In this document: piece by piece, positions 1-64,000 of the stretch
How positions within the stretch are numbered: position 1 is the first letter of the stretch
Layout: each line of letters starts with the position of its first letter
The notes under the pieces: model-generated
The model's database searches: none
What the model was told of the DNA's origin: nothing
The model's input: only the letters and a program-made list of their open reading frames with translations
Position numbers and translations under genes: made by a program
Source: Catenulispora acidiphila DSM 44928
Lineage (GTDB): Bacteria > Actinomycetota > Actinomycetes > Streptomycetales > Catenulisporaceae
Length of the DNA stretch: 64,000 bases
NCBI RefSeq assembly: GCF_000024025.1
Contig: NC_013131.1
Location: 9,094,229-9,158,228, forward strand
Direction: 5' to 3'

Positions 1-2769
1 AGAGCACTGCCGGTAGCGAAGCATCCGACGGCGAACGATGGCGCGCAGTCAGGCGAGACCAACGGTCACCTCGATCTCGCACGGGCCAGCGCGCACGGCA
101 TCCCGCCGAGCCCTCAGCCGACATCCACGAAAAGCCAGACGCTCGATCCCAGCGCCGCGCTACCGTGCCCCGATCCCCGTCGCGCAGTTCCGAATCTCAA
201 TCCGAGCGATGCAGTTCCAAGTCCCGATCCCAGCGGGGCAGTGGCGAATCTCGATCCCAGCGGCAGGCTGCCAGGTCTCGATCCCAGCGCCACATTGGCG
301 GTTCTCGACCCCAGCGGCGGGCCGCCAAGTCCTGGTCCCAGCGCCGCATTACGGAGTCTCGATCCCAGCAGGGCATCGGCGAATCTCAATCCCAGCGGCA
401 CGCTGCCAAGTCCCGATCCCGGCGACGCTCTACCAAGTCTCGATACCAGCGGCGCCTTGCCGAGCGATGCGTCTTTGCCGCCCGATCCAGCCTCCGCACA
501 TGGGCCGGTCTTTAGCCCGACCGGCAGGCCGGCGACCTCCGAGCGGCCTCCCATCGCAGCACCCGATTCCCACATCGGGCACGATCGCAACAGGGCCAGC
601 ACGCACAGCACCTCGCCAAGCCCGCAGCCGACATCTGCGGCCGACCACTCGCTCGATCCCAACGGGGCGCTGGCGAGCGATGCGTGTCCGCCCGCCAATC
701 CAGCCTCCGCACGCGGTCCGGTCTTCGGCCTGATCGGCGAGCTGGCGACCTCCGAGCGGCCTCCCATCGCAACACCTGATTCCCACATCGAGCGTGATCG
801 CAACAGGGCCGACGCACACGGCACCTCACCGAGCCCGCAGCCGACATCTGCGGCCGACCACTCGCTCGATCCCAACGGGGCGCTGGCGAGCGATGCGTGT
901 CCGCCCGCCAACCCGGCCTCCACACACGGCCCGAACTTCAGCCCGACCCGCGAGCCGGCGGCCTCCAATCGGCGTCCCGCCACAGCGCCCGGGTCTCACA
1001 TCGAGCGTGATCGCAGCAGGGCCGACGCGCGCGGCACCTCGTCGAACCCGCAGCCGACATCTGCGGCCGACCACTCGCTCGATCCCAGCGGCGCCCTGCC
1101 GAGCGATGCTTGTCCGCCTGCCGACCCAGCCTCCACACCCGGTCCAATCTTCAGCCCGATCGGCGAGCCAGCGAACTCCGAGCGGCCTCCCGCCACAGCG
1201 CCCAGGTCTCACACCGAGCGTGATCGCAACCGGATCGGCACAAGCGGCACCTCGCCGGGCCCTCAGTCGGCATCCGCGACCAACCAGTTACTCGATCCCA
1301 ACACGGCGCTAGCGAGCGATGCGTCTCTGCCCGCCAGTCCAGCCTCCGCACTGGGTCCGGTCAGCCCGGTCGACGAGCTGGCGACCTCCGAGCGGCTTGC
1401 CATCGCAGCACCCGGGTCTCACATCGAGCGTGATCGCAGCAGGGACGGCACGCGCGGCATCTTGCCGAACGCTCAGCCAGCGTCCGCGACCGACCAGTTG
1501 CTCGATCCCAACGGGGCGATGCCGAGCGGTGCGTCTCCGCCTGCTGACCGAAACTCCGCGCACGGTCCGGTCTTCAGCCCGATCGGCGAGCCAGCAGCCT
1601 CCGAGCGGCCTCCCGCCACAGCGCCTCAGTCTCACGTCGAGCGTGATCGCAGCTGGGCCGACGCGCGTGGCATCTTGCCGAGTGCTCAGTCGGCCGCGAC
1701 CAGCCGGTCGTTCGATCACAGCGATCCAGTGCCGCGCGATGCGCCATTGCCGTCCGATTTAGCCTCCGCATCTGGCCCGGAGTTCCAGCTCAGCAGCGAG
1801 TTGGCGACTTTTGGGCGGCGTCGCACTGCAGCGTTCGATTCCCATGTTGGGCTAGGTGAAAGCGGGGGCGGCGCGCGCGGGGTGTTGCCGAGCGGTCAGG
1901 CGGCGTCCGTGGGCGGCCGGTTGCTCGATGCGCGTGGCGCGTTGCCGAGTGATGCGGCTGGGGTCGTCGACAGAGCCTCCGTGCTCGGTCCGGTGTTCAA
2001 TTTGATCGGCGAGCGCGTGGCCTTTGAGCGGCCTCGCGTCACGACTTCGGCCGATTCACATGTCGAGGTGGGTGTTCGGGGGAAGGCTCGTAGCGTCCCG
2101 AAGCCTGCGCCGAGTCCGGTCGTGCCGCAGAGTGAGGTGCGGCAGCCGGGTCGGGTGCTGGCTTTCGCTTCGGTGGTGGCTGTTGTTGTCGGGTCGGGGT
2201 TTCTTGTACGGGCGCTGATGCTCACTGATCCGGTGCCGCCGCCGTTGCCGCCTGCATGGGCGGGGCGGGTTGTGGGGGCGGTTGGGCATCGGGCTGGGCC
2301 GCTGGGGTATGCGCGGCCGGTGCGCGTCAGCGTTGCTCGGGTTGGGATTCATGCTGATGTGCTTGCGCTTGGTTTGACTCAGGAGGGCGGTGTTGGGGTG
2401 CCGCCCGCCAAGGAGCCTTTGAAGGCCGCTTGGTATGACCGGGGGCCGGCGCCGGGGGAAGCTGGACCTGCGGTCATTACGGGGCATGTTGATTCGCGGT
2501 TCGCGCCGGGGAATCGTGCCGCGTTTTATGAGTTGGGGGCGGTTCGGCCTGGCGATGCTGTCGATGTGGTGCGCGCTGACCATCGGGTCGCGGTGTTCCG
2601 TGTCGACTCGGTCGCGTTGGTGCCGAAGGCCGGCTTTCCGACGCGGCAGGTCTACGGGCCGACGGGGTACGCCGCGCTGCGGCTCATCACCTGCGGTGGC
2701 CACTACGACCGGCGGACCGGGTACGCCGACAACGTCATCGTCTACGCGCATCTCGTCGGGTCCCGCTGA
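1..2769 (+). CDS. Class F sortase with very long repeat-built N-terminus (5' partial)
   Basis: The frame is open from the first base and already repetitive there, so the true start lies upstream; 922 residues are visible. Visible residues 48-155 are twelve 9-residue units of the LDPSGALPS type. Residues 156 to about 697 are eight 70-71-residue Pro/Ser/Ala/Asp-rich units. A single hydrophobic segment follows at about 719-740 and the sortase domain fills 755-922. The catalytic set is visible: His829 in TGHVDS, Cys898 in LRLITCGG and Arg904 or 905 in the following DRRTGY. LITCGG with a later DNVIVYAH matches actinobacterial class F sortases, cysteine transpeptidases acting outside the membrane. 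With one membrane segment before the domain, the repeat region should be cytoplasmic, which is unusual because ordinary members have a short N-terminus. The sortase call is solid; the role of the repeats is unknown. No LPxTG substrate gene was seen nearby. Confidence 0.85.
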   Translation, partial: RALPVAKHPTANDGAQSGETNGHLDLARASAHGIPPSPQPTSTKSQTLDPSAALPCPDPRRAVPNLNPSDAVPSPDPSGAVANLDPSGRLPGLDPSATLAVLDPSGGPPSPGPSAALRSLDPSRASANLNPSGTLPSPDPGDALPSLDTSGALPSDASLPPDPASAHGPVFSPTGRPATSERPPIAAPDSHIGHDRNRASTHSTSPSPQPTSAADHSLDPNGALASDACPPANPASARGPVFGLIGELATSERPPIATPDSHIERDRNRADAHGTSPSPQPTSAADHSLDPNGALASDACPPANPASTHGPNFSPTREPAASNRRPATAPGSHIERDRSRADARGTSSNPQPTSAADHSLDPSGALPSDACPPADPASTPGPIFSPIGEPANSERPPATAPRSHTERDRNRIGTSGTSPGPQSASATNQLLDPNTALASDASLPASPASALGPVSPVDELATSERLAIAAPGSHIERDRSRDGTRGILPNAQPASATDQLLDPNGAMPSGASPPADRNSAHGPVFSPIGEPAASERPPATAPQSHVERDRSWADARGILPSAQSAATSRSFDHSDPVPRDAPLPSDLASASGPEFQLSSELATFGRRRTAAFDSHVGLGESGGGARGVLPSGQAASVGGRLLDARGALPSDAAGVVDRASVLGPVFNLIGERVAFERPRVTTSADSHVEVGVRGKARSVPKPAPSPVVPQSEVRQPGRVLAFASVVAVVVGSGFLVRALMLTDPVPPPLPPAWAGRVVGAVGHRAGPLGYARPVRVSVARVGIHADVLALGLTQEGGVGVPPAKEPLKAAWYDRGPAPGEAGPAVITGHVDSRFAPGNRAAFYELGAVRPGDAVDVVRADHRVAVFRVDSVALVPKAGFPTRQVYGPTGYAALRLITCGGHYDRRTGYADNVIVYAHLVGSR
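142..465 (+). repeat. Twelve tandem 27-bp coding repeats
   Basis: Twelve in-frame 27-bp units encode variants of LDPSGALPS with recurring ctcgatcccagcggc cores. The phase is kept exactly over 324 bp, so the array expands and contracts without shifting the sortase frame. Confidence 0.85.
466..2090 (+). repeat. Eight tandem 213-bp (71-residue) coding repeats
   Basis: Units recur every 213 bp; for example the cccgcagccgacatctgcgg block appears at 621, 834 and 1047. Each unit holds SERPP, SHIERDR and LDPNGAL landmarks. The first units are nearly identical, units five and six are 70 residues, and the last two are strongly diverged. A further partial unit lies before position 142, so the array may continue upstream of the window. 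Confidence 0.85.
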
Positions 2770-2907
2770 GTCGGGGTCGCGGCGGTGCTCGGGCGGTGGG
2801 AGGGGTAGCAGCGGCGGGAGCGAGCGGTTTTCTGTCCCAACATGCGGCGTGCGGCGGCCCGGCATAGCGTCGTGCTCATCGATCTTGTCGCCCAGGAAGG
2901 GACCGAC

Positions 2908-4425
2908 ATGGCATCGCCGTCGGAGAGCGCGACGACCCCGTCCGAGGCCGCGAAGAGTGCCGCCGAGGACGCCACGTACGGACCGCGGGTCGCCCATGAA
3001 TGGATGATCCTCGGTGTCGTGAGCCTCGCGCAGCTGATGGTGGTGCTGGACGCGACCGTGGTGACCATCGCGCTGCCCTCCGCGCAGCAGGATCTGGGGT
3101 TCACCAATGCCTCGCGGCAGTGGATCGTCACCGCGTATGCGCTGGCGTTCGGCTCGCTGTTGCTGGTCGGGGGGCGGTTCGCGGACCTGTTCGGGCGGCG
3201 GAACGCGCTGATCGGCGGGTTGGTCGGGTTCGGGGTAGCCTCGGCGCTGGCCGGGATCGCGCCCAACGTGGGCATCCTGATCGGCGGTCGTGCGCTGCAG
3301 GGCCTGTTCGGCGCGTTGCTGGCGCCGGCGGCGCTGAGTGCCTTGACCACCACCTTCACCCGACCGGCGGAGCGGAACCGGGCGTTCGCCGTGTACGGCG
3401 CGGTAGCCGGCGCGGGCGGCGCGATCGGGCTGTTGCTCGGCGGGCTGCTGACCGAGTATCTGAACTGGCGCTGGACGCTGTTCGTCAACCTGGTCATCGC
3501 CGGGGTCGCGCTGCTCGGCGCACTGGCCTATGTCCCGAACCACCGGCCCGAGGGCCGTCCGACGCTGGACCTGCCTGGCACTGCCTACGCCTGTTCCGGA
3601 TTGTTCCTGCTGGTCTTCGGCTTCTCGCGAGCTGAAGCGAAGGGCTGGAGCTCGCCGCAGTCCTGGGTCAGCCTGATCGTCGGCTGCGTCCTGCTCGTCC
3701 TCTTCGCCCGGTGGCAGCGCCGCGCTCCGCACCCGCTGTTGCCGCTGCGGGTGGTGGCGGAGCGCAACCGGGGCTCGTCCTACCTGGGAATGTTCATCAC
3801 CGGCGCCGGGATCTTCGGCGTCTTCCTGTTCCTGACGTACTACATGCAGCAGATCCTCGGCTATTCGCCGGTCAAGACCGGTCTGGCCTTCCTGCCGATG
3901 GTCGGCGCGCTGATGGTGTCCGCGCAGATCGCGACGATCACCCTGCTGCCCAGAGTGGGTCCCCGGCCGGTGGTTCCGCTGGGCATGCTGTTCGGCGGGG
4001 TCGGCATGTTGTGGCTGACCCGGCTCGAGCTGACCAGCAGCTACGCCCCGCACATCCTGCCGCCGCTGCTGGTCCTCGGTTTCGGGATGGGGTTGATCTT
4101 CGCCCCGGCGATGGCCATGGCCACCTACGGGGTACGCGCCGACGACGCGGGCGTCGCCTCGGCGATGGTCAACACCTGTCAGCAGGTCGGCGGCTCCATA
4201 GGCGTGGCACTGCTTTCCACGTTGGCCGCCAGCGCGGCGACGAACTATGCCAAGGGCAAGACCGCCTCGTCGCTGGTGACCGCACAGGCCAACCTGCACA
4301 GCTACGCCACGGCCTACCGCTGGTCCGCCGCGTTCTTCTTCGTCGGCATGGTCATCTGCTTCCTGCTCTATCGCTGGGGCGCGCCGAAGGGCGATCCAGA
4401 AGCGCAGGGCCCAGTCCCGATGTAG
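2908..4425 (+). CDS. MFS drug efflux transporter, DHA2 (EmrB/QacA) type
   Basis: A 505-residue, 14-helix major facilitator that should export hydrophobic drugs or metabolites by proton antiport. Family signs are an N-terminal cytoplasmic tail, the QLMVVLDATVVTIALPSAQ first helix and the motif-A loop GGRFADLFGRRNALIGG near residues 90-106. The start at ATG 2908 is preferred to an in-frame ATG at 2842 because AGGAAGG lies 7 bases upstream and the extra 22 residues look unlike the family. It stands alone, 138 bp after the sortase gene and convergent with the ABC permease gene. No regulator is adjacent and the substrate cannot be predicted. Confidence 0.88.
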   Translation: MASPSESATTPSEAAKSAAEDATYGPRVAHEWMILGVVSLAQLMVVLDATVVTIALPSAQQDLGFTNASRQWIVTAYALAFGSLLLVGGRFADLFGRRNALIGGLVGFGVASALAGIAPNVGILIGGRALQGLFGALLAPAALSALTTTFTRPAERNRAFAVYGAVAGAGGAIGLLLGGLLTEYLNWRWTLFVNLVIAGVALLGALAYVPNHRPEGRPTLDLPGTAYACSGLFLLVFGFSRAEAKGWSSPQSWVSLIVGCVLLVLFARWQRRAPHPLLPLRVVAERNRGSSYLGMFITGAGIFGVFLFLTYYMQQILGYSPVKTGLAFLPMVGALMVSAQIATITLLPRVGPRPVVPLGMLFGGVGMLWLTRLELTSSYAPHILPPLLVLGFGMGLIFAPAMAMATYGVRADDAGVASAMVNTCQQVGGSIGVALLSTLAASAATNYAKGKTASSLVTAQANLHSYATAYRWSAAFFFVGMVICFLLYRWGAPKGDPEAQGPVPM

Positions 4426-4441
4426 TGACATACCAATACCC

Positions 4442-5191
4442 TCAATTCGTGTCTCGCCGAGTGACGACCAGCAACGGAACCGCAACCGAGATCGCCAGAT
4501 ACACCAAGCACATGCCCCACGCCGCCCCAGCGCCGAGCACGTAGTCCGACGCCACCCGCGGCGTGCTCCGCGCCGGTGTCGCCATCGCCTCGCCGACCTT
4601 GGTGAACGTCAACCGCACCGCGTCGGCCCGCACCCCGTCCGGCAGCAGACTCGGGATCACCCCCATCGCCACGAAGACGATCCCGAAGAACGTCGATACG
4701 GCAGCCGTCGTCCGCCGCAGGAGCACCCCGACGCAGAACCCGAACTCGCCGACGAACGCCATATAGAACCCGCACCCCAGCACCGAGATGGCCATGTCGT
4801 GGTCGGCGATCGAGAAGTGCGCACCGCGCCGCGCCAACAGAATCTGCGCCGTGAAGAACGCCGCGAACGCCAGCAGTTCCCCGACGACCACCATCACAGC
4901 GAACAGCAACCCGGCCTTCGCGGCGATCACCACGCGCCGCCGTGGCACCGTCGCGAACGTCGTCCGGATCAGCCCGGTGCTGAACTCCGACGACACCACC
5001 AGCACTCCGAGCACACCGAACGCCAGCTGCCCGAACACCGCCCCCTGCAACGCGTCCGTCGGCTCGACGTCCGCGACCTTGGCGACCAGCGCATACGTGG
5101 CCGCGAGCCCGATCGTTCCGGCAGCCGCCACATAGAGCGCGAACCATGTGGAGCGAACACTCCACAGCTTGATCCACTCGGACGTGATCAC
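4442..5191 (-). CDS. ABC-2 type transporter permease
   Basis: A 249-residue membrane protein with about six hydrophobic segments and the SSEFSTGLIRTTFATVPRR loop after the second segment, typical of actinobacterial ABC-2 exporter permeases. Its start overlaps the stop of the upstream ATPase gene by 4 bp, so the two are translationally coupled and should form one exporter. The substrate is unknown. Exporters of this kind beside a NarL-type two-component system are often linked to antibiotic or cell-envelope stress; that link is inferred here. Confidence 0.85.
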   Translation of the reverse strand: MITSEWIKLWSVRSTWFALYVAAAGTIGLAATYALVAKVADVEPTDALQGAVFGQLAFGVLGVLVVSSEFSTGLIRTTFATVPRRRVVIAAKAGLLFAVMVVVGELLAFAAFFTAQILLARRGAHFSIADHDMAISVLGCGFYMAFVGEFGFCVGVLLRRTTAAVSTFFGIVFVAMGVIPSLLPDGVRADAVRLTFTKVGEAMATPARSTPRVASDYVLGAGAAWGMCLVYLAISVAVPLLVVTRRDTN

Positions 5192-6096
5192 GCCCCCACC
5201 CCCCGATACTCGACTGCCGCATCAGTGAGCTGCAGATACGCGTCCTCCAACGACGTCGCTCGCCGCACCACGTCGAGCACCAGCACTCCGGCCTGGTAAG
5301 CCAGCCGCGCCACGGCGTCCCCGGCCATCCCGACCACTCGCAGGGTGTCCGGACCTTCCGGCGCCACCTGAGCCCCGGCGGCGGCCAGCACTGTGATCAG
5401 CCGACCGGGATCATCGGTGCGCACGCTCAGAAATCCGCCGCCGTACCGCTCGATCAACTCGCGCGCCGGGAGGTCGGCGATCAGCCGCCCGCGGCCAATG
5501 ACCACCAGGTGGTCGGCGGTGCTCTCCATCTCGCTCATCAGGTGGCTGGAGACGAACACCGTGCGCCCCTCGGCCGCCAGCCCTTTCATCAGGTCTCTGA
5601 TCCACCGGATGCCTTCCGGATCCAGGCCGTTGACCGGTTCGTCGAACATCAGGATCCCGGGATCGCCGAGCAGGGCGGTCGCGATCCCCAGCCGCTGCCG
5701 CATGCCGAGGCTGTAGCCGCCGACCCGGTCCTGGGACACGTCGGTCAGCCCGACGCGGGCCAGCACCTCGTCCACCCGCCGCTCCGAAAGCTTCCCCGCC
5801 GCGGCCACCGCGCGCAGATGCTGCCGCGCACTGCGGCCGGGGTGCACTCCCCCGGTGTCGAGCAGCATGCCGACGTGGGTCAGCGGACGCTCCAGCGCGG
5901 CGTAGGGCCGGCCGTCGACCAGGACGCGGCCGGCGGTCGGGAGATCCAGGCCGAGGACCGCGCGCATCGTCGTGGACTTCCCGGCGCCGTTCGGTCCCAG
6001 AAAGCCCGTCACCCGCCCCGGACGCACGCTGAACGTCAGGTCGCGCACGGCGTACCTGGCGCCGTAGCGCTTGGTCAGGTTCTCGATCTCGATCAT
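5188..6096 (-). CDS. ABC transporter ATP-binding protein
   Basis: A 302-residue ATPase of the drug-export (DrrA/CcmA-like) group. It shows Walker A GPNGAGKST (residues 34-42), the signature GGYSLGMRQRL, Walker B ILMFDEP with GLDPEG following, and the switch His in VSSHLMSEME. The roughly 80 residues after the nucleotide-binding domain match the usual C-terminal extension of this group. It leads a two-gene operon with the permease and is transcribed divergently from the histidine kinase gene, with about 130 bp of shared upstream DNA. Confidence 0.9.
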   Translation of the reverse strand: MIEIENLTKRYGARYAVRDLTFSVRPGRVTGFLGPNGAGKSTTMRAVLGLDLPTAGRVLVDGRPYAALERPLTHVGMLLDTGGVHPGRSARQHLRAVAAAGKLSERRVDEVLARVGLTDVSQDRVGGYSLGMRQRLGIATALLGDPGILMFDEPVNGLDPEGIRWIRDLMKGLAAEGRTVFVSSHLMSEMESTADHLVVIGRGRLIADLPARELIERYGGGFLSVRTDDPGRLITVLAAAGAQVAPEGPDTLRVVGMAGDAVARLAYQAGVLVLDVVRRATSLEDAYLQLTDAAVEYRGVGA

Positions 6097-6224
6097 GTGT
6101 CAAGGTTCGCGGACACCCGGAGCGAGGGCATCGGAGCAGGGGGTGATCTTCCGGCCTCCTACCCAGGTATGGTTTCCGCCCGACTGCGTTGATCACTGCG
6201 CATCCGCAGGCTTACCGTCGGTTC

Positions 6225-7433
6225 ATGGCCGACATCGCGGCGTACCCCGTCCCGCACGCCACGCGGATGCGCCCCTGGCACTGGCTGACGCTGGACGCCG
6301 TGGCGGCGCTGCTGTTCGTGCTGCCGTTCGGGTCGAGGGAGGTGCGCAGCCCGCCCTATCAGAACCCGTGGCTGTCGCTGCTGATCCTCGGCGCCTCAAT
6401 GGTCTTCCTGGCCCGCCGCCGCTACCCGATGACCGTGTGCCTGCTGCTCACCGCGGCGACCGTCACGCTGGGCGCGTCCCCGCCGCCCTACGACTCCTAC
6501 GGGCCGTTCGCGATGATGTTCGTGCTCTACACCGTCGCGGCCACCAGCTCCGGCCGCCTCGCCACGCTGGCTTCCGCGGTCGTCTTCGGGGCGGCGCTGG
6601 TGATCTTGGCCGACATGCACTACCCGGTCTCGGTCCTGGCGCTCAGCGGGATCACCATCGGCATCGTGCCGTCCCTGATCGGCTCCCTCGTCCGGCAAGA
6701 ACGGCTGTACCGGGCGGAGACGGCCGCCGCGAACGCCCGCGAGATCGAGGCCGAGGTCACTTCCAGGATGGCCGAGGAGCGGCTGCGCATCGCCCGCGAA
6801 CTGCACGACGTGGTGGCGCACGCCCTCAGCCTGATCACCGTGCAGGCCGGGGTCGCCGTGTTCCGCCGGCACGAGGCCGAGCAGATGCGCGCCACGTTGA
6901 CCGCGATCGAGGAGACCGGCCGCAGCGCGATGGTCGACATGCGCCAGCTGCTCGGTGTCCTGCGCAGCGACCCGGCCACCGGCTCCGATGCCGATGCCGA
7001 CAGCGCCACCGATTCCGACACGCCGCCCTCACCAGACCGGGCACCGATCCCGGACCTGCCCGACCTCGGCACCCTCGTCTCCCAGGCCGCGCGAGCCGGG
7101 CTGCGCATCACCCTCCGGGAGGAGGGCGAGCGCCGGGCCGTCCCGGCAGCGGTCGGCCTGGCGGTCTACCGCATCGTGCAGGAATCGCTCACCAACATCC
7201 TGCGTCACGCCCGCACCACCTCCGCCTCGGTCCTGGTGCGCTTCGAGCCCGACCAGGTAGCGGTGACGGTCGCCAATCCCCCGCCTCCGGACGCCCTTCC
7301 GCCCGCCCCCGCCGGTCCGCCCGGCCACGGCCTGCGCGGCATGGCCGAGCGCGCCGCGCTGTTCGGCGGCACGTTCTCCGCCGGACCCGCGCCCGACGGC
7401 GGATTCACCGTGGCGGCAAGGTTCCCGGCATGA
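6225..7433 (+). CDS. Sensor histidine kinase (HisKA_3/DesK-NarX type)
   Basis: Membrane-bound sensor kinase with about five hydrophobic N-terminal segments and almost no extracellular domain. The dimerisation segment RIARELHDVVAHALSLI carries the phospho-accepting His, followed by an HATPase domain with N-box QESLTNILRHAR and the GHGLRGMAERAALFGG glycine box. The region between them contains an Asp/Ala/Ser-rich stretch near 6970-7040. ATG 6225 is chosen (about 402 residues); a TTG at 6189 is in frame and neither has a strong ribosome-binding site. Its stop overlaps the response regulator start (ATGA). Divergence from the ABC exporter suggests it controls that exporter; the signal is unknown. 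Confidence 0.88.
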   Translation: MADIAAYPVPHATRMRPWHWLTLDAVAALLFVLPFGSREVRSPPYQNPWLSLLILGASMVFLARRRYPMTVCLLLTAATVTLGASPPPYDSYGPFAMMFVLYTVAATSSGRLATLASAVVFGAALVILADMHYPVSVLALSGITIGIVPSLIGSLVRQERLYRAETAAANAREIEAEVTSRMAEERLRIARELHDVVAHALSLITVQAGVAVFRRHEAEQMRATLTAIEETGRSAMVDMRQLLGVLRSDPATGSDADADSATDSDTPPSPDRAPIPDLPDLGTLVSQAARAGLRITLREEGERRAVPAAVGLAVYRIVQESLTNILRHARTTSASVLVRFEPDQVAVTVANPPPPDALPPAPAGPPGHGLRGMAERAALFGGTFSAGPAPDGGFTVAARFPA

Positions 7434-8125
7434 GCCGCATCCTGATCGCCGACGACCAAGCACTGCTGCGCGCCTCGCTGCGGTCGCTGGTCAACGGCTA
7501 CGACGACTGCCAGGTCGTCGGCGAGGCGGCGAACGGCGCGCAGGCCGTGCACATGGCCGCCGGCCTGCGCCCCGACCTGGTGCTGATGGACGTCCGGATG
7601 CCGGTGCTGGACGGCATCGAGGCCACCCGCCGGATCACCGCCGCCGACCCCGGCGTCCGGGTCCTGATCCTGACCACCTTCGACCTCGACGAATACGTCT
7701 ACGAGGGCTTGCTCGCCGGCGCCAGCGGCTTCCTGCTCAAGGACTCGCCACCCGCCGACCTGGTCACGGCGATCGAGGTGATCCGCAGCGGCGAAGCGCT
7801 ACTGACCCCGGCCGCGACCCGCAGGCTGATCACGGAGTTCGTCCGGAGCCGCAGGACGCCGAACCGCGCGACAGCGACCGCAGCCACGACAGCGAACGCC
7901 ATCGCGCCGCCCGACCCCGCCCTCGACGGCCTGACCGCCCGCGAACGCGAGGTCCTGACCCTCGTCGCCCGCGGTAAGTCGAACACCGAGATCAGCACCG
8001 AACTCTTCGTTTCGATGTCGACGGTCAAGACGCACATGTCGGCGCTACTGGCGAAACTCGGCGCGCGAGATCGGGCCCAACTGGTCATCCGCGCCTATGA
8101 AGGTGGCCTGGTGCGAGCAGGATGA
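7430..8125 (+). CDS. NarL/FixJ family response regulator
   Basis: A 231-residue DNA-binding regulator. The receiver domain has the acidic pair DD near residues 8-9, phospho-acceptor Asp54 in VLMDVRMP, the Thr of LILTTFD and Lys of FLLKDSPP. After an Ala/Thr-rich linker of about 30 residues comes a LuxR-type helix-turn-helix (LTAREREVLTLVARGKSNTE onward). It is coupled by a 4-bp overlap to the kinase, making a cognate pair; the target is most simply the divergent ABC exporter operon. Confidence 0.92.
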   Translation: MSRILIADDQALLRASLRSLVNGYDDCQVVGEAANGAQAVHMAAGLRPDLVLMDVRMPVLDGIEATRRITAADPGVRVLILTTFDLDEYVYEGLLAGASGFLLKDSPPADLVTAIEVIRSGEALLTPAATRRLITEFVRSRRTPNRATATAATTANAIAPPDPALDGLTAREREVLTLVARGKSNTEISTELFVSMSTVKTHMSALLAKLGARDRAQLVIRAYEGGLVRAG

Positions 8126-8145
8126 GCCACCCGCCCCTGAAGCGC

Positions 8146-8883
8146 TCAGTTCCCGCCGGCCACCCGAAGTACCGCGCCGGTGGTGAAACTCGCCTCGTCG
8201 CTGAGCAGCCACGCGATGGCGGCGGCGATCTCCTCGGGCTCGGCGGGTCGGCCCAGCGCCGTCAGCGCGCCGCGCTTCTCCGCGCGATCCGGATCCCCCA
8301 TGTCGGCGTGGATCCGGGTCCGCGTGATGCCGACCTGCACCGAGTTCACACGGATTCCCTCCCGCCCCAACTCCTGGGCCAGCCCGACGGTGAACGAGTC
8401 GACCGCGGCCTTGGCGGCGGCGTAGTGGACGTACTCGTTCGGCGCGCCGCGGGTCGCCGCGCCGGAGGAGACGTTGACGATCGCGCCACCTCCGCGGCTG
8501 CTCAGCTCCTTGGCCGCCCGTCGGCAGCAGAGCAGGTAGCCGACCACGTTCACGTCCACGACCCGGCGGATGTCCGCCACGTCGGCGTCGACGAGCCGGG
8601 TCAGCGGACCGGTCAGCCCGGCGTTGTTCACCAGACCCGTGAGCCCGCCGAGTTCGCCGATCGCGGTGTCGAAGAGCCGGTCGACGTCCGCCTCGTCGGT
8701 GGTGTCCATCTTGACCGCCACGCAGCGGCGCCCGAGGTCGCGGACCTCCGCGGCGGTCTCCTCGGCAGCGGCGTCGTCGCTGAGGTAGCTGAAGGCGATG
8801 TCATGGCCGTCGCGGGCCAGGCGCAGCGCGGTGGCGCGGCCGATCCCGCGGCCGCCTCCGGTGATGATGCTGACGCGTTCCAT
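8146..8883 (-). CDS. SDR family NAD(P)-dependent oxidoreductase
   Basis: A 245-residue classical short-chain dehydrogenase. The Rossmann motif TGGGRGIG is near residue 8 and NNAG follows beta-4. The catalytic Ser is in NVSSGAA and the YAAAK pair follows. The C-terminal FTTGAVLRVAGG is also typical. The sequence resembles FabG-like reductases; no cofactor or substrate preference can be read. It is monocistronic, convergent with the response regulator gene and divergent from the PAP2 gene. Confidence 0.88.
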   Translation of the reverse strand: MERVSIITGGGRGIGRATALRLARDGHDIAFSYLSDDAAAEETAAEVRDLGRRCVAVKMDTTDEADVDRLFDTAIGELGGLTGLVNNAGLTGPLTRLVDADVADIRRVVDVNVVGYLLCCRRAAKELSSRGGGAIVNVSSGAATRGAPNEYVHYAAAKAAVDSFTVGLAQELGREGIRVNSVQVGITRTRIHADMGDPDRAEKRGALTALGRPAEPEEIAAAIAWLLSDEASFTTGAVLRVAGGN

Positions 8884-8924
8884 ACCGGCACGCTAGCCGG
8901 TCCCGTGTGCGAGAGTTGGTCTTG

Positions 8925-9722
8925 ATGACAGACGCGCAGATCACCGACACCGGCGTCGAAACCGGGACCGGGCCTGGGACCGGAACCGACGCCCAGACCG
9001 GTCCGGCAACAGCAACCGGTGGACAACCCGGCAGCCGCTGGCACTGGCTCCGGCAGCCAGAAGTCCTGATCCCGCTGATCCTGCTGGGCGTCTTCCTCGT
9101 GCTGTGGGCCCTGGTCCTGGCGCGTCCGACGTTCCTGACACAGTTCGACCTCTGGGTCCGGAACCGCGTGCAGAGCGTGGCGCACGCCACCGACGGCAAG
9201 ACTCACTGGCCAGTCTTCAAGGGCATCGCCGACCTCGGCGGCGGCGTCACCGTCCACGGCGTGCCGTTCCAGATCCAGGTACCGGTGGTCGCGATGGCGC
9301 TCGTCGGCCTGTCCGCCGCCATCGTCCGCCGCAGCCGGCGCCCGCTCCTGGCGATGGCGGCCGGGTACGCCGCGCTGCTGGTCGTGCTGTTCCTGAAGGC
9401 CATCGGCGACCGTCCCGGACCGAGCATGGCCGGGCAGGCGATGTCCGGCGGCCTGGGCTACTTCCCGTCCGGCCACACTGGCAACACCATGCTGTGTTAC
9501 GGCACCTCGACGCTCATCCTGGCCTTCGTGTTCACCGGGCACCGGATGCGGATCGTGCTCGCCACCGCGATGACGCTGTGGGCGCTGGCCGTCGGCTTCT
9601 CGCTGGTGTGGATGGACTACCACTGGGTGTCGGACGTGCTGGGTTCGTACGCGCTGTGCGGCGCCGCGTTGTTCGGCGTCGCACGGGTTCTAGGCTTCCG
9701 GATCAGGGCGGCTGAAGACTAG
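8925..9722 (+). CDS. PAP2 superfamily phosphatase (membrane)
   Basis: A 265-residue membrane protein with a Thr/Gly-rich cytoplasmic N-terminus and about six hydrophobic segments. The three phosphatase motifs are present: KAIGDRPGPS, FPSGHTGNT with the catalytic His, and the closing HWVSDVLGS. Such enzymes dephosphorylate phosphatidic acid, undecaprenyl diphosphate or similar lipids at the membrane. ATG 8925 follows GAGAG at 9 bases; an in-frame GTG lies at 8907. Its last 33 bp overlap the 3' end of the convergent pncC gene. Confidence 0.85.
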   Translation: MTDAQITDTGVETGTGPGTGTDAQTGPATATGGQPGSRWHWLRQPEVLIPLILLGVFLVLWALVLARPTFLTQFDLWVRNRVQSVAHATDGKTHWPVFKGIADLGGGVTVHGVPFQIQVPVVAMALVGLSAAIVRRSRRPLLAMAAGYAALLVVLFLKAIGDRPGPSMAGQAMSGGLGYFPSGHTGNTMLCYGTSTLILAFVFTGHRMRIVLATAMTLWALAVGFSLVWMDYHWVSDVLGSYALCGAALFGVARVLGFRIRAAED

Positions 9723-10202
9723 GGACAAGGCCCTGAGAACGGCCTGTGCGCGGATGGCTTCCCGATCCCCGTCCAGGTGCAGTTCCTCGGCGCTCGACGC
9801 GACCTCGCGAGCCGAGCTCGCGTAACCGACGTAGACCAACCCCACGGGCTTGCCGTCCTGCTCCGTCGGCCCCGCGACCCCGGTCGTCGCCAGACCTACA
9901 GTCGCCCCGAACAGGCGCCGCACCCCGTCCGCCATCTGCCGCGCCACCTCGGGGTGCACCGCACCCTCGCGGGCCAGCAGGTCGGCGTCCACGCCGAGCA
10001 CGGAGGCCTTGATGTCGGTGGCGTAGGCGGTCACCGAACCGCGGAAGACGTTCGAGGCACCGGGAACCGAGGTGATCGCCGCCGCGAGCAGACCACCGGT
10101 CAGGGACTCGGCGACCGCGACCGTGAACCCCTGCGCGGTCCCGTCGGCGACCACCCGGGTCGCGAGTCCCGCGATCTGCTCGGCGATCTCCTCCGAGCTC
10201 AC
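9690..10202 (-). CDS. pncC: Nicotinamide-nucleotide amidohydrolase (PncC/CinA C-terminal domain)
   Basis: A 170-residue stand-alone CinA C-terminal domain, expected to hydrolyse nicotinamide mononucleotide to nicotinate mononucleotide in NAD recycling. It has the motifs VAVAESLTGGLLAAAI and TTGVAGPTEQDGKPVG. The N-terminal molybdopterin-binding half of full CinA is absent, the usual actinobacterial form. The GTG start overlaps the pgsA stop by 4 bp (GTGA). It is the last gene of rimO-pgsA-pncC, an order conserved upstream of recA in streptomycetes as I recall. Confidence 0.88.
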   Translation of the reverse strand: MSSEEIAEQIAGLATRVVADGTAQGFTVAVAESLTGGLLAAAITSVPGASNVFRGSVTAYATDIKASVLGVDADLLAREGAVHPEVARQMADGVRRLFGATVGLATTGVAGPTEQDGKPVGLVYVGYASSAREVASSAEELHLDGDREAIRAQAVLRALSLVFSRPDPEA

Positions 10203-10801
10203 CGCTTCTCCCCGCTCAGCCGCAGCCGCACCGCCCGCACGACGTAGTCCACGCCGGTCGCCACCGTCAGCACCAGCGCGGCGGCCATCGTCACCACGCT
10301 GACCCAGTGCCACCAGTCCGCGGAGGTCGGGATCAGGTAGAACAGGATCGCAAAGCCCTGCAGGAAGGTCTTGAGCTTGCCACCCTGGCTGGCGGCGATC
10401 ACGCCGTACTTCAGCACCCAGAACCGCAGCAGCGTGACGCCCAGCTCGCGGACGAGTATCACGATCGTGATCCACCAGCTCAGCTCGCCGAGCACGCTGA
10501 GGATCACCAGCGCGGTGCCCATCAGGGCCTTGTCGGCGATGGGGTCGGCGATCTTGCCGAAGTCGGTGACCAGGTTGCGGGCCCGGGCGACCTTGCCGTC
10601 CAGGGTGTCGGTGATGTTGGCGACCACGAACACCGCGCACGCCATGCCGCGCCATGCCGCCGAGTCGCCGTGGTCGTGGGCGAGCAGGATGCCGAAGAAG
10701 GGAACCAGCAGCAGCCGCACCATCGTCAGGATGTTGGCCATGTTCCACAGACCCGCCGGGGACGCCTCCAGCGTCAGCGGGTCCGGGGGGGCGGGTTTCA
10801 C
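10199..10801 (-). CDS. pgsA: CDP-diacylglycerol-glycerol-3-phosphate 3-phosphatidyltransferase
   Basis: A 200-residue CDP-alcohol phosphatidyltransferase making phosphatidylglycerol phosphate, the first committed step to phosphatidylglycerol and cardiolipin. The diagnostic motif spans [19 protein letters not shown] followed by IADPIADKA, giving D(x2)DG(x2)AR(x8)G(x3)D(x3)D. Several membrane helices follow. Start GTG 10801 overlaps the rimO stop by 4 bp, and its own stop overlaps the pncC start by 4 bp, so the three genes form one coupled operon. Confidence 0.92.
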
Positions 10802-12387
10802 CCGACCAAGCTTAGGGGAGTGATCGCCACGGCGTGCAGATCCACCCCCTCACTTCCCACCACCTTCGCCGGCACGATCGCGCCCGGCACGAGCTCCACC
10901 GCCGGCGTCCCCGGCTCCAGCGCCGGGACCAGCAGGACCGAGCCGTCGACCTCCGGGCCCTGGAACGCCGCGCGCCCCTCGGCCACGCCGTCGTGCGCCA
11001 CGGATTCCACCAGCACGTCGATGCGCTCGCCGACCCGGTCCTCAGCGCGCTGCGCGGTCAGCTCCTCGGCCAGACCGGTCAGGTGCGCGACGCGCTCGCC
11101 GATCTCGTCCTCGTCGAGTTTGTCCTCGTAGCCGGCGGCCTCGGTGCCGTCCTCGTCGGAGTATCCGAACACGCCGATCGCGTCCAGCCGCGCCTGCGAC
11201 AGGAAAGTTTCAAGCTCCTCGAAGTCCGCGGCGGTCTCGCCCGGGAAGCCGACGATGAAGTTGGACCGGACGCCGGCGTGCGGGACCCGGGTGCGGATCG
11301 CCTCCAGCAGCTCCAGGAACGAGTCGGTCCCGCCGAAGCGGCGCATCCGGCGCAGCAGGCCGGGCGCGGAGTGCTGGAAGGACAGGTCGAAGTAGGGCAC
11401 GACGCCCTCGGTCGAGGCCATCACGTCGATCAGCGTCGGGCGCATCTCGGCCGGCTGCAGGTAGCTGACCCGCAGCCAGTCCACGCCGTCGATCGCGGTC
11501 AGCTCCGGCAGCAGGGTCTCCAGCAGCTTCAGGTCGCCGAGGTCCTTGCCGTAGGAGGTGGAGTTCTCCGAGACCAGGACCAGCTCGCGCACGCCCTGCC
11601 CGGCGAGCCAGCGGGCCTCGTCGAGGATGTCGTGCGGGCGGCGGGACAGGTAGGAGCCGCGGAAGGCCGGGATGGCGCAGAAGGAGCAGCGGCGGTCGCA
11701 GCCGGAGGCCAGCTTCAGCGGCGCCGACGGCCCGTTGTCGAGGCGGCGGCGAAGCACCCGGCGGGTCGGCGGGGCGACCGGGGACAGCGTCGGGTCGTCG
11801 GGGCGCTCGGCGGTCTGAACCCCGGCAGCCTGCGGGTCGGACGCCTCGGATCCGGTCGTCTCCAGCACATCCATGGCGTCGCCGTGGCCCGGCACCGCCA
11901 CGCCGCCCTTGGCCGCCTGCCGGTCCACCGGCGTCAGCGGCAGCAGCGTGCGGCGGTCGCGCGGGACGTGCGAGGCGGGGCGCTCGCCGTGCAGGATCGC
12001 GTTCAGCCGCGCGCTGATGTCCTGGTAGTCGTCGAAGCCCAGGACCGCGTCGGCTTCCGGCAGCGCCTCGGCGAGCTGCTGGCCGTAGCGCTCGGCGAGA
12101 CAGCCGACGGCGACGACAGCCTTGGGACCGGCGCCCTCGTCCTTGGCGTCAGCCGCGGCGATCAGGGTGTCGATCGAGTCCTTCTTGGCGGCCTCGACGA
12201 AGCCGCAGGTGTTGACCACCGCGATGTCGGCGCCGTTGGGATCCTCGACCAGGTCCCAGCCGTCGGCCGCGAGCCGGCCGGCCAGTTCCTCGGAGTCCAC
12301 GTCGTTGCGGGCGCAGCCCAGCGTGACCAGGGCCACGGTGCGGCGCGGGGACGCGGGGGGAGTCGCTGGGGACAGGGTGCCGGACAT
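10798..12387 (-). CDS. rimO: Ribosomal protein S12 methylthiotransferase RimO
   Basis: A 529-residue radical SAM methylthiotransferase that modifies a conserved Asp of ribosomal protein S12. The N-terminal MTTase domain begins [20 protein letters not shown] and supplies three Cys for one Fe-S cluster. CDRRCSFC is the radical SAM CxxxCxxC. A TRAM domain closes the protein. Between the two cluster domains there is an extra stretch of about 60 Pro/Ala/Thr-rich residues (about 11765-11940), absent from typical 440-490-residue RimO. The ATG at 12387 is preferred to an in-frame start at 12426, which would run through the divergent promoter. Confidence 0.93.
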
Positions 12388-12422
12388 GGCCACCAGGCTA
12401 CAGCGCAGGAATAGTTGGCCAG

Positions 12423-12462
12423 ACACAACAGTTGTGTGCTAACAATGGTTACATAGACACAA
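12423..12462. promoter_or_regulatory. Candidate MarR operator/promoter region of the MFS-marR operon
   Basis: A perfect 15-bp palindrome ACACAAC-A-GTTGTGT (12423-12437) is followed by a nested imperfect palindrome in which TTGTGT..TAAC mirrors GTTA..ACACAA around AATG (12432-12462). It sits between divergent rimO and the exporter gene, whose operon ends with a MarR repressor. MarR proteins bind 15-20-bp palindromes over promoters, so autorepression is the likely role; this is inferred. Confidence 0.6.
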
Positions 12463-12482
12463 TCAATTCTTCGGGAGGCACC

Positions 12483-13940
12483 GTGCCCGAGAGCACTCAC
12501 CGCCGTCGCTATCTCATTCTCGTGATCTGCTGCATGAGCCTGTTCATCGTCGGCATCGACAACACCGCGGTGAACGTGGCCCTGCCCTCGATCCAGCGGG
12601 ATCTGAACGCTCCCGTCTCCGGGCTCCAGTGGACCATCGACGCCTACACCCTGACCCTGGCCTCACTGCTGATCCTGGCCGGCTCGCTCGGCGACCGGCT
12701 CGGCCGGCGCCGCGTGTTCATGACCGGTACCTCGCTGTTCGTCGTCGGCTCGGCGCTGTGCGCGCTGGCACCGAGCCTCGGGGCGCTGGTCGGGGCACGT
12801 GCCCTGCAGGGCGTCGGCGGCGCCATGATGAACCCGGTCGCGATGTCGATCATCACCAACGTCTTCACCGACAACAAGGACCGGGCCAAGGCGATAGGCA
12901 TGTGGTCGGCGGCGTTCGGGGTGAGCATGGCGGCCGGCCCGGTGGTCGGCGGCCTGCTGCTGAGCGCCACCAGCTGGCGGTCCATCTTCTGGGTGAACGT
13001 GCCGGTCGGGCTGGCCGCCGTGGTGCTGACCCGGGTCTTCGTGCCGGAGTCCAAGGCGCCGACCGCCCGCCGCTTCGACCCGGTCGGGCAGGTGCTCGGC
13101 ATCGCGTTCCTGGCCGGTGTCACCTACGCGATCATCGAGGCGCCGCACGTCGGCTGGGTCTCGGCGCAGACCGTGGCGGTGTTCGTCGCGGCGATCGCGG
13201 CGGCGGTCGGGTTCGTGGCCTACGAACTGCGCCGCGAGCAGCCGCTGATCGACCCGCGGTTTTTCCGCAGCGTGCCGTTCTCCGGCGCCACGCTGATGGC
13301 GATCTCCGGCTTCCTGGCGCTGTCCGGCTTCCTGTTCATGAACACCCTGTATCTGCAGGACGCGCTCGGCTACAGCGCGCTGAAGGCGGGACTGCTCACC
13401 CTGCCGATCGCCGTGGCCAGCGTCATCGTCGGTCCGCGCGCGGGACGCTGGGTCGCCAACCACGGCCCGCGCGCGCCGCTGATCGCGGCCGGCGTGCTGC
13501 TGGCGGTCAGCGCCCTACTGCTGACCGGGCTGAGCGCGACGACGCCGGTGGCGCTGCTGCTGGTCGCCTACGCGATCCTGGGCCTGGGCTTCGGCACCCT
13601 CAACCCGCCGATCACCAACACCGCGGTGTCCGGCATGCCGCGGGCGCAGGCCGGCGTCGCGGCGGCGGTGGCCTCCACCAGCCGGCAGGTCGGGCAGACG
13701 CTCGGCGTGGCGATCATCGGCTCGGTGGTGGTGGCGCGGGCGACCGGCCCGGCGCGCACCGGCCTGCCGGCGGCCAGCCACGCGGGCTGGTGGATCCTGT
13801 TCGGCTGCGGCCTCACAGTGTTCGTACTAGGTATGCTCACGACCGGTAAGCGCGCGGCGGCGACGGCCGCGAGCACCGCGGCCCGGCTGACCGAGCCGGC
13901 CGAGCCGACCACCGAACCCGGGATTCCCGCACTGCGATGA
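12483..13940 (+). CDS. MFS drug efflux transporter, DHA2 type, MarR-linked
   Basis: A 485-residue, 14-helix multidrug exporter. It has GIDNTAVNVALPSIQRDL in helix 1, the motif-A loop GSLGDRLGRRRVFMTG and, in helix 5, GPVVGGLLL. GTG 12483 is chosen because GGGAGG (12473-12478) precedes it; upstream in-frame starts fall inside the operator-like palindrome. Its stop overlaps the MarR regulator start (ATGA), so exporter and regulator form one operon, a common arrangement for substrate-induced efflux. The pair interrupts the backbone between rodZ and rimO. Confidence 0.9.
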   Translation: MPESTHRRRYLILVICCMSLFIVGIDNTAVNVALPSIQRDLNAPVSGLQWTIDAYTLTLASLLILAGSLGDRLGRRRVFMTGTSLFVVGSALCALAPSLGALVGARALQGVGGAMMNPVAMSIITNVFTDNKDRAKAIGMWSAAFGVSMAAGPVVGGLLLSATSWRSIFWVNVPVGLAAVVLTRVFVPESKAPTARRFDPVGQVLGIAFLAGVTYAIIEAPHVGWVSAQTVAVFVAAIAAAVGFVAYELRREQPLIDPRFFRSVPFSGATLMAISGFLALSGFLFMNTLYLQDALGYSALKAGLLTLPIAVASVIVGPRAGRWVANHGPRAPLIAAGVLLAVSALLLTGLSATTPVALLLVAYAILGLGFGTLNPPITNTAVSGMPRAQAGVAAAVASTSRQVGQTLGVAIIGSVVVARATGPARTGLPAASHAGWWILFGCGLTVFVLGMLTTGKRAAATAASTAARLTEPAEPTTEPGIPALR

Positions 13941-14368
13941 GCGACTACCCCAGCAAGGACGCGTACCGTGCGCACGCCGCGATGCAGAAGCTGGTGCTCC
14001 ACCAGCGCGACATGCGCGGCGCGGTGGAGAAGGCCACGGGAGTCAGCTTCGGCCGCGGCCGCGCACTGCGGCGCCTGGTGGACGGACCGCTGCGGATGAG
14101 CGAGCTGGCGGCCCGGCTGGGCTGGGACAAGCCCTACACCACCACCGTCGTCGACGACCTGGAGGAGCGCGGCCTGGTGACCCGGAACGTCGCCCCGGAC
14201 GACCGCCGCGCCAAGATGGTCGAGCTCACGCCGGACGGCCACGCCGTCGCCGTCACCGCGATCCAGATCCTGGCCGAGCCGGCGCCGGGACTCGCCCGGC
14301 TGAACGCCGAGGAGCTCGCGGTGGTGGCGGATCTGCTGGAGAAGGCTTCCGTCGAGAACGAGTACTGA
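13937..14368 (+). CDS. MarR family transcriptional regulator
   Basis: A 143-residue winged-helix regulator. The reading head spans roughly LRMSELAARLGWDKPYTTTV, and the wing carries the characteristic VTRNVAPDDRRAKMVELT. It is coupled to the upstream exporter by a 4-bp overlap, so it probably represses the operon from the palindromes near 12423-12462 and releases on binding an exporter substrate. A strong terminator hairpin begins 31 bp after its stop. Confidence 0.9.
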   Translation: MSDYPSKDAYRAHAAMQKLVLHQRDMRGAVEKATGVSFGRGRALRRLVDGPLRMSELAARLGWDKPYTTTVVDDLEERGLVTRNVAPDDRRAKMVELTPDGHAVAVTAIQILAEPAPGLARLNAEELAVVADLLEKASVENEY

Positions 14369-14399
14369 GAGCGAGTACTGAGAGCCAGTCCTCCGACGG

Positions 14400-14434
14400 C
14401 CGAGGGCGGCGACCGTGATGGTCGCCGCCCTCGG
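14400..14434. terminator. Bidirectional terminator between marR and rodZ-like gene
   Basis: A perfect 15-bp G/C-rich stem (ccgagggcggcgacc and its complement) with a 5-base loop lies between convergent genes. The flanks lack a long T run, as is common for actinomycete terminators. Confidence 0.8.
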
Positions 14435-14474
14435 TGTTCTCCGCCCTCGGTGTCTCCGCTCCCGCAATCCGCGC

Positions 14475-15867
14475 TCAGCCGTCGACCATGCCCGTCGGCT
14501 TCAGCGTCACGTGCACGACCTGCCCGCTGCCGCCGGCCGAGCCGACGTCCTTGCCGTTCAGCAGCATGTGGACCGCGGCGGCGTTGCCGAGGGTCACGCC
14601 GAGCTGCTTGGGGTCCTGGAAACTCTGCGTGCTGCCGGCCGGGAGCATGTTGTCGAACAGGACGTGGCCGTCGGGACCGGTCACGTTCAGCCAGCTGTCG
14701 GAGCCGACCGCGGCGATCCGGACCGCGACACCCTTCGGCGGCGCGGGCGGTGCCGGCGGGGGCGGCGGCTTGAGCGCGACGGCCTTCGGCGGGGGCGCCG
14801 GAGCCGCCGCCGGGGCGGCCTTGCCGCTGCCGCCGTCGCCGACCAGCTGCACGCCGGCGAACACCACCAGGCCGAGCAGCGCCACCAGCATCGCGGCGGT
14901 CCAGTTCGCCGACTTCGGGTGGCGCTCGATCTTGCCGGGGTCGTCCTTGCGGCGGGGCTGCGGCGGCCGGAACGACCCGGAGCCTGCACCCTTGCCGCCA
15001 GCGGCAGCCGAGCCCGCGGGCGGTGCCGCTGCCACTGCCCCTGGTCGCCACAGAAAGCGTCGCGCCCTCGGCCGCCGGCCGGATCACCCGGCTCGGCGCA
15101 CGCCCCGCGAACCGCGCGGCGTTGTCCCGGGCGGCGCTGGTCGGCACCGCGTTGGAGGCCGGCATGCTCGCACGCTTGTCCGAATCCGCCTTCGGCTCCT
15201 CGGCCGCAGCTGCCGGAGCCTTGGGCGCCTCGACCCGCGGCACCACTCGCGACCGTCCGCGCACCGGCAGATCGGTCGGCACGAACGGCGGGTGCTCCTC
15301 CAGCAGCGGCTCCGGGTCGATGCCCACGACCTTGGCGATGGCGCGCACGTGCCCGCGGGCGTAGACGTCGCCGCCGCAGTGCACGAACTCCCCCGCCTCG
15401 ATCTCCCGCAGCATGCCCGGGCGGATGCGGGTCGCCGCCACGACTTCCTCGATCGAGAGCCCGGCGTGCTGCCGCGCCAGTGCCAGGCGCCGCCCGACGA
15501 TCTGGGAGTCGGTCAGATCGGCCGGTTCCGCCGCCGAGGCCTTGTCGGGGTCGGGCGCCGAGCCCGGCTCCGACGCAGCCGCCGGTACGGAGGGCGTTGG
15601 CATCGGCGACACCGCCGCATCCGCCTCGCTCGTGCCGTCTACCTGGGTCTCGACAGGGGAATCGGTCCCGGAGGCGGGGTCGGAGGCGACCTCGGTGGTG
15701 GTGCCGGCGCGCGCCGCAGTTCGCGCACCGACACCACCGCCGACGCCCCCCGCGACCCCGCCGCCGACGACCTCGTCCCCGACGAAGCGCCCGCCGCGCA
15801 GCACGTCCGCCTCGTCGAGTCCGACGCCCGCGCCGTCCCGCTCGTCCTCAGCCCGCTGACTGCCCAT
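14475..15867 (-). pseudogene. RodZ-like protein (HTH_25 + DUF4115) split by an apparent frameshift
   Basis: Two reading frames together encode one protein. From ATG 15867 the first frame gives a low-complexity acidic head, then a RodZ-type helix-turn-helix (SQIVGRRLALARQHAGLSIE, then IRPGMLREIEAGEF), then a Pro/Ala linker. Homology is lost near 15010. A second frame, open from about 15083 to 14475, gives a cytoplasmic linker, a membrane helix (AAMLVALLGLVVFAGVQLV), a Pro-rich stretch and a DUF4115 domain (SDSWLNVTGPDGHVLF, LGVTLGNAAAVHMLLNGKD). RodZ proteins are single-pass partners of the MreB cell-shape machinery. The shift must fall between 15010 and 15083. A sequencing error, a real mutation or programmed frameshifting cannot be told apart here. 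Position next to ftsK and rimO matches other actinomycetes. Confidence 0.75.
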
Positions 15868-16132
15868 GCGACACCGCCTCGATTCACCTGACCCGTAAGC
15901 CCGCCGGACCTCCCGCCGCGCACACCCCCACACAGACGGCTATGCCCCAGATCGAGTGGATTGAGGCGAGACCGGGTGTGGATTCGCCCATATGTCGTAT
16001 TGATAGGGCGTGCGGGCCAGTGACGATCGACTTGTCGATAAAGCTCGCGGGCACGAACGGCGCACGTGCGATGGCGGCCCTCCCTGCCGCGGCCGACGGT
16101 GGTGGAGACGTACTACTGAGAGGACGTGTGCG

Positions 16133-16438
16133 ATGCCCGGGAAGTTCGAGCTCTACAAGGACAAGGCTGGGAAGTTCCGTTTCCGCCTCAAGTCCGGCAA
16201 CGGCCAGATCATCGCGGTCGGCGAGGCGTACGAATCGAAGTCGAGTGCGATGAGCGGTATCCAGTCGATCCGGTCCAACGCCGAGGCTGCGGCGCTGGTC
16301 GACATGACCGATCAGCCCGCGCCCGCCGGACAGGCGATGCCAGCCGGACAAGCTATGTCAGCCGGGAAGGCGATGCCAGCCGGGAAGGGCGCGCCCGCAG
16401 GACAGAGCGCGCCGATGGGCAAGCCCGGCCCGAAGTAG
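16133..16438 (+). CDS. DUF1508 (YegP/UPF0339) family small protein
   Basis: A 101-residue protein. Residues 1-55 form one DUF1508 repeat: KFELYKDKAGKFRFRLKSGN, then NGQIIAVGEAYESKSSAMSG. This is a small fold of unknown biochemical function found in many bacteria. The last 40 residues are a low-complexity tail of repeated PAGQAM/PAGKAM hexamers. ATG 16133 follows GAGAGGAC at suitable spacing. It is monocistronic and convergent with ftsK, whose stop lies 50 bp away. Confidence 0.85.
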   Translation: MPGKFELYKDKAGKFRFRLKSGNGQIIAVGEAYESKSSAMSGIQSIRSNAEAAALVDMTDQPAPAGQAMPAGQAMSAGKAMPAGKGAPAGQSAPMGKPGPK

Positions 16439-16487
16439 GCCGACGGCTGCCAGTCACCGACGGCGGGCGCGGGCTCCGCGCCGCGGG

Positions 16488-19127
16488 CTACCCCGCCCCC
16501 GCCTCGGCCCGGATCGAGTCCAGCACACCTTCCAGATCGTCCGGCCGCACCAGCACGTCGCGCGCCTTGGCGCCCTCCGACGGTCCGACCACGTTCCGCG
16601 TCTCCAGCAGGTCCATCAGCCGCCCGGCCTTGGCGAACCCGACCCGCAGCTTGCGCTGCAGCATCGACGTCGACCCGAACTGCGTGGACACCACCAGCTC
16701 GGCGGCCTGCAGCAGCAGGTCCAGGTCGTCGCCGATCTCCTCCTCGACGACCCGCTTGGACCCCGCCTGGCCGGTGACGTCCTCGCGGTAGAGCGGCGTC
16801 AGCTGGTCGGTGCAGAACTTCACGATCGCCGCGATCTCGGTCTCCGAGACATAAGCGCCCTGCAACCGCTGCGCCTTGGAGGCGCCCATCGGCAGGAACA
16901 GCGCGTCGCCCTGGCCGACCAGCTTCTCCGCGCCCGGCTGGTCCAGGATGACCCGGGAGTCGGCGAGCGAGGAGGTGGCGAACGCCAGCCGCGAGGGCAC
17001 GTTCGCCTTGATCAGTCCGGTCACCACGTCCACCGAGGGCCGCTGGGTGGCCAGCACCAGGTGGATGCCGGCGGCGCGGGCCAGCTGGGTGATGCGGACG
17101 ATGGAGTCCTCGACGTCGCGCGGGGCGACCATCATCAGGTCGGCGAGCTCGTCGACGATCACCAGCAGGTAGGGGTAGGGCTGGTACACGCGCTCGGAGC
17201 CCGGCGGCGGCTTGAGCTTGCCGGCGCGCACCGCGGCGTTGAAGTCGTCGACGTGCCGGAAACCGGAGTCGGCCAGGTCGTCGTAGCGCAGGTCCATCTC
17301 GCGGACCACCCACTGCAGCGCCTCGGCGGCCTTCTTCGGGTTGGTGATGATCGGCGTGATCAGGTGCGGGATGCCCTCGTAGCTGGTCAGCTCGACCCGC
17401 TTGGGGTCCACCAGGATCAGCCGCACCTGGTCCGGGGTGGCGCGCAGCAGCACCGAGACGATCAGGGTGTTGATGCAGGTGGACTTGCCGGCGCCGGTCG
17501 CGCCGGCCACCAGCATGTGCGGCATGCGCGTCAGGTTGGCCACGATGTGCCGGCCCTCGACGTCCTTGCCGAGCGCGACCATCATCGGGTGGGACTCGCC
17601 GGTGGCCTCCACCGAGCGCAGCACGTCGCCCAGCGAGACGTTCTCCCGGTCGGTGTTCGGGATCTCGATGCCGATCGCGGACTTGCCGGGGATCGGCGAG
17701 AGGATCCGGACGTCCGCCGAGGCGACCGCGTAGGCGATGTTCTTCGACAGCGCGGTGATGCGCTCGACCTTGACCGCCGGGCCCAGCTCCACCTCGTAGC
17801 GGGTGACCGTCGGGCCGCGGGTGAAGCCGACGACCTTGGCGTCCACGTTGAACTGCTTGAACACCTCGACCAGCGCGGCCACCACAGCGTCGTTGGCCTT
17901 GGAGCGGGTCTTCGGCGGCGCGCCGACGCGCAGTATGTCCGGCGGCGGCAGCTTGTACTCGGCGTTCGGGTCGGCGTTGGCCGCGTACAGCTCCATCGCC
18001 GCCTGGACCGCGTCCTTGGGCGAGCCGGAGGAGGCCTGCGCCGAGGCGGGCGTCTTCTTCCCGGCGGCCTTGCGGCTGCGCGGGACCGCGACCGGGATCG
18101 GCACCTGCGTGCCGTCGTCCTCGGCCGGGACGGCGTCGGCCGTGGCGTCCACGGCCCCGTCGAGCATCGGGATGAAGATCGTCGGCTCGTTCTCGACGGT
18201 CTGCTGCAGCCGCTGGTTGCGCACCTCGTTGTCGGAGGGGTCGTCCTCGACGTCGAGGATGCCGTACGGGTCGTCCCCCGCGGCCTCCAGCGCCTCCGGG
18301 TCCTCGCGGTCGCCGAAGATCATCCAGTGCAGGAAGCCGCCGGCGTGCCCGCGTCCGGCGCGGATCCGCTCCGGGATCCGGTAGACCGGCGTGGCGGTGA
18401 TGACCAGGACGCCGAACAGCAGCAGCAGGATCAGCAGCGGCACCGCCACGAACGAGGACACCGTGGAGACCAGCGGCGCCGAGATCGCGTAGCCGATCCA
18501 GCCGCCGGCGTTGCGCATCGCGGCGGAGCCGTCGGAGGGGTGCGGCATGTGGCCGGAGATGTGGATCAGACCGACCGCGGAGACCGTGAAGGCTCCCCAG
18601 CCGATGGACATCCGGTTGGTGTCGGCGGCCTCCTCCGGCCGCCGGATCACCCGCACCGCCAGGCCGAAGACCAGCAGCGGCGTGAACGCGCCGACCCGGC
18701 CGAAGCCACCGGCCACGATTGCGACGATGGCCTGCGGCACCGCACCGGGGAACCCGTGCCACAGCGCCGCGGCCATCACTATCCCGAGACCGATCAGGGC
18801 GAAGCCGACACCGTCGCGCCGGTGGTCCGGGTGCAGCGACCGGGCACTCTGCCGAGCGCCTTGGGAGGCTCGGCCGGCCTGCCGGCGCGAGCCGTTGGCG
18901 AGTTTGCCGATGCCCTTCTCCAAGGGACCGGCATCGCGCGCCGAACGCGAGCGCGGATTCTTCGGCGACGGCGTGGCAGCCGCGGTGCCGGAAGCGCCAG
19001 CCCTGCCGCGCCCCTTCCTCGCGGCGGCGCCCTTGGCCGCTCCCCCCGATCCGGCCTTGGCGCCGGACTTGGACGCGGGTGTGGCTGCCGTTGCCTTGCT
19101 GTTCTTGGAGGGCGTACGGGTGGCCAT
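16488..19127 (-). CDS. ftsK: DNA translocase FtsK/SpoIIIE
   Basis: An 879-residue septal DNA pump that clears chromosomes from closing septa. The N-terminus is a Lys/Ala/Ser-rich tail of about 80 residues, followed by four membrane helices and a charged linker. The motor domain has Walker A GATGAGKST and Walker B LLVIVDELADLMM with ATQRPSVDVVTGLIKANVPS after it. A C-terminal gamma winged helix (AAELVVSTQFGSTSMLQRKL onward) reads polar DNA motifs. ATG 19127 starts the MATRTPSKNSK tail; upstream in-frame codons run through the intergenic region and are rejected. Confidence 0.95.
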   Translation of the reverse strand: MATRTPSKNSKATAATPASKSGAKAGSGGAAKGAAARKGRGRAGASGTAAATPSPKNPRSRSARDAGPLEKGIGKLANGSRRQAGRASQGARQSARSLHPDHRRDGVGFALIGLGIVMAAALWHGFPGAVPQAIVAIVAGGFGRVGAFTPLLVFGLAVRVIRRPEEAADTNRMSIGWGAFTVSAVGLIHISGHMPHPSDGSAAMRNAGGWIGYAISAPLVSTVSSFVAVPLLILLLLFGVLVITATPVYRIPERIRAGRGHAGGFLHWMIFGDREDPEALEAAGDDPYGILDVEDDPSDNEVRNQRLQQTVENEPTIFIPMLDGAVDATADAVPAEDDGTQVPIPVAVPRSRKAAGKKTPASAQASSGSPKDAVQAAMELYAANADPNAEYKLPPPDILRVGAPPKTRSKANDAVVAALVEVFKQFNVDAKVVGFTRGPTVTRYEVELGPAVKVERITALSKNIAYAVASADVRILSPIPGKSAIGIEIPNTDRENVSLGDVLRSVEATGESHPMMVALGKDVEGRHIVANLTRMPHMLVAGATGAGKSTCINTLIVSVLLRATPDQVRLILVDPKRVELTSYEGIPHLITPIITNPKKAAEALQWVVREMDLRYDDLADSGFRHVDDFNAAVRAGKLKPPPGSERVYQPYPYLLVIVDELADLMMVAPRDVEDSIVRITQLARAAGIHLVLATQRPSVDVVTGLIKANVPSRLAFATSSLADSRVILDQPGAEKLVGQGDALFLPMGASKAQRLQGAYVSETEIAAIVKFCTDQLTPLYREDVTGQAGSKRVVEEEIGDDLDLLLQAAELVVSTQFGSTSMLQRKLRVGFAKAGRLMDLLETRNVVGPSEGAKARDVLVRPDDLEGVLDSIRAEAGAG

Positions 19128-19381
19128 GATGACCAGGCTACCGGTGATGTCCCACCGGTACCGCCCGCCACACGCAAGTCGCGCGGGTGTGCGACCCCGC
19201 ACCGGGCCCGACCGCCGATTCCCGTCCTGGCGGCCGTTCAGGCTAAAGTGGTTCGGTCGGCCCCTTGTGGGTGCCGCGCAGGCACATGCGTGCGCACCCG
19301 TCCCAGGCGGGTCGATCCTTAATTCATCAGCTGGTTCGTCCGCGTCGGCTCGACGCGCCGGGACTATCGAGGAGGGCCGTC

Positions 19382-19717
19382 GTGGCCGGTGCCAAGAAGG
19401 AAAGCAAGACAGCGCGCGCATCCGTGCGGGCCGGTGCCGGTGGTGCCGGCGGCGGGCGTGTCTTCGGTGACATGAAGCGGTTCACGCCGCTGGGCGGTGG
19501 CTTCTGCTACTTCGCCAACAGCGACGGCAAGAGCCTGCACCTGAAGGTGGACTCCGAGGAGCTGTTCACGGTCCTGTCCGCCATCGAGGGTGCCGACCGC
19601 GCGAAGGTCGACGCCGAGGTGACCGAGCTGGCCGCCAAGTACGGCGAGAAGGTCCCGGCGTGGAAGGCCCTGGCGGAGAAGCTGACGGCGGGCGAGCTCG
19701 CCGAGGCCGCCGCCTGA
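19382..19717 (+). CDS. Small conserved-looking protein of unknown function
   Basis: A 111-residue protein from GTG 19382, preceded by GAGGAGGG. After a basic Ala/Gly-rich tail of about 30 residues comes a compact domain: FGDMKRFTPLGGGFCYFANS, then DGKSLHLKVDSEELFTVL and a helical Lys/Glu/Ala-rich end (AAKYGEKVPAWKALAEKL). No signal peptide or membrane segment is visible. I do not recognise the family. It is divergent from ftsK with about 250 bp between them and has its own strong terminator. The good ribosome site, domain-like composition and terminator argue that it is a real gene. Confidence 0.7.
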   Translation: MAGAKKESKTARASVRAGAGGAGGGRVFGDMKRFTPLGGGFCYFANSDGKSLHLKVDSEELFTVLSAIEGADRAKVDAEVTELAAKYGEKVPAWKALAEKLTAGELAEAAA

Positions 19718-19742
19718 GGCCTGCCCAGCGCAGACACGTATA

Positions 19743-19776
19743 GCGAGCCCCTGACCCCGCGCGGTCAGGGGCTCGC
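19743..19776 (+). terminator. Terminator after the small unknown gene
   Basis: A perfect 14-bp stem (gcgagcccctgacc and its complement) with a 6-base loop, 26 bp after the stop codon. Confidence 0.85.
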
Positions 19777-19889
19777 GGCGTATCATTCGAGCGACGACAG
19801 CCGGCGGGGCTGTCAGGGCGCTGCCACCTCCTGATCGCGCGGCCGGGACGGGAAGACGTGACGGCCCGGTCGGAGGAGGGGTGGTCTGC

Positions 19890-20885
19890 GTGGTCGGCAT
19901 CCCCATGACCAGCGCCGACCTGGCCCACATCGGCTTCGAGACCTCGCCCTTGGTGAACCTCGTGCGCGGCCTGGACCAGCTCGGATCCACCCGCCCCCTG
20001 CGCTCGGCGCACCGACGCTGGCTCGCCGGAGCGCTGCGGCAGATCCCCGAGCGCTGCCGGCCGCTGATGGAGCTGCTGAACGCGATCCCCAACTACGCCC
20101 CGGCTTTCCTGATACCGGACCTGCCCCCGACTGGACGCCTGCACCGCGGCTTGGACGAGGAGCTGGACGCGCTGCGCGCGGTCCGCGACACCGAGCTGGC
20201 GCTGGACTTCACGATCTTCGACACCTGGGAGCGCCGGCCCTCCCGGGCCTATGACGCGCTGCGCGACCGCGGCGACCGGCTGATCCCGGTCCTGACCGAC
20301 GCGATGCACGCGCTGTACACAGCCTGCCTGGCCGAGGACTGGCCGGACATCCGCCGCACCCTGGACGCCGACATCGGCCGCCGGGCACGCCAGATGGCCA
20401 TCGACGGTCCGGGCGCGGTCCTGAACGACCTGCACCCCAAACTCAGCTGGGAACCCGAGAAGCTCTCGCTGGCGGTCTCGAAGGTTCCGGACTGGCGCTA
20501 CGACCTGCGCGGCGACGGGCTGACGTTCACACCGTCGGTGTTCGGGCACTATGTCGGCTCGCTGATAGCCCCGGGCAGACGCTCGATCATGGCTTATCCG
20601 GTCTCCGACCTGGACGCCTCCGCCGCGCTGAGTCCGGACGGATCGCCGGGCGACGGTCTGGCCTCGCTGATCGGCCGGGCCCGCGCCGCCGCGCTGCGCG
20701 CCATCGGCGACGATCCCACGACCGGCGAGCTGGCGGTGCGCCTGGGCGTCAAGGCGCCGACCGCGTCGGCTCATGCCGCCGCGCTGCGCTCGGCCGGACT
20801 GGTCGTCACCGAGCGGACCGGACGCAGTGTCCGGCACCGGCTGACGGGCCTGGGAGCGGAACTGATAGCGGCGAACCGCCGGTAG
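19890..20885 (+). CDS. ArsR-like winged-helix transcriptional regulator
   Basis: About 331 residues. The long N-terminal part (residues 1-235) resembles the sensory region of actinobacterial ArsR-like regulators: FETSPLVNLVRGLDQLGSTR, then DWRYDLRGDGLTFTPSVFGH. The C-terminal 80 residues are a winged helix (TGELAVRLGVKAPTASAHAA, then LRSAGLVVTERTGRSVRHRL). GTG 19890 sits 10 bases after GGAGGAGG; GTG 19881 is too close to that site and ATG 19905 is also possible. No ligand or target is evident and no transporter or enzyme gene is coupled to it. Confidence 0.78.
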   Translation: MVGIPMTSADLAHIGFETSPLVNLVRGLDQLGSTRPLRSAHRRWLAGALRQIPERCRPLMELLNAIPNYAPAFLIPDLPPTGRLHRGLDEELDALRAVRDTELALDFTIFDTWERRPSRAYDALRDRGDRLIPVLTDAMHALYTACLAEDWPDIRRTLDADIGRRARQMAIDGPGAVLNDLHPKLSWEPEKLSLAVSKVPDWRYDLRGDGLTFTPSVFGHYVGSLIAPGRRSIMAYPVSDLDASAALSPDGSPGDGLASLIGRARAAALRAIGDDPTTGELAVRLGVKAPTASAHAAALRSAGLVVTERTGRSVRHRLTGLGAELIAANRR

Positions 20886-21197
20886 CCCCCGCCGGCTCCG
20901 GCAGTCCGGTCCACAACGGGCCCGTGTATGGCCGGGACCGCCCCGTCCGCCGGATGCGGACCGACGATCCCGGCCACCCCCGTTACCCCCGTACCCCGTA
21001 CGAACCCCCGCCCCTGACCCCCCGGTGAGGTGCCGCGATGCTTGGGTTCCCCCTGGCCGAGCTGCGGCTCCGCCCCACGAAGGCCGCTCCTCGTCCCGAC
21101 ATCCATTACAGCGGTAACGAAAGAGGCGGGCCATCCTTTCGTTTCTGCACCGAAAGGATGGCCCGCCGCAGCCTCGCCGGGCTGGTCAAGCTGTGGA
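20886..21197. other. Intergenic region between arsR-like gene and rnj
   Basis: 312 bp between convergent genes. Apart from the strong hairpin at 21125-21167 I see only C-rich, low-complexity sequence with repeated gtaccccc blocks near 20980-21010; no coding signal. Confidence 0.6.
21125..21167. terminator. Bidirectional terminator between arsR-like gene and rnj
   Basis: A perfect 17-bp stem (ggcgggccatcctttcg and its complement) with a 9-base loop, located 31 bp beyond the rnj stop and serving both convergent genes. Confidence 0.88.
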
Positions 21198-22883
21198 TCA
21201 GACCTCGACGACCACCGGCAGGATCATCGGGCGGCGGCGCGTGGTGTTCGAGACCCAGCGCCCGACCGAGCGGCGCACCAGCTGCTGGAGCTGGTGGGTG
21301 TCGCCGATGCCCTCGGCGGCGGCGTCCGCGAGCGCCTGCACGATCAGCGGCTTGGCCTGCTCCAGCGTCTGGTCGTCCAGTCCGAAGCCGCGGGCGGTGA
21401 TGACCGGGCCGGTGACGATGGTCCCGGTATCGGCCGACACCGCGACGAACACCGAGACGAAGCCCTCGTCGCCCAGGATCCGGCGGTCCTTCAGCGAGGC
21501 CTCCGTCACCGAGCCGACCGAGCTGCCGTCGACGTAGACGTAGCCGGCGTCGACCTTGCCGGTGATCCGCGCGACGCCGTCGACCAGGTCCACGGTGACG
21601 CCGTCCTCGGCGATCACCACCCGGTCCTCCGGCACGCCGGTCTTCATCGCCAGGTCGGCGGCGGCGCGCAGGTGCCGCCACTCGCCGTGCACCGGCATGA
21701 AGTTGCGCGGCTTGGCCAGGTTGAAGAAGTACAGCAGCTCACCGGCCGCGGCGTGTCCGGACACGTGCACCATGGCGTTGCCCTTGTGCACGACCGTGGC
21801 GCCCCAGCGGGTCAGGCCGTTGATCACGCGGTTCACCGCGTTCTCGTTGCCGGGGATCAGCGAGGACGCCAGGATGACCGTGTCGTCGCCGGTGATCCGG
21901 ACCTGGTGGTCGCGGTTCGCCATGCGGGACAGCGCGGCCATCGGCTCGCCCTGCGACCCGGTGCACATCAGCACCACCTTGTCGTCCGGCAGGTCGTCGA
22001 TCTCCTTGAGATCGATGATCAGGTCCGCCGGCACCTTCAGGTAGCCCAGGTCCCGGGCCACGGCCATGTTGCGCACCATGGACCGGCCGACCAGCGCGAC
22101 CTTGCGGCCGTGCAGCGCGGCGACGTCGCAGACCTGCTGCACCCGGTGCACGTGCGAGGCGAAGGAGGCGACGATGATGCGCCCCTTGGCCCGGCCGAAC
22201 ACCCGGTCCAGTACCGGGGTGATCTCCCGCTCGGAGGTGACGAAGCCCGGCACCTCGGCGTTGGTGGAGTCCGCCAGCAGCAGGTCGATGCCGGCCTTGC
22301 CGAGCTCGGCGATGGTCGCCAGGTCAGTCAGCCGGTCGTCCAGCGGCAGCTGGTCCATCTTGAAGTCGCCGGTGTGGAACACCGTGCCGGCCGGGGTCTT
22401 GATCGCCACGGCCATGGCGTCCGGGATGGAGTGGTTCACCGCGACGAAGCGGCACTCGAACGGGCCGATCTGCTCCACGTCGCCCTCGACGACCTGCAGC
22501 GAGTACGGCCGGATGCGGTGCTCGGTGAGCTTGGCCTCGACCAGCGCCAGCGTCAGCTTGCTGCCGATCAGCGGGATGTCCGGGGCTTCCTTGAGCAGGT
22601 AGGGCACCCCGCCGATGTGGTCCTCGTGGGCATGCGTCAGCACCACGCCGACCACGTCGTCCAGCCGGTCCCGGATGGCGCTGAAATCCGGCAGGATCAG
22701 GTCGACGCCGGGCTGGGCCTCCTCCGGGAAGAGGACGCCGCAGTCGACGATGAGCAGCTTGCCGCCGTACTCGAAGACGGTCATGTTGCGACCGATCTCT
22801 CCGAGTCCGCCGAGCGGGGTCACGCGCAGCGCGCCTCGCGGCAGCGGCGGCGGTCCGGAGAGTTCCGGATGCGGATGGCTCAT
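21198..22883 (-). CDS. rnj: Ribonuclease J
   Basis: A 561-residue metallo-beta-lactamase/beta-CASP RNase with 5'-exonuclease and endonuclease activity in mRNA decay and rRNA processing. Zinc ligands are in VVLTHAHEDHIGGV and in FHTGDFKMD. The beta-CASP part holds VASFASHVHRVQQ and MCTGSQGEPMAALSRMA, and MVHVSGHAAAGELLYF is also present. A C-terminal domain follows. It lies 43 bp downstream of dapA on the same strand, a pairing conserved in actinobacteria, and is probably cotranscribed with it. Confidence 0.95.
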   Translation of the reverse strand: MSHPHPELSGPPPLPRGALRVTPLGGLGEIGRNMTVFEYGGKLLIVDCGVLFPEEAQPGVDLILPDFSAIRDRLDDVVGVVLTHAHEDHIGGVPYLLKEAPDIPLIGSKLTLALVEAKLTEHRIRPYSLQVVEGDVEQIGPFECRFVAVNHSIPDAMAVAIKTPAGTVFHTGDFKMDQLPLDDRLTDLATIAELGKAGIDLLLADSTNAEVPGFVTSEREITPVLDRVFGRAKGRIIVASFASHVHRVQQVCDVAALHGRKVALVGRSMVRNMAVARDLGYLKVPADLIIDLKEIDDLPDDKVVLMCTGSQGEPMAALSRMANRDHQVRITGDDTVILASSLIPGNENAVNRVINGLTRWGATVVHKGNAMVHVSGHAAAGELLYFFNLAKPRNFMPVHGEWRHLRAAADLAMKTGVPEDRVVIAEDGVTVDLVDGVARITGKVDAGYVYVDGSSVGSVTEASLKDRRILGDEGFVSVFVAVSADTGTIVTGPVITARGFGLDDQTLEQAKPLIVQALADAAAEGIGDTHQLQQLVRRSVGRWVSNTTRRRPMILPVVVEV

Positions 22884-22926
22884 GCAGTTTTCCTTTGTGT
22901 TCCGCGGACCTCTGGTCCGCTCCTTG

Positions 22927-23853
22927 CTAGATCTTCACGCCGCCTTGGGCGAGAAACGTCTTGAGCCGGGCCTGCTGCTCCTCGGTCGCCTCGACCAGGG
23001 GCAGCCGCACCGGGCCGCCGGGCAGTCCCAGCATGTTCATTGCCGTCTTGAGGGAGATCACACCTGGCAGACTCGTCACACCGGCGTGGACCGGCAGCAG
23101 TTCGGCGTGCAGGCGGGCCGCCTCGGCCACGTCGCCGGCCAGATACGCGGCGATCATCGCGCGGATGCGCGGCGCCGCGAGGTGGGCCGACATGCTCACC
23201 ACGCCGACCGCCCCGACCGAGAGCCAGGGCAGGGTCAGCGGGTCGTCCCCCGAATAATAGGCCAGACCGGTGGCCGCCATCACCTCGGACCCCGCGGTCA
23301 GGTCGCCCTTGGCGTCCTTGACCGCGACGATCATGTCGTGGCCGGCGAGCCGCTTGAGCGTGTCGACCTCGATCGGGATGCCGGAGCGGTGCGGGATGTC
23401 GTAGAGCACCACCGGGCGCGAGGTGTGGTCGGCCACAGCGGTGAAGTGCCGGTACAGGCCCTCCTGCGTGGGCTTGTTGTAGTACGGGGTCACGACCAGC
23501 AGCGCGTCGGCGTCTTCCTCGGCCTGCCGGGCCAGCTCCAGCGTGTGCGCGGTGCTGTTGGTGCCGACGCCGGCGATCACGTGGGCCCGGTCGCCGACCG
23601 CTTCGCGCACCGCGCGCAGCAGCGCCTTCTGCTCGGCGTCCGTCGTGGTCGGCGACTCGCCGGTGGTCCCGGAGACCACCAGGCCGTCGTTGCCGGCGTC
23701 GACCAGATTCGCGGCCAGTTTCTGCGCACCGTCCAGGTCCAGGGAACCGTCCGCCTGGAAGGGCGTGATCATCGCGGTGATCAGGCGACCGAAGGGCGCG
23801 CCGGCCGACCACAGGTCGGCGGCGGGCTCGGTGGGGTGCGCGTTCTGGGGCAT
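22927..23853 (-). CDS. dapA: 4-hydroxy-tetrahydrodipicolinate synthase
   Basis: A 308-residue DapA that condenses pyruvate with aspartate semialdehyde, the first step of diaminopimelate and lysine synthesis. Visible residues are the GTTGESPT loop, Tyr in VVTPYYNKP, Tyr in YDIPHRSG and the Schiff-base Lys in IVAVKDAKGD. dapB, for the next enzyme, lies 14 kb away in the same backbone. The gene heads dapA-rnj; a terminator-like hairpin separates it from thyX upstream. Confidence 0.95.
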   Translation of the reverse strand: MPQNAHPTEPAADLWSAGAPFGRLITAMITPFQADGSLDLDGAQKLAANLVDAGNDGLVVSGTTGESPTTTDAEQKALLRAVREAVGDRAHVIAGVGTNSTAHTLELARQAEEDADALLVVTPYYNKPTQEGLYRHFTAVADHTSRPVVLYDIPHRSGIPIEVDTLKRLAGHDMIVAVKDAKGDLTAGSEVMAATGLAYYSGDDPLTLPWLSVGAVGVVSMSAHLAAPRIRAMIAAYLAGDVAEAARLHAELLPVHAGVTSLPGVISLKTAMNMLGLPGGPVRLPLVEATEEQQARLKTFLAQGGVKI

Positions 23854-23965
23854 GGCACAAAGGTACCGGCCCGCACCGGTGATCGAATATCTGCCTTTGC
23901 TTACGCGAATCCCACAGCCGCGCTGAACGGAAGGCGGCCGGGATCAGCCGTATGGCGGATGGACA

Positions 23966-24007
23966 GACCCCGTCTCCACCGCTCGGGGGTCCGGTGGGGA
24001 CGGGGTC
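23966..24007 (-). terminator. Terminator-like hairpin between thyX and dapA
   Basis: A 15-bp stem (gaccccgtctccacc with its partner, one G-U pair) and 12-base loop in the 269-bp gap downstream of thyX on the minus strand, so thyX probably ends its transcript here and dapA has its own promoter. Confidence 0.65.
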
Positions 24008-24122
24008 CACCGTGGTTAACAGAGGTGCGCGGGGCACGTTACGGGTCAGACCGGGGCGTCGGTCGTTTTTCACTCCTTAGGACTACCAGGAGTGAGCACT
24101 TCGCGACTGAAGGAAGATCCTC

Positions 24123-24851
24123 CTACGGCGCGACGCGTCCGTTCGCCTCCCACGCCGCGTACGTCAGCGGCATCAGCTCGGCGAAGTACGCCTCCATCTT
24201 CTCCGCGACCATCTCGATCTCGCGCTGCGGGAAGGACGGGAACGTCGCCTCCTCGTGCTTGGTCCGCAGCGACAGGAAATGCATCAGCGCGCGGGCGTTG
24301 CAGGTGGCGTACATCGAGGAGTAGATGCCGACCGGGAGCACGCTGCGGGCCACCTCGCGGGCGATACCGGCGTCGAGCATCTCCAGATAGGCGGCGTAGC
24401 TGGCCTCACAGGAACGGCGGACTGTCTCCTCGGCCGTCTTGTGCTGCTCCTCGGTGCCCGAGACGAAGACGTACTTGCCGGGCTTGCCTTCCTGCACGAG
24501 CTTGCGGTCCGGACCCGGGACATAGAACACCGGCTCCAGCTTGCGGTAGCGGCCGCTCTCCTCGTTGTAGGACCAGACCCGGTGCCGCATGAACTCGCGG
24601 AAGACGAAGATCGGCGCGGAGACCAGGAAGGTCATCGTGGAGTGCTCGAACGGCGAGCCGTGCCGGTCGCGCATGAGGAAGTTGATGAGGCCGCCGGAGC
24701 GGGCCGGGTCGGCGCCGGCCTCGTCGAGCGACTGCTCGCCCTGGGTCGAGACCCGGGCCGCCCACAGCACATCGCTGTCCGCGGCCGAGGCCTTCACCAA
24801 CTCCACGGTCATGTCCGACCGGAACCGCACACCGTCTTCTCCATCGCTCAC
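24123..24851 (-). CDS. thyX: Flavin-dependent thymidylate synthase
   Basis: A 242-residue ThyX that makes dTMP from dUMP using FAD and NADPH. The diagnostic signature is RHRVWSYNEESGRY, with EHSTMTFLV before it and NARALMHFLSLR near the end, where dUMP and FAD are bound. GTG 24851 is used; ATG 24812 (MTVELVK) is a reasonable alternative because no clear ribosome site precedes the GTG. Its place before dapA and rnj agrees with other actinomycetes. Confidence 0.95.
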   Translation of the reverse strand: MSDGEDGVRFRSDMTVELVKASAADSDVLWAARVSTQGEQSLDEAGADPARSGGLINFLMRDRHGSPFEHSTMTFLVSAPIFVFREFMRHRVWSYNEESGRYRKLEPVFYVPGPDRKLVQEGKPGKYVFVSGTEEQHKTAEETVRRSCEASYAAYLEMLDAGIAREVARSVLPVGIYSSMYATCNARALMHFLSLRTKHEEATFPSFPQREIEMVAEKMEAYFAELMPLTYAAWEANGRVAP

Positions 24852-24931
24852 CGTCCGAGCCTAACGGCGCCGACCTGTGACGACGCCGGCGCGGACGGTG
24901 CGATCAAGCCGGTCGGCCCGGATCAGGCCGG

Positions 24932-26023
24932 TCAGCCCGTGCCGCGCAGCGCGTCCGGCGGCATCATCGTGTCGATGTTGTAATACGGCGCCAGGTCCAG
25001 ACCCTGCATCAGGGTCAGGACGCGGGCCACCCGGTCGACGTTCACGGTGGTCGGGAACGTGCCGAAGCTCAGGCTCGCGGCCACCGTGGAGGTGGCCATG
25101 GTGCCGTAGTGGATCTGCATCTCGGTCATCGCCGTGGCGCGCTGCGAGGTGACCGTCTTGGCCTGGTTCAGCGCCCCGGTGAAGGCCTTGAACAAGTTGG
25201 TGTCGGCGACCGCGAGGTCCTGCTTGGCGAAGTAGCCGCCCATCGGCATGGCCTGCGTCGAGCCGCGGGTCAGGTCCATCAGGTTGACCAGCCGGTCGTT
25301 GTTCATCGCGACGCTGTAGTAGGGCTCGGCGATCACGGCGGCCACGTTCTTGTCCGGGCTGCCGGTGACCTTCTCGGCGAGTCCGGCCGGCGCCATCGAT
25401 TTCAGGTGCGCGGCGGAGTTGCCGGCCTTGATCCGCAGGCTGTTGGCCAGATCCGGCAAGGACGTCATCAGCATGACCGCCGGGACGGTGTAGTCGTCGT
25501 TGGCGTCGTTGGTCCCGGCCGTGGGGACCAGGAAGCCGCCGGCCGCGGCGAAGTCGGTCTTGATCTGGTCGGCGTTCTTGCCGTCCGTGGGCTTGCCGAC
25601 CAGCTGCACGCTGCCGTCGCCGGCGGTGTAGCCCTCGGCGACCAGTTGCAGCCGGAAGGCACCGGTGGACTGGGCCAGGATCGCGTGGACGTAGTCGTCG
25701 TAGACCAGGTCGACCTTGCCGTCGTTCAGGGCCTGGAGCGCGTCCTGGTAGGAGTTATAAGAATTATCGATCTGGACGTCGATCCCCTGGGCCTTGAAAT
25801 AGCCCTTGTCGAGACCGGTGAAGACCGGCAGTGCGCCAATCTCTCCCTTGGGTATTCCGATACGAAGATGATTTTGTTCCAGCGCTCCGTGCGCGGGCAT
25901 CGAGGACGCCGAGGAGGTGCCGCTGCTGCACGCCGTGGCGGCACCGGCGCACGCTGTGAGCACCACACTCAGGACGATCGCCGAGGTCCTGCGCGAACGG
26001 GCTCGGGGTTTGGCTGATCGCAC
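24932..26023 (-). CDS. ABC transporter substrate-binding lipoprotein (NMT1/SsuA-like), orphan
   Basis: A 363-residue periplasmic-binding-protein-like lipoprotein. GTG 26023 follows AGGGGG at 7 bases, giving an Arg-rich n-region, a hydrophobic core (TSAIVLSVVLTACAGAATAC) and a lipobox Cys before SSGTSSAS. The mature part resembles nitrate/sulfonate/thiamine-precursor binding proteins: LRIGIPKGEIGALPVFTGLD, then KGYFKAQGIDVQI and GKVDLVYDDYVHAI. No permease or ATPase gene lies beside it, so it either uses distant components or acts as a sensor. The nearest divergent gene is the NIT-domain conservon kinase. Confidence 0.8.
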   Translation of the reverse strand: MRSAKPRARSRRTSAIVLSVVLTACAGAATACSSGTSSASSMPAHGALEQNHLRIGIPKGEIGALPVFTGLDKGYFKAQGIDVQIDNSYNSYQDALQALNDGKVDLVYDDYVHAILAQSTGAFRLQLVAEGYTAGDGSVQLVGKPTDGKNADQIKTDFAAAGGFLVPTAGTNDANDDYTVPAVMLMTSLPDLANSLRIKAGNSAAHLKSMAPAGLAEKVTGSPDKNVAAVIAEPYYSVAMNNDRLVNLMDLTRGSTQAMPMGGYFAKQDLAVADTNLFKAFTGALNQAKTVTSQRATAMTEMQIHYGTMATSTVAASLSFGTFPTTVNVDRVARVLTLMQGLDLAPYYNIDTMMPPDALRGTG

Positions 26024-26332
26024 TGCGCTGCCCCCTGCAAGGTTTTCGATGAAGCCGGTCGGCGCATCGTAATACATGGGCCGCCGGGCCCCTACTGCAC
26101 CGTTGAGATCGACTAGCACTAATGCACGAGTAAGGATACGCATATGCGCGGAGCTGTTGCCCGGTTTATCCGCCTATAACGCGCCGAACCGTACCTCTGT
26201 CAACCCCCGCCCTTGGCCAGGCTCGCTCTCCTGTGCTGGAATGCGTTGCTTGAAACCTAGAGACCGCGAGCCCCGTACGGCGCCCCACCCGCCGTACTAG
26301 CGGCCCGGTCGCAAAGAAAGCTGTGAGGGCCA
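26024..26332. other. Intergenic region between lipoprotein gene and conservon
   Basis: 309 bp between divergent genes, clearly less G/C-rich than its surroundings near 26100-26180. It should hold both promoters. I see one clean inverted repeat (26275-26297) and no coding signal. Confidence 0.6.
26275..26297. promoter_or_regulatory. Inverted repeat upstream of cvnA
   Basis: GTACGGCG and its exact complement CGCCGTAC separated by 7 bases, ending 35 bp before the cvnA start. It could be an operator or a leader hairpin; no specific regulator is indicated. Confidence 0.4.
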
Positions 26333-29300
26333 GTGCAGACTCGACCCGTGTCCCCGCGCCGTCCGCCGGCTCCTTTCCCGGAGCGCGGTGTGGGCGGGCC
26401 GCCGCCCGGCGGATCCATATCCGACGCGGCCGCCGGCCGCACCGCGCCCGGAGAGCTTCCGCGCGGGGTTCGGGATGGCGTGCTGCCCGGACAGCGTCCA
26501 GTCCCCACGCCCCAGGAGAGCGAGGGCGGCGGCTCCCACCTGCCTCCGCCCCCGCCGCCGACGGGGCAGGCGAACCGCTTCGCCCCCCGCAACTGGCGCG
26601 TCCGGACCCGTCTGGTGGTCCTGGTCATCGTGCCGTTGGTGGCGACGATCTTCGGCGCCGCGGCCCGCATCGTGCAGCAGGTCGGCAACGTGAAGACCTA
26701 CGACCACGCCACGACCATGGCCGCCGCGGCCAGCCCGCTGTCGACGCTGATCGACGCGCTGCAGGACGAGCGCGACATCAGCATCGAGATGATGGCGTTC
26801 CGCGTGCAGCAGAACACCGACAACTCCACGCTGACCAACCTGACCACCTCGATGGCCACGCAGCGCAAGATCACCGACCGCGCGACGGCCGAGATGCTGC
26901 CGGTGCTGAACAAGATCGACGGCTCCTACCCGGCGGACACCCTGTCCGCGATCGCCAACGCCAAGGCGAACATGACCGGCATCGAGGCTCTGCACACCGC
27001 GGTGGACGGCGCGTTCTCCTACCCGGTGAGCGTGTTCGACCAGTACGACAAGGTGCTGGACAGCCTGGACAACCTCTACGAGTTCGTCGCCGCCGACGCC
27101 GGGGACCAGCAGCTGATCAACGACGCCCGGTCGCTGGCGGACCTGGGCCGGATGACCGAGACGACCTCGCGCGAGCGCGGATTCCTCACCGTCCTGGCCG
27201 TCAGCTCCAACCCCAACCAGTCCCAGGACAACCTGGCCAAGTTGCAGGGCCTGATCTCGGACCTGGCCTCCACCCGCACCGAGTTCAAGACCATCGCCAC
27301 CACGCAGATGCAGCAGACGCTGAGCGACACCGTGGACGTCGGCGAGTCCTACACCGGGGCGAACCAGTACCTGCAGACGATCGACGACAAGCTCGCCAAC
27401 GGCGGCGCCAGCGATAACGGCGACCAGCTGGTCCCCGGCAGCGTCTACACGCAGTACAACTCGCTGCTCGACCGGTACAAGAAGGTCCGCGCCCAGCAGG
27501 CGGCCGCGCTGGTCAAGCGAGCCGACTCGCTGTCCAACAGCGCCCGCAACACCATGTACGTGAACATCGGCATCATCGTCGGCGTGCTGCTGGTGGTGTC
27601 CGTGGCCACCGCGCTGATCGCGCGATCCCTGGTGCGTCCGCTGCGAGTCCTGCAGAACACAGCCCTGGAGATCGCCGGCAACCGGCTGCCCGAGATGGTC
27701 CGCCGCCTGCGCGACGCCGACGGCAGCGAACCGATCGAACCGATCGCGCCGATCGCCTTGTCCAGCACCGACGAGGTGGGCCAGGTGGCCCGCGCGTTCG
27801 ACGAGGTGCACCGCGAGGCGGTCCGGCTGGCGACCGAGCAGGCCATGCTGCGGAACAACGTCAACGCGATGTTCACCAACCTCTCGCGCCGCTCGCAGTC
27901 GCTGGTCCAGCGCCAGCTGCGGCTGATCGACGAGCTGGAGAACGCCGAGCAGGACCCCGACCAGCTCGCCTCGCTGTTCAAGCTGGACCACCTCGCGACC
28001 CGTATGCGCCGCAACGGTGAGAACCTGCTGGTCCTCGCCGGTGAGGAGCCCGGGCGCCGCTGGTCCCAGCCGGTCCCGCTGATCGACGTGTTGCGCGCCG
28101 CGGCCTCCGAGGTGGAGCAGTACGAGCGGGTCACCCTGCGCGACCTGCCGACCGTCGAGGTCGCCGGCCGCGCCGTGAACGACGTCGTCCACCTGGTCGC
28201 CGAGCTGCTGGAGAACGCGACCTCGTTCTCCGCCCCGGAGACCAAGGTCTCGGTCACCGGCAACCTGCTGAACACCGGCGGCGTGATGCTGGAGATCGAG
28301 GACTCCGGGATCGGCATGACCCCGGAGGAGCTGGACGACTCCAACGAGCGCCTGGCCAACCCGCCGGTCGTGGACGTCGCCATCTCCCGCCGCATGGGCC
28401 TGTTCGTGGTCGGCCGGCTGGCCACCCGGCACGGCATCCAGGTGCGGCTGCGCCGCTCGGCGACCGGCGGTATCACCGCGCTGGTGCTGGTCCCGGCCGC
28501 GCTGCTGGCGGGCAACCTGTCCGACGCCCCGGCTGTGGGCGGCAACCGTGCCGGCACCTTCGGCGACATCGCCGACACCGGCCAGCTGCCCCAGCTGACC
28601 TCCACCGGCCTGCCGCGGCGGCCCGGCGGCGCGGTGCGCGCCGAGCAGCGCGAGCTGCCCTCGCCCGAGGAGCCGCAGGGTCCGCCGAACCAGGCGCCGG
28701 CCTCGCTGCCGCCGTTCGGCGGCGAGCGGGTGCCGACGGCGAGCGCGAACGACGGAGACGGCTGGGAGGACGTGAGCGCGGCGGCACCGCCGTACCGCGG
28801 CACCGACGCCACCCCGCCGGGGCTGGCCGACCTGCTGGCCGAGACCGAGGCGATGTCGCAGGGCGTGACCCCGATGATCCGCGAGGGCGACCCGGGCGAT
28901 CCGGGGAGCAGCGGCTCTCACGTGCGTCCCGACTTCGTGCTGCCGGAACCGGAACTCGACGGCCGGCTGGCCGAGGCCCTGGACGGGACCGCGACGTACG
29001 ACTTCCGTCCGAACTCGGCACCCGCGCCGACCCCGCCGACCAACCCAGAGAACACCGGCCAGTTCCGCATCAGCGCCGGCAGCGACGACATGCGGCTGGA
29101 CTTCCGGGTCGGCGAACCCGGCCCGGCCACGCCGCCCCCGCCGCCGCAGGCACCGCCCACTCGGCCGCCCCTGAACTTCTCCTCCAGCTTCGACGACCTG
29201 CTCCCGAACATCCCGGACATGGAGCACACCGGAGAGTTCGCGGCCTACCGCGAAACACGGGACGAGCGCGACGACCTGCTCCTGCCGCCGCCGAACCCGT

Positions 29301-31072
29301 ACGCCGCGCCCGGCCAGAACCCGCAGGCGCCGTCCGCGGGCGGCTTCGGCAGCAACACCGAGCAGATGCCGGGCAGCGGTCTGAACAACGACCTCGGCGC
29401 CGAACTGGCCGCCGGCGACCCGTTCGCCGCGCCCGGCGAGGTCCGCATGACGCCCTTCGGCGGACATGTGGACAGCGGCTTCGGCGACAGGGCTCAGAAC
29501 CCGCCGGCGCAGAACCCCGCGGCTCCGGCGCCGTACGGCGGCGGGCAGCAGCCCGGCGACACCTCCAACGGCCCGGCCTTCGAGGCTCCGCAGTTCGAGC
29601 CGCCGAGGTTCGAACCTCCGCAGTTCGAGGCTCCGCAGTTCCAGCCGCCGCAGTTCGAAGCCCCGCAGTTCGAGGCTCCCCAGTTCGAAGCGCCCCAGTT
29701 CGAGGCTCCGCAGTACGGCCAGAGCGCACCGACTGGCGACCCCATGGCGTCGGGCGGGTTCGGCGCTCCGTCCGGAACCGGCTACGGCAACGACGCGCCC
29801 TCCTTCGGGCGCCGCCCGATGGGCGAGCCGCTGTCCGGGCCCGGCTTCGACGCACCGCAGTACGGCGAGCAGCAAAGCGCCCCGATCGGTGACGGACCCG
29901 GCGACCCGATGGCGGGCCTGCGGAATCCGTTCACCGCGCCCGAGGCGCCGGCCGGCACCGGCTACGGCAACGACGCCCCGTCCTTCGGGCGCCGCCCGAT
30001 GGGCGAGCCGCTGTCCGGACCGGGCTTCGACGCGCCGCAGTACGGCGAGCAGGCGCCCGCCGCCGACCTGTCCGGCTCCGGCTTCCAGACCCCGGCCGCC
30101 GAACCGCGGTACGGCACGCAGCCGCCGGCCGGCGACCCCTCCGGCTCCGGCTTCCACACCCCGCTCGGCGACACGATGGGCGGCGGGGGCTACCCGGCCC
30201 CGGCCGGCGAGCCGTTCGCCGCGCCGGAGCAGATGTCCGCCTCCGGCAACCACTTCACCGACTACACCGACCCGCTCACCGCCCCGATCGAGTCCATCCC
30301 GATGGACCCGGCGGCGCACACCACCTCGATCTTCAACGCGATCGAGTCCGAGTGGTTCCGGGTGCGGGCCGGCGAAGGCACCGCCGCTCCGCAGAACGCT
30401 CTGGAGGCCGGCGCGGTGCGCCCGGCCGAACCGGTCCGGCCGGCCGTGCCGGGACCGCGCTCAGAGCCCGCAGGAGACCCGCTGGCGGGCTCCGGCACCG
30501 GTTACGCGGCCCAGGGTCCGCAGACGCCCGCCGAGCCCGTCCAGCCCGTCCAGGCGGCCACCACCGCGTCCACCCCGGCTCCGCCGACCGCCCCCGAGGC
30601 CGGTCCGGCTGCCCCGACCCCGCCGGCCGCGCCGGCCGCCGACCCGTTCGGCGCCCCGGCCCGGCCCGCCGCACCGCACGAGGAACCCAAGGAGCCCATG
30701 ACCGACGACCAGAGCTCCGCGGGCCAGACCTGGCACTCGCCGGGCGACGACGGCTGGAAGGCCGCCGAGGTGGTCAAGAAGCCGGTCGCGGCCGGCCTGA
30801 CCCCCAAGGGGCTGCCCAAGCGCGTCCCGCGGTCCAACCTCGTGCCCGGCTCGGCGGACGGCACCGGCGCCGCGAAGGTGGCGCCCTCGCCGATCCCGGC
30901 GCGCTCGGCCGAGGCCGTGCGCTCCCGGCTGGCCAGCTTCCACAATGGGCTGCGCCAGGGCCGCGACGCCGCCGGGACCCCCGGCGAGGCGCAGCCCTCC
31001 GATCCCGCCAACCCCACCGCGTCCGACGGCCCGGCCGCCTTCGGTGCTCCTGAGCCAGGAAAGCAGGACTGA
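26333..31072 (+). CDS. Conservon sensor CvnA: NIT/HAMP/HATPase protein with giant repeat-rich C-terminus
   Basis: A 1579-residue histidine-kinase-like membrane protein, first gene of a conservon. After a Pro-rich cytoplasmic head come a membrane helix (RLVVLVIVPLVATIFGAAA), a nitrate/nitrite-sensing (NIT) extracellular domain of about 290 residues and a second helix (NIGIIVGVLLVVSVATALIA). HAMP, a coil with LDHLATRMRRNGENLLVLAG, and an HATPase domain follow (N-box HLVAELLENATSF, GIGM glycine box). From about residue 725 to the end the protein is Pro/Ala/Gly-rich and disordered-looking, including nine FEAPQ-type pentapeptides and two copies of a 33-residue block. Typical CvnA proteins are shorter, so the tail is unusual. 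GTG 26333 is used; another GTG at 26348 is in frame. Confidence 0.88.
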   Translation: MQTRPVSPRRPPAPFPERGVGGPPPGGSISDAAAGRTAPGELPRGVRDGVLPGQRPVPTPQESEGGGSHLPPPPPPTGQANRFAPRNWRVRTRLVVLVIVPLVATIFGAAARIVQQVGNVKTYDHATTMAAAASPLSTLIDALQDERDISIEMMAFRVQQNTDNSTLTNLTTSMATQRKITDRATAEMLPVLNKIDGSYPADTLSAIANAKANMTGIEALHTAVDGAFSYPVSVFDQYDKVLDSLDNLYEFVAADAGDQQLINDARSLADLGRMTETTSRERGFLTVLAVSSNPNQSQDNLAKLQGLISDLASTRTEFKTIATTQMQQTLSDTVDVGESYTGANQYLQTIDDKLANGGASDNGDQLVPGSVYTQYNSLLDRYKKVRAQQAAALVKRADSLSNSARNTMYVNIGIIVGVLLVVSVATALIARSLVRPLRVLQNTALEIAGNRLPEMVRRLRDADGSEPIEPIAPIALSSTDEVGQVARAFDEVHREAVRLATEQAMLRNNVNAMFTNLSRRSQSLVQRQLRLIDELENAEQDPDQLASLFKLDHLATRMRRNGENLLVLAGEEPGRRWSQPVPLIDVLRAAASEVEQYERVTLRDLPTVEVAGRAVNDVVHLVAELLENATSFSAPETKVSVTGNLLNTGGVMLEIEDSGIGMTPEELDDSNERLANPPVVDVAISRRMGLFVVGRLATRHGIQVRLRRSATGGITALVLVPAALLAGNLSDAPAVGGNRAGTFGDIADTGQLPQLTSTGLPRRPGGAVRAEQRELPSPEEPQGPPNQAPASLPPFGGERVPTASANDGDGWEDVSAAAPPYRGTDATPPGLADLLAETEAMSQGVTPMIREGDPGDPGSSGSHVRPDFVLPEPELDGRLAEALDGTATYDFRPNSAPAPTPPTNPENTGQFRISAGSDDMRLDFRVGEPGPATPPPPPQAPPTRPPLNFSSSFDDLLPNIPDMEHTGEFAAYRETRDERDDLLLPPPNPYAAPGQNPQAPSAGGFGSNTEQMPGSGLNNDLGAELAAGDPFAAPGEVRMTPFGGHVDSGFGDRAQNPPAQNPAAPAPYGGGQQPGDTSNGPAFEAPQFEPPRFEPPQFEAPQFQPPQFEAPQFEAPQFEAPQFEAPQYGQSAPTGDPMASGGFGAPSGTGYGNDAPSFGRRPMGEPLSGPGFDAPQYGEQQSAPIGDGPGDPMAGLRNPFTAPEAPAGTGYGNDAPSFGRRPMGEPLSGPGFDAPQYGEQAPAADLSGSGFQTPAAEPRYGTQPPAGDPSGSGFHTPLGDTMGGGGYPAPAGEPFAAPEQMSASGNHFTDYTDPLTAPIESIPMDPAAHTTSIFNAIESEWFRVRAGEGTAAPQNALEAGAVRPAEPVRPAVPGPRSEPAGDPLAGSGTGYAAQGPQTPAEPVQPVQAATTASTPAPPTAPEAGPAAPTPPAAPAADPFGAPARPAAPHEEPKEPMTDDQSSAGQTWHSPGDDGWKAAEVVKKPVAAGLTPKGLPKRVPRSNLVPGSADGTGAAKVAPSPIPARSAEAVRSRLASFHNGLRQGRDAAGTPGEAQPSDPANPTASDGPAAFGAPEPGKQD
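29579..29713 (+). repeat. Nine tandem 15-bp (FEAPQ) coding repeats in cvnA
   Basis: Nine in-frame 15-bp units encode FEAPQ, FEPPR, FEPPQ and FQPPQ variants, ending at QYGQ. Regular Phe spacing in a Pro-rich tail suggests a low-affinity binding or assembly segment; this is inferred. Confidence 0.85.
29774..30052 (+). repeat. Duplicated 99-bp block in cvnA
   Basis: A 99-bp segment at 29774-29872 recurs at 29954-30052 with a few silent changes (offset 180 bp), encoding GTGYGNDAPSFGRRPMGEPL and onward to YGEQ. Silent differences with kept protein sequence suggest the peptide is under selection. Confidence 0.85.
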
Positions 31073-31078
31073 GCTACC

Positions 31079-31507
31079 GTGAACGACCCCAACCTGACCC
31101 AAGCCGCCAGGAATCTCAACTGGCTGATCACCAACTTCGTGGACCGCGTCCCGGGGGTCGCGCACACGGTGGTGGTCTCCTCCGACGGCCTGCTTCTGGC
31201 GGTGTCCGACGGATTCCCCCGCGACCGCGCCGACCAGCTGGCGGCCGTGGCCAGCGGCCTGTCGTCGCTGACCCAGGGCGCCGCGCGCATCTTCGAGGGC
31301 GGCGCGGTGACGCAGACCGTCGTGGAGATGGTCCGCGGCTTCCTGTTCGTGATGGCCATCTCCGATGGCTCCGCCTTGGCCGTACTCGCTTCCTCGGATT
31401 GCGACATGGGCCTGATCGGCTATGAAATGGCCCTGCTCGTCGAACGCGCCGGCGACGTCCTGACGCCGGCGCTGCGCGCCGAGCTCCAGTCGTCGCTGCC
31501 GCGCTGA
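31079..31507 (+). CDS. Conservon protein CvnB, roadblock/LC7 domain
   Basis: A 142-residue roadblock/LC7 (MglB-like) protein starting at GTG 31079, 6 bp after cvnA. It has the features [20 protein letters not shown], then [17 protein letters not shown] and a C-terminal helix. Roadblock proteins act as GTPase-activating or scaffold partners of small GTPases, here presumably CvnD. Second gene of the four-gene conservon. Confidence 0.93.
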
Positions 31508-31565
31508 GAGGACGCCCGGTGACCCCCCTTCCCCCTGCTGTGACGAGCGACAGGAGCACGCGGCC

Positions 31566-31922
31566 GTGAGCAGCGCGCACGATTCCTCGCCCCTCGTCCG
31601 CCCCTACGCGCTGACCCGGGGCCGCACACGGGCCCGTTACCAATTGCCCATCGAGGCGTTGGTATCCACGACGGACAACGGACGATCGCGCCTTCCCGGC
31701 CGGGAGCCGGAACACCAGCGCATCTGCGAGCTGTGCGTCGAGCTGAAGTCGGTCGCGGAGGTCGCGGCACTGATGCGGATGCCGCTGGGGGTGGTCAGGG
31801 TGCTGTTGGGCGACATGTCGGACGCCGGCCTGGTCACGATCCAGCAACCCGGTGAGACCGACTCCGGACAGCCCAACCTCGCGCTCCTCGAACGAGTCCT
31901 CATAGGACTCCGCAATCTGTAG
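31566..31922 (+). CDS. Conservon protein CvnC, DUF742
   Basis: A 118-residue DUF742 protein from GTG 31566. It shows the family pattern LVRPYALTRGRTR near the N-terminus, EHQRICELC in the middle and VAALMRMPLGVVRVLLGDMS near the end, where a helix-turn-helix-like fold is predicted for the family. Its role in the conservon is not known in detail; it is thought to join the complex at the membrane. It lies 58 bp after cvnB and 15 bp before cvnD. Confidence 0.92.
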   Translation: MSSAHDSSPLVRPYALTRGRTRARYQLPIEALVSTTDNGRSRLPGREPEHQRICELCVELKSVAEVAALMRMPLGVVRVLLGDMSDAGLVTIQQPGETDSGQPNLALLERVLIGLRNL

Positions 31923-31937
31923 AAAGGAGGCCGTGCA

Positions 31938-32546
31938 GTGAACTACTCCCCTTACGGAGAGGCGCCCGACCCGCAACCCGCGGTGGGCCCGACCACGTCG
32001 GTGAAGATCGTCGTCGCCGGCGGCTTCGGCGTCGGCAAGACCACCTTCGTCGGCGCGGTCTCGGAGATCGCCCCGCTGACCACCGAGGCCGTGATGACCG
32101 CGGCCTCCGAGGGCGTGGACGACCTCACGGTCGTGCCCGGCAAGGTGACCACCACGGTGGCCATGGACTTCGGGCGCGTGTCGCTGGACCGCGAGCTGAT
32201 CCTGTACCTGTTCGGCACCCCGGGCCAGAACCGCTTCTGGTTCATGTGGGACGACCTGTGCCGCGGCGCCATCGGCGCGGTGGTGCTGGTGGACACCCGC
32301 CGGCTGGCGGACTGCTTCTCGGCGATCGACTACTTCGAGGACGCCGGCCTGCCGTACATCGTCGGCGTGAACTGTTTCGACGGCATGCTCACCCACGAGG
32401 TCGCCGACGTCCGCGAGGCGCTGTCGATCCCGCCGGACGTGCCGGTCGTCACGTGCGACGCCCGCAGCCGGGAGTCCACCAAGCTGACCCTGATCCGCCT
32501 GGTGGAGCACGCCATGTCACGCTTCGCAGCGGCGGCGGCATCCTAG
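31938..32546 (+). CDS. Conservon protein CvnD, Ras-like GTPase
   Basis: A 202-residue MglA/Ras-like GTPase from GTG 31938, with an excellent AAAGGAGG site 8-15 bases upstream. G1 is GGFGVGKTT (residues 26-34), the G3 region is LYLFGTPGQNRFWFMWDD and the G4 region is VGVNCFDG in place of NKxD, as usual in this family. It completes the cvnA-B-C-D operon, which by analogy with eukaryotic G-protein-coupled systems links the CvnA sensor to a GTPase switch. A strong terminator follows. Confidence 0.93.
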   Translation: MNYSPYGEAPDPQPAVGPTTSVKIVVAGGFGVGKTTFVGAVSEIAPLTTEAVMTAASEGVDDLTVVPGKVTTTVAMDFGRVSLDRELILYLFGTPGQNRFWFMWDDLCRGAIGAVVLVDTRRLADCFSAIDYFEDAGLPYIVGVNCFDGMLTHEVADVREALSIPPDVPVVTCDARSRESTKLTLIRLVEHAMSRFAAAAAS

Positions 32547-32569
32547 GTAGGCGACGATCGCGTAACGCC

Positions 32570-32601
32570 GAGGGCGGCACCGGATCTCCGGTGCCGCCCT
32601 C
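32570..32601 (+). terminator. Conservon operon terminator
   Basis: A perfect 14-bp stem (gagggcggcaccgg and its complement) with a 4-base loop followed by gtgttt, 24 bp after cvnD. Confidence 0.9.
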
Positions 32602-32657
32602 GTGTTTATGCTCCTTGGGAGTTGTATCCGACATTGTCCGAATAAAGCAGGTTGCAG

Positions 32658-32963
32658 ATGTCCGGAACGATAGCCCTCACCCGCCGCAGCGGTTTCCAGC
32701 TGCGCCCGCGGCCCTACCGGGTCTGGATCGACGGCGTCGCGGTCGGCCGCCTCCCCCAGAACGGCGCGGCCGAGTTCGCGGTGGACTCCGGCGTGCACCT
32801 GGTCGAGCTCTCCCTGGACGGCATGTACTCCAAGAAGGTCTCGGTGGAGGTCCGCGAGGGCGGGACCCGGCGGCTGCACTGCGGCGCGCACGGCCCGCTG
32901 GCCTTCAGCGCGTTCGGGCTGCTGCTCCCGGGCCTGGCTATCAGGCTGACGCTGACCCACTGA
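32658..32963 (+). CDS. Small protein of unknown function
   Basis: A 101-residue protein from ATG 32658 (a TTG lies two codons earlier). It reads as a small beta-rich domain: SGFQLRPRPYRVWIDGVAVG, then EFAVDSGVHLVELSLDGMYS and a hydrophobic end (LAFSAFGLLLPGLAIRL) that could be a membrane helix. No named family is recognised. It resembles short actinobacterial PEGA-like beta modules only in general pattern. It has its own start after the conservon terminator and overlaps the 3' end of the convergent flavin reductase gene by 23 bp. Confidence 0.65.
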   Translation: MSGTIALTRRSGFQLRPRPYRVWIDGVAVGRLPQNGAAEFAVDSGVHLVELSLDGMYSKKVSVEVREGGTRRLHCGAHGPLAFSAFGLLLPGLAIRLTLTH

Positions 32964-33642
32964 GCGCGGGCTCCGGCTCGCTGAGTGCGGGCTCGGCGGC
33001 ACTGTCCGTCACCGGTAGTTTCCGCAGCGTGTGCGGCATGCTCCAGCCGGCCGCCAACCGCGAAGTGTGCACCGGCTGCCCGCCGCCGAAGAACTCGCAG
33101 AACTTCATGATCAGCGGGTCCCACGCCTCCGGGTCGATGTAGTGCGTCCCCGGGATGACCAGCTCCTCCTCGACATGCGTGCGGAGCACTTCGACCTCGA
33201 AGGCGCTCAAGCCGCCCTCGTCCCCGACCGGATGCACGGCGGTGAGCCGGCACTCCATCTGGATCGGGCACTCCAGGATCCGAGGCGGGGAAACGATCTC
33301 AGAGGGCTGCTCGGTGAGCCCGGCCAACCCGAACTTGTCCCGCTCGGTCCGGTAGCCCTGCTCGAGGCGGTAGGGCGAGATCTCTTTGCGCGCCGTGGTC
33401 ATCGCGATGCGGTCGACGTACTCGACCATCGCCGAGGACGGCAGGTTCAGGACGCACTCGCCCTCGCGGGCGATGTTGGCGGAGGTCTGCGAGGAGTTCC
33501 CCAACCCCAGCATGGCGCTTCCGTTGAGCCACCAGGCCGAGGACATCGGGGCAATGTTGGGGGTGCCGTCCTCGTTGCGGGTCGTGATCAGGACGACAGG
33601 GGTGCCGAAGTACAGGACTTTGATGCCGGGAACGGTGTGCAT
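32941..33642 (-). CDS. Flavin reductase-like FMN-binding split-barrel protein
   Basis: A 233-residue protein of the flavin reductase-like family. The N-terminal pattern VLYFGTPVVLITTRNEDGTP with NIAPMSSAWWLNGSAMLGLG is the FMN-binding segment, and ECPIQMECRLTAVHP lies in the second half of the barrel. Such proteins reduce flavin for a partner oxygenase or act on small aromatics; no partner is adjacent. The last 20 residues are a Glu/Pro/Ala/Ser tail. It is transcribed in the same direction as the neighbouring lysR gene and lies 51 bp downstream of it. Confidence 0.8.
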   Translation of the reverse strand: MHTVPGIKVLYFGTPVVLITTRNEDGTPNIAPMSSAWWLNGSAMLGLGNSSQTSANIAREGECVLNLPSSAMVEYVDRIAMTTARKEISPYRLEQGYRTERDKFGLAGLTEQPSEIVSPPRILECPIQMECRLTAVHPVGDEGGLSAFEVEVLRTHVEEELVIPGTHYIDPEAWDPLIMKFCEFFGGGQPVHTSRLAAGWSMPHTLRKLPVTDSAAEPALSEPEPALSGSASA

Positions 33643-33693
33643 GGATCAATCGTCCGCCGCCCGCGACCTCCGCACCGGCGGGTTCCGGACCTG

Positions 33694-34584
33694 TCACCGA
33701 TCAAGCGCCGCCGGGGCCAGCAGCTCCAAAAATGCCGTGACCGCCGCGCTGTCCGCGACCCCCTCGGGCGTCGCGGCGAAGACCGACCGCGGCGCGACCT
33801 CGCTCTGATCCAGCGCCACCACGACCACGTCCGGCCGCACCGCCGCGGCCGCCAGCGCCGGGACCAGGGTGACGCCGAGCCCGGCCGCCACGAACCCCTG
33901 CTTCGCGGACCATTCCAAGACCACATAAGGGATTCGCGGTTGGAACTCCCCGTCCAGCACTCCGGCGATCAGCGTGTCCTGCGAGCGCGGCTGGCCGGCG
34001 ATCCAGTTCTCGCCCTCGAGGTCGGCCAAGGACAGCAGGTCCCGGTCGGCGAGGCGGTGGTCGAGCGGCAGAGCCACCGACAACGGATCGTCCATCAACT
34101 TCCGCAGACGCACTCCCTCGAAGGCGGGCTCGGGGTGTGCCGTCCCGATGACCGCGAGGTCCAGGTCGCCCTCGCGGACGTCCACAACCAGCCCGCGGGT
34201 CAGTCCTTCGACATGGCTGACGGCCACGGCCGGATGCGCTCGCCGGAACGCCGCGACGGCGCGCGGGATCAGGGCCATGTCGGCGGTCGGGATCGCACCG
34301 ACTCTGAGGCCACCGCCGCCTAGTGTCCCGACGGCCCGTACATCGGCCACAGCGGCCCGCAGACGGCCTAAGACGGCCGTCGCGTGCGGCACCATGGCTC
34401 GGCCTTCCTCCGTCAGCCGTACGCCCCGTGGGAGCCGGTCGAACAACGGCACGCCGACCGACGACTCCAGCGCGGCTATCTGACGCGATATCGCCGACTG
34501 CGTATAGCCGAGCGAACCAGCCGCCGCGGTGAACGACTCGCGCCGCGCGACCTCCAGGAAGACTTCGAGCAACGCGGTGTCCAT
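33694..34584 (-). CDS. LysR family transcriptional regulator
   Basis: A 296-residue LysR regulator from ATG 34584. The winged helix-turn-helix is near the N-terminus (VARRESFTAAAGSLGYTQSA, then ISRQIAALESSVGVPLFDRL), followed by a linker helix and a two-lobed effector domain (GLRVGAIPTADMALIPRAVA onward). It is divergent from ridA with only 81 bp between them, and a clean inverted repeat lies just before its start, the classic layout of a LysR regulator controlling its neighbour and itself. Confidence 0.93.
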   Translation of the reverse strand: MDTALLEVFLEVARRESFTAAAGSLGYTQSAISRQIAALESSVGVPLFDRLPRGVRLTEEGRAMVPHATAVLGRLRAAVADVRAVGTLGGGGLRVGAIPTADMALIPRAVAAFRRAHPAVAVSHVEGLTRGLVVDVREGDLDLAVIGTAHPEPAFEGVRLRKLMDDPLSVALPLDHRLADRDLLSLADLEGENWIAGQPRSQDTLIAGVLDGEFQPRIPYVVLEWSAKQGFVAAGLGVTLVPALAAAAVRPDVVVVALDQSEVAPRSVFAATPEGVADSAAVTAFLELLAPAALDR

Positions 34585-34590
34585 GACGAG

Positions 34591-34609
34591 CCATGCTAGC
34601 TCCGCATGG
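34591..34609. promoter_or_regulatory. Candidate LysR operator in lysR-ridA intergenic region
   Basis: CCATGC and its complement GCATGG separated by 7 bases, centred in the 81-bp divergent promoter region, 6 bp upstream of the lysR start. Size and position fit a LysR recognition site. Confidence 0.55.
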
Positions 34610-34665
34610 ATTCGATGCTGACAATTCGCTTCTGGTATCCCGCCTCGTGGACATAGCTTCGGCGC

Positions 34666-35070
34666 ATGACCGCTTTCACTCTCGACAACCCCGCTGGCGT
34701 CCCCAGCTCGCCGCACAAAGCCTTCTCCAACGTCGCCGTGATCCCGCTCGGCGAGCGCACGCTGCTGATGCTGGCCGGGCAGGTGGCGTGGGACGACGAC
34801 CACCGGATCGTCGGCGGGGATGATCTGCGCGCGCAGACCCGCCGTGTCATGGACCTGATCGGCCAGGTGCTGGCGGCACACGGCGCGACGTTCGCGGACG
34901 TCGTCAACCTCCGTACGTTCCTGACCGACATCTCCCGCATCCGCGAGTACGGCGAAGTACGCAGCGAGTACTTCCCGGGCCTGCCCGCACCGACCAGCAC
35001 CACGGTCGAGGTCTCAGCACTGTTCATGCCGGACGCGCTGATCGAAGTCGAGGCGACCGCCGTCCTCTGA
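34666..35070 (+). CDS. RidA family (YjgF/YER057c/UK114) protein
   Basis: A 134-residue RidA-like protein. It has the N-terminal PHKAFSNVAVIPLGERTLLM, the central LAGQVAWDDDHRIVGGDDLR and the signature VVNLRTFLTDISRIREYGEV, where the Arg lies in the usual imine-binding region, then PTSTTVEVSALFMPDALIEV. Canonical RidA hydrolyses reactive enamines; this divergent subgroup often works with specific catabolic enzymes, so the exact reaction is unsure. It is probably controlled by the divergent LysR regulator. Confidence 0.88.
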   Translation: MTAFTLDNPAGVPSSPHKAFSNVAVIPLGERTLLMLAGQVAWDDDHRIVGGDDLRAQTRRVMDLIGQVLAAHGATFADVVNLRTFLTDISRIREYGEVRSEYFPGLPAPTSTTVEVSALFMPDALIEVEATAVL

Positions 35071-35165
35071 CACCGGACCCATTCCCCGATCCGGTCCCTC
35101 GATCCGATACCAGATCGACGCCGTTTTCTCAGGTCAGCGGCCCGCAACAGGCCTATCCTGGCGAG

Positions 35166-35918
35166 GTGCCATCGGTTCGAGTCGGCGACATCGACGTCTA
35201 CTACGAGATCCACGGCGAGGGCCCGCCCCTGGTGTTCATCGGCGGCCTCGGTGTGGACCTGACCGTTTTCGCGCCCCTCACCGACCTGCTGGCGCGCAGC
35301 TTTCGCGTCCTGACTTTCGACAACCGCGGCGCGGGTCGCACGGACAAGCCGGACGCCCCGTATTCGATCCCGATGATGGCTGGCGACACGGTCGGCCTGA
35401 TGGACGCCCTCGGCCTCCCCCGGGCGCACATGGTCGGGATCTCGATGGGCGGACGGATCGCGATGGAACTCGCCGCCGAACATCCCTCCCGCGTCGACCG
35501 CCTGGTCCTGATCTCCACGGCGGCGACCGGGACCGGCCGACTGCGGATGTCGCTGCCGGCCCGCGTTCTGGGGCTCGCGAAGCGCCTGCACATTCTGCGC
35601 GGAGCAGGAGAGACCCAGCGGCAACCGCACTTCGCGCACCAGCATCAACTGGCCGCCAGTGCCGCCTACGACGGTGCCGAACGCTTGGCTGACATCCAGG
35701 CGCCCACCCTGATCCTGCATGGAAAGCGCGACCGCAGCATCAAGCCGGCTGCCGCGCTCGCCACCCGCGTCGGCATCCGCGACTCGGAGATCGATTTCTT
35801 CCGCGGCGGCCACATGTTCTCCCTGCTGGCGCAGCGGGAGGCGGTCGTGGCGCGGACCGAGGACTTCTTGCAGGACTGGCGCGGGCAGCGCTGGCCGACG
35901 AGCCTGCCGCAGATTTAG
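35166..35918 (+). CDS. Alpha/beta hydrolase
   Basis: A 250-residue alpha/beta-hydrolase fold protein. The oxyanion region is VFIGGLGVDLTVF, the DNRGAGRTDKPD loop follows, the nucleophile elbow is GISMGG and the catalytic His is in FFRGGHMFSL. An Asp in ILHGKRDRSI is the probable acid. The cap is short, so it could be an esterase or lactonase-like enzyme; no substrate can be named. GTG 35166 has no good ribosome site, and a TATCCT hexamer lies about 12 bp upstream, so a leaderless transcript is possible. Its stop overlaps the convergent tetR stop by 3 bp. Confidence 0.85.
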   Translation: MPSVRVGDIDVYYEIHGEGPPLVFIGGLGVDLTVFAPLTDLLARSFRVLTFDNRGAGRTDKPDAPYSIPMMAGDTVGLMDALGLPRAHMVGISMGGRIAMELAAEHPSRVDRLVLISTAATGTGRLRMSLPARVLGLAKRLHILRGAGETQRQPHFAHQHQLAASAAYDGAERLADIQAPTLILHGKRDRSIKPAAALATRVGIRDSEIDFFRGGHMFSLLAQREAVVARTEDFLQDWRGQRWPTSLPQI

Positions 35919-36553
35919 CGAACCAGTCCCACGGCAGCCCGCAAACCCTTCACGAACCGGGCCGGTTCGTACTTCTCCGGATCGGTCAACACCAGCCGCG
36001 CGGCCATCTCCGCGAGCGTCACAACGGTGTGCGCGATCAGTTCGGGATCGAGGTCGGGCGGGGCGTCGAAAGTCCGCGTGATCCAGCGGCCCAGTTCCTC
36101 TGCGGATGCCAGCACCAGAGCCCGAGTCTCCTCACGCGCGGCGTTGAACTGCGCGGGCATGTCCGCCATCGGCACCACGATGCAGGACCAGCGCTCGGGC
36201 GCGTTCCGGACCGCGGCCAGGAAGCCGTCGAGAGCATCGGCCAGGACATCAGCGGGATGCGCTCCGGCGTTCAACCCTTTGCGCAGTGTCGGCAGCAGCT
36301 CCACCAGCTGTTCCAGTGCTGCGGCCTGCTCACGACGCAGCAAGTCCCCTAGCAGCGCCTCACGGTTCGGGAACACCCCGTAGACCACGGGCTTGGTGAC
36401 GCCGGCAGCCGCCGCCACCGCTTCCATCGTCACCGCGGCGTGGCCCTCCCGGACCACGATGCGCAGCGCGGCGTCCAGCACATCGCTGCGACGCTGCTCG
36501 ATCGGCACCCGCGGCGCGTACTCGCGGCGCCGCCGCCCGTTCTCCGCCGCCAC
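35915..36553 (-). CDS. TetR family transcriptional regulator
   Basis: A 212-residue TetR regulator from GTG 36553, which has AGGGGCAGG just upstream; an in-frame ATG at 36589 would start inside the operator-like repeat. The helix-turn-helix is RSDVLDAALRIVVREGHAAV, then TMEAVAAAAGVTKPVVYGVF, near residues 20-60, followed by an all-helical ligand domain. It is divergent from the MpaB-type oxygenase gene, which it most likely represses. Confidence 0.9.
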   Translation of the reverse strand: MAAENGRRRREYAPRVPIEQRRSDVLDAALRIVVREGHAAVTMEAVAAAAGVTKPVVYGVFPNREALLGDLLRREQAAALEQLVELLPTLRKGLNAGAHPADVLADALDGFLAAVRNAPERWSCIVVPMADMPAQFNAAREETRALVLASAEELGRWITRTFDAPPDLDPELIAHTVVTLAEMAARLVLTDPEKYEPARFVKGLRAAVGLVR

Positions 36554-36571
36554 ACCCTGCCCCTTTACAAA

Positions 36572-36605
36572 GCTACGTCCGCGTAGCATATTGCTACGCG
36601 CCGGT
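36572..36605. promoter_or_regulatory. Candidate TetR operator upstream of mpaB-like gene
   Basis: GCTACG-tccg-CGTAGC (36572-36587) is followed at once by a second half-site pair GCTAC...GGTAG (36593-36605). Two tandem operator units between divergent tetR and target gene are typical for TetR repressors that bind as two dimers. Confidence 0.6.
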
Positions 36606-36643
36606 AGTAATTCCCGGCGTCCACTGTAGAGGAGGCACGCACG

Positions 36644-37687
36644 ATGCCCCACCCCAGCGCCGAGGACGTTCCCGTCTCCCCCGAGCGGGGACCGCTGCGC
36701 AGCCTCGACAACGGCTTCTTCGGCCCGGACTCGGTGAGCTGGAAGGTCTGGACATCGCCAACCTCGCTGATCGGGTTCCAGCGCGCCGTAGTGCTCGAGC
36801 ACTTCGATCCCCCTCTGGCCGCGGCCGTCGCCGACAGCGGCGGGATCTACCAAGACCCGCACGGGCGCCTCGACCAGACCCTCGCCTACTTCCTCACCGT
36901 CGCGGTCGGCGACAGCCGTACTGTGATTCAGGCAGCCGAATTCCTTATGCGCATCCACGCTAAGGCGACTGGCGTAGAGCCCATTACCGGGAAACGCTAT
37001 AGCGCCAACAACCCGGAGTCCCAGCTGTGGATTCACCTAACGGGGTGGCACAGTGTCCTGAAGTGTTACGAGCTCTATGGACCCGGGCGCTTGTCCAAGG
37101 CTGATGAGGACCGCTACTGGGCCGAGTGCCGCGTCGCCGCTGAGCTTCAGACCTGCGATCCCGCAGACGTCCCGCGCAATCGCGAAGAGGTCAAGGCGTA
37201 CTTCGAGAAAGTACGTCCTCAGCTGTGTTCCTCAGAGCGTGCGTATCGCGGGATGCACTACCTGCTCTACCCGCCGTTGAAGAAGGTGGGGTTCCGGATC
37301 TGGGCCGCGTCTCGTTTCACCGCTGTCCTGAGTATCCATTCACTGCCCATGTGGATGCGCCGCACAGGCGGATTCCACCAGTGGCGGCTTATAGATTTCG
37401 GCATCCGTCTCGCGCAGCCGTTCATCCGTATGGGCACCCGCATCGCGAAGATGCCGCGCGTCGGCATTCCAGTGATCACTCCGGTCGCGCCGGTCACCGG
37501 CAGGGTGCTGCGGCAGCACTATCGCTCTGCGGCGCCTGAGGATTCCGCGGTGGTCACACCGTCTCGCGGAAGGGAGCTGCACGGGACGATGGGATCGCGG
37601 CGCACGACTACGGACGCGAACGCGAACGCGAACGCGGAACAGCTGACCGCGGTCAGCCCTGCTCCTGCAACCGGTCCAGCTCGATAG
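36644..37687 (+). CDS. MpaB/rubber-oxygenase-like protein (DUF2236)
   Basis: A 347-residue protein of the oxygenase MpaB family (DUF2236), related to fungal MpaB and to haem-containing latex-clearing proteins. Family marks are the EFLMRIHAKATG segment, LWIHLTGWHSVLKCYELYG with candidate haem-ligating His residues, and RYWAECRVAAELQTCDPADV. The C-terminal 50 residues are a low-complexity tail with an Asn/Ala repeat (DANANANAEQ). The actual substrate is unknown. It is divergent from tetR across an operator-like repeat and has GGAGG before its ATG; its 3' end overlaps the convergent TPR gene by 35 bp. Confidence 0.88.
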   Translation: MPHPSAEDVPVSPERGPLRSLDNGFFGPDSVSWKVWTSPTSLIGFQRAVVLEHFDPPLAAAVADSGGIYQDPHGRLDQTLAYFLTVAVGDSRTVIQAAEFLMRIHAKATGVEPITGKRYSANNPESQLWIHLTGWHSVLKCYELYGPGRLSKADEDRYWAECRVAAELQTCDPADVPRNREEVKAYFEKVRPQLCSSERAYRGMHYLLYPPLKKVGFRIWAASRFTAVLSIHSLPMWMRRTGGFHQWRLIDFGIRLAQPFIRMGTRIAKMPRVGIPVITPVAPVTGRVLRQHYRSAAPEDSAVVTPSRGRELHGTMGSRRTTTDANANANAEQLTAVSPAPATGPAR

Positions 37688-38102
37688 CCTTCCGCAGCGC
37701 CTTGCGCGCCCGAGACCGATCGCGCGCGTCGTTGTAGGCCAGCGAAAGCCGGTACCAGCCGCGCCAGTTCTCCGGATCGGCTTCGACCTCGGCCTTGCGC
37801 TTCTCGAAGATATCGTCGGCGGCCTTCAGATCCGGCCTGCCGGAGGGCCGCCGCGGGATCTCCTCGGTCGGCCAGAGCCCTTCGGACTCCAGCCGGGTCC
37901 CGAGGCGCGAAGAGGCGTTGCCCATCCGCACCTCGGTAACCACGAACCAGACACCCACGACCGGCAGCATCAGCACGCCGATCCCGAACAGCACCAGCAC
38001 CGGCTCGCCGGTCGCCATCAGCCACACCCCGCGCTGGACGGCCAGCAGCAGGTAGAAGCACAGGATGACGACCAGGATCAGGGCCGTGGTGCGGTTGCGC
38101 AT
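37653..38102 (-). CDS. Small membrane protein with C-terminal TPR-like repeat
   Basis: A 149-residue protein with two N-terminal membrane helices (TTALILVVILCFYLLLAVQ and EPVLVLFGIGVLMLPVVGVW), a charged linker and a tetratricopeptide-like unit near the end (GWYRLSLAYNDARDRSRARK). It lies 44 bp downstream of dapB on the same strand and, as I recall, sits beside dapB in other actinomycetes. Its function is not known; the soluble tail should face the cytoplasm. Confidence 0.8.
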   Translation of the reverse strand: MRNRTTALILVVILCFYLLLAVQRGVWLMATGEPVLVLFGIGVLMLPVVGVWFVVTEVRMGNASSRLGTRLESEGLWPTEEIPRRPSGRPDLKAADDIFEKRKAEVEADPENWRGWYRLSLAYNDARDRSRARKALRKAIELDRLQEQG

Positions 38103-38146
38103 GAGCTTGAGTGCCTATCGGGGTTTTCGCAGTGCTCTATGACGTA

Positions 38147-38932
38147 CTAAATATCCAGCAACGCGTCCAGGCCGACGGTCAGGCCGGCCGGCAGCGTACC
38201 GGTCTTCTTGCAGGCCAGCACCACGCCGGGCATGAACGAGGCGCGGTCCAGCGAGTCGTGCCGGATGGTCAGGGTCTCCCCGACGGTGCCGAGCAGGACT
38301 TCTTGGTGGGCGATCAGGCCGCGCAGCCGGACCGAGTGCACCGGGATGCTCTCGACTGCCGCTCCGCGGGCACCGTCCAGGCCGGGGCCACCTTGAGAGG
38401 GACTCAGCGTGGCGTCCGGCATCGGCGCGCTGCCCGCGGCGGCCCGAGCCTCGGCGACCAGCTCCGCGGTACGGGTCGCGGTGCCCGAGGGCGCGTCGAC
38501 CTTGTCCGGGTGGTGCAGCTCGATGATCTCCACGCTCTCGAAGTACGGCGCCGCGTTCGCCGCGAACTTCATCATCAGCACCGCGCCGATGGAGAAGTTC
38601 GGGGCGACCAGGACCCGGACCTCGGTGCCGTGCAGCAGCGCGCGGACCTGGTCCTGCCGGGCCTCGTCGAAGCCGGAGGTGCCGACCACCACGTTGATCC
38701 CGTTGCGCGCGCAGAACTCGATGTTCTGCATGGTGGCGCCGGGATGGGTGAAGTCGACCGCGACCTCGGCGCCGGCCTCGACCGCGCGCTGCGGGTCGTC
38801 GTCGACGTCGATCTGCGCGACCAGGTCCAGGCCCGGCGCGTCCAGCACGGCGCGGCAGACGGCCTGCCCCATCCGGCCGGCCGCCCCGAACACCGCGACC
38901 TTCACGACGCCTTGTCCCAGAGCGGCTGTCAT
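38147..38932 (-). CDS. dapB: 4-hydroxy-tetrahydrodipicolinate reductase
   Basis: A 261-residue DapB, second enzyme of the diaminopimelate/lysine branch, using NAD(P)H. The cofactor motif is VAVFGAAGRMGQAV, and the catalytic and substrate-binding motif is ELHHPDKVDAPSGTA. Its ATG start overlaps the M16 protease stop by 4 bp (ATGA), so the two are coupled; a GTG eight codons in is less likely. The acidic loop with SPSQGGPGLDGARG matches family members. Confidence 0.95.
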   Translation of the reverse strand: MTAALGQGVVKVAVFGAAGRMGQAVCRAVLDAPGLDLVAQIDVDDDPQRAVEAGAEVAVDFTHPGATMQNIEFCARNGINVVVGTSGFDEARQDQVRALLHGTEVRVLVAPNFSIGAVLMMKFAANAAPYFESVEIIELHHPDKVDAPSGTATRTAELVAEARAAAGSAPMPDATLSPSQGGPGLDGARGAAVESIPVHSVRLRGLIAHQEVLLGTVGETLTIRHDSLDRASFMPGVVLACKKTGTLPAGLTVGLDALLDI

Positions 38933-40248
38933 GCCAGGGCTCCTTCGAACGATGAAGCGTCCTCGTAGTCGCCGATGACCGCGATCGCCTGGGGCTGCCG
39001 CAGGAACTCCTCGGCGACCGCCTTGACGTCCTCGAGCGTCACCGACTCCACCCGCGCCAGCAGCTCTTCGATGGTGAGGTGCTCGCCGTAGACGAGTTCG
39101 TTCTTGCCGATGCGCGTCATCTGCGAGCCGGTGTCCTCCAGGGAGAGCACCGTGGAGCCGCGCACCTGGCCGATGCCGCGGCGCAGCTCCTCCTCGGTGA
39201 CACCGCCGTCGGCGATCTTGGCGACCTCGTCGCGGCAGATCTTCAGCACCTCGGTGAAGTTCTCCGGCTGGCAGCCGGCGTAGACGCCGAACGTGCCGCA
39301 GTCGGCGTGGTGCGAGGAGAAGCTGTAGACCGAGTACGCCAGGCCGCGCTTCTCGCGGACCTCCTGGAACAGCCGCGAGGACATGCCGCCGCCGAGGATC
39401 GTGGACAGGATGCCCAGCGGGTAGCGGCGGCGGTCGTTGCGCGCGACGCCCGGCACGCCGAGCACGACGTGCGTCTGCTCGGTCTGCTTGGACACCAGGC
39501 GGAGCCCGGAGTGCGCGACGCCGCAGTCGCCGCCGATGCGCGGGACGACCGGCTGGCGGTCGGCGTCCCGGACTCCGCGGGCCTGCGCGAACGCCGCGTC
39601 GACCAGGGCCACCACCACGTCGTGGTCGAGGTTGCCGGCCGCGGAGACCACCAGGTGGTCGTCGGTGTAGTGGGAGTGGTAGTACTCGGCGATCGCGTCC
39701 CGGGTCAGGGCGTTGACCGACTCCGCCGAGCCCAGGATCGGCCGGCCGAGCGGGGAGTCGCCGAGCAGGGCGTAGGCGAACTCGTCGTGGATCTGGTCGG
39801 CCGGCTCGTCCTCGGTCATCGCCATCTCCTCGAGGATGACGTTGCGCTCGGAGGCGACGTCCTCGGGGCGGATGAGCGCGGAGGTGACCAGGTCGCAGAT
39901 CACGTCGATGGCCAGCGGCAGGTCGGTGTCGAGCACGCGCGCGTAGTAGCACGTGTACTCCTTGGCGGTGAAGGCGTTCATCTCGCCGCCCACCGCGTCC
40001 AGCGCCGCGGAGATCTCCAGCGCCGAGCGCTTCGCGGTGCCCTTGAAGAGCAGGTGCTCCAGATAGTGGGTGGCACCGGACTCCTCGGCGTGCTCGTCGC
40101 GCGAGCCGATGCCGGTCCAGATGCCGAAGGTGACGGAGCGAACGGAGGGCATGGTCTCGGTGACCACGCGCAAACCGCCGGGCAGAACGGTACGGCGCAC
40201 AGTGCCGCTGCCGTTCTGCCCGGCGATCAGGGTCTCAGCCGGGTTCAA
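38929..40248 (-). CDS. M16 family zinc metallopeptidase
   Basis: A 439-residue insulinase-type peptidase. The inverted zinc motif is HYLEH in SGATHYLEHLLFKGTAKRS, with the distal Glu in ERNVILEEMAM. The second half-domain has the Arg/Tyr pair in EVREKRGLAYSVYSF. The start is TTG 40248, preceded at 8 bases by GGCGGAG lying inside the last codons of pnp; no ATG or GTG fits. It is transcribed pnp, M16, dapB, an order kept across actinobacteria. It may degrade peptides or process exported proteins; the target is unknown. Confidence 0.92.
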   Translation of the reverse strand: MNPAETLIAGQNGSGTVRRTVLPGGLRVVTETMPSVRSVTFGIWTGIGSRDEHAEESGATHYLEHLLFKGTAKRSALEISAALDAVGGEMNAFTAKEYTCYYARVLDTDLPLAIDVICDLVTSALIRPEDVASERNVILEEMAMTEDEPADQIHDEFAYALLGDSPLGRPILGSAESVNALTRDAIAEYYHSHYTDDHLVVSAAGNLDHDVVVALVDAAFAQARGVRDADRQPVVPRIGGDCGVAHSGLRLVSKQTEQTHVVLGVPGVARNDRRRYPLGILSTILGGGMSSRLFQEVREKRGLAYSVYSFSSHHADCGTFGVYAGCQPENFTEVLKICRDEVAKIADGGVTEEELRRGIGQVRGSTVLSLEDTGSQMTRIGKNELVYGEHLTIEELLARVESVTLEDVKAVAEEFLRQPQAIAVIGDYEDASSFEGALA

Positions 40249-40253
40249 GAGGG

Positions 40254-42467
40254 TTACTCCGCCTTGGCCTCGGCCGGCTTGCTCTCCTCGTCGGGCAGCA
40301 CGGGGATCAGCGAGAGCTTGCCGCGGGAGTCGATCTCGGCGATCTCCACCTGCAGCTTGTCCCCGACCTTCACCACGTCCTCGACGTTCTCCACCCGCTT
40401 GCCGCCGGCCAGCTTCTTGAGCTGGGAGACGTGCAGCAGGCCGTCGCGGCCCGGCATCAGCGAGACGAACGCGCCGAAGGTCGTGGTCTTCACCACGGTG
40501 CCCAGGTAGCGCTCGCCGACCTCCGGCATCGTGGGGTTGGCGATCTGGTTGATCGTCACGCGCGCGGCCTCGGCCGCGGCCCCGTTGGAGGCGCCGATGT
40601 AGATGGTGCCGTCGTCCTCGATGGTGATCTCGGCGCCGGTGTCCTCCTGGATCTGGTTGATCATCTTGCCCTTCGGGCCGATGACCTCGCCGATCTTGTC
40701 CACCGGGATCTTCACCGAGATGATGCGCGGCGCGAACTCGGACATCTCGTCCGGGACGTCGATGGCTTCCATCATGACGTCCAGGATGTGCAGACGCGCG
40801 TCCTTGGCCTGCTTCAGGGCGGCGGCCAGGACCGAGGCCGGGATGCCGTCCAGCTTGGTGTCCAGCTGCAGCGCGGTGACGAACTCCTTGGTGCCGGCGA
40901 CCTTGAAGTCCATGTCGCCGAAGGCGTCCTCGGCGCCGAGGATGTCGGTCAGCGCGACGTACTCGGTCTTGCCGTCGATCTCCGCGGAGACCAGGCCCAT
41001 CGCGATACCGGCGACCGGGGCCTTCAGCGGCACACCGGCGTTCAGCAGGGACATGGTCGAGGCGCAGACCGAGCCCATCGAGGTGGAGCCGTTGCTGCTG
41101 AGAGCCTCGGACACCTGGCGGATCGCGTAGGGGAACTCCTCGCGGGTCGGCAGGACCGGCACCAGCGCGCGCTCGGCGAGGGCGCCGTGGCCGATCTCGC
41201 GGCGCTTGGGCGAACCCACGCGGCCGGTCTCGCCGGTGGAGTACGGCGGGAAGTTGTAGTTGTGCATGTAGCGCTTGCGCGTCTCGGGGTTCAGCGTGTC
41301 CAGCTGCTGCTCCATCCGGAGCATGTTCAGCGTGGTGATGCCCAGGATCTGGGTCTCGCCGCGCTCGAACAGCGCCGAGCCGTGCACGCGGGGCACGACC
41401 TCGACCTCGGCGGACAGCGGGCGGATGTCGCGCACGCCGCGGCCGTCGATGCGGACCTGGTCGCGGATGATGCGCTCGCGGACCAGCTTCTTGGTCAGGG
41501 CGCGGAACGCCCCGCCGATCTCCTTCTCGCGACCCTCGAACTGCTGCGCGAGCTTCTCCACGACCAGCGCCTTGACGCGGTCCAGCTCCTCCTCGCGCTC
41601 GTGCTTGCCGGCGATGGTCAGCGCGTTGGACAGCTCGTTCTTGGCCGTGGCGCTCACCGCCTCCAGCACGTCGTCCTGGTAGTCCAGGAAGCGCGGGAAC
41701 TCGGCGGTGGCCTTGGCGGCCTGCGAGGCCAGCTCCTGCTGGGCCACGCACAGCGCCTTGATGAAGGGCTTGGCGGCCTCCAGGCCGTCGGCGACGACTT
41801 CCTCGGTCGGGGCGGTGGAACCGCCGGCGACCAGGGACACCGTCTGGCTGGTGGCCTCGGCCTCGACCATCATGATCGCGACGTCGCCGTCCTCCAGCGT
41901 CCGGCCGGCCACGACCATGTCGAACACGGCGTCGGCGAGCTCGGTGTGGGTCGGGAAGGCCACCCAGCGGTCCTGGATCAGCGCGACGCGCACGCCGCCG
42001 ATGGGACCGGAGAAGGGCAGGCCGGCCAGCTGCGTGGAGGCCGAGGCGGCGTTGATCGCCACGACGTCGTACAGGTGGTCCGGGTTCAGCGCCATGATCG
42101 TGGCCACGACCTGCACCTCGTTGCGCAGGCCCTTGGCGAAGGACGGACGCAGCGGCCGGTCGATGAGCCGGCAGGTGAGGATCGCGTCCTCACTCGGACG
42201 GCCCTCGCGCCGGAAGAAGGAGCCGGGGATACGGCCCACGGCGTACATGCGCTCCTCGACATCGACCGTCAACGGGAAGAAGTCGAGAGAGTCCTTGGGG
42301 GACTTCGAGGCGGTGGTCGCCGAAAGGACCATCGTCTCCTCGTCCAGGTAGGCCACGACGGAGCCGGCGGCCTGACGGGCCAGACGGCCTGTCTCGAAGC
42401 GCACGGTGCGCTGGCCGAACGGGCCGTTGTCGATCACGGCCTCGGTGGTGAAAACACCCTCCGACAA
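40254..42467 (-). CDS. pnp: Polyribonucleotide nucleotidyltransferase (PNPase)
   Basis: A 737-residue PNPase, a phosphorolytic 3'-exonuclease that in actinomycetes also adds 3' tails (called gpsI in streptomycetes for ppGpp-synthesis activity reported there). Two RNase PH domains are followed by KH ([20 protein letters not shown]) and S1 ([20 protein letters not shown]) domains. The catalytic core includes the [14 protein letters not shown] segment. The TTG start at 42467 has a perfect GAGGAG six bases upstream and gives the N-terminus [15 protein letters not shown], matching the family; in-frame codons further upstream are in the leader. Confidence 0.95.
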
Positions 42468-42801
42468 GAGATACTCCTCAATTCGAATGCGGCGGACTGA
42501 AGAGGACGCGTTGTGTCGTGGGCCCACGCCGCCGTGTGGCGGCCCGGTCTTCGATCGAAGCCCCCGGGCGGATACCGTCCCGAGGGCCACTACCGAAGAT
42601 CGGCGCCCAACCGGCCACTTCGACGCGAGCCACGTCGCGCAGTGCCTCTTCAGTTCCCTAAAACGTATGGAACTTTTCCGGTACCCACTCTAACCGCAAA
42701 AAGTCCCCGGCTCGGCCCGGCCCAGCACCCACCGGGTACGCAACAGGAGCGGTCCGTGACGAACGGACCGCTCCTGCTCACAGTACGAACAACCACCGAA
42801 C
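42468..42801. other. pnp leader / rpsO-pnp intergenic region
   Basis: 334 bp between rpsO and pnp. It holds the rpsO terminator hairpin (42744-42776) and, nearer pnp, a short hairpin gccgcc-gtgt-ggcggc (42528-42543) and a 12-bp palindrome cttcgatcgaag (42549-42560). Structured pnp leaders are RNase III processing and autoregulation sites in other bacteria; a like role here is only inferred. No coding signal is seen. Confidence 0.55.
42744..42776 (-). terminator. rpsO terminator/attenuator
   Basis: A perfect 14-bp stem (caggagcggtccgt and its complement) with a 5-base loop starting 25 bp after the rpsO stop, upstream of pnp on the same strand. It probably ends most rpsO transcripts and lets some read through into pnp. 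Confidence 0.85.
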
Positions 42802-43071
42802 CTACCGGCGCAGCCCCAGCTTCTCGATCAGCGCGCGGTACCGCACGATGTCGGTCTTCTGCAGGTACCCCTGCAGCCGCCGCCGCTGACCGACCAGCAG
42901 CAGCAGCCCGCGCCGGCTGTGGTGGTCGTGCTTGTGGAACTTCAGGTGCTCGGTGAGCTCGTTGATCCGGTACGTGAGCAGCGCGATCTGCACCTCCGGA
43001 GAACCGGTGTCACTCGGCCCCGTCCCGTAGTCATCAACGATCTTCTTCTTGGTAGCAGCGTCCAGAGACAC
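42802..43071 (-). CDS. rpsO: 30S ribosomal protein S15
   Basis: An 89-residue S15 of normal length, binding 16S rRNA early in 30S assembly. Clear family features are [40 protein letters not shown] and the ending [13 protein letters not shown]. It sits upstream of pnp as in most bacteria and is divergent from the type VII substrate genes with 150 bp between. Confidence 0.97.
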
Positions 43072-43221
43072 CCGTCACTCCTCGTAAGATTGTGGTCGCT
43101 GAGCGCCCCCGGTCGTCTCCACGGAGGCCACACAACTCGCGGCCGACCACCAACGGTACCACCCCCACCCCACCCGACCGCCACCAGCCACACCAGCACA
43201 CCCGGGGAGGCCCCACACCCC

Positions 43222-43653
43222 ATGAACACCAAAACCCACACCTTCCACACCGACCTAGATCACCTAGCAACCCTCCGCAAAGCCCTAGCCGACCTAGAAA
43301 CAACCCTCGCAGCCCCCCACGCCCACCACTGGCCCACCATCGACCCCACCCTCCACACAGGCCCAACGGCGTGGCGCACAGAGAAAAACGACACCGCCAC
43401 ATATGTATATGGACTGCTGAACGAAGCCGCCCCTCTAGGCGACACCCACGCAGACCTCGTCAGACGCCTCCAAGCCTGGTACCACCGCATCCAAGAAACG
43501 ATCACCGCCATGACAACCTCCGCAGAACGCACCCGCGCGACCTACTCCGCCGCCGACGAAGCAGTCGCAGCCGCCGCCCTACGAGTGGCGGAGGGCGCCG
43601 AGCGCGGCGGCAGGCTTGGGCTCGCCGGCAGCGCGGAGGGCGAAATGCCGTGA
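43222..43653 (+). CDS. Putative type VII secretion substrate/partner with YxxxD motif
   Basis: A 143-residue protein, mostly helical after the first 60 residues. Near the C-terminus it has a long helix, LVRRLQAWYHRIQETITAMT, and then Tyr108-x3-Asp112 in RTRATYSAADEAVAAAALRV, the YxxxD/E export motif of ESX substrates of the PE, EspC and WXG100-partner type. It has no signal peptide. GGGGAGG precedes ATG 43222. Its stop overlaps the start of the next gene by 4 bp, the arrangement of paired PE/PPE or Esx substrates. The family is not recognised with certainty; the substrate role rests on motif, coupling and position in an ESX locus. Confidence 0.6.
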   Translation: MNTKTHTFHTDLDHLATLRKALADLETTLAAPHAHHWPTIDPTLHTGPTAWRTEKNDTATYVYGLLNEAAPLGDTHADLVRRLQAWYHRIQETITAMTTSAERTRATYSAADEAVAAAALRVAEGAERGGRLGLAGSAEGEMP

Positions 43654-45017
43654 CCGAACCCCAGTTCAGCTACAGCGAACTCACCCTCGACGAACTACGC
43701 AGCATGGCCGCATCCCCGCAGGTCGGATCAATGCAGGCCATGCCGCAGTCCTTCCACGCCCTGGCCGACCGCGTCGGAGAGGTCGCGGACCTGCTTTCGC
43801 ACGCCCAAGCGGACTTGCCCAACTGGTGGAAGGGGCCGGCCGCGGAGCAGGCCGCGGCAACGCTGGGCCGCGCCGCCGCCGAAGCACGCGAGTTCCACGG
43901 AAGCGCGCTGGCCGCAGCCTCCGCAGTCAGCAGGTGCGCCCAGGTCGTCGCCGAGCAACAACATCAGATGATGAACGTCCCGGACGTGGCAGAGCCTGGC
44001 GTCACCGCCGTTGTGCAGCGCCCGGCGACACCTTTCGAAGCTCTCGAAGCCGCAAGGCAAGACGCCAGCTACCAAGCGGCGCACCAACAGGCAGTTCAGA
44101 CGGTGAACGGCATCGCCGCCCAATATGTGGAGACCCACGGTCAGCTGTCAAATATCACGACCATGTTCGGAGAAGACTTCACTCCCGTCGAGGAATCACG
44201 TCCACTCACGCCAGTTCCAGACATCCTCCACGGAAACCCCACGCCATCCACACCATCTAGCAAAGCTAGGAGTTCACAATTAACGGGACATCAAGCCGCG
44301 TCGTCATCATTAAGCGCGAACGCTGTCGGCACCACACCACGCAAGGATCAACTCTCTACAACATTTAGGTCGATTGATCATTCAAGCTCGCGCCTCAACC
44401 CGCACGAAGTCACAACTAGTCACGAATTCGAATCCGACTCAAACGATTTCGTCGGAGCCCACACATCCGAATCCCATAAAGGGCTTGGGGGCACTCAAAA
44501 AGTCGAACGAGGGTCGTCGTCGAGCATGACCCATCAAGATCCAGCGACTATCGCGAACACCGAGCCCGGAAACCTTCTCGAAGAGAAGACACCAACCAAA
44601 GCCCTCCGACAACCCATCCCAGAGGATGGGGTTTCTGAGGGCAGCGAAATCGCTCGGGCTCGAAAGCTTCCTGTTGCTGCCGCATCCACTCCTAATTCGA
44701 TCAACACAAAAACTCGCATTGCGGGCAAGCGCCCACTTGCAGATATCAGCGAAAATGTCTACGCCGCAGAACCAGCCGGAAGTGAAAACTTCAGGGCTAC
44801 ACCCCAAACTGCGTACCAGTCAGGGCTTGACGAAGTTGGCGATAACAGCGCCGCAATAGTCCCTCCCTATGGCAGTTTGGGATCCGTACATCGTACGCGG
44901 CAAGAGCGCAACCCTCGCCCCGCATACCTGAAAGAGCGAAAGAGTGCATGGCTTTCCGAAACAGCAGCAGCACCAGCAGACGGCGTAATCCGGCTAGACT
45001 GGCCCGAACAACACTAG
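43650..45017 (+). CDS. Putative PPE/WXG-like type VII substrate with long Ser/Thr-rich tail
   Basis: A 455-residue protein starting at GTG 43650 (GTGA overlap). Residues 1-130 look like a helical hairpin with WXG motif Trp60-Lys61-Gly62 between helices (SHAQADLPNWWKGPAAEQAA), as in WXG100 and PPE proteins. From about residue 175 the chain is Ser/Thr/Asn-rich, low complexity and encoded by visibly less G/C-rich DNA (44240 onward) than its neighbours. It has no signal peptide. Together with the preceding protein it could form an exported heterodimer. The last 70 bp overlap the mycosin gene in another frame. The tail resembles no domain I know. Confidence 0.6.
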   Translation: MTEPQFSYSELTLDELRSMAASPQVGSMQAMPQSFHALADRVGEVADLLSHAQADLPNWWKGPAAEQAAATLGRAAAEAREFHGSALAAASAVSRCAQVVAEQQHQMMNVPDVAEPGVTAVVQRPATPFEALEAARQDASYQAAHQQAVQTVNGIAAQYVETHGQLSNITTMFGEDFTPVEESRPLTPVPDILHGNPTPSTPSSKARSSQLTGHQAASSSLSANAVGTTPRKDQLSTTFRSIDHSSSRLNPHEVTTSHEFESDSNDFVGAHTSESHKGLGGTQKVERGSSSSMTHQDPATIANTEPGNLLEEKTPTKALRQPIPEDGVSEGSEIARARKLPVAAASTPNSINTKTRIAGKRPLADISENVYAAEPAGSENFRATPQTAYQSGLDEVGDNSAAIVPPYGSLGSVHRTRQERNPRPAYLKERKSAWLSETAAAPADGVIRLDWPEQH

Positions 45018-46060
45018 CCATCGCTTGCACTTTATTGGCAGGAAGCCTTGCAAGCGCATCGACGAGCAATCAATGGGCGCTTCGTTACCTTCGGGCAGAT
45101 TCAGTCTGGCAAATTTCACGTGGCGCTGGAGCTGAAATTGCGGTTATCGACACTGGCGTACAAGCAAACGCCGACGTCTCCAACCACCTTCTCCCTGGTG
45201 CAGATTTCTCAGACTCGACTACCACCAGCGTTGGCACCGGCCATCTCGATACAGATAGCTATGGACATGGCACTGGAGAGGCTAGCCTTATTGTCGGCGC
45301 CGGCGCGGAGACGCAGGGACTAGCTCCAGATTCAAACATTCTTCCGATTCGAGCTGTAAATGGATATGCCGTCGACCTCGCTCTCGGCATTACTCCAGCG
45401 ATCGAATTTGCAGTGTCCCATAAGGCGCGCGTGATCAATTTAGCGCTAGGCTACAAGCAAGATGATCCAGATATCCGTCGCGCAGTACAGGATGCACTCG
45501 ATAGCGATGTTGTCGTCGTAGCGGCTGTCGGCAACGACGGGAGCTCGCAGCAGTACTATCCGGCAGCACTTCCCGGAGTTGTTGGGGTGGGGGCTATTGA
45601 TAGTTCGGGAGAGGTGTGGGGTCAGTCGAATACGGGGGCTGATGTGGCTTTGGTGGCGCCGGGGGTGCATATTTTGCGGGATGATAATCGGGGGCGGGTG
45701 GGGTATTCGGATGGGACTTCGGAGGCTACTGCTTATGTTTCTGCTGCGGCGGCTTTGGTGCGGAGTGCGCATCCGGGGTGGAGCGCTGGGGAGGTTGTTG
45801 CGGCTTTGGAGGGGACGGCTGATAAGCCTGCTGGGATGCGGGGGGCTGTGCGGGATGATCGGTATGGGGCGGGGATTTTGGATGTGCTGGCGGCTGTGCG
45901 GTTGGCGGAGCCGCCGGTTGTTGGGGGGTCGGGGGCGGGTGTTGTGCGTGCGCGTCAAGGTGGGGGCAGCGGGTGGTTGTGGTGGGTTGTTGGTGGGGGT
46001 GCGGTGGCTGGCGGTGTGGTGATGCTGTTTGGGGTGCGGCGGTGGTTTCGGCGGGTGTGA
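44948..46060 (+). CDS. mycP: Mycosin (type VII secretion-associated S8 protease)
   Basis: A 370-residue membrane-anchored subtilase. It has an Arg-rich n-region and signal helix (TTLAIACTLLAGSLASA), then catalytic Asp68 (AVIDTG), His107 (SYGHGTG), oxyanion Asn196 (VGNDG) and Ser258 (DGTSEATAYVSAAAAL). A C-terminal membrane helix (WWVVGGGAVAGGVVMLFGV) with a basic tail follows. This is the mycosin architecture. The usual Phe after GTS is Glu here. ATG 44948 lies inside the end of the preceding gene. The DNA switches near 45580 to a strongly G/T-rich coding strand. Mycosins are needed for ESX complex stability and cleave some substrates. Confidence 0.85.
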   Translation: MAFRNSSSTSRRRNPARLARTTLAIACTLLAGSLASASTSNQWALRYLRADSVWQISRGAGAEIAVIDTGVQANADVSNHLLPGADFSDSTTTSVGTGHLDTDSYGHGTGEASLIVGAGAETQGLAPDSNILPIRAVNGYAVDLALGITPAIEFAVSHKARVINLALGYKQDDPDIRRAVQDALDSDVVVVAAVGNDGSSQQYYPAALPGVVGVGAIDSSGEVWGQSNTGADVALVAPGVHILRDDNRGRVGYSDGTSEATAYVSAAAALVRSAHPGWSAGEVVAALEGTADKPAGMRGAVRDDRYGAGILDVLAAVRLAEPPVVGGSGAGVVRARQGGGSGWLWWVVGGGAVAGGVVMLFGVRRWFRRV

Positions 46061-46256
46061 ATGTGGCGAGGTGAATGGCTTGGCGGGTTTGGTGGGAGGC
46101 CGGGTGGTGGCGGTGGGTGTGTATTTGGGCGCTGCTTGAGTGTTTTTATATGACTTACTTGAAGTGCGTTGTTTGGGCGACATAGTCCCCAATCAGTGGC
46201 TAACGTAGATCGTGTCAGAACAGGCGTGCGGGGAAACACGTCGAAGGGACACGGCC

Positions 46257-47610
46257 ATGGTCGACCCGCTGCGCCAGCTCACCGATGCCACGATCTGCCT
46301 TGCTGCGCTCGATCCGCTCTTGTACGACACCGGTGGCAGTCTGGCTGTGGCGCGGGCTGCTGAGCAGGTTTCGCGCGCTGCCGAGGGGGTGCTGGTCCGG
46401 TTGTGTCCGGACGTGGCATGACCGGGGTGATCCGGTGCAGACGCCGGGGACCACGCGCGAGGAGTTGTCGTGGCGCGCTACTGATGCCGCTCGGAAGGCC
46501 CTGATCGTTGATTTGGGGCGAAGTCGGGGTGATGCCGGGCGGCTGATAGCCACGGTCAAGGCGTTGCGGAAGGATCCGCCGACGGAGGACGCGCTGCGGA
46601 CCGGTGCCATCTCCGCGCCGCAGGCCAGGATTATTGCCGAGGCGCTGGCTGCGCTCGCGCATCAGCCGGATGAGGTTGTCGACGAGGTCCGCAGGGCACT
46701 GATCGCCAAGGCTATGGCCGGGGGTGCCGAGAAGCTGCGGGAACATGCTGAGGACGCGGCGCATCGTGTCGCGGCGGCGACTGTGCTCGGCCGGGCTCGG
46801 GCGGCGGAGGAGAAGCGCGGGTTCCATATGACGCCTGTGCTCGACGGCTATGTGCCCGGTGGGTTTCTTTCCACGACGGGTGGCGATGCGTTGCTGACGG
46901 CTTTGGACTCGCTCGCCGATCTGCGTGGGGAAGATGAGGCCGGGCAGGCTGATGGGGACGACCTCGGCAAGGCGCGGGCCGATGCGTTGGTGCGGCTGGC
47001 CGAGGATCGGCTTCGGGCGGGTGATCTGCCACAGCGGCATAACGGCCCGACGACCATGACCATCGTCATGCGAGCCGATACTGCTCAGGCGCTGCCGGGG
47101 GCGCCGGCGGCGCGCACGGGGCGTGGGCGGGCTGTGCCTGCGGCGGAGGCGCACATGTTGCGGTGCGAGGCCGCGTTGCGGGCAGTGCTGGTGGATGGTG
47201 ACGGCGAGATTCTGTGGCAGGGGCGCAAGCGGCGGCTCGCCACGCGCGCCCAGTACGAGGCCATGGCGGTGCGCGACGGGGGTTGTACGGCGCCGGGCTG
47301 CGATCGGCCGCCTCGTGAGTGCGATGCGCACCATGACATCCCGTGGGGTGCGGGTGGCCACACCGACGTCGATCAGATGCGGCTGTTGTGCCGACGGCAT
47401 CATCGCGAGCTGCATGACGAGCTCTGGCAACGGCAGCACGGTTGGCAGGACGCCGAGGTCCGGGCGCACAACGAGCAGCGTCGCTTCCAGCAGCCGCGGA
47501 GGCCTTGGTACGCGGACACGCCAGCCTGGTACGTCGGGCCGAGCCCGTGGCGCCCCGAAGTTCCGGAGACGACTGATGCTGCTGAGCTCGTGGGCGGTGA
47601 GGCGCGATGA
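46257..47610 (+). pseudogene. DUF222/HNH endonuclease-like gene with frameshift
   Basis: The N-terminus (ATG 46257 with GAAGGGA upstream, reading VDPLRQLTDATICLAALDPL onward) ends at a stop at 46419-46421. The rest continues in another frame to 47610, from about VQTPGTTREELSWRATDAAR through the DUF222 body to an HNH domain (DGGCTAPGCDRPPRECDAHH, then LLCRRHHRELHDELW). The break lies close to 46400-46421. If real, only a DUF222/HNH fragment from a GTG at 46437 could be made. This is a large, often multicopy family in actinobacteria with mobile-element-like behaviour; its function is unclear. It separates mycP from the ecc genes and looks like a late insertion. Confidence 0.75.
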
Positions 47611-47636
47611 CCGGGGTCGTGCAGTGGCTGTGGCGG

Positions 47637-49577
47637 TCAGCCCTTCAGGTTGCGCACCTGGCCGTACACGCCGAGGACAGCCATCAGCACCGGCAGTACG
47701 GCGAGGAAGACCGCGCCCTCGACCATGTCGACGGCGCGGGCCCAGCGCGGGGGCATGATCGGCTCGGAGGTGCCGCGACGGGGACGGATCGAGGCCAGAC
47801 CGAGGGCCAGCAGCGAGATCACGACCAGGAGGGGCGCCAGCCACATCGCGCGGAGGTTGGGGACGGCGTTGGCGGACATCGCACTGAAGGCGATGACCAG
47901 GCCGATCAGGCCGCTGACGGCGACGGCGAGGACCTGGGCGCGTTCGCGGAAGAGGCGGGCGCGGCAGAGGGTCACGCCGGAGACGAGGATCGCGAGCGCC
48001 TGCTCCCACACCGTGTGCTGGTCTTCCGGCGCGGTCTGCATGGCGCCGATCGGGATGACGAGGAGGGCGACGCAGAGCACGAGCAGCATGCCGATGCCCG
48101 CTGTCAGCCCGGTCAGGACGTCGAGGGTGCGGGCGACGCGCAGGCCGACGACGTAGTTGTTGACCGGGGAGCCTTCGAAGTCGCCGGGTTCGACGCCGCT
48201 GGTCGGAGGTTCGATGACGAAGCGAGCGACGGCCATCGCGGCGAACGGGAGGACCTCGATGGCCAGGGCGCAGACTGCGGCGACGATGGCGATGCCGGCC
48301 GCCGGGCTGGCCTTAATCAGCAGCAAGCCGATGCCCGCGAAGGTGGCGACCAGGCCCACGGTCGCGCCTGCCACCGGCACCGCGATCCGGCGGCCGAGGC
48401 CGAAGATCGCGGCGATGGCCATGACGAGGACGGTGACGGCGCCGGCGAGGAAGTGGGCGCGGCCGAAGCCGTGTCCGGCGGAAGCGTCGGTGGGCAGCAG
48501 GCCGGTGCCGGCGATGAAGGCATAAGGGAGCGACGACGCCGCGAGCACGGCGGCCGCGGTGTAGTCACGCTGGTGGTGCGCGCCTGTCGCCCACGCCATC
48601 GCCTCGGCGACGGTGGGCCAGGCTGCGAGGCTGCCGAGGCCACCGTCGCGGACGCTGTGCGCAGCGCGGGTGGCAGTGGCGCCGCCGAGAGAACGAGGTG
48701 GAACGCCAGTCGCAGTGGTGCCGCTCAAAGAACGAGCGGCGGTGCGGCGCGGGTCCGGCGCCTCCGACGCGAAGGAGGCGAGGTCGAAGCTCACGGTGGT
48801 GTCGGCGAAGCTGGGATCCGGATCGTCGGACGAGTAGCCGTGGCTGGAGTAGCCATTGTCGCCGGTGGGCTCACCGTATTCACGATCATAGGGAGATCGA
48901 TCGCGGCCGTAGGCGCTGTCGGCGTCGGGCTGATTCACTCGATCGTGTCCGCGGTTCCGTCGGCTTCCCTGGGGCGGCCCGGAGGGAGCTCCTGCTCCCG
49001 CGCCGTCTCCGTACCCGTAGTAACTGCCGCGGCCGACGGCGGACTGGTCGTACCGCGCCTGGCGGATCGCGAGCCCGAACAGCACCAGCGTGATCACGCC
49101 TGCGACGATGCCCTTCCAGCCGTGGAACGTCCCGGTGTTGGAGAACCAGAGCACCACCGCGCCGAGTGTCGAGGCGACGGTAACCACCGCGAGAGCCGTC
49201 GCGCGCAAGGCGGCTGTCGTCCACTGCGAACCACCGGCGATGACCGCTTCGGCGACGACGTCCGCGATGTCGTCGTGGACGGCGGCTTCGGGGACGTCGT
49301 CGGCCGGGCGCAGGCGGAGCACGCCGCCGTGGAGCACGCCCTGGTCGGTCAGGGAGGCCGCGGTGTCCAGCGGGACGCCGTCCGCGCCGGTGAGAACGTA
49401 GCCGGTCAGGGCCGCCGCGAGGGCGGCCGGGGTGGGGAGCGGATCGCCGACCAGCCGGAGGAGCTCCGGGAGGAGTTCGGCGAGCGGCACGTCCTCGGGG
49501 AGCGCCACATCGACACGGCGGGTGGGCGCGACGACGGTGACCCGGCAGTGGCCGGCGACCCCGGAACCTGCAGTCAT
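47637..49577 (-). CDS. eccD: Type VII secretion integral membrane protein EccD
   Basis: A 646-residue EccD. Residues 1-95 form the ubiquitin-like YukD domain (HCRVTVVAPTRRVDVALPED onward), followed by about eleven membrane helices. EccD forms the membrane vestibule of the ESX complex. Between helices 2 and 3 there is an unusual cytoplasmic or periplasmic loop of roughly 150 residues rich in Gly, Ser, Asp and Tyr (YYGYGDGAGAGAPSGPPQGS through SYSS-like repeats). Typical EccD is about 470-510 residues, so this loop accounts for the extra length. It is divergent from eccC by 43 bp. Confidence 0.88.
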   Translation of the reverse strand: MTAGSGVAGHCRVTVVAPTRRVDVALPEDVPLAELLPELLRLVGDPLPTPAALAAALTGYVLTGADGVPLDTAASLTDQGVLHGGVLRLRPADDVPEAAVHDDIADVVAEAVIAGGSQWTTAALRATALAVVTVASTLGAVVLWFSNTGTFHGWKGIVAGVITLVLFGLAIRQARYDQSAVGRGSYYGYGDGAGAGAPSGPPQGSRRNRGHDRVNQPDADSAYGRDRSPYDREYGEPTGDNGYSSHGYSSDDPDPSFADTTVSFDLASFASEAPDPRRTAARSLSGTTATGVPPRSLGGATATRAAHSVRDGGLGSLAAWPTVAEAMAWATGAHHQRDYTAAAVLAASSLPYAFIAGTGLLPTDASAGHGFGRAHFLAGAVTVLVMAIAAIFGLGRRIAVPVAGATVGLVATFAGIGLLLIKASPAAGIAIVAAVCALAIEVLPFAAMAVARFVIEPPTSGVEPGDFEGSPVNNYVVGLRVARTLDVLTGLTAGIGMLLVLCVALLVIPIGAMQTAPEDQHTVWEQALAILVSGVTLCRARLFRERAQVLAVAVSGLIGLVIAFSAMSANAVPNLRAMWLAPLLVVISLLALGLASIRPRRGTSEPIMPPRWARAVDMVEGAVFLAVLPVLMAVLGVYGQVRNLKG

Positions 49578-49620
49578 GCCGTAATGGTAGCCAGCCGGTC
49601 ACTCCGAATACGCTTCATGA

Positions 49621-52600
49621 GTGAGCACGACCTCTGTCACACGTGGACCGCGTCGCCCGTCACCGGAAATGCCGAGCGGCACCGTGGTCCTGCAGCCGCC
49701 GCCGGACGTACCGCGCGGGGGCGGGGACGGACATTGGGCCCTGAACCTGCTGCCGATAGTGGCCGGGCTGGGATCGGTGGTGTTCTTCTTCATGCCGGGC
49801 GCCAATGCCCTGATGATGATCGTCGGGGGTCTGACGTTCGCGTCCAGCCTGGTGTTCGGGGCGGTGACGGCGGTGCGGCAGCGCAACGGGGGCACCAGCC
49901 GCCTCGTCGACGCCCGGCGCGACTATCTGAGGCACCTCGCGCAGATTCGCTCGGAAGTGGTCGCGGCAACGCGGGCCCAGAAGGCGGCGGCTCGCTATGC
50001 GAATCCAGATCCGGACACGTTGTGGAGCCTGGTCGCGCTGCGCGAACGCCTGTGGGAGCGGCGGCAATCCGATCCCGACTTCCTGACAGTGCGGGTCGGA
50101 CGCGGCACCGCGCAGCTCGCGACTCAGCTCGTGCCGCCAGAGACGGCTCCGATGCAGGAGCTGGAGCCGACGTGCGCGGACGCCCTGCGCCGCCTGCTCG
50201 CCGTCCACGGCACGCTGTCGGACCAGCCGGTCGCGATCCCGCTCCGGTCGATCGCGCGCCTGGTGGTGAGCGGCGGACCGGGACCGTCGGCGATGTGCGC
50301 ACTCCTGGCGCAGCTCGTGACGTTCCACTCCCCCGACGACCTCAAGATCTGCGTGGTCGCGGACGGCGACCGGGTCCAGCGCTGGGATTGGCTGAAATGG
50401 CTGCCGCACGCCCAGCACCCGAGCGCGCAGGATGCCGCGGGTCCACAGCGCATGATCTACGACGACAAGACGGACGCCGAGACAGGACTCGAACAGCTGC
50501 TGGCCGAACGGCCTCGGTTCACGGGGATCGTCTCGCTGATCGACCGTCCGCACGTGATCGTCATCCTCGACACCACATCGGCGCCATCGTCGGACTCGTA
50601 CACCTCTGCCTCCGCCTCGTCCTCAGCCGCGTCGTCCGCGCCGCTGATCTCCGACGCCGGCCTGCTCGGAGTGACGATCTTCGAGATGGCCACCGCGCCC
50701 GCTCAGCGCCCGAAGCGAAACCAGATGGCGCTGCACATCGCCCACGACCGCACCGCGACCGTGGAGCTGCCGGACGCCCGTCCCGGGTCCGACGACCGTG
50801 CCTTCCCGATCCGGGTCGACACGCTGACGCTGGGGCAGGCCGAAGGGCTGGCCCGCCAGCTGGCTCCGCTCCGGATGTCGGCGGGAGGCGGGGACGAGCC
50901 GCTGCTGTCAGCGCTGGAGTTCACCGACCTGCTCGGAATCGAGGACGCGGCCGAGATCTATGCGCCGAGCTTGTGGCAGCGTGCCTCCGCCTCGCCGCAC
51001 GACCGGTTGCGCGCGCCGATCGGCGTCGGCGAGGACGGCCAGCCCGTCGTGCTGGACCTGAAGGAGGCGGCGCTCGGCGGGATGGGCCCGCACGGCTTGT
51101 GCGTCGGTGCCACCGGCTCGGGCAAGTCCGAACTCTTACGCAGCCTGGTCGCCGCGCTGGCCCTGACGCATTCGAGCGAGCAGGTGAACTTCATCCTGGC
51201 CGACTTCAAGGGCGGTGCGACGTTCGCCGGTCTGGCGACGCTGCCTCACGTGGCCGCGGTGATCACCAACCTCGCGGACGACCTGACGTTGGTGGACCGG
51301 ATGCGCGACGCCCTGACCGGCGAGCTGAACCGCCGCCAGGAGCTGCTGAAGCGCGCCGGAAACGTGAAGAACGTGCACGACTACGAGAGGGCCCGTGCGG
51401 GCAACGCGGATCTGGTTCCGCTGCCGTCGCTGCTGGTGGTCGTCGACGAGTTCTCCGAACTGCTGACCGCGCGGCCGGAGTTCATCGAGATGTTTCTGCA
51501 GATCGGCCGCATCGGGCGGTCCCTCGGCGTGCATCTCCTGTTGGCCTCGCAGCGATTGGAGGAAGGACGGCTGCGCGGACTCGACACGTTCCTGTCCTAC
51601 CGGCTGGGACTGAAGACGTTCTCGGCCGCCGAGTCGCGGGCCGTGCTCGGCGTCTCCGACGCACACAGCCTGCCGAGCGTGCCGGGATCCGGGTACCTGA
51701 AGTACGACAACGAGTCGATGATCCGGTTCAAGGCCGCGTACGTCTCCGGGCCCTATGGAAAGGCCAAGGCGCCCGCGGTTCCGGCGGCGCGCAGCGCGCT
51801 CCACCGGCGGCCGGTCTGGTTCACCGCGCTGCACCAGGCGCCGGTGGTGGCGCTGCGCGCCGGGGTCGCCGAGCCGGATCTGAGCGGGGCGACGTCGGTG
51901 GTCGCGCTGGATGCGGCTACCGGGTATCAGAAGACGTCTGCGGCGGTGCTCGACGTGATCGTAGACCGGCTGACGGGCTTCGGTCCGGCGGCGCACCGGG
52001 TCTGGCTGCCGCCGCTGGCCGAGCCGCCGACGCTTGAGTCGCTGCTGTCCGGCATCACCGCCACCCCGGACCGGGGACTCTCGGCCACGCGGTGGCGCGG
52101 GACCGGTCTCCTGCGCGTTCCGGTGGGCATCGTCGACCGGCCGGCGCATCAGCGTCAGGACCCGCAGGTCCTGGACCTGTCCGGCGCCGGCGGGCATGTG
52201 CTGGTCGCCGGCGGGCCGCGGTCCGGGAAGTCGACGACGCTGCGGACGCTGATGTTCGTACTGGCGCTGACGCACACGCCAGCGGAGGCGCGGTTCCTCG
52301 TCGTGGATCTCGGAGGCGGGACGCTCGCGCCGTTGACCGGGGTGCCGCATGTCTCGGCGGTCGCCGGGCGGGCGAATCCCGATCTGGTGCGGCGGATGGT
52401 CGCCGAGGCGGTCGGCGTGCTCGACCGGCGCGAGGCTGCCGGAGGGACGCAGGCCGGGACGGATCAGGGCCACGTGTTCCTGGTCATCGACGGATGGTCG
52501 GCGTTCCGGGACGAGTTCGAGACGTTGGAGCAGGACGTCGTGGACATCGCACGGCGCGGGCTCGGGTTCGGCGTGCATCTGCTGGCGTCGACCGGGCGCT

Positions 52601-53715
52601 GGGCCGATGTCCGGGCGCAGCTGAAGGATGCCATCGGGACACGGTTGGAGCTGCGGCTCGGCGATCCGATGGAGTCCGAGATGGATCGGCGGGCGGCGGC
52701 GGAGGTGCCGCAAGGCGTGCCGGGCCGCGGCGTGACGCGGCAGAAGCTGCACACGCTCGGGGCGGTGACGGCTGGGCCGCCGGAGGAGTTGGCTTCGGCG
52801 ATCGCGAAGGCGTGGCAGGGACCGGCGGCGCCGCGGGTGCGGATGCTGCCGTCGCAGATCGCTTATGACGACGTGGTCTCGCGCGATCGGAGCGGCGCCG
52901 GGGTGGTGATCGGGATCGACGAGGCCCGGTTGCTGCCGGTGGCGCTGGACTTCGAGGCCGAGCCGCACTTCGTGGTGTTCGGGGAGGGGGAGGCTGGAAA
53001 GTCGAACTTCCTCCGGATGGTGGCGACAGGGCTGGTCGAGGAGGTGACGGCGGGGCGGCTCGAGGCGCGGTTCATGGTGATCGACTACCGCAGGAGTCTG
53101 ATGGGGGTCGTGCCGGAGGAGTTGAGCGCCGGGTACGCGGTCGCCGGGCCGGCCGCACTGTCGATGATGTCGCAGCTGGCCGAGGCGTTGCGGGACCGGT
53201 TGCCGGGACCGGAGGTGACGGCGGAACAGTTGCGGACGCGGAGTTGGCGGACCGGGAAGGACGTGTACGTGTTCGTCGACGACTACGACTTGGTGGCGTC
53301 GCCGACGATGAATCCGCTGGGTCCGCTGGTGGAGTTGCTGCCGTACGCGCGGGATGTGGGGCTGCATGTGGTGATCGCGCGGCACAGCGGCGGCGCCGGG
53401 CGGGCGATGTTCGATCCGGTGCTGCAGAAGCTGCGGGATTTGAGCACGGCGGGGTTGCTGCTCTCGGGCGACCGGGAAGAGGGTCCGCTGGTCGGTGGGG
53501 CGCGGCCGAGTCGGCAGCCGGTGGGGCGGGGGCAGTTGGTGCGGCGGCGGGGTGGGGCGGTGCTGGTGCAGACCGCTTTGGTGCCGGAGCCGCGGTGGGG
53601 TGAGGACGGGACGGGTGTTGTGGATCGCGCGGATCGCGAGGGAGATGGCGCGGGTGTGAGAGGGGTCGATGAGGGCGTTTCGGTAGGCGCGCGAGAGGGC
53701 CTGAGGAGCGAGTGA
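49621..53715 (+). CDS. eccC: Type VII secretion ATPase EccC (single-chain, three ATPase domains)
   Basis: A 1364-residue FtsK/SpoIIIE-type motor. It has two membrane helices (LLPIVAGLGSVVFFFMPGA and LMMIVGGLTFASSLVFGAV), a stalk/DUF domain and three ATPase modules. Walker A motifs are GATGSGKSE (496-504), GGPRSGKST (864-872) and GEGEAGKSN (1121-1129). Module 1 has an intact Walker B (LLVVVDEFSELL); module 2 has FLVIDGWSAF without the catalytic Glu, and module 3 VFVDDYDLVA, in line with known substrate-binding, non-hydrolysing modules. It fuses what mycobacterial ESX-1 splits into EccCa and EccCb. The last 50 residues are a charged Gly/Arg/Asp tail. Confidence 0.92.
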   Translation: MSTTSVTRGPRRPSPEMPSGTVVLQPPPDVPRGGGDGHWALNLLPIVAGLGSVVFFFMPGANALMMIVGGLTFASSLVFGAVTAVRQRNGGTSRLVDARRDYLRHLAQIRSEVVAATRAQKAAARYANPDPDTLWSLVALRERLWERRQSDPDFLTVRVGRGTAQLATQLVPPETAPMQELEPTCADALRRLLAVHGTLSDQPVAIPLRSIARLVVSGGPGPSAMCALLAQLVTFHSPDDLKICVVADGDRVQRWDWLKWLPHAQHPSAQDAAGPQRMIYDDKTDAETGLEQLLAERPRFTGIVSLIDRPHVIVILDTTSAPSSDSYTSASASSSAASSAPLISDAGLLGVTIFEMATAPAQRPKRNQMALHIAHDRTATVELPDARPGSDDRAFPIRVDTLTLGQAEGLARQLAPLRMSAGGGDEPLLSALEFTDLLGIEDAAEIYAPSLWQRASASPHDRLRAPIGVGEDGQPVVLDLKEAALGGMGPHGLCVGATGSGKSELLRSLVAALALTHSSEQVNFILADFKGGATFAGLATLPHVAAVITNLADDLTLVDRMRDALTGELNRRQELLKRAGNVKNVHDYERARAGNADLVPLPSLLVVVDEFSELLTARPEFIEMFLQIGRIGRSLGVHLLLASQRLEEGRLRGLDTFLSYRLGLKTFSAAESRAVLGVSDAHSLPSVPGSGYLKYDNESMIRFKAAYVSGPYGKAKAPAVPAARSALHRRPVWFTALHQAPVVALRAGVAEPDLSGATSVVALDAATGYQKTSAAVLDVIVDRLTGFGPAAHRVWLPPLAEPPTLESLLSGITATPDRGLSATRWRGTGLLRVPVGIVDRPAHQRQDPQVLDLSGAGGHVLVAGGPRSGKSTTLRTLMFVLALTHTPAEARFLVVDLGGGTLAPLTGVPHVSAVAGRANPDLVRRMVAEAVGVLDRREAAGGTQAGTDQGHVFLVIDGWSAFRDEFETLEQDVVDIARRGLGFGVHLLASTGRWADVRAQLKDAIGTRLELRLGDPMESEMDRRAAAEVPQGVPGRGVTRQKLHTLGAVTAGPPEELASAIAKAWQGPAAPRVRMLPSQIAYDDVVSRDRSGAGVVIGIDEARLLPVALDFEAEPHFVVFGEGEAGKSNFLRMVATGLVEEVTAGRLEARFMVIDYRRSLMGVVPEELSAGYAVAGPAALSMMSQLAEALRDRLPGPEVTAEQLRTRSWRTGKDVYVFVDDYDLVASPTMNPLGPLVELLPYARDVGLHVVIARHSGGAGRAMFDPVLQKLRDLSTAGLLLSGDREEGPLVGGARPSRQPVGRGQLVRRRGGAVLVQTALVPEPRWGEDGTGVVDRADREGDGAGVRGVDEGVSVGAREGLRSE

Positions 53716-54036
53716 GCCCGGAGCCTTGGCGACTGCTGCTGAGACTGCGCGACAGGGGGGAAAGGCAAGAGACCTGAGGCAATCAGCTGCCGCGCGACGG
53801 GGGGGGAACGTGGCAAATGGCGATCGGGCGGCCAGGAGGAGCGCGCTGATGACGGCCCTCGGCCGGGCGAGGGTGCCGGTCGGGTAGTAGGGAAGATGAG
53901 GCCGCTCGAGAAAGTAGATGCGGCTCAGGGGAAAGCACGACTCAGGAAAGAGGCGCGACTTCGGGAAAACACGGCTCGGGGGGCGCAGACGCAGCTTAGG
54001 TAAGACGCGCGACTTGGCTCAGGAAAGCAGTGCTGC
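53716..54036. other. Intergenic region with degenerate short repeats between eccC and eccB
   Basis: 321 bp between convergent genes. From about 53920 to 54050 it consists of imperfect copies of a ctcaggaaag/gcgcgactt motif. The frames through it give only basic low-complexity peptides, so I treat it as noncoding repeat sequence. No clear terminator hairpin was found. Confidence 0.55.
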
Positions 54037-55434
54037 TCAGGAAGAAGTCGCAGCAGGCAGTTCAGCCTTAGCCGGGTCGAGCGCTGGCCCGAGCGGCACC
54101 AGGCGCAGCCATGGCGACGGCACCTCGGTGGAGGCGATTCCGTCGTAGCCCAGGCGCGTTGCTGCTGCGCCGACTAGTTCGTAGCGGTGGCCGGTGTCGG
54201 TGACGAGGTAGTCGGGGGCTGTTGCGGGGTCGCTGCCGGATTCGCGGACGATGGTTCCGTGGCTGGAGCGCACTACTACGGTCTCGGCGGGTGTGGGGAG
54301 CGGTTGCGGGAGTGATGGGCGCAGCGCTAGCTGCATGTGGGCGCGGCCTTGTTGGTCGAAGACGCCGGAGAAGGTGGCGCACAGGATGGCGGCGGTGCCG
54401 GTGGGGGTCTGCGAGGGTGCCGTGAAGTGCGGGGGGAGTGCGGGCCAGGTCAGGGTTTGGGAGGCTGCCGTTGTCACCAGCATGTCTGGGGTCAGTTTGC
54501 CGGGTGGGAGGGTGGTCTCCGTGAACTTGTATTCGGGCAGGCGGGGGTCGCGGCGGTAGAGGTCGTACATGGTGGGTGTCACGGTGGCGATGCCGTCGCC
54601 GGTCACGAGGTAGTAGTTCGACACGCTCCCGTCGGGGCCGAGGGTGCGGCCGAACATGCCGATGCGGTTGAAGTCGTTGGGGGCGGGGCGGGGGTCGGGG
54701 CCGCCGTAGTGGCCGGAGATTGTCGGGATGCCGAGGACGTCGCCTGCTGACAGGCCACTTAGCCAGGTCGTTGGGACGTGACGCGGCTTTACCGCGCCGG
54801 TTCCGAAGGCTGCCGCGACCGAGGTGCGGTCTCCGACGCGGTACTTCAGACCGTCCTGGACCACCCATTGCTGGCCGGACTCGTCCTGGACCAGGAGTGA
54901 GTCAGGGCCCGACAACACGCCGGGGGATGTGGGGCCGCCCACTGGGAAGCCCACTTCGATCGTGGTCATGCCCGTTGGCATTGCGCAGGCTGTCCAGTCG
55001 TTCAGGTCCAGGTTGGCTGCGGCCGGTGGGGAGGCGGGTACCTTCGTGAGCCCGACGGCCGGGCCGGCGTGCTGCAGATATGGCGCCAGCTGCGAGGGCT
55101 TGGGCTGCGCGACTTTGGGCGTCGGGCCGAGCATCAGCTGTGCCGACATGGAGTTCAGGATCGGGTGCAGTCTGCCGCCGAGCATCACGTATTCCGTGCC
55201 CGAGCCGTCGGCGATCAGGTCCTTCTGCCACTCGGTCTTCGGCTGGGGGTGCAGATAGCCGATGACGCCGGCTGTGCCGAGGGCGACGACGACCACGATC
55301 GTGGCGACGAACATGGCCCGAAAGGGACGCGGCACGCCTTCGCCGACGCCGCCCGCACCCGGCCGCAACAGCGCCCCGATGACCCGGCGCCGCGTGAACT
55401 CTGCCGCGGTCAGCTGCTCCTTTCGCGTCGCCAT
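54037..55434 (-). CDS. eccB: Type VII secretion protein EccB
   Basis: A 465-residue EccB. It has the N-terminal cytoplasmic segment EQLTAAEFTRRRVIGALLRP, one membrane helix (AMFVATIVVVVALGTAGVIG) and an extracellular domain with the family motifs GYLHPQPKTEW, TEYVMLGGRLHPILNSMSAQ and SGPDSLLVQDESGQQWVVQDG. EccB caps the ESX membrane complex on the outer face. ATG 55434 lies only 20 bp from the divergent eccE start. Cys residues in TACAMPTG and ILCATFSG may form the conserved disulfide. Confidence 0.92.
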   Translation of the reverse strand: MATRKEQLTAAEFTRRRVIGALLRPGAGGVGEGVPRPFRAMFVATIVVVVALGTAGVIGYLHPQPKTEWQKDLIADGSGTEYVMLGGRLHPILNSMSAQLMLGPTPKVAQPKPSQLAPYLQHAGPAVGLTKVPASPPAAANLDLNDWTACAMPTGMTTIEVGFPVGGPTSPGVLSGPDSLLVQDESGQQWVVQDGLKYRVGDRTSVAAAFGTGAVKPRHVPTTWLSGLSAGDVLGIPTISGHYGGPDPRPAPNDFNRIGMFGRTLGPDGSVSNYYLVTGDGIATVTPTMYDLYRRDPRLPEYKFTETTLPPGKLTPDMLVTTAASQTLTWPALPPHFTAPSQTPTGTAAILCATFSGVFDQQGRAHMQLALRPSLPQPLPTPAETVVVRSSHGTIVRESGSDPATAPDYLVTDTGHRYELVGAAATRLGYDGIASTEVPSPWLRLVPLGPALDPAKAELPAATSS

Positions 55435-55454
55435 TCCCCGTACGATACGTCCTC
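55435..55454. promoter_or_regulatory. 20-bp divergent start region of eccB and eccE
   Basis: Only 20 bp separate the two start codons. TACGAT (55441-55446, plus) and TATCGT (55447-55442, minus) are overlapping -10-like hexamers about 8 bases from either ATG, which would give leaderless transcripts in both directions. No good -35 elements are seen, so this is tentative. Confidence 0.35.
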
Positions 55455-56912
55455 ATGCGGACCTTCGCTGGCATGGGTCTGGTGCTGGCGGGCCAAGTCG
55501 CCGCCGTGGCCGGACTGGCCGCCGCCTGGCGCCTGCGAACCCGGCGCAAGCAGCTGGAAGCGGCCGTCGCCGACACCCCGGCGGCGGCGTTGAGATTCAG
55601 CCGTGCGGGTGTCGTAGGGCGGAAAGATCTGCGCGTTGCAGGACAGAATGATCAATACGTCGCAGGGCAGGAAGATCGACACGTCGCAGGGCAGGAAGAT
55701 CGTTACTCAGGCAAAGATCGGAAGAAAGAACTGAAGGGCTCGAAGCCGAGCATTCCCGATCACGTCAGCGCGGTTCTGGAGATCGAGCCGGTCGACCCTG
55801 TCCTGCCCTCGGCTGACCCGCCGACGCCGATCCCGTCGCACATCCTGTCCGGGCTGCGCGACGATCCGCTGCTCGGGTTGGCCGATGTCCGGCTGATCCA
55901 GCACGTTCAGCCGATCGGCGCCGGGCTTCCGGAGCGCTCGCAGGCCGGCGCGTCGTACCAGAGCCTGAATCAGGACGTCGCGCACCGCCTCGGCACCGAT
56001 CCGATCCCGGCCACCCGCCTGACCTGGCTGGCATTCCGCCTGGAACTGCCCGGCAGCCGCCGCCATGCCCTGGCCGCCCGCGCCGCCGGTCCGATCCTGG
56101 CGCGTGGCGGCGGGATCACGGGAGCGAACCGGACGCTCGACAAGGCGGCACGCACCGCATCGGCGAAACTTGCCCTCGCCGGCTACCGGGCCATCACCCT
56201 CGCCGAGGACGACTACCGGCCTGACTTCGCCAGTGATCTGGCCGAGGCTCATAGCTCCCCCAACGCCGACGACAGAGCCAAAGTCGCGGCCGCTCCCGGC
56301 GGCGTGCTGATGGGCGTCGACCCAGCACATCGGCCAGTCACGCTCGGCTTGTTCCACCGCACTCCCCTGAGCACCGCCGTCATCGGCAGCCTTCACCTCG
56401 CCCAGATACTGGCTCTACGCTGCGCCGCGATCGGTGCCCGAGTGATCATCGAAACCGCGCGCCAAGACGAGTGGGACACAGTCCTGCTCTACTCCGGCCT
56501 CGACATGGCACGCCTGGCCGTGCAACCAGTGGGACGCCCCGTCGGCAATCCCGGATGGCCCGCGCCGAGCATGGCCACGCCGTTGCTCGTCCTGCGGGAC
56601 TGCGGTGCCCGTCCGCCGTACGCGGAAGTCCCACGCGGACCCTGGACCTCGATCGTCACCCTCCTCCCCTACTTCGACCCGCGCACCGCCGGCTACCTCC
56701 GCGACGCGGACCTCGTCGGCCTGCAACGGATGCCGCGCGAGGAGGCGGCGATGGCGCGCCATGTGCTGTCGCTGCCTGACAAGGACACCGCCGCGCTGGC
56801 GGATCTGCCCGATGCGATGGTCCTGTGGCGTTCGCGGAAAAGGACCATGCGCTACTGCGAGTTCACTCCGACGAAGTGGGAAGAGACCTTTCTCGGCGAG
56901 CCCGCGCGGTGA
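55455..56912 (+). CDS. eccE: Type VII secretion protein EccE
   Basis: A 485-residue EccE-like protein. It has one N-terminal membrane helix (GLVLAGQVAAVAGLAAAWRL) rather than the usual two, a repeat-bearing spacer (VAGQNDQY, VAGQEDRH, VAGQEDRY) and the EccE soluble domain (LTWLAFRLELPGSRRHALAA through VGVDPAHRPVTLGLFHRTPL). EccE is the peripheral, periplasm-facing or membrane-edge component of ESX complexes. No further T7SS gene lies downstream; the next gene is a housekeeping peptidase, so eccE closes the locus. Confidence 0.8.
   Translation: MRTFAGMGLVLAGQVAAVAGLAAAWRLRTRRKQLEAAVADTPAAALRFSRAGVVGRKDLRVAGQNDQYVAGQEDRHVAGQEDRYSGKDRKKELKGSKPSIPDHVSAVLEIEPVDPVLPSADPPTPIPSHILSGLRDDPLLGLADVRLIQHVQPIGAGLPERSQAGASYQSLNQDVAHRLGTDPIPATRLTWLAFRLELPGSRRHALAARAAGPILARGGGITGANRTLDKAARTASAKLALAGYRAITLAEDDYRPDFASDLAEAHSSPNADDRAKVAAAPGGVLMGVDPAHRPVTLGLFHRTPLSTAVIGSLHLAQILALRCAAIGARVIIETARQDEWDTVLLYSGLDMARLAVQPVGRPVGNPGWPAPSMATPLLVLRDCGARPPYAEVPRGPWTSIVTLLPYFDPRTAGYLRDADLVGLQRMPREEAAMARHVLSLPDKDTAALADLPDAMVLWRSRKRTMRYCEFTPTKWEETFLGEPAR
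55625..55722 (+). repeat. 24-bp tandem coding repeats in eccE
   Basis: Two near-exact 24-bp units (acgtcgcagggcaggaagat...) at 55657-55680 and 55681-55704 are flanked by degenerate copies, encoding (Y/H)VAGQEDR octapeptides in the spacer after the membrane helix. Confidence 0.75.
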
Positions 56913-56936
56913 AGCGGAAGTGGCACTCCGCGCGCG

Positions 56937-56984
56937 CTTGAGCACGGTCCTCGAGCACGGCCTCGAGCACGGCCTCGAGCACGG
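56937..56984. repeat. Four tandem 12-bp repeats between eccE and M20 gene
   Basis: Three exact copies of cctcgagcacgg (56949-56984) are preceded by one diverged copy (56937-56948), in the 106-bp gap upstream of the M20 gene. Noncoding; no role is evident. Confidence 0.8.
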
Positions 56985-57018
56985 TCCCGGCAAAGATCGA
57001 GCAGCGTAGGGTTGGAGC

Positions 57019-58353
57019 ATGACGAGCACCCCGGACTCCGAAGAAGTCCCCTACGGCGAGGTCGTGGGCTTCCTGCGCGATCTCATCCGGATCGACACGT
57101 CGAACCCGGTCAAGCCCGAACGGCCCGCTGCCGAGTACGTCGCCGAGAAGCTCGCCGAGGCCGGTCTGGAACCTCAGATCTTCGAGTCGGAGCCCGGCCG
57201 GGCCAGCGTCGTGGCGCGCGTGGAGGGCTCGGATCCGAGTGCCGACGCGCTGCTGCTGCACGGGCACCTGGACGTGGTGCCGGCGGACCCCGCCGACTGG
57301 ACCGCCGACCCGTTCGGCGCCGAGGTGCGCGACGGGATGGTGTGGGGGCGCGGCGCGGTCGACATGAAGGACATGGACGCGATGATGCTCGCCGTCACGC
57401 GCCGCATGCTCCGCGAGGGCCGCAAGCCGCGCCGTGACATCGTGCTGGCGTTCCTGGCCGACGAGGAGGCCGGCGGCAACTACGGCGCCAAGTTCCTGGC
57501 CAAGGAGCACCCGGACCTGTTCGACGGCGTGTCCGAGGCGGTCAGCGAGGTCGGCGGCTACTCCTACGAGGTCTCGCCGGACCTGCGCTTCTACCTCATC
57601 GAGACCGCGCAGAAGGGTCTGGCGTGGATGCGCCTGCAGGCCCGCGGCCAGGCCGGCCACGGGTCGATGATCAACGACGACAACGCGGTCACCGCGGTGG
57701 CCGAGGCGGTCGCGCGCATCGGCCGGCACGACTGGCCGGTGACCCTGACGCCGACCGTGACGACCTTCCTCTCCGAGGTCACCGAGGCGCTCGGCGTCGA
57801 CTTCGACCCGAAGGACCCGGCCTCGGCGCGGGCCGCGGTGGCCAAGATCGGCCCGCTGGCCCGGTTCATCGGCGCCACGCTCCAGCACACCGCGAACCCG
57901 ACGAAGCTGGAGGCCGGGTACAAGGTGAACGTGATCCCCGAGCGGGCGTTCGCCGAGATCGACGGCCGCTTCCTGCCGGGTCTGGAACAGGAGTACTTCG
58001 CCGAGATCGACAAGCTGCTCGGTCCGGACATCACCCGCGAGTTCACGCACTATGACATCGCGCTGGAGGCGCCGTTCGAGGTGCCGCTGGTGGAGAAGAT
58101 GCTGGTCTCGCTGCAGGCCGAGGACCCGGCGGCGCGCATAGTCCCCTACTGCCTGTCGGCGGGCACCGACAACAAGACATTCGGCGTGATGGACATGGGC
58201 CGGGGCGTGATCCGCGGCTACGGCTTCGTGCCGCTGAAGCTAGACCCGAGCCTGGACTTCGCGGCGATGTTCCACGGCGTGGACGAGCGGGTGCCGCTGG
58301 ACGCCTTGGAGTTCGGGAGCAAGGTGCTCGACCGGTTCCTGACAGTGGCCTGA
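57019..58353 (+). CDS. M20 family metallopeptidase
   Basis: A 444-residue zinc-dependent aminoacylase/peptidase (ArgE/DapE/CPG2 group). Metal and catalytic motifs are LLLHGHLDVVPAD, WGRGAVDMKDMDAMML and FLADEEAGGNYGAKFL, and SAGTDNKTFGVMDMG near the end supplies the last ligand region. The dimerisation domain starts near RGQAGHGSMINDDNAV. The length fits M20 peptidases; DapE identity is not supported because the sequence lacks its specific context. ATG 57019 has a weak ribosome site. A strong terminator follows. Confidence 0.88.
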   Translation: MTSTPDSEEVPYGEVVGFLRDLIRIDTSNPVKPERPAAEYVAEKLAEAGLEPQIFESEPGRASVVARVEGSDPSADALLLHGHLDVVPADPADWTADPFGAEVRDGMVWGRGAVDMKDMDAMMLAVTRRMLREGRKPRRDIVLAFLADEEAGGNYGAKFLAKEHPDLFDGVSEAVSEVGGYSYEVSPDLRFYLIETAQKGLAWMRLQARGQAGHGSMINDDNAVTAVAEAVARIGRHDWPVTLTPTVTTFLSEVTEALGVDFDPKDPASARAAVAKIGPLARFIGATLQHTANPTKLEAGYKVNVIPERAFAEIDGRFLPGLEQEYFAEIDKLLGPDITREFTHYDIALEAPFEVPLVEKMLVSLQAEDPAARIVPYCLSAGTDNKTFGVMDMGRGVIRGYGFVPLKLDPSLDFAAMFHGVDERVPLDALEFGSKVLDRFLTVA

Positions 58354-58403
58354 TTCCCGTGAAACATTGATGCGCCGACAACAACCCAGGCATCGGCGAC
58401 GAC

Positions 58404-58442
58404 AAAAAGCTCGGCCCCGTAAGCGTTTCGGGGCCGAGCCTT
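58404..58442. terminator. Bidirectional terminator after M20 gene
   Basis: An 11-bp stem gctcggccccg (58409-58419) pairs with 58429-58439 around a 9-base loop, flanked by aaaaa on the left and ctt on the right, between convergent genes. Confidence 0.8.
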
Positions 58443-58460
58443 CGTCGTGCGCATGAGGAA

Positions 58461-60020
58461 TCAGTCGTTCTGCATCGACCGGCGTCTGAGGGGTTCCTCC
58501 GGTCCCGGATCGGTCATCGTCAGATACCCGCTGCCCGGTTGGTACGAGCTGAGCTGCTGAGTCCGGGTATTCGGGTCGGCGACCATCGACGGGACCTGGA
58601 CCGTGCGCCGGTGGTCCTCGTCGAGCGCCTTCGGGTCGACACCGGACTCGTTCAGCGCTTGCCGGGTGGCCTTCTCATAGAGGTTCACATAGCCGCAGCG
58701 CACCGTGAGGCACTTGGCGATGCGGCCGGTGATCGACTCGAAGAAGTCCTTGCGGTAGGCCTCGTCGGTGACCGCGGAGACCGCGAAGAAGAACGCGGAG
58801 AAGGTGGTCAGAAGGATCGCGGTGCGCAGCAGCGGTTCGGAGAACTCGAGGTTGGTGCCCGGGATCCGGGCGTAGAAGCCGAAGAGCTTGCCGGGGCTGA
58901 TGATCTTCAGCCAGGTGTCCGCCTGTTCCTTGGTGGCGAACCCGCAAGCGTGCATGACGTCTTCCGGCGAGCTGTGACCGGTGATCTTGTAACTGCCGAG
59001 ATGCGGGTTCGGCGGGCACTCCGGCGTCTTCAGCCAGTCGGCGACCTGGCCGTTCGTCACCGCCAGCTTGCCCAGCGACACGAAGTAGACGAAGACCACC
59101 ACCGACAGCAGCAGGATCTGGATCACCTGGGTGAAGGCCAGCACGAACAGCATGTTGACCTGCTGCCGCCGATTCGTCCGCAGCTGCGGCAGCTCGTCGT
59201 CGAGGTCGCCGACGTGCTCGTGCAGCGGCGTGTCGGCGGAGGCGGCGACCACGGCCTCCAGGTAGTAGTCGCCCTGCAGGTTCCGCACCTCGCCGGGCAG
59301 CCGCACCATGAGGAACAGGAACGTGATCGCGGCGAAGAACAACGTGGTGAACCACAGCTGGCTGCGCTGCTCGAAGGACGAGGCGATGTGCCACATGTCC
59401 ACGTTCAGGAACAGGAACGTCCCGAACAGCGCGAGCATCGGCAGCGCCTTGCTCGCCAGGTTCCCCAGGTTGCCGAGTTCGTCGATCGAGTGCCGGACCG
59501 CCCATTTGAGCACCGGCAGGATCGCGTAGGCGGTGAGCAGGTACACCAGGGCCAGCACCAGGATGTTGGCGAGGAAGTCCGCAACCACCGCGCCCCAGCC
59601 CGCCCCGGACAGTTTCCCGACCACGGGTCCGAGCAGCACCAGCAGCGTGATCTCGACCGGCCCGATCTTGCGCGGCCAGCGGTACCAGCGCTGCCGCTGG
59701 CGGACCAGGTTGGCGGCCAGGAACACGACCACCACCGCGGCCAGGCCGACGGCCCCGCCTATCAGGCGGTCCTGCCAGGTCACCGTCTTGCTGCTGAGCT
59801 CCAAACCCATCTGGAAGACGACCAGGACGACGAACAGCGGCAGCGCGCGGTTGAAGACGTCCTCGGTGGCCTTGTAGTTCTCGATGAAGTGCGGCAGTCC
59901 GCGTTTGATGAACCATTTCTCGACGTCGTCGAGATGCAGGTGGGCGTCGGCCAGAGCGCGGCGTTCGTCGCGCTTCGCGGCCATGGCGCGCGCACCGCGG
60001 GACAAGGTGGGCGTACTCAC
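58461..60020 (-). CDS. Large multi-pass membrane protein of unknown function
   Basis: A 519-residue protein with about eight or nine hydrophobic segments. It has a charged N-terminal cytoplasmic region (DVEKWFIKRGLPHFIENYKA), a long loop around FEQRSQLWFTT to LPGEVRNLQGDYY, an extracellular-looking Cys-containing stretch between later helices (KTPECPPNPHLGSYKITGHS, HACGFATKEQ) and a hydrophilic C-terminal tail of about 90 residues. No transporter, kinase or enzyme motif is visible and I do not recognise a named family. GTG 60020 is preceded by GGGGGG. It stands alone between the M20 and SRAP genes. Confidence 0.75.
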   Translation of the reverse strand: MSTPTLSRGARAMAAKRDERRALADAHLHLDDVEKWFIKRGLPHFIENYKATEDVFNRALPLFVVLVVFQMGLELSSKTVTWQDRLIGGAVGLAAVVVVFLAANLVRQRQRWYRWPRKIGPVEITLLVLLGPVVGKLSGAGWGAVVADFLANILVLALVYLLTAYAILPVLKWAVRHSIDELGNLGNLASKALPMLALFGTFLFLNVDMWHIASSFEQRSQLWFTTLFFAAITFLFLMVRLPGEVRNLQGDYYLEAVVAASADTPLHEHVGDLDDELPQLRTNRRQQVNMLFVLAFTQVIQILLLSVVVFVYFVSLGKLAVTNGQVADWLKTPECPPNPHLGSYKITGHSSPEDVMHACGFATKEQADTWLKIISPGKLFGFYARIPGTNLEFSEPLLRTAILLTTFSAFFFAVSAVTDEAYRKDFFESITGRIAKCLTVRCGYVNLYEKATRQALNESGVDPKALDEDHRRTVQVPSMVADPNTRTQQLSSYQPGSGYLTMTDPGPEEPLRRRSMQND

Positions 60021-60139
60021 GGTCCCCCCGGAGAGTGAGCCTATTGAGGCAGAGGTCGGATGGCTGGATCTGGATGCCTGAAGACCCGGCCGATCCTAGA
60101 GCATGCCAACCCCCTGTCACAGCGGGGCAGAGTTCTGTC

Positions 60140-60901
60140 TCACTCAGCCTCGAGGGGGACAACCAGTTCAGGTCCGTTGTTCCGCACCGAGTTCACCGCC
60201 GGCGAGACCGGAAAGGTGTCCAGGTGCGGGTCGCGTCCGGCGTCCAGCAAGCCGAGCAGGGCGTCGGCGTCGCCCTCGCCGGAGCCGTAGTCGGGGTCCA
60301 GCCAGGCGTCGAAGTGCGCCCGCGGGACGATGACCGGCATCCGGTCGTGGATGCGGTGCAGCCCGCCGACCGAGGCGGTGGTGAGGATCGTGGCCGACCA
60401 CAGCCAGGCCGCCGGGTCCTCCTTGTCCTCGATCTCCGGGTCGCGCCAGAGCTCGTACAGCCCGGCGAAGGCCAGGGCGTCGCCGGAGGCGTCGTGGATG
60501 AAGAACGGCTGCTTGACCGGCTTGGGACCGGCCGGCTTGTACCACTCGTAGTAGCCGTCGGCCGGGATGATGCAGCGGCGCTTCATGAAGGCGCGCTTGA
60601 AGGACGCCTTCTCGGTGACCGTCTCGATGCGCGCGTTGAACATCTTCTGGCCGATCTTGCGGTCCTTGGCCCAGGAGGGCACCAGTCCCCAGCGGACCTC
60701 CCGGAGCTTGCGCACCGCTTCCGAGCCCGGCTCGGCGTCGCGCGGGTGCCGCTCGATCGCGGCCACGACCGGATCGGTCGGTGCCACGTTGTAGTTCGGC
60801 TCGAAGGTCTCGGCGACCTGCTCGAACATCTCCGGCTGCCCGATGCCGAGCTGGTCGGCCAGCTGCGAGGGGTCCGTCCGCAGCACGTAGCGTCCACACA
60901 T
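60140..60901 (-). CDS. SRAP (YedK/HMCES) abasic-site-processing protein
   Basis: A 253-residue SOS response-associated peptidase-like protein that forms a stable thiazolidine crosslink with abasic sites in single-stranded DNA. All key residues are present: catalytic Cys2 exposed after Met removal (MCGRYVL), Asn in FEPNYNVAPT, Glu in PADGYYEWYK and His in RIHDRMPVIV. The length is normal. It is divergent from aroA by 138 bp. Confidence 0.93.
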   Translation of the reverse strand: MCGRYVLRTDPSQLADQLGIGQPEMFEQVAETFEPNYNVAPTDPVVAAIERHPRDAEPGSEAVRKLREVRWGLVPSWAKDRKIGQKMFNARIETVTEKASFKRAFMKRRCIIPADGYYEWYKPAGPKPVKQPFFIHDASGDALAFAGLYELWRDPEIEDKEDPAAWLWSATILTTASVGGLHRIHDRMPVIVPRAHFDAWLDPDYGSGEGDADALLGLLDAGRDPHLDTFPVSPAVNSVRNNGPELVVPLEAE

Positions 60902-61039
60902 GTCATCGAGCTAATCACGGGATGCCCACAGGAATCTCCCCCGGCGGCCGGAACCGGGCGGAAAAAAACGCGCTCACGCTGCGCGGGACGCGCTTAAGAC
61001 CCGCCAGCGGTGTTCCGTCGTACCGACTAGCCTTGACCC

Positions 61040-62404
61040 ATGACCTCCGCCGAGAAGACCCTGTGGTCCGCGCCGTCCGCCCACCGCCCTGTGACGGCGG
61101 ACGTCCGCGTCCCGGGATCGAAGTCGGCGACCAACCGCGCATTGCTGCTGGCCGCGTTGGGCGACTCGCCGTCGACGATCACCGGCGGGCTGCGGGCCCG
61201 GGACTCGGTGCTGATGATCGGCGCGCTGCGCGCACTCGGCGTCGAGGTGGACGCCGGCGAGGACTTCGACGCCCCGGTCTGGCGGATCACGCCTCCGGCC
61301 CAGCTCCGCGGCGGCGACGCCGGGGCGCCCGCGAAGGTGGACGTCGGCCTGGCCGGAACCGTCATGCGCTTCCTGCCGCCGGTCGCGGCGCTGGCCGCCG
61401 GGCAGGTGTACTTCGACGGCGACCCCTACGCGCGCGCCCGTCCGATGGGCACACTGCTGCAGTCGCTGCGCGACCTCGGCGTGCGGATCGACGACGGCGA
61501 CCGCGGCACCTTCCCCTTCCTGGTCGAGGGCGCCGGGCAGGTGGCCGGCGGGCTGGTGGAGCTGGACGCGACCGCCTCCTCGCAGTTCATCTCGGCGCTG
61601 CTGCTGGCCGGCTCCCGCTACCTGAAAGGGGTCGAGGTGCGGCACGTCGGCGGGCCGATCCCCTCCCAGCCGCACATCGACATGACCGTGGAGTTCGTCC
61701 GGGCCGCCGGCGGCACCGTTGATGCCTCCGAGCCGGGACGCTGGGTCGTCACTCCTTCGGTGCTGCGCGGCCGCGAGTGGAGCATCGAGCCGGACCTGTC
61801 CAACGCCGCTCCGTTCCTGGCCGCGGCCCTGGTGACCGGCGGAACGGTGACGATCCCGGACTGGCCGGCGGCGACCACCCAGGCCGGGGACGCTTCGCGG
61901 CACCTGCTGCGGGAGATGGGTGCCCGGGTGGAACTCACGCCCGCGGGGCTGACCGTCTCCGGCGGCGCCGGCGTGCACGGCATGGAGGCCGACCTGCGCG
62001 ACGTCGGCGAGCTGACGCCGACCCTGGCCGCCGTCGCGGCACTGGCGGACTCCCCCTCCCGCTTCACCGGCATCGGCCACCTGCGCGGGCACGAGACCGA
62101 CCGGCTGGCGGCGCTGGCCCGGGAGATCAACGGGTTGGGCGGCGATGTGGTCGAGGAACCGGACGGACTGCTGATCCGTCCGGCCAAGATGCACTCCGGC
62201 GTCTTCGCCACCTACGACGACCACCGGATGGCCACCGCCGGCGCGGTGCTCGGCCTGGCGGTGCCCGGCGTCGAGGTGGAGGACATCGCCGCGACCGGCA
62301 AGACGCTGCCGGACTTCCCGGCGATGTGGGCGGCGATGCTGGACGCCGACGGCGACCGGGACCCCGCGTCCGGCGCCCCGGCCCCGACCGGGGTCCACGG
62401 CTGA
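61040..62404 (+). CDS. aroA: 3-phosphoshikimate 1-carboxyvinyltransferase (EPSP synthase)
   Basis: A 454-residue EPSP synthase of the shikimate pathway. Motifs include VPGSKSATNRALLLAALGDS at the N-terminus, LAGTVMRFLPPVAAL, and the late GHLRGHETDRLAALAREI and TYDDHRMATAGAVLGL segments that bind phosphoenolpyruvate and shikimate 3-phosphate. The stop TGA shares its A with the rsgA start (TGATG), so the two are coupled; this pair is conserved in actinobacteria. Confidence 0.96.
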   Translation: MTSAEKTLWSAPSAHRPVTADVRVPGSKSATNRALLLAALGDSPSTITGGLRARDSVLMIGALRALGVEVDAGEDFDAPVWRITPPAQLRGGDAGAPAKVDVGLAGTVMRFLPPVAALAAGQVYFDGDPYARARPMGTLLQSLRDLGVRIDDGDRGTFPFLVEGAGQVAGGLVELDATASSQFISALLLAGSRYLKGVEVRHVGGPIPSQPHIDMTVEFVRAAGGTVDASEPGRWVVTPSVLRGREWSIEPDLSNAAPFLAAALVTGGTVTIPDWPAATTQAGDASRHLLREMGARVELTPAGLTVSGGAGVHGMEADLRDVGELTPTLAAVAALADSPSRFTGIGHLRGHETDRLAALAREINGLGGDVVEEPDGLLIRPAKMHSGVFATYDDHRMATAGAVLGLAVPGVEVEDIAATGKTLPDFPAMWAAMLDADGDRDPASGAPAPTGVHG

Positions 62405-63453
62405 TGGCCGGCGCCGGCCGCAAGCTCGACAGCTACGACGAGACCGATGTCCGGGTCCGGGCGAACCCCAAGGGCAGCCGGCCGCGGACCAAGAGCCGGC
62501 CGGCGCACGAGGACGCGGCGTCCGGCATGGTGGTCACCGTCGACCGCGGCCGGTACACCTGCCTGGTCCCGGACAAGAAGAAGACCCGTTCGGTGACCGC
62601 GATGACGGCGCGCGAGCTGGGCCGGCAGCGGATAGTCGTCGGGGACCAGGTGGCGCTGGTCGGCGACCTGTCCGGGTCGCCGGACGCGCTGGCCCGGATC
62701 GTGCGGGTCGAGGACCGGCGGACCGTGCTGCGCCGCACCGCCGACGACACCGACCCGGTGGAGCGCGTGCTGGTGGCCAACGCCGACCAGCTGGTGATCG
62801 TCACCTCCTTCACCGACCCCGAGCCGCAGCCCCGGATGATCGACCGCTGCCTGGTCGCCGCCTACGACGCCGGTATGGAGCCGCTGCTCTGCCTGACCAA
62901 GGCGGACCTGGTCATAGCGTGGCAAGAAGACGCGATCCTGGAGATGTACCGGCCGCTGGACATCCCGATCGTGGTCTCGGCGAACGCCTCGGGCGCGAAG
63001 GACCTCGCGGCGCGGCTGGCCGGGCGGACCTCGGTGCTGGTCGGCTCCTCCGGCGTGGGCAAGTCGACGATCTTCAACAAGCTGGTCCCGACGGCGTTCC
63101 GGGCGACCGGCCGGGTGAACGCGGTGACCGGGCGCGGCCGGCACACCTCGTCCTCGGCGCTGGCTTTGGAGCTGCCCGGCAAGCAGGGCGGCTGGGTGAT
63201 AGACACCCCCGGCGTGCGCTCGTTCGGGCTGGCGCACGTGGACGTCAACCGGCTGATCGACCACTTCCCGGACCTCGCCGAGGGCACGGAGAACTGCCCG
63301 CGCGGCTGCCAGCACGACTCGCTGGCGCCGGAGTGCGCGCTCGACGCCTGGGTCGCCGAGGGGCACGCCGGACCGGCGCGGCTGAACTCGCTGCGGCGGC
63401 TGCTGGACGCGCGGCTCGGCGGGGAGCCGGCGACGACCGTCGTCGAGGACTGA
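62404..63453 (+). CDS. rsgA: Ribosome small subunit-dependent GTPase A
   Basis: A 349-residue circularly permuted GTPase for late 30S maturation. An OB-fold N-domain comes first. G4 (CLTKADL) precedes G1 (GSSGVGKST) and G3 (IDTPGVRSF), the hallmark permutation. The C-terminal zinc knuckle is ENCPRGCQHDSLAPEC. It starts one base inside the aroA stop codon and is translated as the second gene of aroA-rsgA. The basic N-terminal 40 residues are typical of actinobacterial members. Confidence 0.95.
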   Translation: MAGAGRKLDSYDETDVRVRANPKGSRPRTKSRPAHEDAASGMVVTVDRGRYTCLVPDKKKTRSVTAMTARELGRQRIVVGDQVALVGDLSGSPDALARIVRVEDRRTVLRRTADDTDPVERVLVANADQLVIVTSFTDPEPQPRMIDRCLVAAYDAGMEPLLCLTKADLVIAWQEDAILEMYRPLDIPIVVSANASGAKDLAARLAGRTSVLVGSSGVGKSTIFNKLVPTAFRATGRVNAVTGRGRHTSSSALALELPGKQGGWVIDTPGVRSFGLAHVDVNRLIDHFPDLAEGTENCPRGCQHDSLAPECALDAWVAEGHAGPARLNSLRRLLDARLGGEPATTVVED

Positions 63454-63488
63454 TCCGCTGCCCGCCGGCCCTCGAAGGCAGCCAATCA

Positions 63489-63517
63489 CCCGCCGCGGGA
63501 AATGCCGACGCGGCGGG
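63489..63517 (+). terminator. Terminator-like hairpin after rsgA
   Basis: A 9-bp G/C stem (cccgccgcg and its complement) with an 11-base loop, 36 bp after the rsgA stop. Moderate strength, no T run. Confidence 0.5.
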
Positions 63518-63650
63518 CACTTCCGTTCGCGTATCGTGAGCCGCGCCGGTCGCGGGACTTGTGCCGCGACTTCCGGAACCTGCCTTTGGAGCAACGATTC
63601 GCAGCTCGCGCCTTCCTTCCCCGACCGGCATCAAGGCTTCTGGGCGCGAC

Positions 63651-64000
63651 GTGGTGGCGGCCGAAGACGTGCTGCTCTTCGTGAACGCCGCGACCGCCTC
63701 GACCGGACAGCGGGAGTTCGCGCAGGACGCCGGGCAGCAGACGATGTCGCTGTCGTTCCTGCACGAGTACATGCGCGTCAACTATCGCGAGCTGTATGCG
63801 GCGACCATGGCGCTCGGCATCAACGACCACAACGCGGCGCTGGCGATACGTGGGCTGCTCGGCGACGCTAAGGACGTCCCCACGGAGCAGAAGGCTATAG
63901 AGGGGCGCCTTATAGCGCGCACACTCCTCACGCTGCCTCCGCCGCGCGTATTCCGCCTCTTCAAGGCGTTGCGGCGCGATGGCGTCAACAACCGGCGGAC
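63651..64000 (+). CDS. Conserved-looking protein of unknown function (3' partial)
   Basis: An open frame continues to the window edge: AAEDVLLFVNAATASTGQRE, SLSFLHEYMRVNYRELYAAT, ALGINDHNAALAIRGLLGDA, then a basic ARTLLTLPPPRVFRLFKALR segment. The composition is that of a real globular protein and codon use fits coding DNA. I recall similar uncharacterised actinobacterial proteins but cannot name a domain. The start is unsure: GTG at 63651, 63654 or 63669, or an earlier GTG at 63561, none with a good ribosome site. Confidence 0.6.
   Translation, partial: MVAAEDVLLFVNAATASTGQREFAQDAGQQTMSLSFLHEYMRVNYRELYAATMALGINDHNAALAIRGLLGDAKDVPTEQKAIEGRLIARTLLTLPPPRVFRLFKALRRDGVNNRR

What the first reader, a model, noticed from the sequence alone, without database searches (positions are those of the whole stretch)
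43222..45017. Coupled YxxxD and WXG protein pair as likely new type VII substrates
The first protein ends with a helix carrying Tyr108-x3-Asp112; the second has Trp60-Lys61-Gly62 between helices and a long Ser/Thr-rich tail. Their genes overlap by 4 bp and lie directly before mycosin. This mimics PE/PPE or EsxA/EsxB pairs, yet neither matches those families obviously and no ordinary 100-residue WXG100 genes are present. They may be an undescribed actinomycete substrate pair dedicated to this ESX machine.
Basis: partly seen in the sequence, partly recalled or inferred. Interest (0 to 1): 0.75.

Follow-up and report, generated by a model that had tools for sequence, protein, structure and literature searches.

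The report
Partner proteins for type VII secretion
Two neighbouring genes in a soil bacterium encode what look like partner proteins exported by a type VII secretion machine; they belong to a family spread through several groups of actinobacteria, and the larger partner ends in a conserved tail motif that recurs beside such machines.

Summary
P1 (43222-43653, 143 aa) carries Y108-x3-D112. P2 (43650-45017, 455 aa) carries W60-K61-G62 between two predicted helices. The genes overlap by 4 bp, and P2 overlaps the mycosin gene by 70 nt. The genome is a Catenulispora.

The pair is not private to this locus. Profile comparison links it to gene pairs in other genera (P2 E=7e-11, P1 E=3.6e-6) with the same order: small protein, WxG protein, mycosin. 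Three ESX loci of another family (probably Streptomyces), tied to rpsO like the window's, hold such a triad; in two of them P2 also has the tail motif. WxG is invariant in 39 of 39 P2 N-domains; aromatic-x3-acid is kept in 37 of 37 P1 proteins.

P2 is a WXG100/PPE-type helical domain, a fast-evolving disordered linker, and a C-terminal tag under strong purifying selection. Similar tags end other long proteins beside ecc genes in many actinomycetes, some with a different N-terminus; each of this genome's four EccB loci has one.

Best explanation: a PE/PPE- or EspB-like pair exported by the adjacent machine, its tail a docking and/or mycosin-processing module. Export, pairing and tag function are inferred. 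New variant of a known kind.

The parts
43222..43653 (+). P1, small partner (143 aa), YxxxD protein
   Evidence: pN/pS 0.27-0.56 over residues 8-120 against 5 relatives
43543..43557 (+). Y108-S-A-A-D112 motif in the C-terminal helix of P1
   Evidence: aromatic-x3-acid in 37 of 37 homologues
43650..43653 (+). GTGA overlap of P1 stop and P2 start
   Evidence: 6 of 6 Catenulispora pairs
43650..45017 (+). P2, WxG partner (455 aa): helical N-domain, disordered linker, C-terminal tag
43683..44165 (+). PPE/WXG100-like helical domain of P2 (residues 12-172)
   Evidence: helices 13-20, 23-59, 63-108, 128-171; family profile matches EsxA 2vrz at 7.4e-12; pN/pS 0.15-0.21 over residues 1-175
43827..43835 (+). 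W60-K61-G62 in the turn between helices 23-59 and 63-108
   Evidence: 39 of 39
44175..44861 (+). Ser/Thr-rich disordered linker of P2, fast evolving, GC 0.54
   Evidence: pLDDT under 50; pN/pS 0.74-0.97, alignment uncertain
44916..44990 (+). C-terminal tag R423-P-A-Y-L-K-E429...W434...P442...V446
   Evidence: R423, E429, W434, P442 invariant in the 34 P2 rows chosen for having the tag; pN/pS 0.07-0.21 over residues 420-446
44948..46060 (+). mycosin-like subtilase; first 70 nt overlap the end of P2
   Evidence: Peptidase_S8 1.1e-37; TIGR03921 209 bits, below its cut-off of 278.75; catalytic D, H, S present
47637..49577 (-). eccD
   Evidence: PF19053 4.6e-46 and YukD 4.7e-21
49669..53715 (+). 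eccC (start by a simple gene caller)
   Evidence: PF01580, three stretches, 2.1e-77
54037..55434 (-). eccB
   Evidence: PF05108 3.1e-94
55455..56912 (+). eccE-like
   Evidence: PF11203 E=0.00043, below cut-off
42802..43071 (-). rpsO, synteny anchor upstream of P1
   Evidence: single match in 13 of 13 relatives searched; the name is recalled from size, place and context

Best explanation
P1 and P2 form a PE/PPE-type heterodimer that is a substrate of the ESX machine encoded beside them. P1 (EspC/PE/EsxB-like) supplies the YxxxD part and P2 (PPE/WXG100-like) the WxG part of the composite export signal read by EccC. Coupled translation (4 bp overlap) keeps the partners together. P2's helical domain is followed by a disordered linker and a conserved C-terminal tag. 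Exported with the dimer, the tail is held at the machine by the tag and/or trimmed by the mycosin whose gene overlaps P2, as MycP1 trims the C-terminal region of EspB. Shown: gene layout, motif conservation, domain homology, selection on domain and tag, tag-ESX linkage. Inferred: dimerisation, export, EccC recognition, cleavage, tag docking.
For: Motifs fixed in 39 of 39 and 37 of 37. P1's extended pattern HxxxD/ExxhxxxH (defined in PMC3935865, passages seen) in 26 of 37. P2 family profile against PDB: EsxA 7.4e-12, other WXG100 proteins down to 3e-8, EspB 0.053, PPE4 0.35, PPE41 0.45. Of 34 P2 members, 14 match Pfam WXG100 and 7 match PPE (best 4.5e-8) at E<=0.01. Foldseek ranks PPE41 chains 1-4 (E 0.015-0.071). 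Catenulispora-only profiles find the other genera's pairs: P2 7e-11, P1 3.6e-6. Pairs outside the training rows found in ESX loci L135, L136, L176, L177, L181. Selection: domain 0.15-0.21, linker 0.74-0.97, tag 0.07-0.21. EspB, a PE/PPE fusion carrying both motifs, is cleaved by MycP1 in its C-terminal domain (PMC9811218, passages seen).
Against: The window proteins alone match no Pfam family above cut-off. The structural match is not decisive: no Foldseek hit at E<=0.001, and PPE chains (Z 10.5-10.8) tie with unrelated BAR domains (up to 11.1). The P1 model is weak and matches nothing of type VII; the P1 profile's best PDB hit is an ESAT-6-like protein at only E=0.0027. hhalign probability for P1 is 87.5. 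Sister genera have this ESX locus without the triad (L131-L133) and triads away from ecc genes. Tags occur without a mycosin neighbour (14 of 16 weaker hits, 1.5 kb flanks), and loss of the tag is not tied to loss of mycosin catalytic residues, so tag and mycosin need not act together.
Confidence: 0.68

Rival explanations
1. P2 is not exported but is an EspK-like adaptor: its WxG domain with P1 contacts EccC while the long linker and C-terminal tag recruit another substrate or the mycosin.
For: EspK also has an N-terminal WxG part, an unstructured low-complexity linker and a C-terminal interaction domain, and delivers EspB to the machine (PMC9811218 passages). A linker that changes fast between two conserved ends fits a tether. 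Tagged proteins often sit next to a separate Esx pair.
Against: P2 has only a short tag, not a folded C-terminal domain (though the model is weak there). P1 carries the YxxxD/E export motif in the position typical of substrates.
Confidence: 0.18
2. The pair is a structural part of the ESX envelope complex: exported only as far as the cell envelope, where the P2 domain oligomerises as EspB does and the tag anchors it to an Ecc protein.
For: 33 of 44 strong tag hits lie within 20 kb of eccB and 49 of 66 eccB rows have a tag within 20 kb in the 51 tag-positive genomes. [quoted passage not shown]
Against: The association count includes training rows and genomes picked for having the tag. Tagged proteins are absent from many ESX loci, and several tagged proteins lack the P2 domain.
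Confidence: 0.1
3. Motif coincidence: helical proteins with chance WxG and YxxxD, unrelated to secretion.
For: Helical bundles match many folds; the window proteins match no curated family above cut-off.
Against: Motif invariance across homologues, placement in ESX loci of several families, and profile homology to WXG100 proteins.
Confidence: 0.04

Closest known systems
EspB of mycobacterial ESX-1 (PE-PPE fusion, C-terminal region cleaved by MycP1)
   Same: WxG and YxxxD/E signal, PPE-type domain, long C-terminal tail, mycosin connection
   Different: Two genes instead of one chain; the P2 tag was not found in solved EspB entries (no EspB hit for the tag profile; the archive holds constructs of varying length); sequence link to EspB only E=0.053
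PE/PPE pairs (PE25-PPE41, PE5-PPE4, PE8-PPE15)
   Same: Adjacent genes, small YxxxE partner plus WxG partner, fold ranking of P2
   Different: P1 has no PE match; the window P2 has no PPE match at E<=0.01 although 7 of 34 relatives do
EspC/EspA of ESX-1 (names recalled; EspC motif quoted in PMC3935865)
   Same: P1's YSAADEAV resembles EspC's YSEADEAW
   Different: Pfam EspC only at E 0.04-0.06 in two relatives, below cut-off; none at E<=0.01
EsxA/EsxB WXG100 pair
   Same: P2's N-domain profile matches EsxA at 7.4e-12
   Different: 455 aa with linker and tag; the partner has an aromatic-x3-acid motif but no WxG; in other genomes both kinds of pair lie in the same locus
EspK
   Same: WxG domain, disordered linker, C-terminal interaction element
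   Different: No folded C-terminal domain predicted; has a small YxxxD partner

Membership tests
WXG100 / WXG-PPE superfamily (P2) | Helical hairpin with WxG in the turn | tested here: met
   helices 23-59 and 63-108 around W60-G62; 39 of 39; profile to EsxA 7.4e-12
WXG100 family proper (P2) | About 100 residues and a PF06013/TIGR03930 match above cut-off | tested here: not met
   455 aa; window P2 TIGR03930 E=0.21, 11.8 bits against 44.85
PPE family (P2) | PF00823 domain | tested here: not met
   No match for the window P2 at E<=0.01; 7 of 34 relatives match, best 4.5e-8
PPE family (P2) | PPE fold | tested here: inconclusive
   PPE41 ranks 1-4 in Foldseek, but VIA Z ties with BAR domains
PE / EspC / EsxB partner (P1) | YxxxD/E in a C-terminal helix | tested here: met
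   aromatic-x3-acid 37 of 37, strict Tyr 29 of 37
PE or EspC family (P1) | Curated family match | tested here: not met
   No Pfam match for P1; no PE or EspC match among 37 members at E<=0.01
Type VII substrate pair | Encoded with ecc genes or mycosin | tested here: met
   Window and loci
Type VII substrate pair | Heterodimer formation | not testable with these tools
   No complex prediction offered
Type VII substrate pair | EccC-dependent export | not testable with these tools
   Needs the bench
EspB-type mycosin substrate (P2) | Cleavage of the C-terminal region by mycosin | not testable with these tools
   Only gene adjacency and overlap seen

The most novel reading that the evidence does not exclude
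The C-terminal tag ([YW]-L-x-E-[DE]...W...P-x-V-[IL]) is an unreported short docking signal of actinomycete type VII systems: a tail shared by one or more long proteins of many ESX loci, whatever their N-terminus, that binds a common core component. The Catenulispora pair would be the stripped-down form in which a PE/PPE-like couple with that tail, plus its own mycosin, replaces the usual EsxA/EsxB pair of the locus.
Probability: 0.38. Interest if true: 0.75.

Novelty: new variant of a known kind. Interest (0 to 1): 0.55.

Why it matters
PE and PPE proteins were reported as absent outside Mycobacterium in 2006 (PMC1660551, passages seen), and later pe/ppe genes were listed for some other mycolic-acid bacteria (PMC4791881, passages seen). 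A PE/PPE-like pair built into ESX loci of Catenulispora and, probably, Streptomyces would give these pairs relatives in harmless, tractable soil bacteria and bear on how they arose from EsxA/EsxB. The tag gives a testable handle on an open question: what besides YxxxD/E and WxG sends a substrate to its machine, and what mycosins recognise.

Tried and rejected
Single-sequence searches of Pfam, NCBIfam and PDB with P1 and P2 gave nothing usable. Single-sequence genome searches saw only the genus; profiles were needed.

Full-length family profiles over 296 genomes of the class found few genomes (P2 profile 7, P1 profile 9, own included); the weak P1 hits (E 3e-6 to 1e-3) in other families were not followed and may be chance.

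Fold search with P1 gave two meaningless hits. The tag profile finds no type VII protein in the PDB, only superoxide dismutases at E about 0.5.

Idea that tag loss goes with a dead mycosin: rejected. The five mycosins beside tag-less P2s (L064, L065, L071, L075, L135) keep D, H, N and S. Idea that tag and mycosin always go together: rejected. The 14 strongest hits of the first tag profile all have a mycosin downstream, but 9 of the 14 are training rows (5 of 5 new ones); of 16 weaker hits only 2 do. Idea that each tagged protein is a P2: rejected. Many lack the N-domain. Idea that the tag is conserved only because it overlaps mycosin: rejected. The overlap covers only the last part in the window, and the tag is kept in triads whose genes do not overlap.

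Of 42 gene-before-mycosin pairs listed, 29 had the tag by pattern; the mycosin sites were picked by me from the top of a list ranked by likeness to the window mycosin, which favours triads. The 13 others: five P2-like proteins without the tag (L063, L064, L065, L071, L075; L063 without a P1) and eight other genes, some of them eccB; L063 and seven of those were left out of later alignments. L047's P2 was split by the gene caller; only its N-terminal piece was used, and it was left out.

Papers: ten searches. Tag strings occur in no held paper. The library lacks most subscription journals; the Streptomyces coelicolor ESX papers I recall were not seen.

Full report
Where it lies. The window is part of a single 10,467,782-base contig. 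Two same-genus genomes are Catenulispora by name: contigs with the same match and length are C. pinisilvae NH11 and a Catenulispora MAG. The size fits my recall of C. acidiphila DSM 44928. The order is rpsO(-), P1(+), P2(+), mycosin(+), a broken HNH gene, eccD(-), eccC(+), eccB(-), eccE-like(+).

The pair in the genus. P1 and P2 are each found in 6 of 9 other same-genus genomes, and in none of 50 more distant relatives by single-sequence search. Around five of those six, rpsO, P1, P2 and mycosin follow each other; four of these continue to eccD and eccC, one contig ends in the mycosin. The sixth lies on a 3,137-base contig. The 4 bp GTGA overlap is kept in 6 of 6 pairs including the window. 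Selection differs along P2: pN/pS 0.15-0.21 in residues 1-175, 0.74-0.97 in the linker (synonymous sites near saturation, alignment uncertain), 0.07-0.21 over the tag; P1 core 0.27-0.56.

Beyond the genus. Mycosin searches led to other loci. Sister genera of the same family have a 135-138 aa YxxxD/E protein, a 478-508 aa WxG protein and a mycosin in that order (L021-L023), with no ecc match on those stretches. Their rpsO-linked ESX loci hold eccD, eccC, a mycosin, eccB and eccE but neither partner (L131-L133). Of 42 gene-before-mycosin pairs listed (sister-genus ones included) 29 have the tag; this sample is biased towards window-like mycosins. Three rpsO-linked ESX loci read in full or nearly so show eccB, mycosin, P1, P2, mycosin and two Esx-like genes (L134, L135, L136 with L137; L135 has an unrelated insert between the first mycosin and P1). 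P2 carries the tag in L134 and L136 and lacks it in L135. In a third family two loci read Esx, Esx, P1, P2, mycosin (L176, L181; the tag of L181 is weak).

Homology. Catenulispora-only profiles against the other genera: P2 E=7e-11, probability 97; P1 E=3.6e-6, probability 87.5. The P2 family profile matches WXG100 structures (EsxA 7.4e-12) and, weakly, EspB 0.053, PPE4 0.35, PPE41 0.45. Of 34 P2 members 14 match Pfam WXG100, 7 WXG100_2 and 7 PPE at E<=0.01; the window P2 matches none of them. P1's profile matches one ESAT-6-like protein at 0.0027, then coiled coils at 0.1 and above; DUF2563 is met by 4 of 37.

Structure. With only four sequences allowed, P2 gave four helices over residues 13-171 with WKG in a turn, and no confident structure after residue 173. 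Foldseek ranks PPE41 first to fourth with weak E-values. The second aligner gives PPE chains Z 10.5-10.8 but BAR domains up to 11.1, so the fold match supports PPE only together with sequence and context. P1's model is poor and found nothing relevant.

The tag. In 30 aligned tails the residues R, E, W and P are invariant (rows were chosen for the tag). A broader profile finds 51 of 296 class genomes and 18 of 115 genera. In those 51 genomes 33 of 44 strong hits lie within 20 kb of an eccB match, 9 are on contigs without one and 2 are far; 49 of 66 eccB rows have a tag within 20 kb. Some of these hits are training rows. One family (code f20) gave no training row: 7 of its 10 hits lie within 20 kb of eccB and 3 on contigs without eccB. 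In this genome the four tags lie 5-12 kb from the four eccB genes (all four are training rows). Their N-termini differ: a P2-type domain is clear in the window and in L138 (E=1e-19, preceded by a 271 aa protein overlapping it by 4 bp), marginal in L140 (0.0019) and absent in L139. Tagged proteins of f20 and others are 900-1250 aa without the P2 domain, and there the tag lies 30-75 residues before the end. The tag is thus a portable tail of ESX-linked proteins.

Mycosins. In a quick tree of 74 mycosins the tag-adjacent label needs 11 changes against 24.8 in shuffles (0 of 500 as low). A clade of 17 (support 96) holds most eccB-adjacent mycosins and none beside a tag. The window's mycosin groups with those of L021-L023 (12 rows, support 100: 9 beside a tag, 3 orphan Catenulispora mycosins). 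The tool warns of long branches. The window locus therefore carries the substrate-side mycosin and not the eccB-side one; this is inference from the tree.

Mechanism. YxxxD/E and WxG together form the known bipartite signal, and EspB, a PE/PPE fusion, is cut in its C-terminal region by MycP1 (PMC9811218, passages). By analogy P1-P2 is a split EspB-like substrate. I hold 0.68 for the secreted pair. For the tag I favour docking to a core component (about 0.4) over being chiefly a mycosin recognition site (about 0.3), because many tagged proteins have no mycosin beside them.

Verdict. Observation confirmed; interpretation partly supported. A new variant of a known kind, with the portable tag as the most novel part.

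Noticed in passing
46257-47610 (+): An HNH-endonuclease-type gene between mycosin and eccD reads in two frames against its intact relative in L016 (residues 1-48 in one frame, 44-451 in another). Intact copies exist in relatives.
   Followed up: partly
L138 (own genome 3448001-3468000), L139 (9812001-9832000), L140 (9888001-9900000): Three further EccB loci in the same genome, each with one long protein ending in a tag; L138 has a second P1/P2-like pair with a 4 bp overlap.
   Followed up: partly
L077 and L053: Mycosin genes in tandem (four in L077, three in L053) downstream of one tagged P2.
   Followed up: no
L064, L065, L071, L075, L135: P2 homologues in probable Streptomyces that have lost the tag while the mycosin keeps its catalytic residues; their mycosins form one clade.
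   Followed up: partly
L024, L027, L028: Orphan mycosins in Catenulispora with no partner gene or ecc match nearby, close kin of the window's mycosin.
   Followed up: no
44175-44861: The P2 linker has GC 0.54 against 0.70 for the window, with atypical codon use, so a codon-based gene caller missed P2.
   Followed up: no
L139 15780-20000 and L140 7831-12000: Very long ORFs (over 1,380 aa) behind the tagged proteins of two other ESX loci, possibly large type VII effectors; not searched.
   Followed up: no
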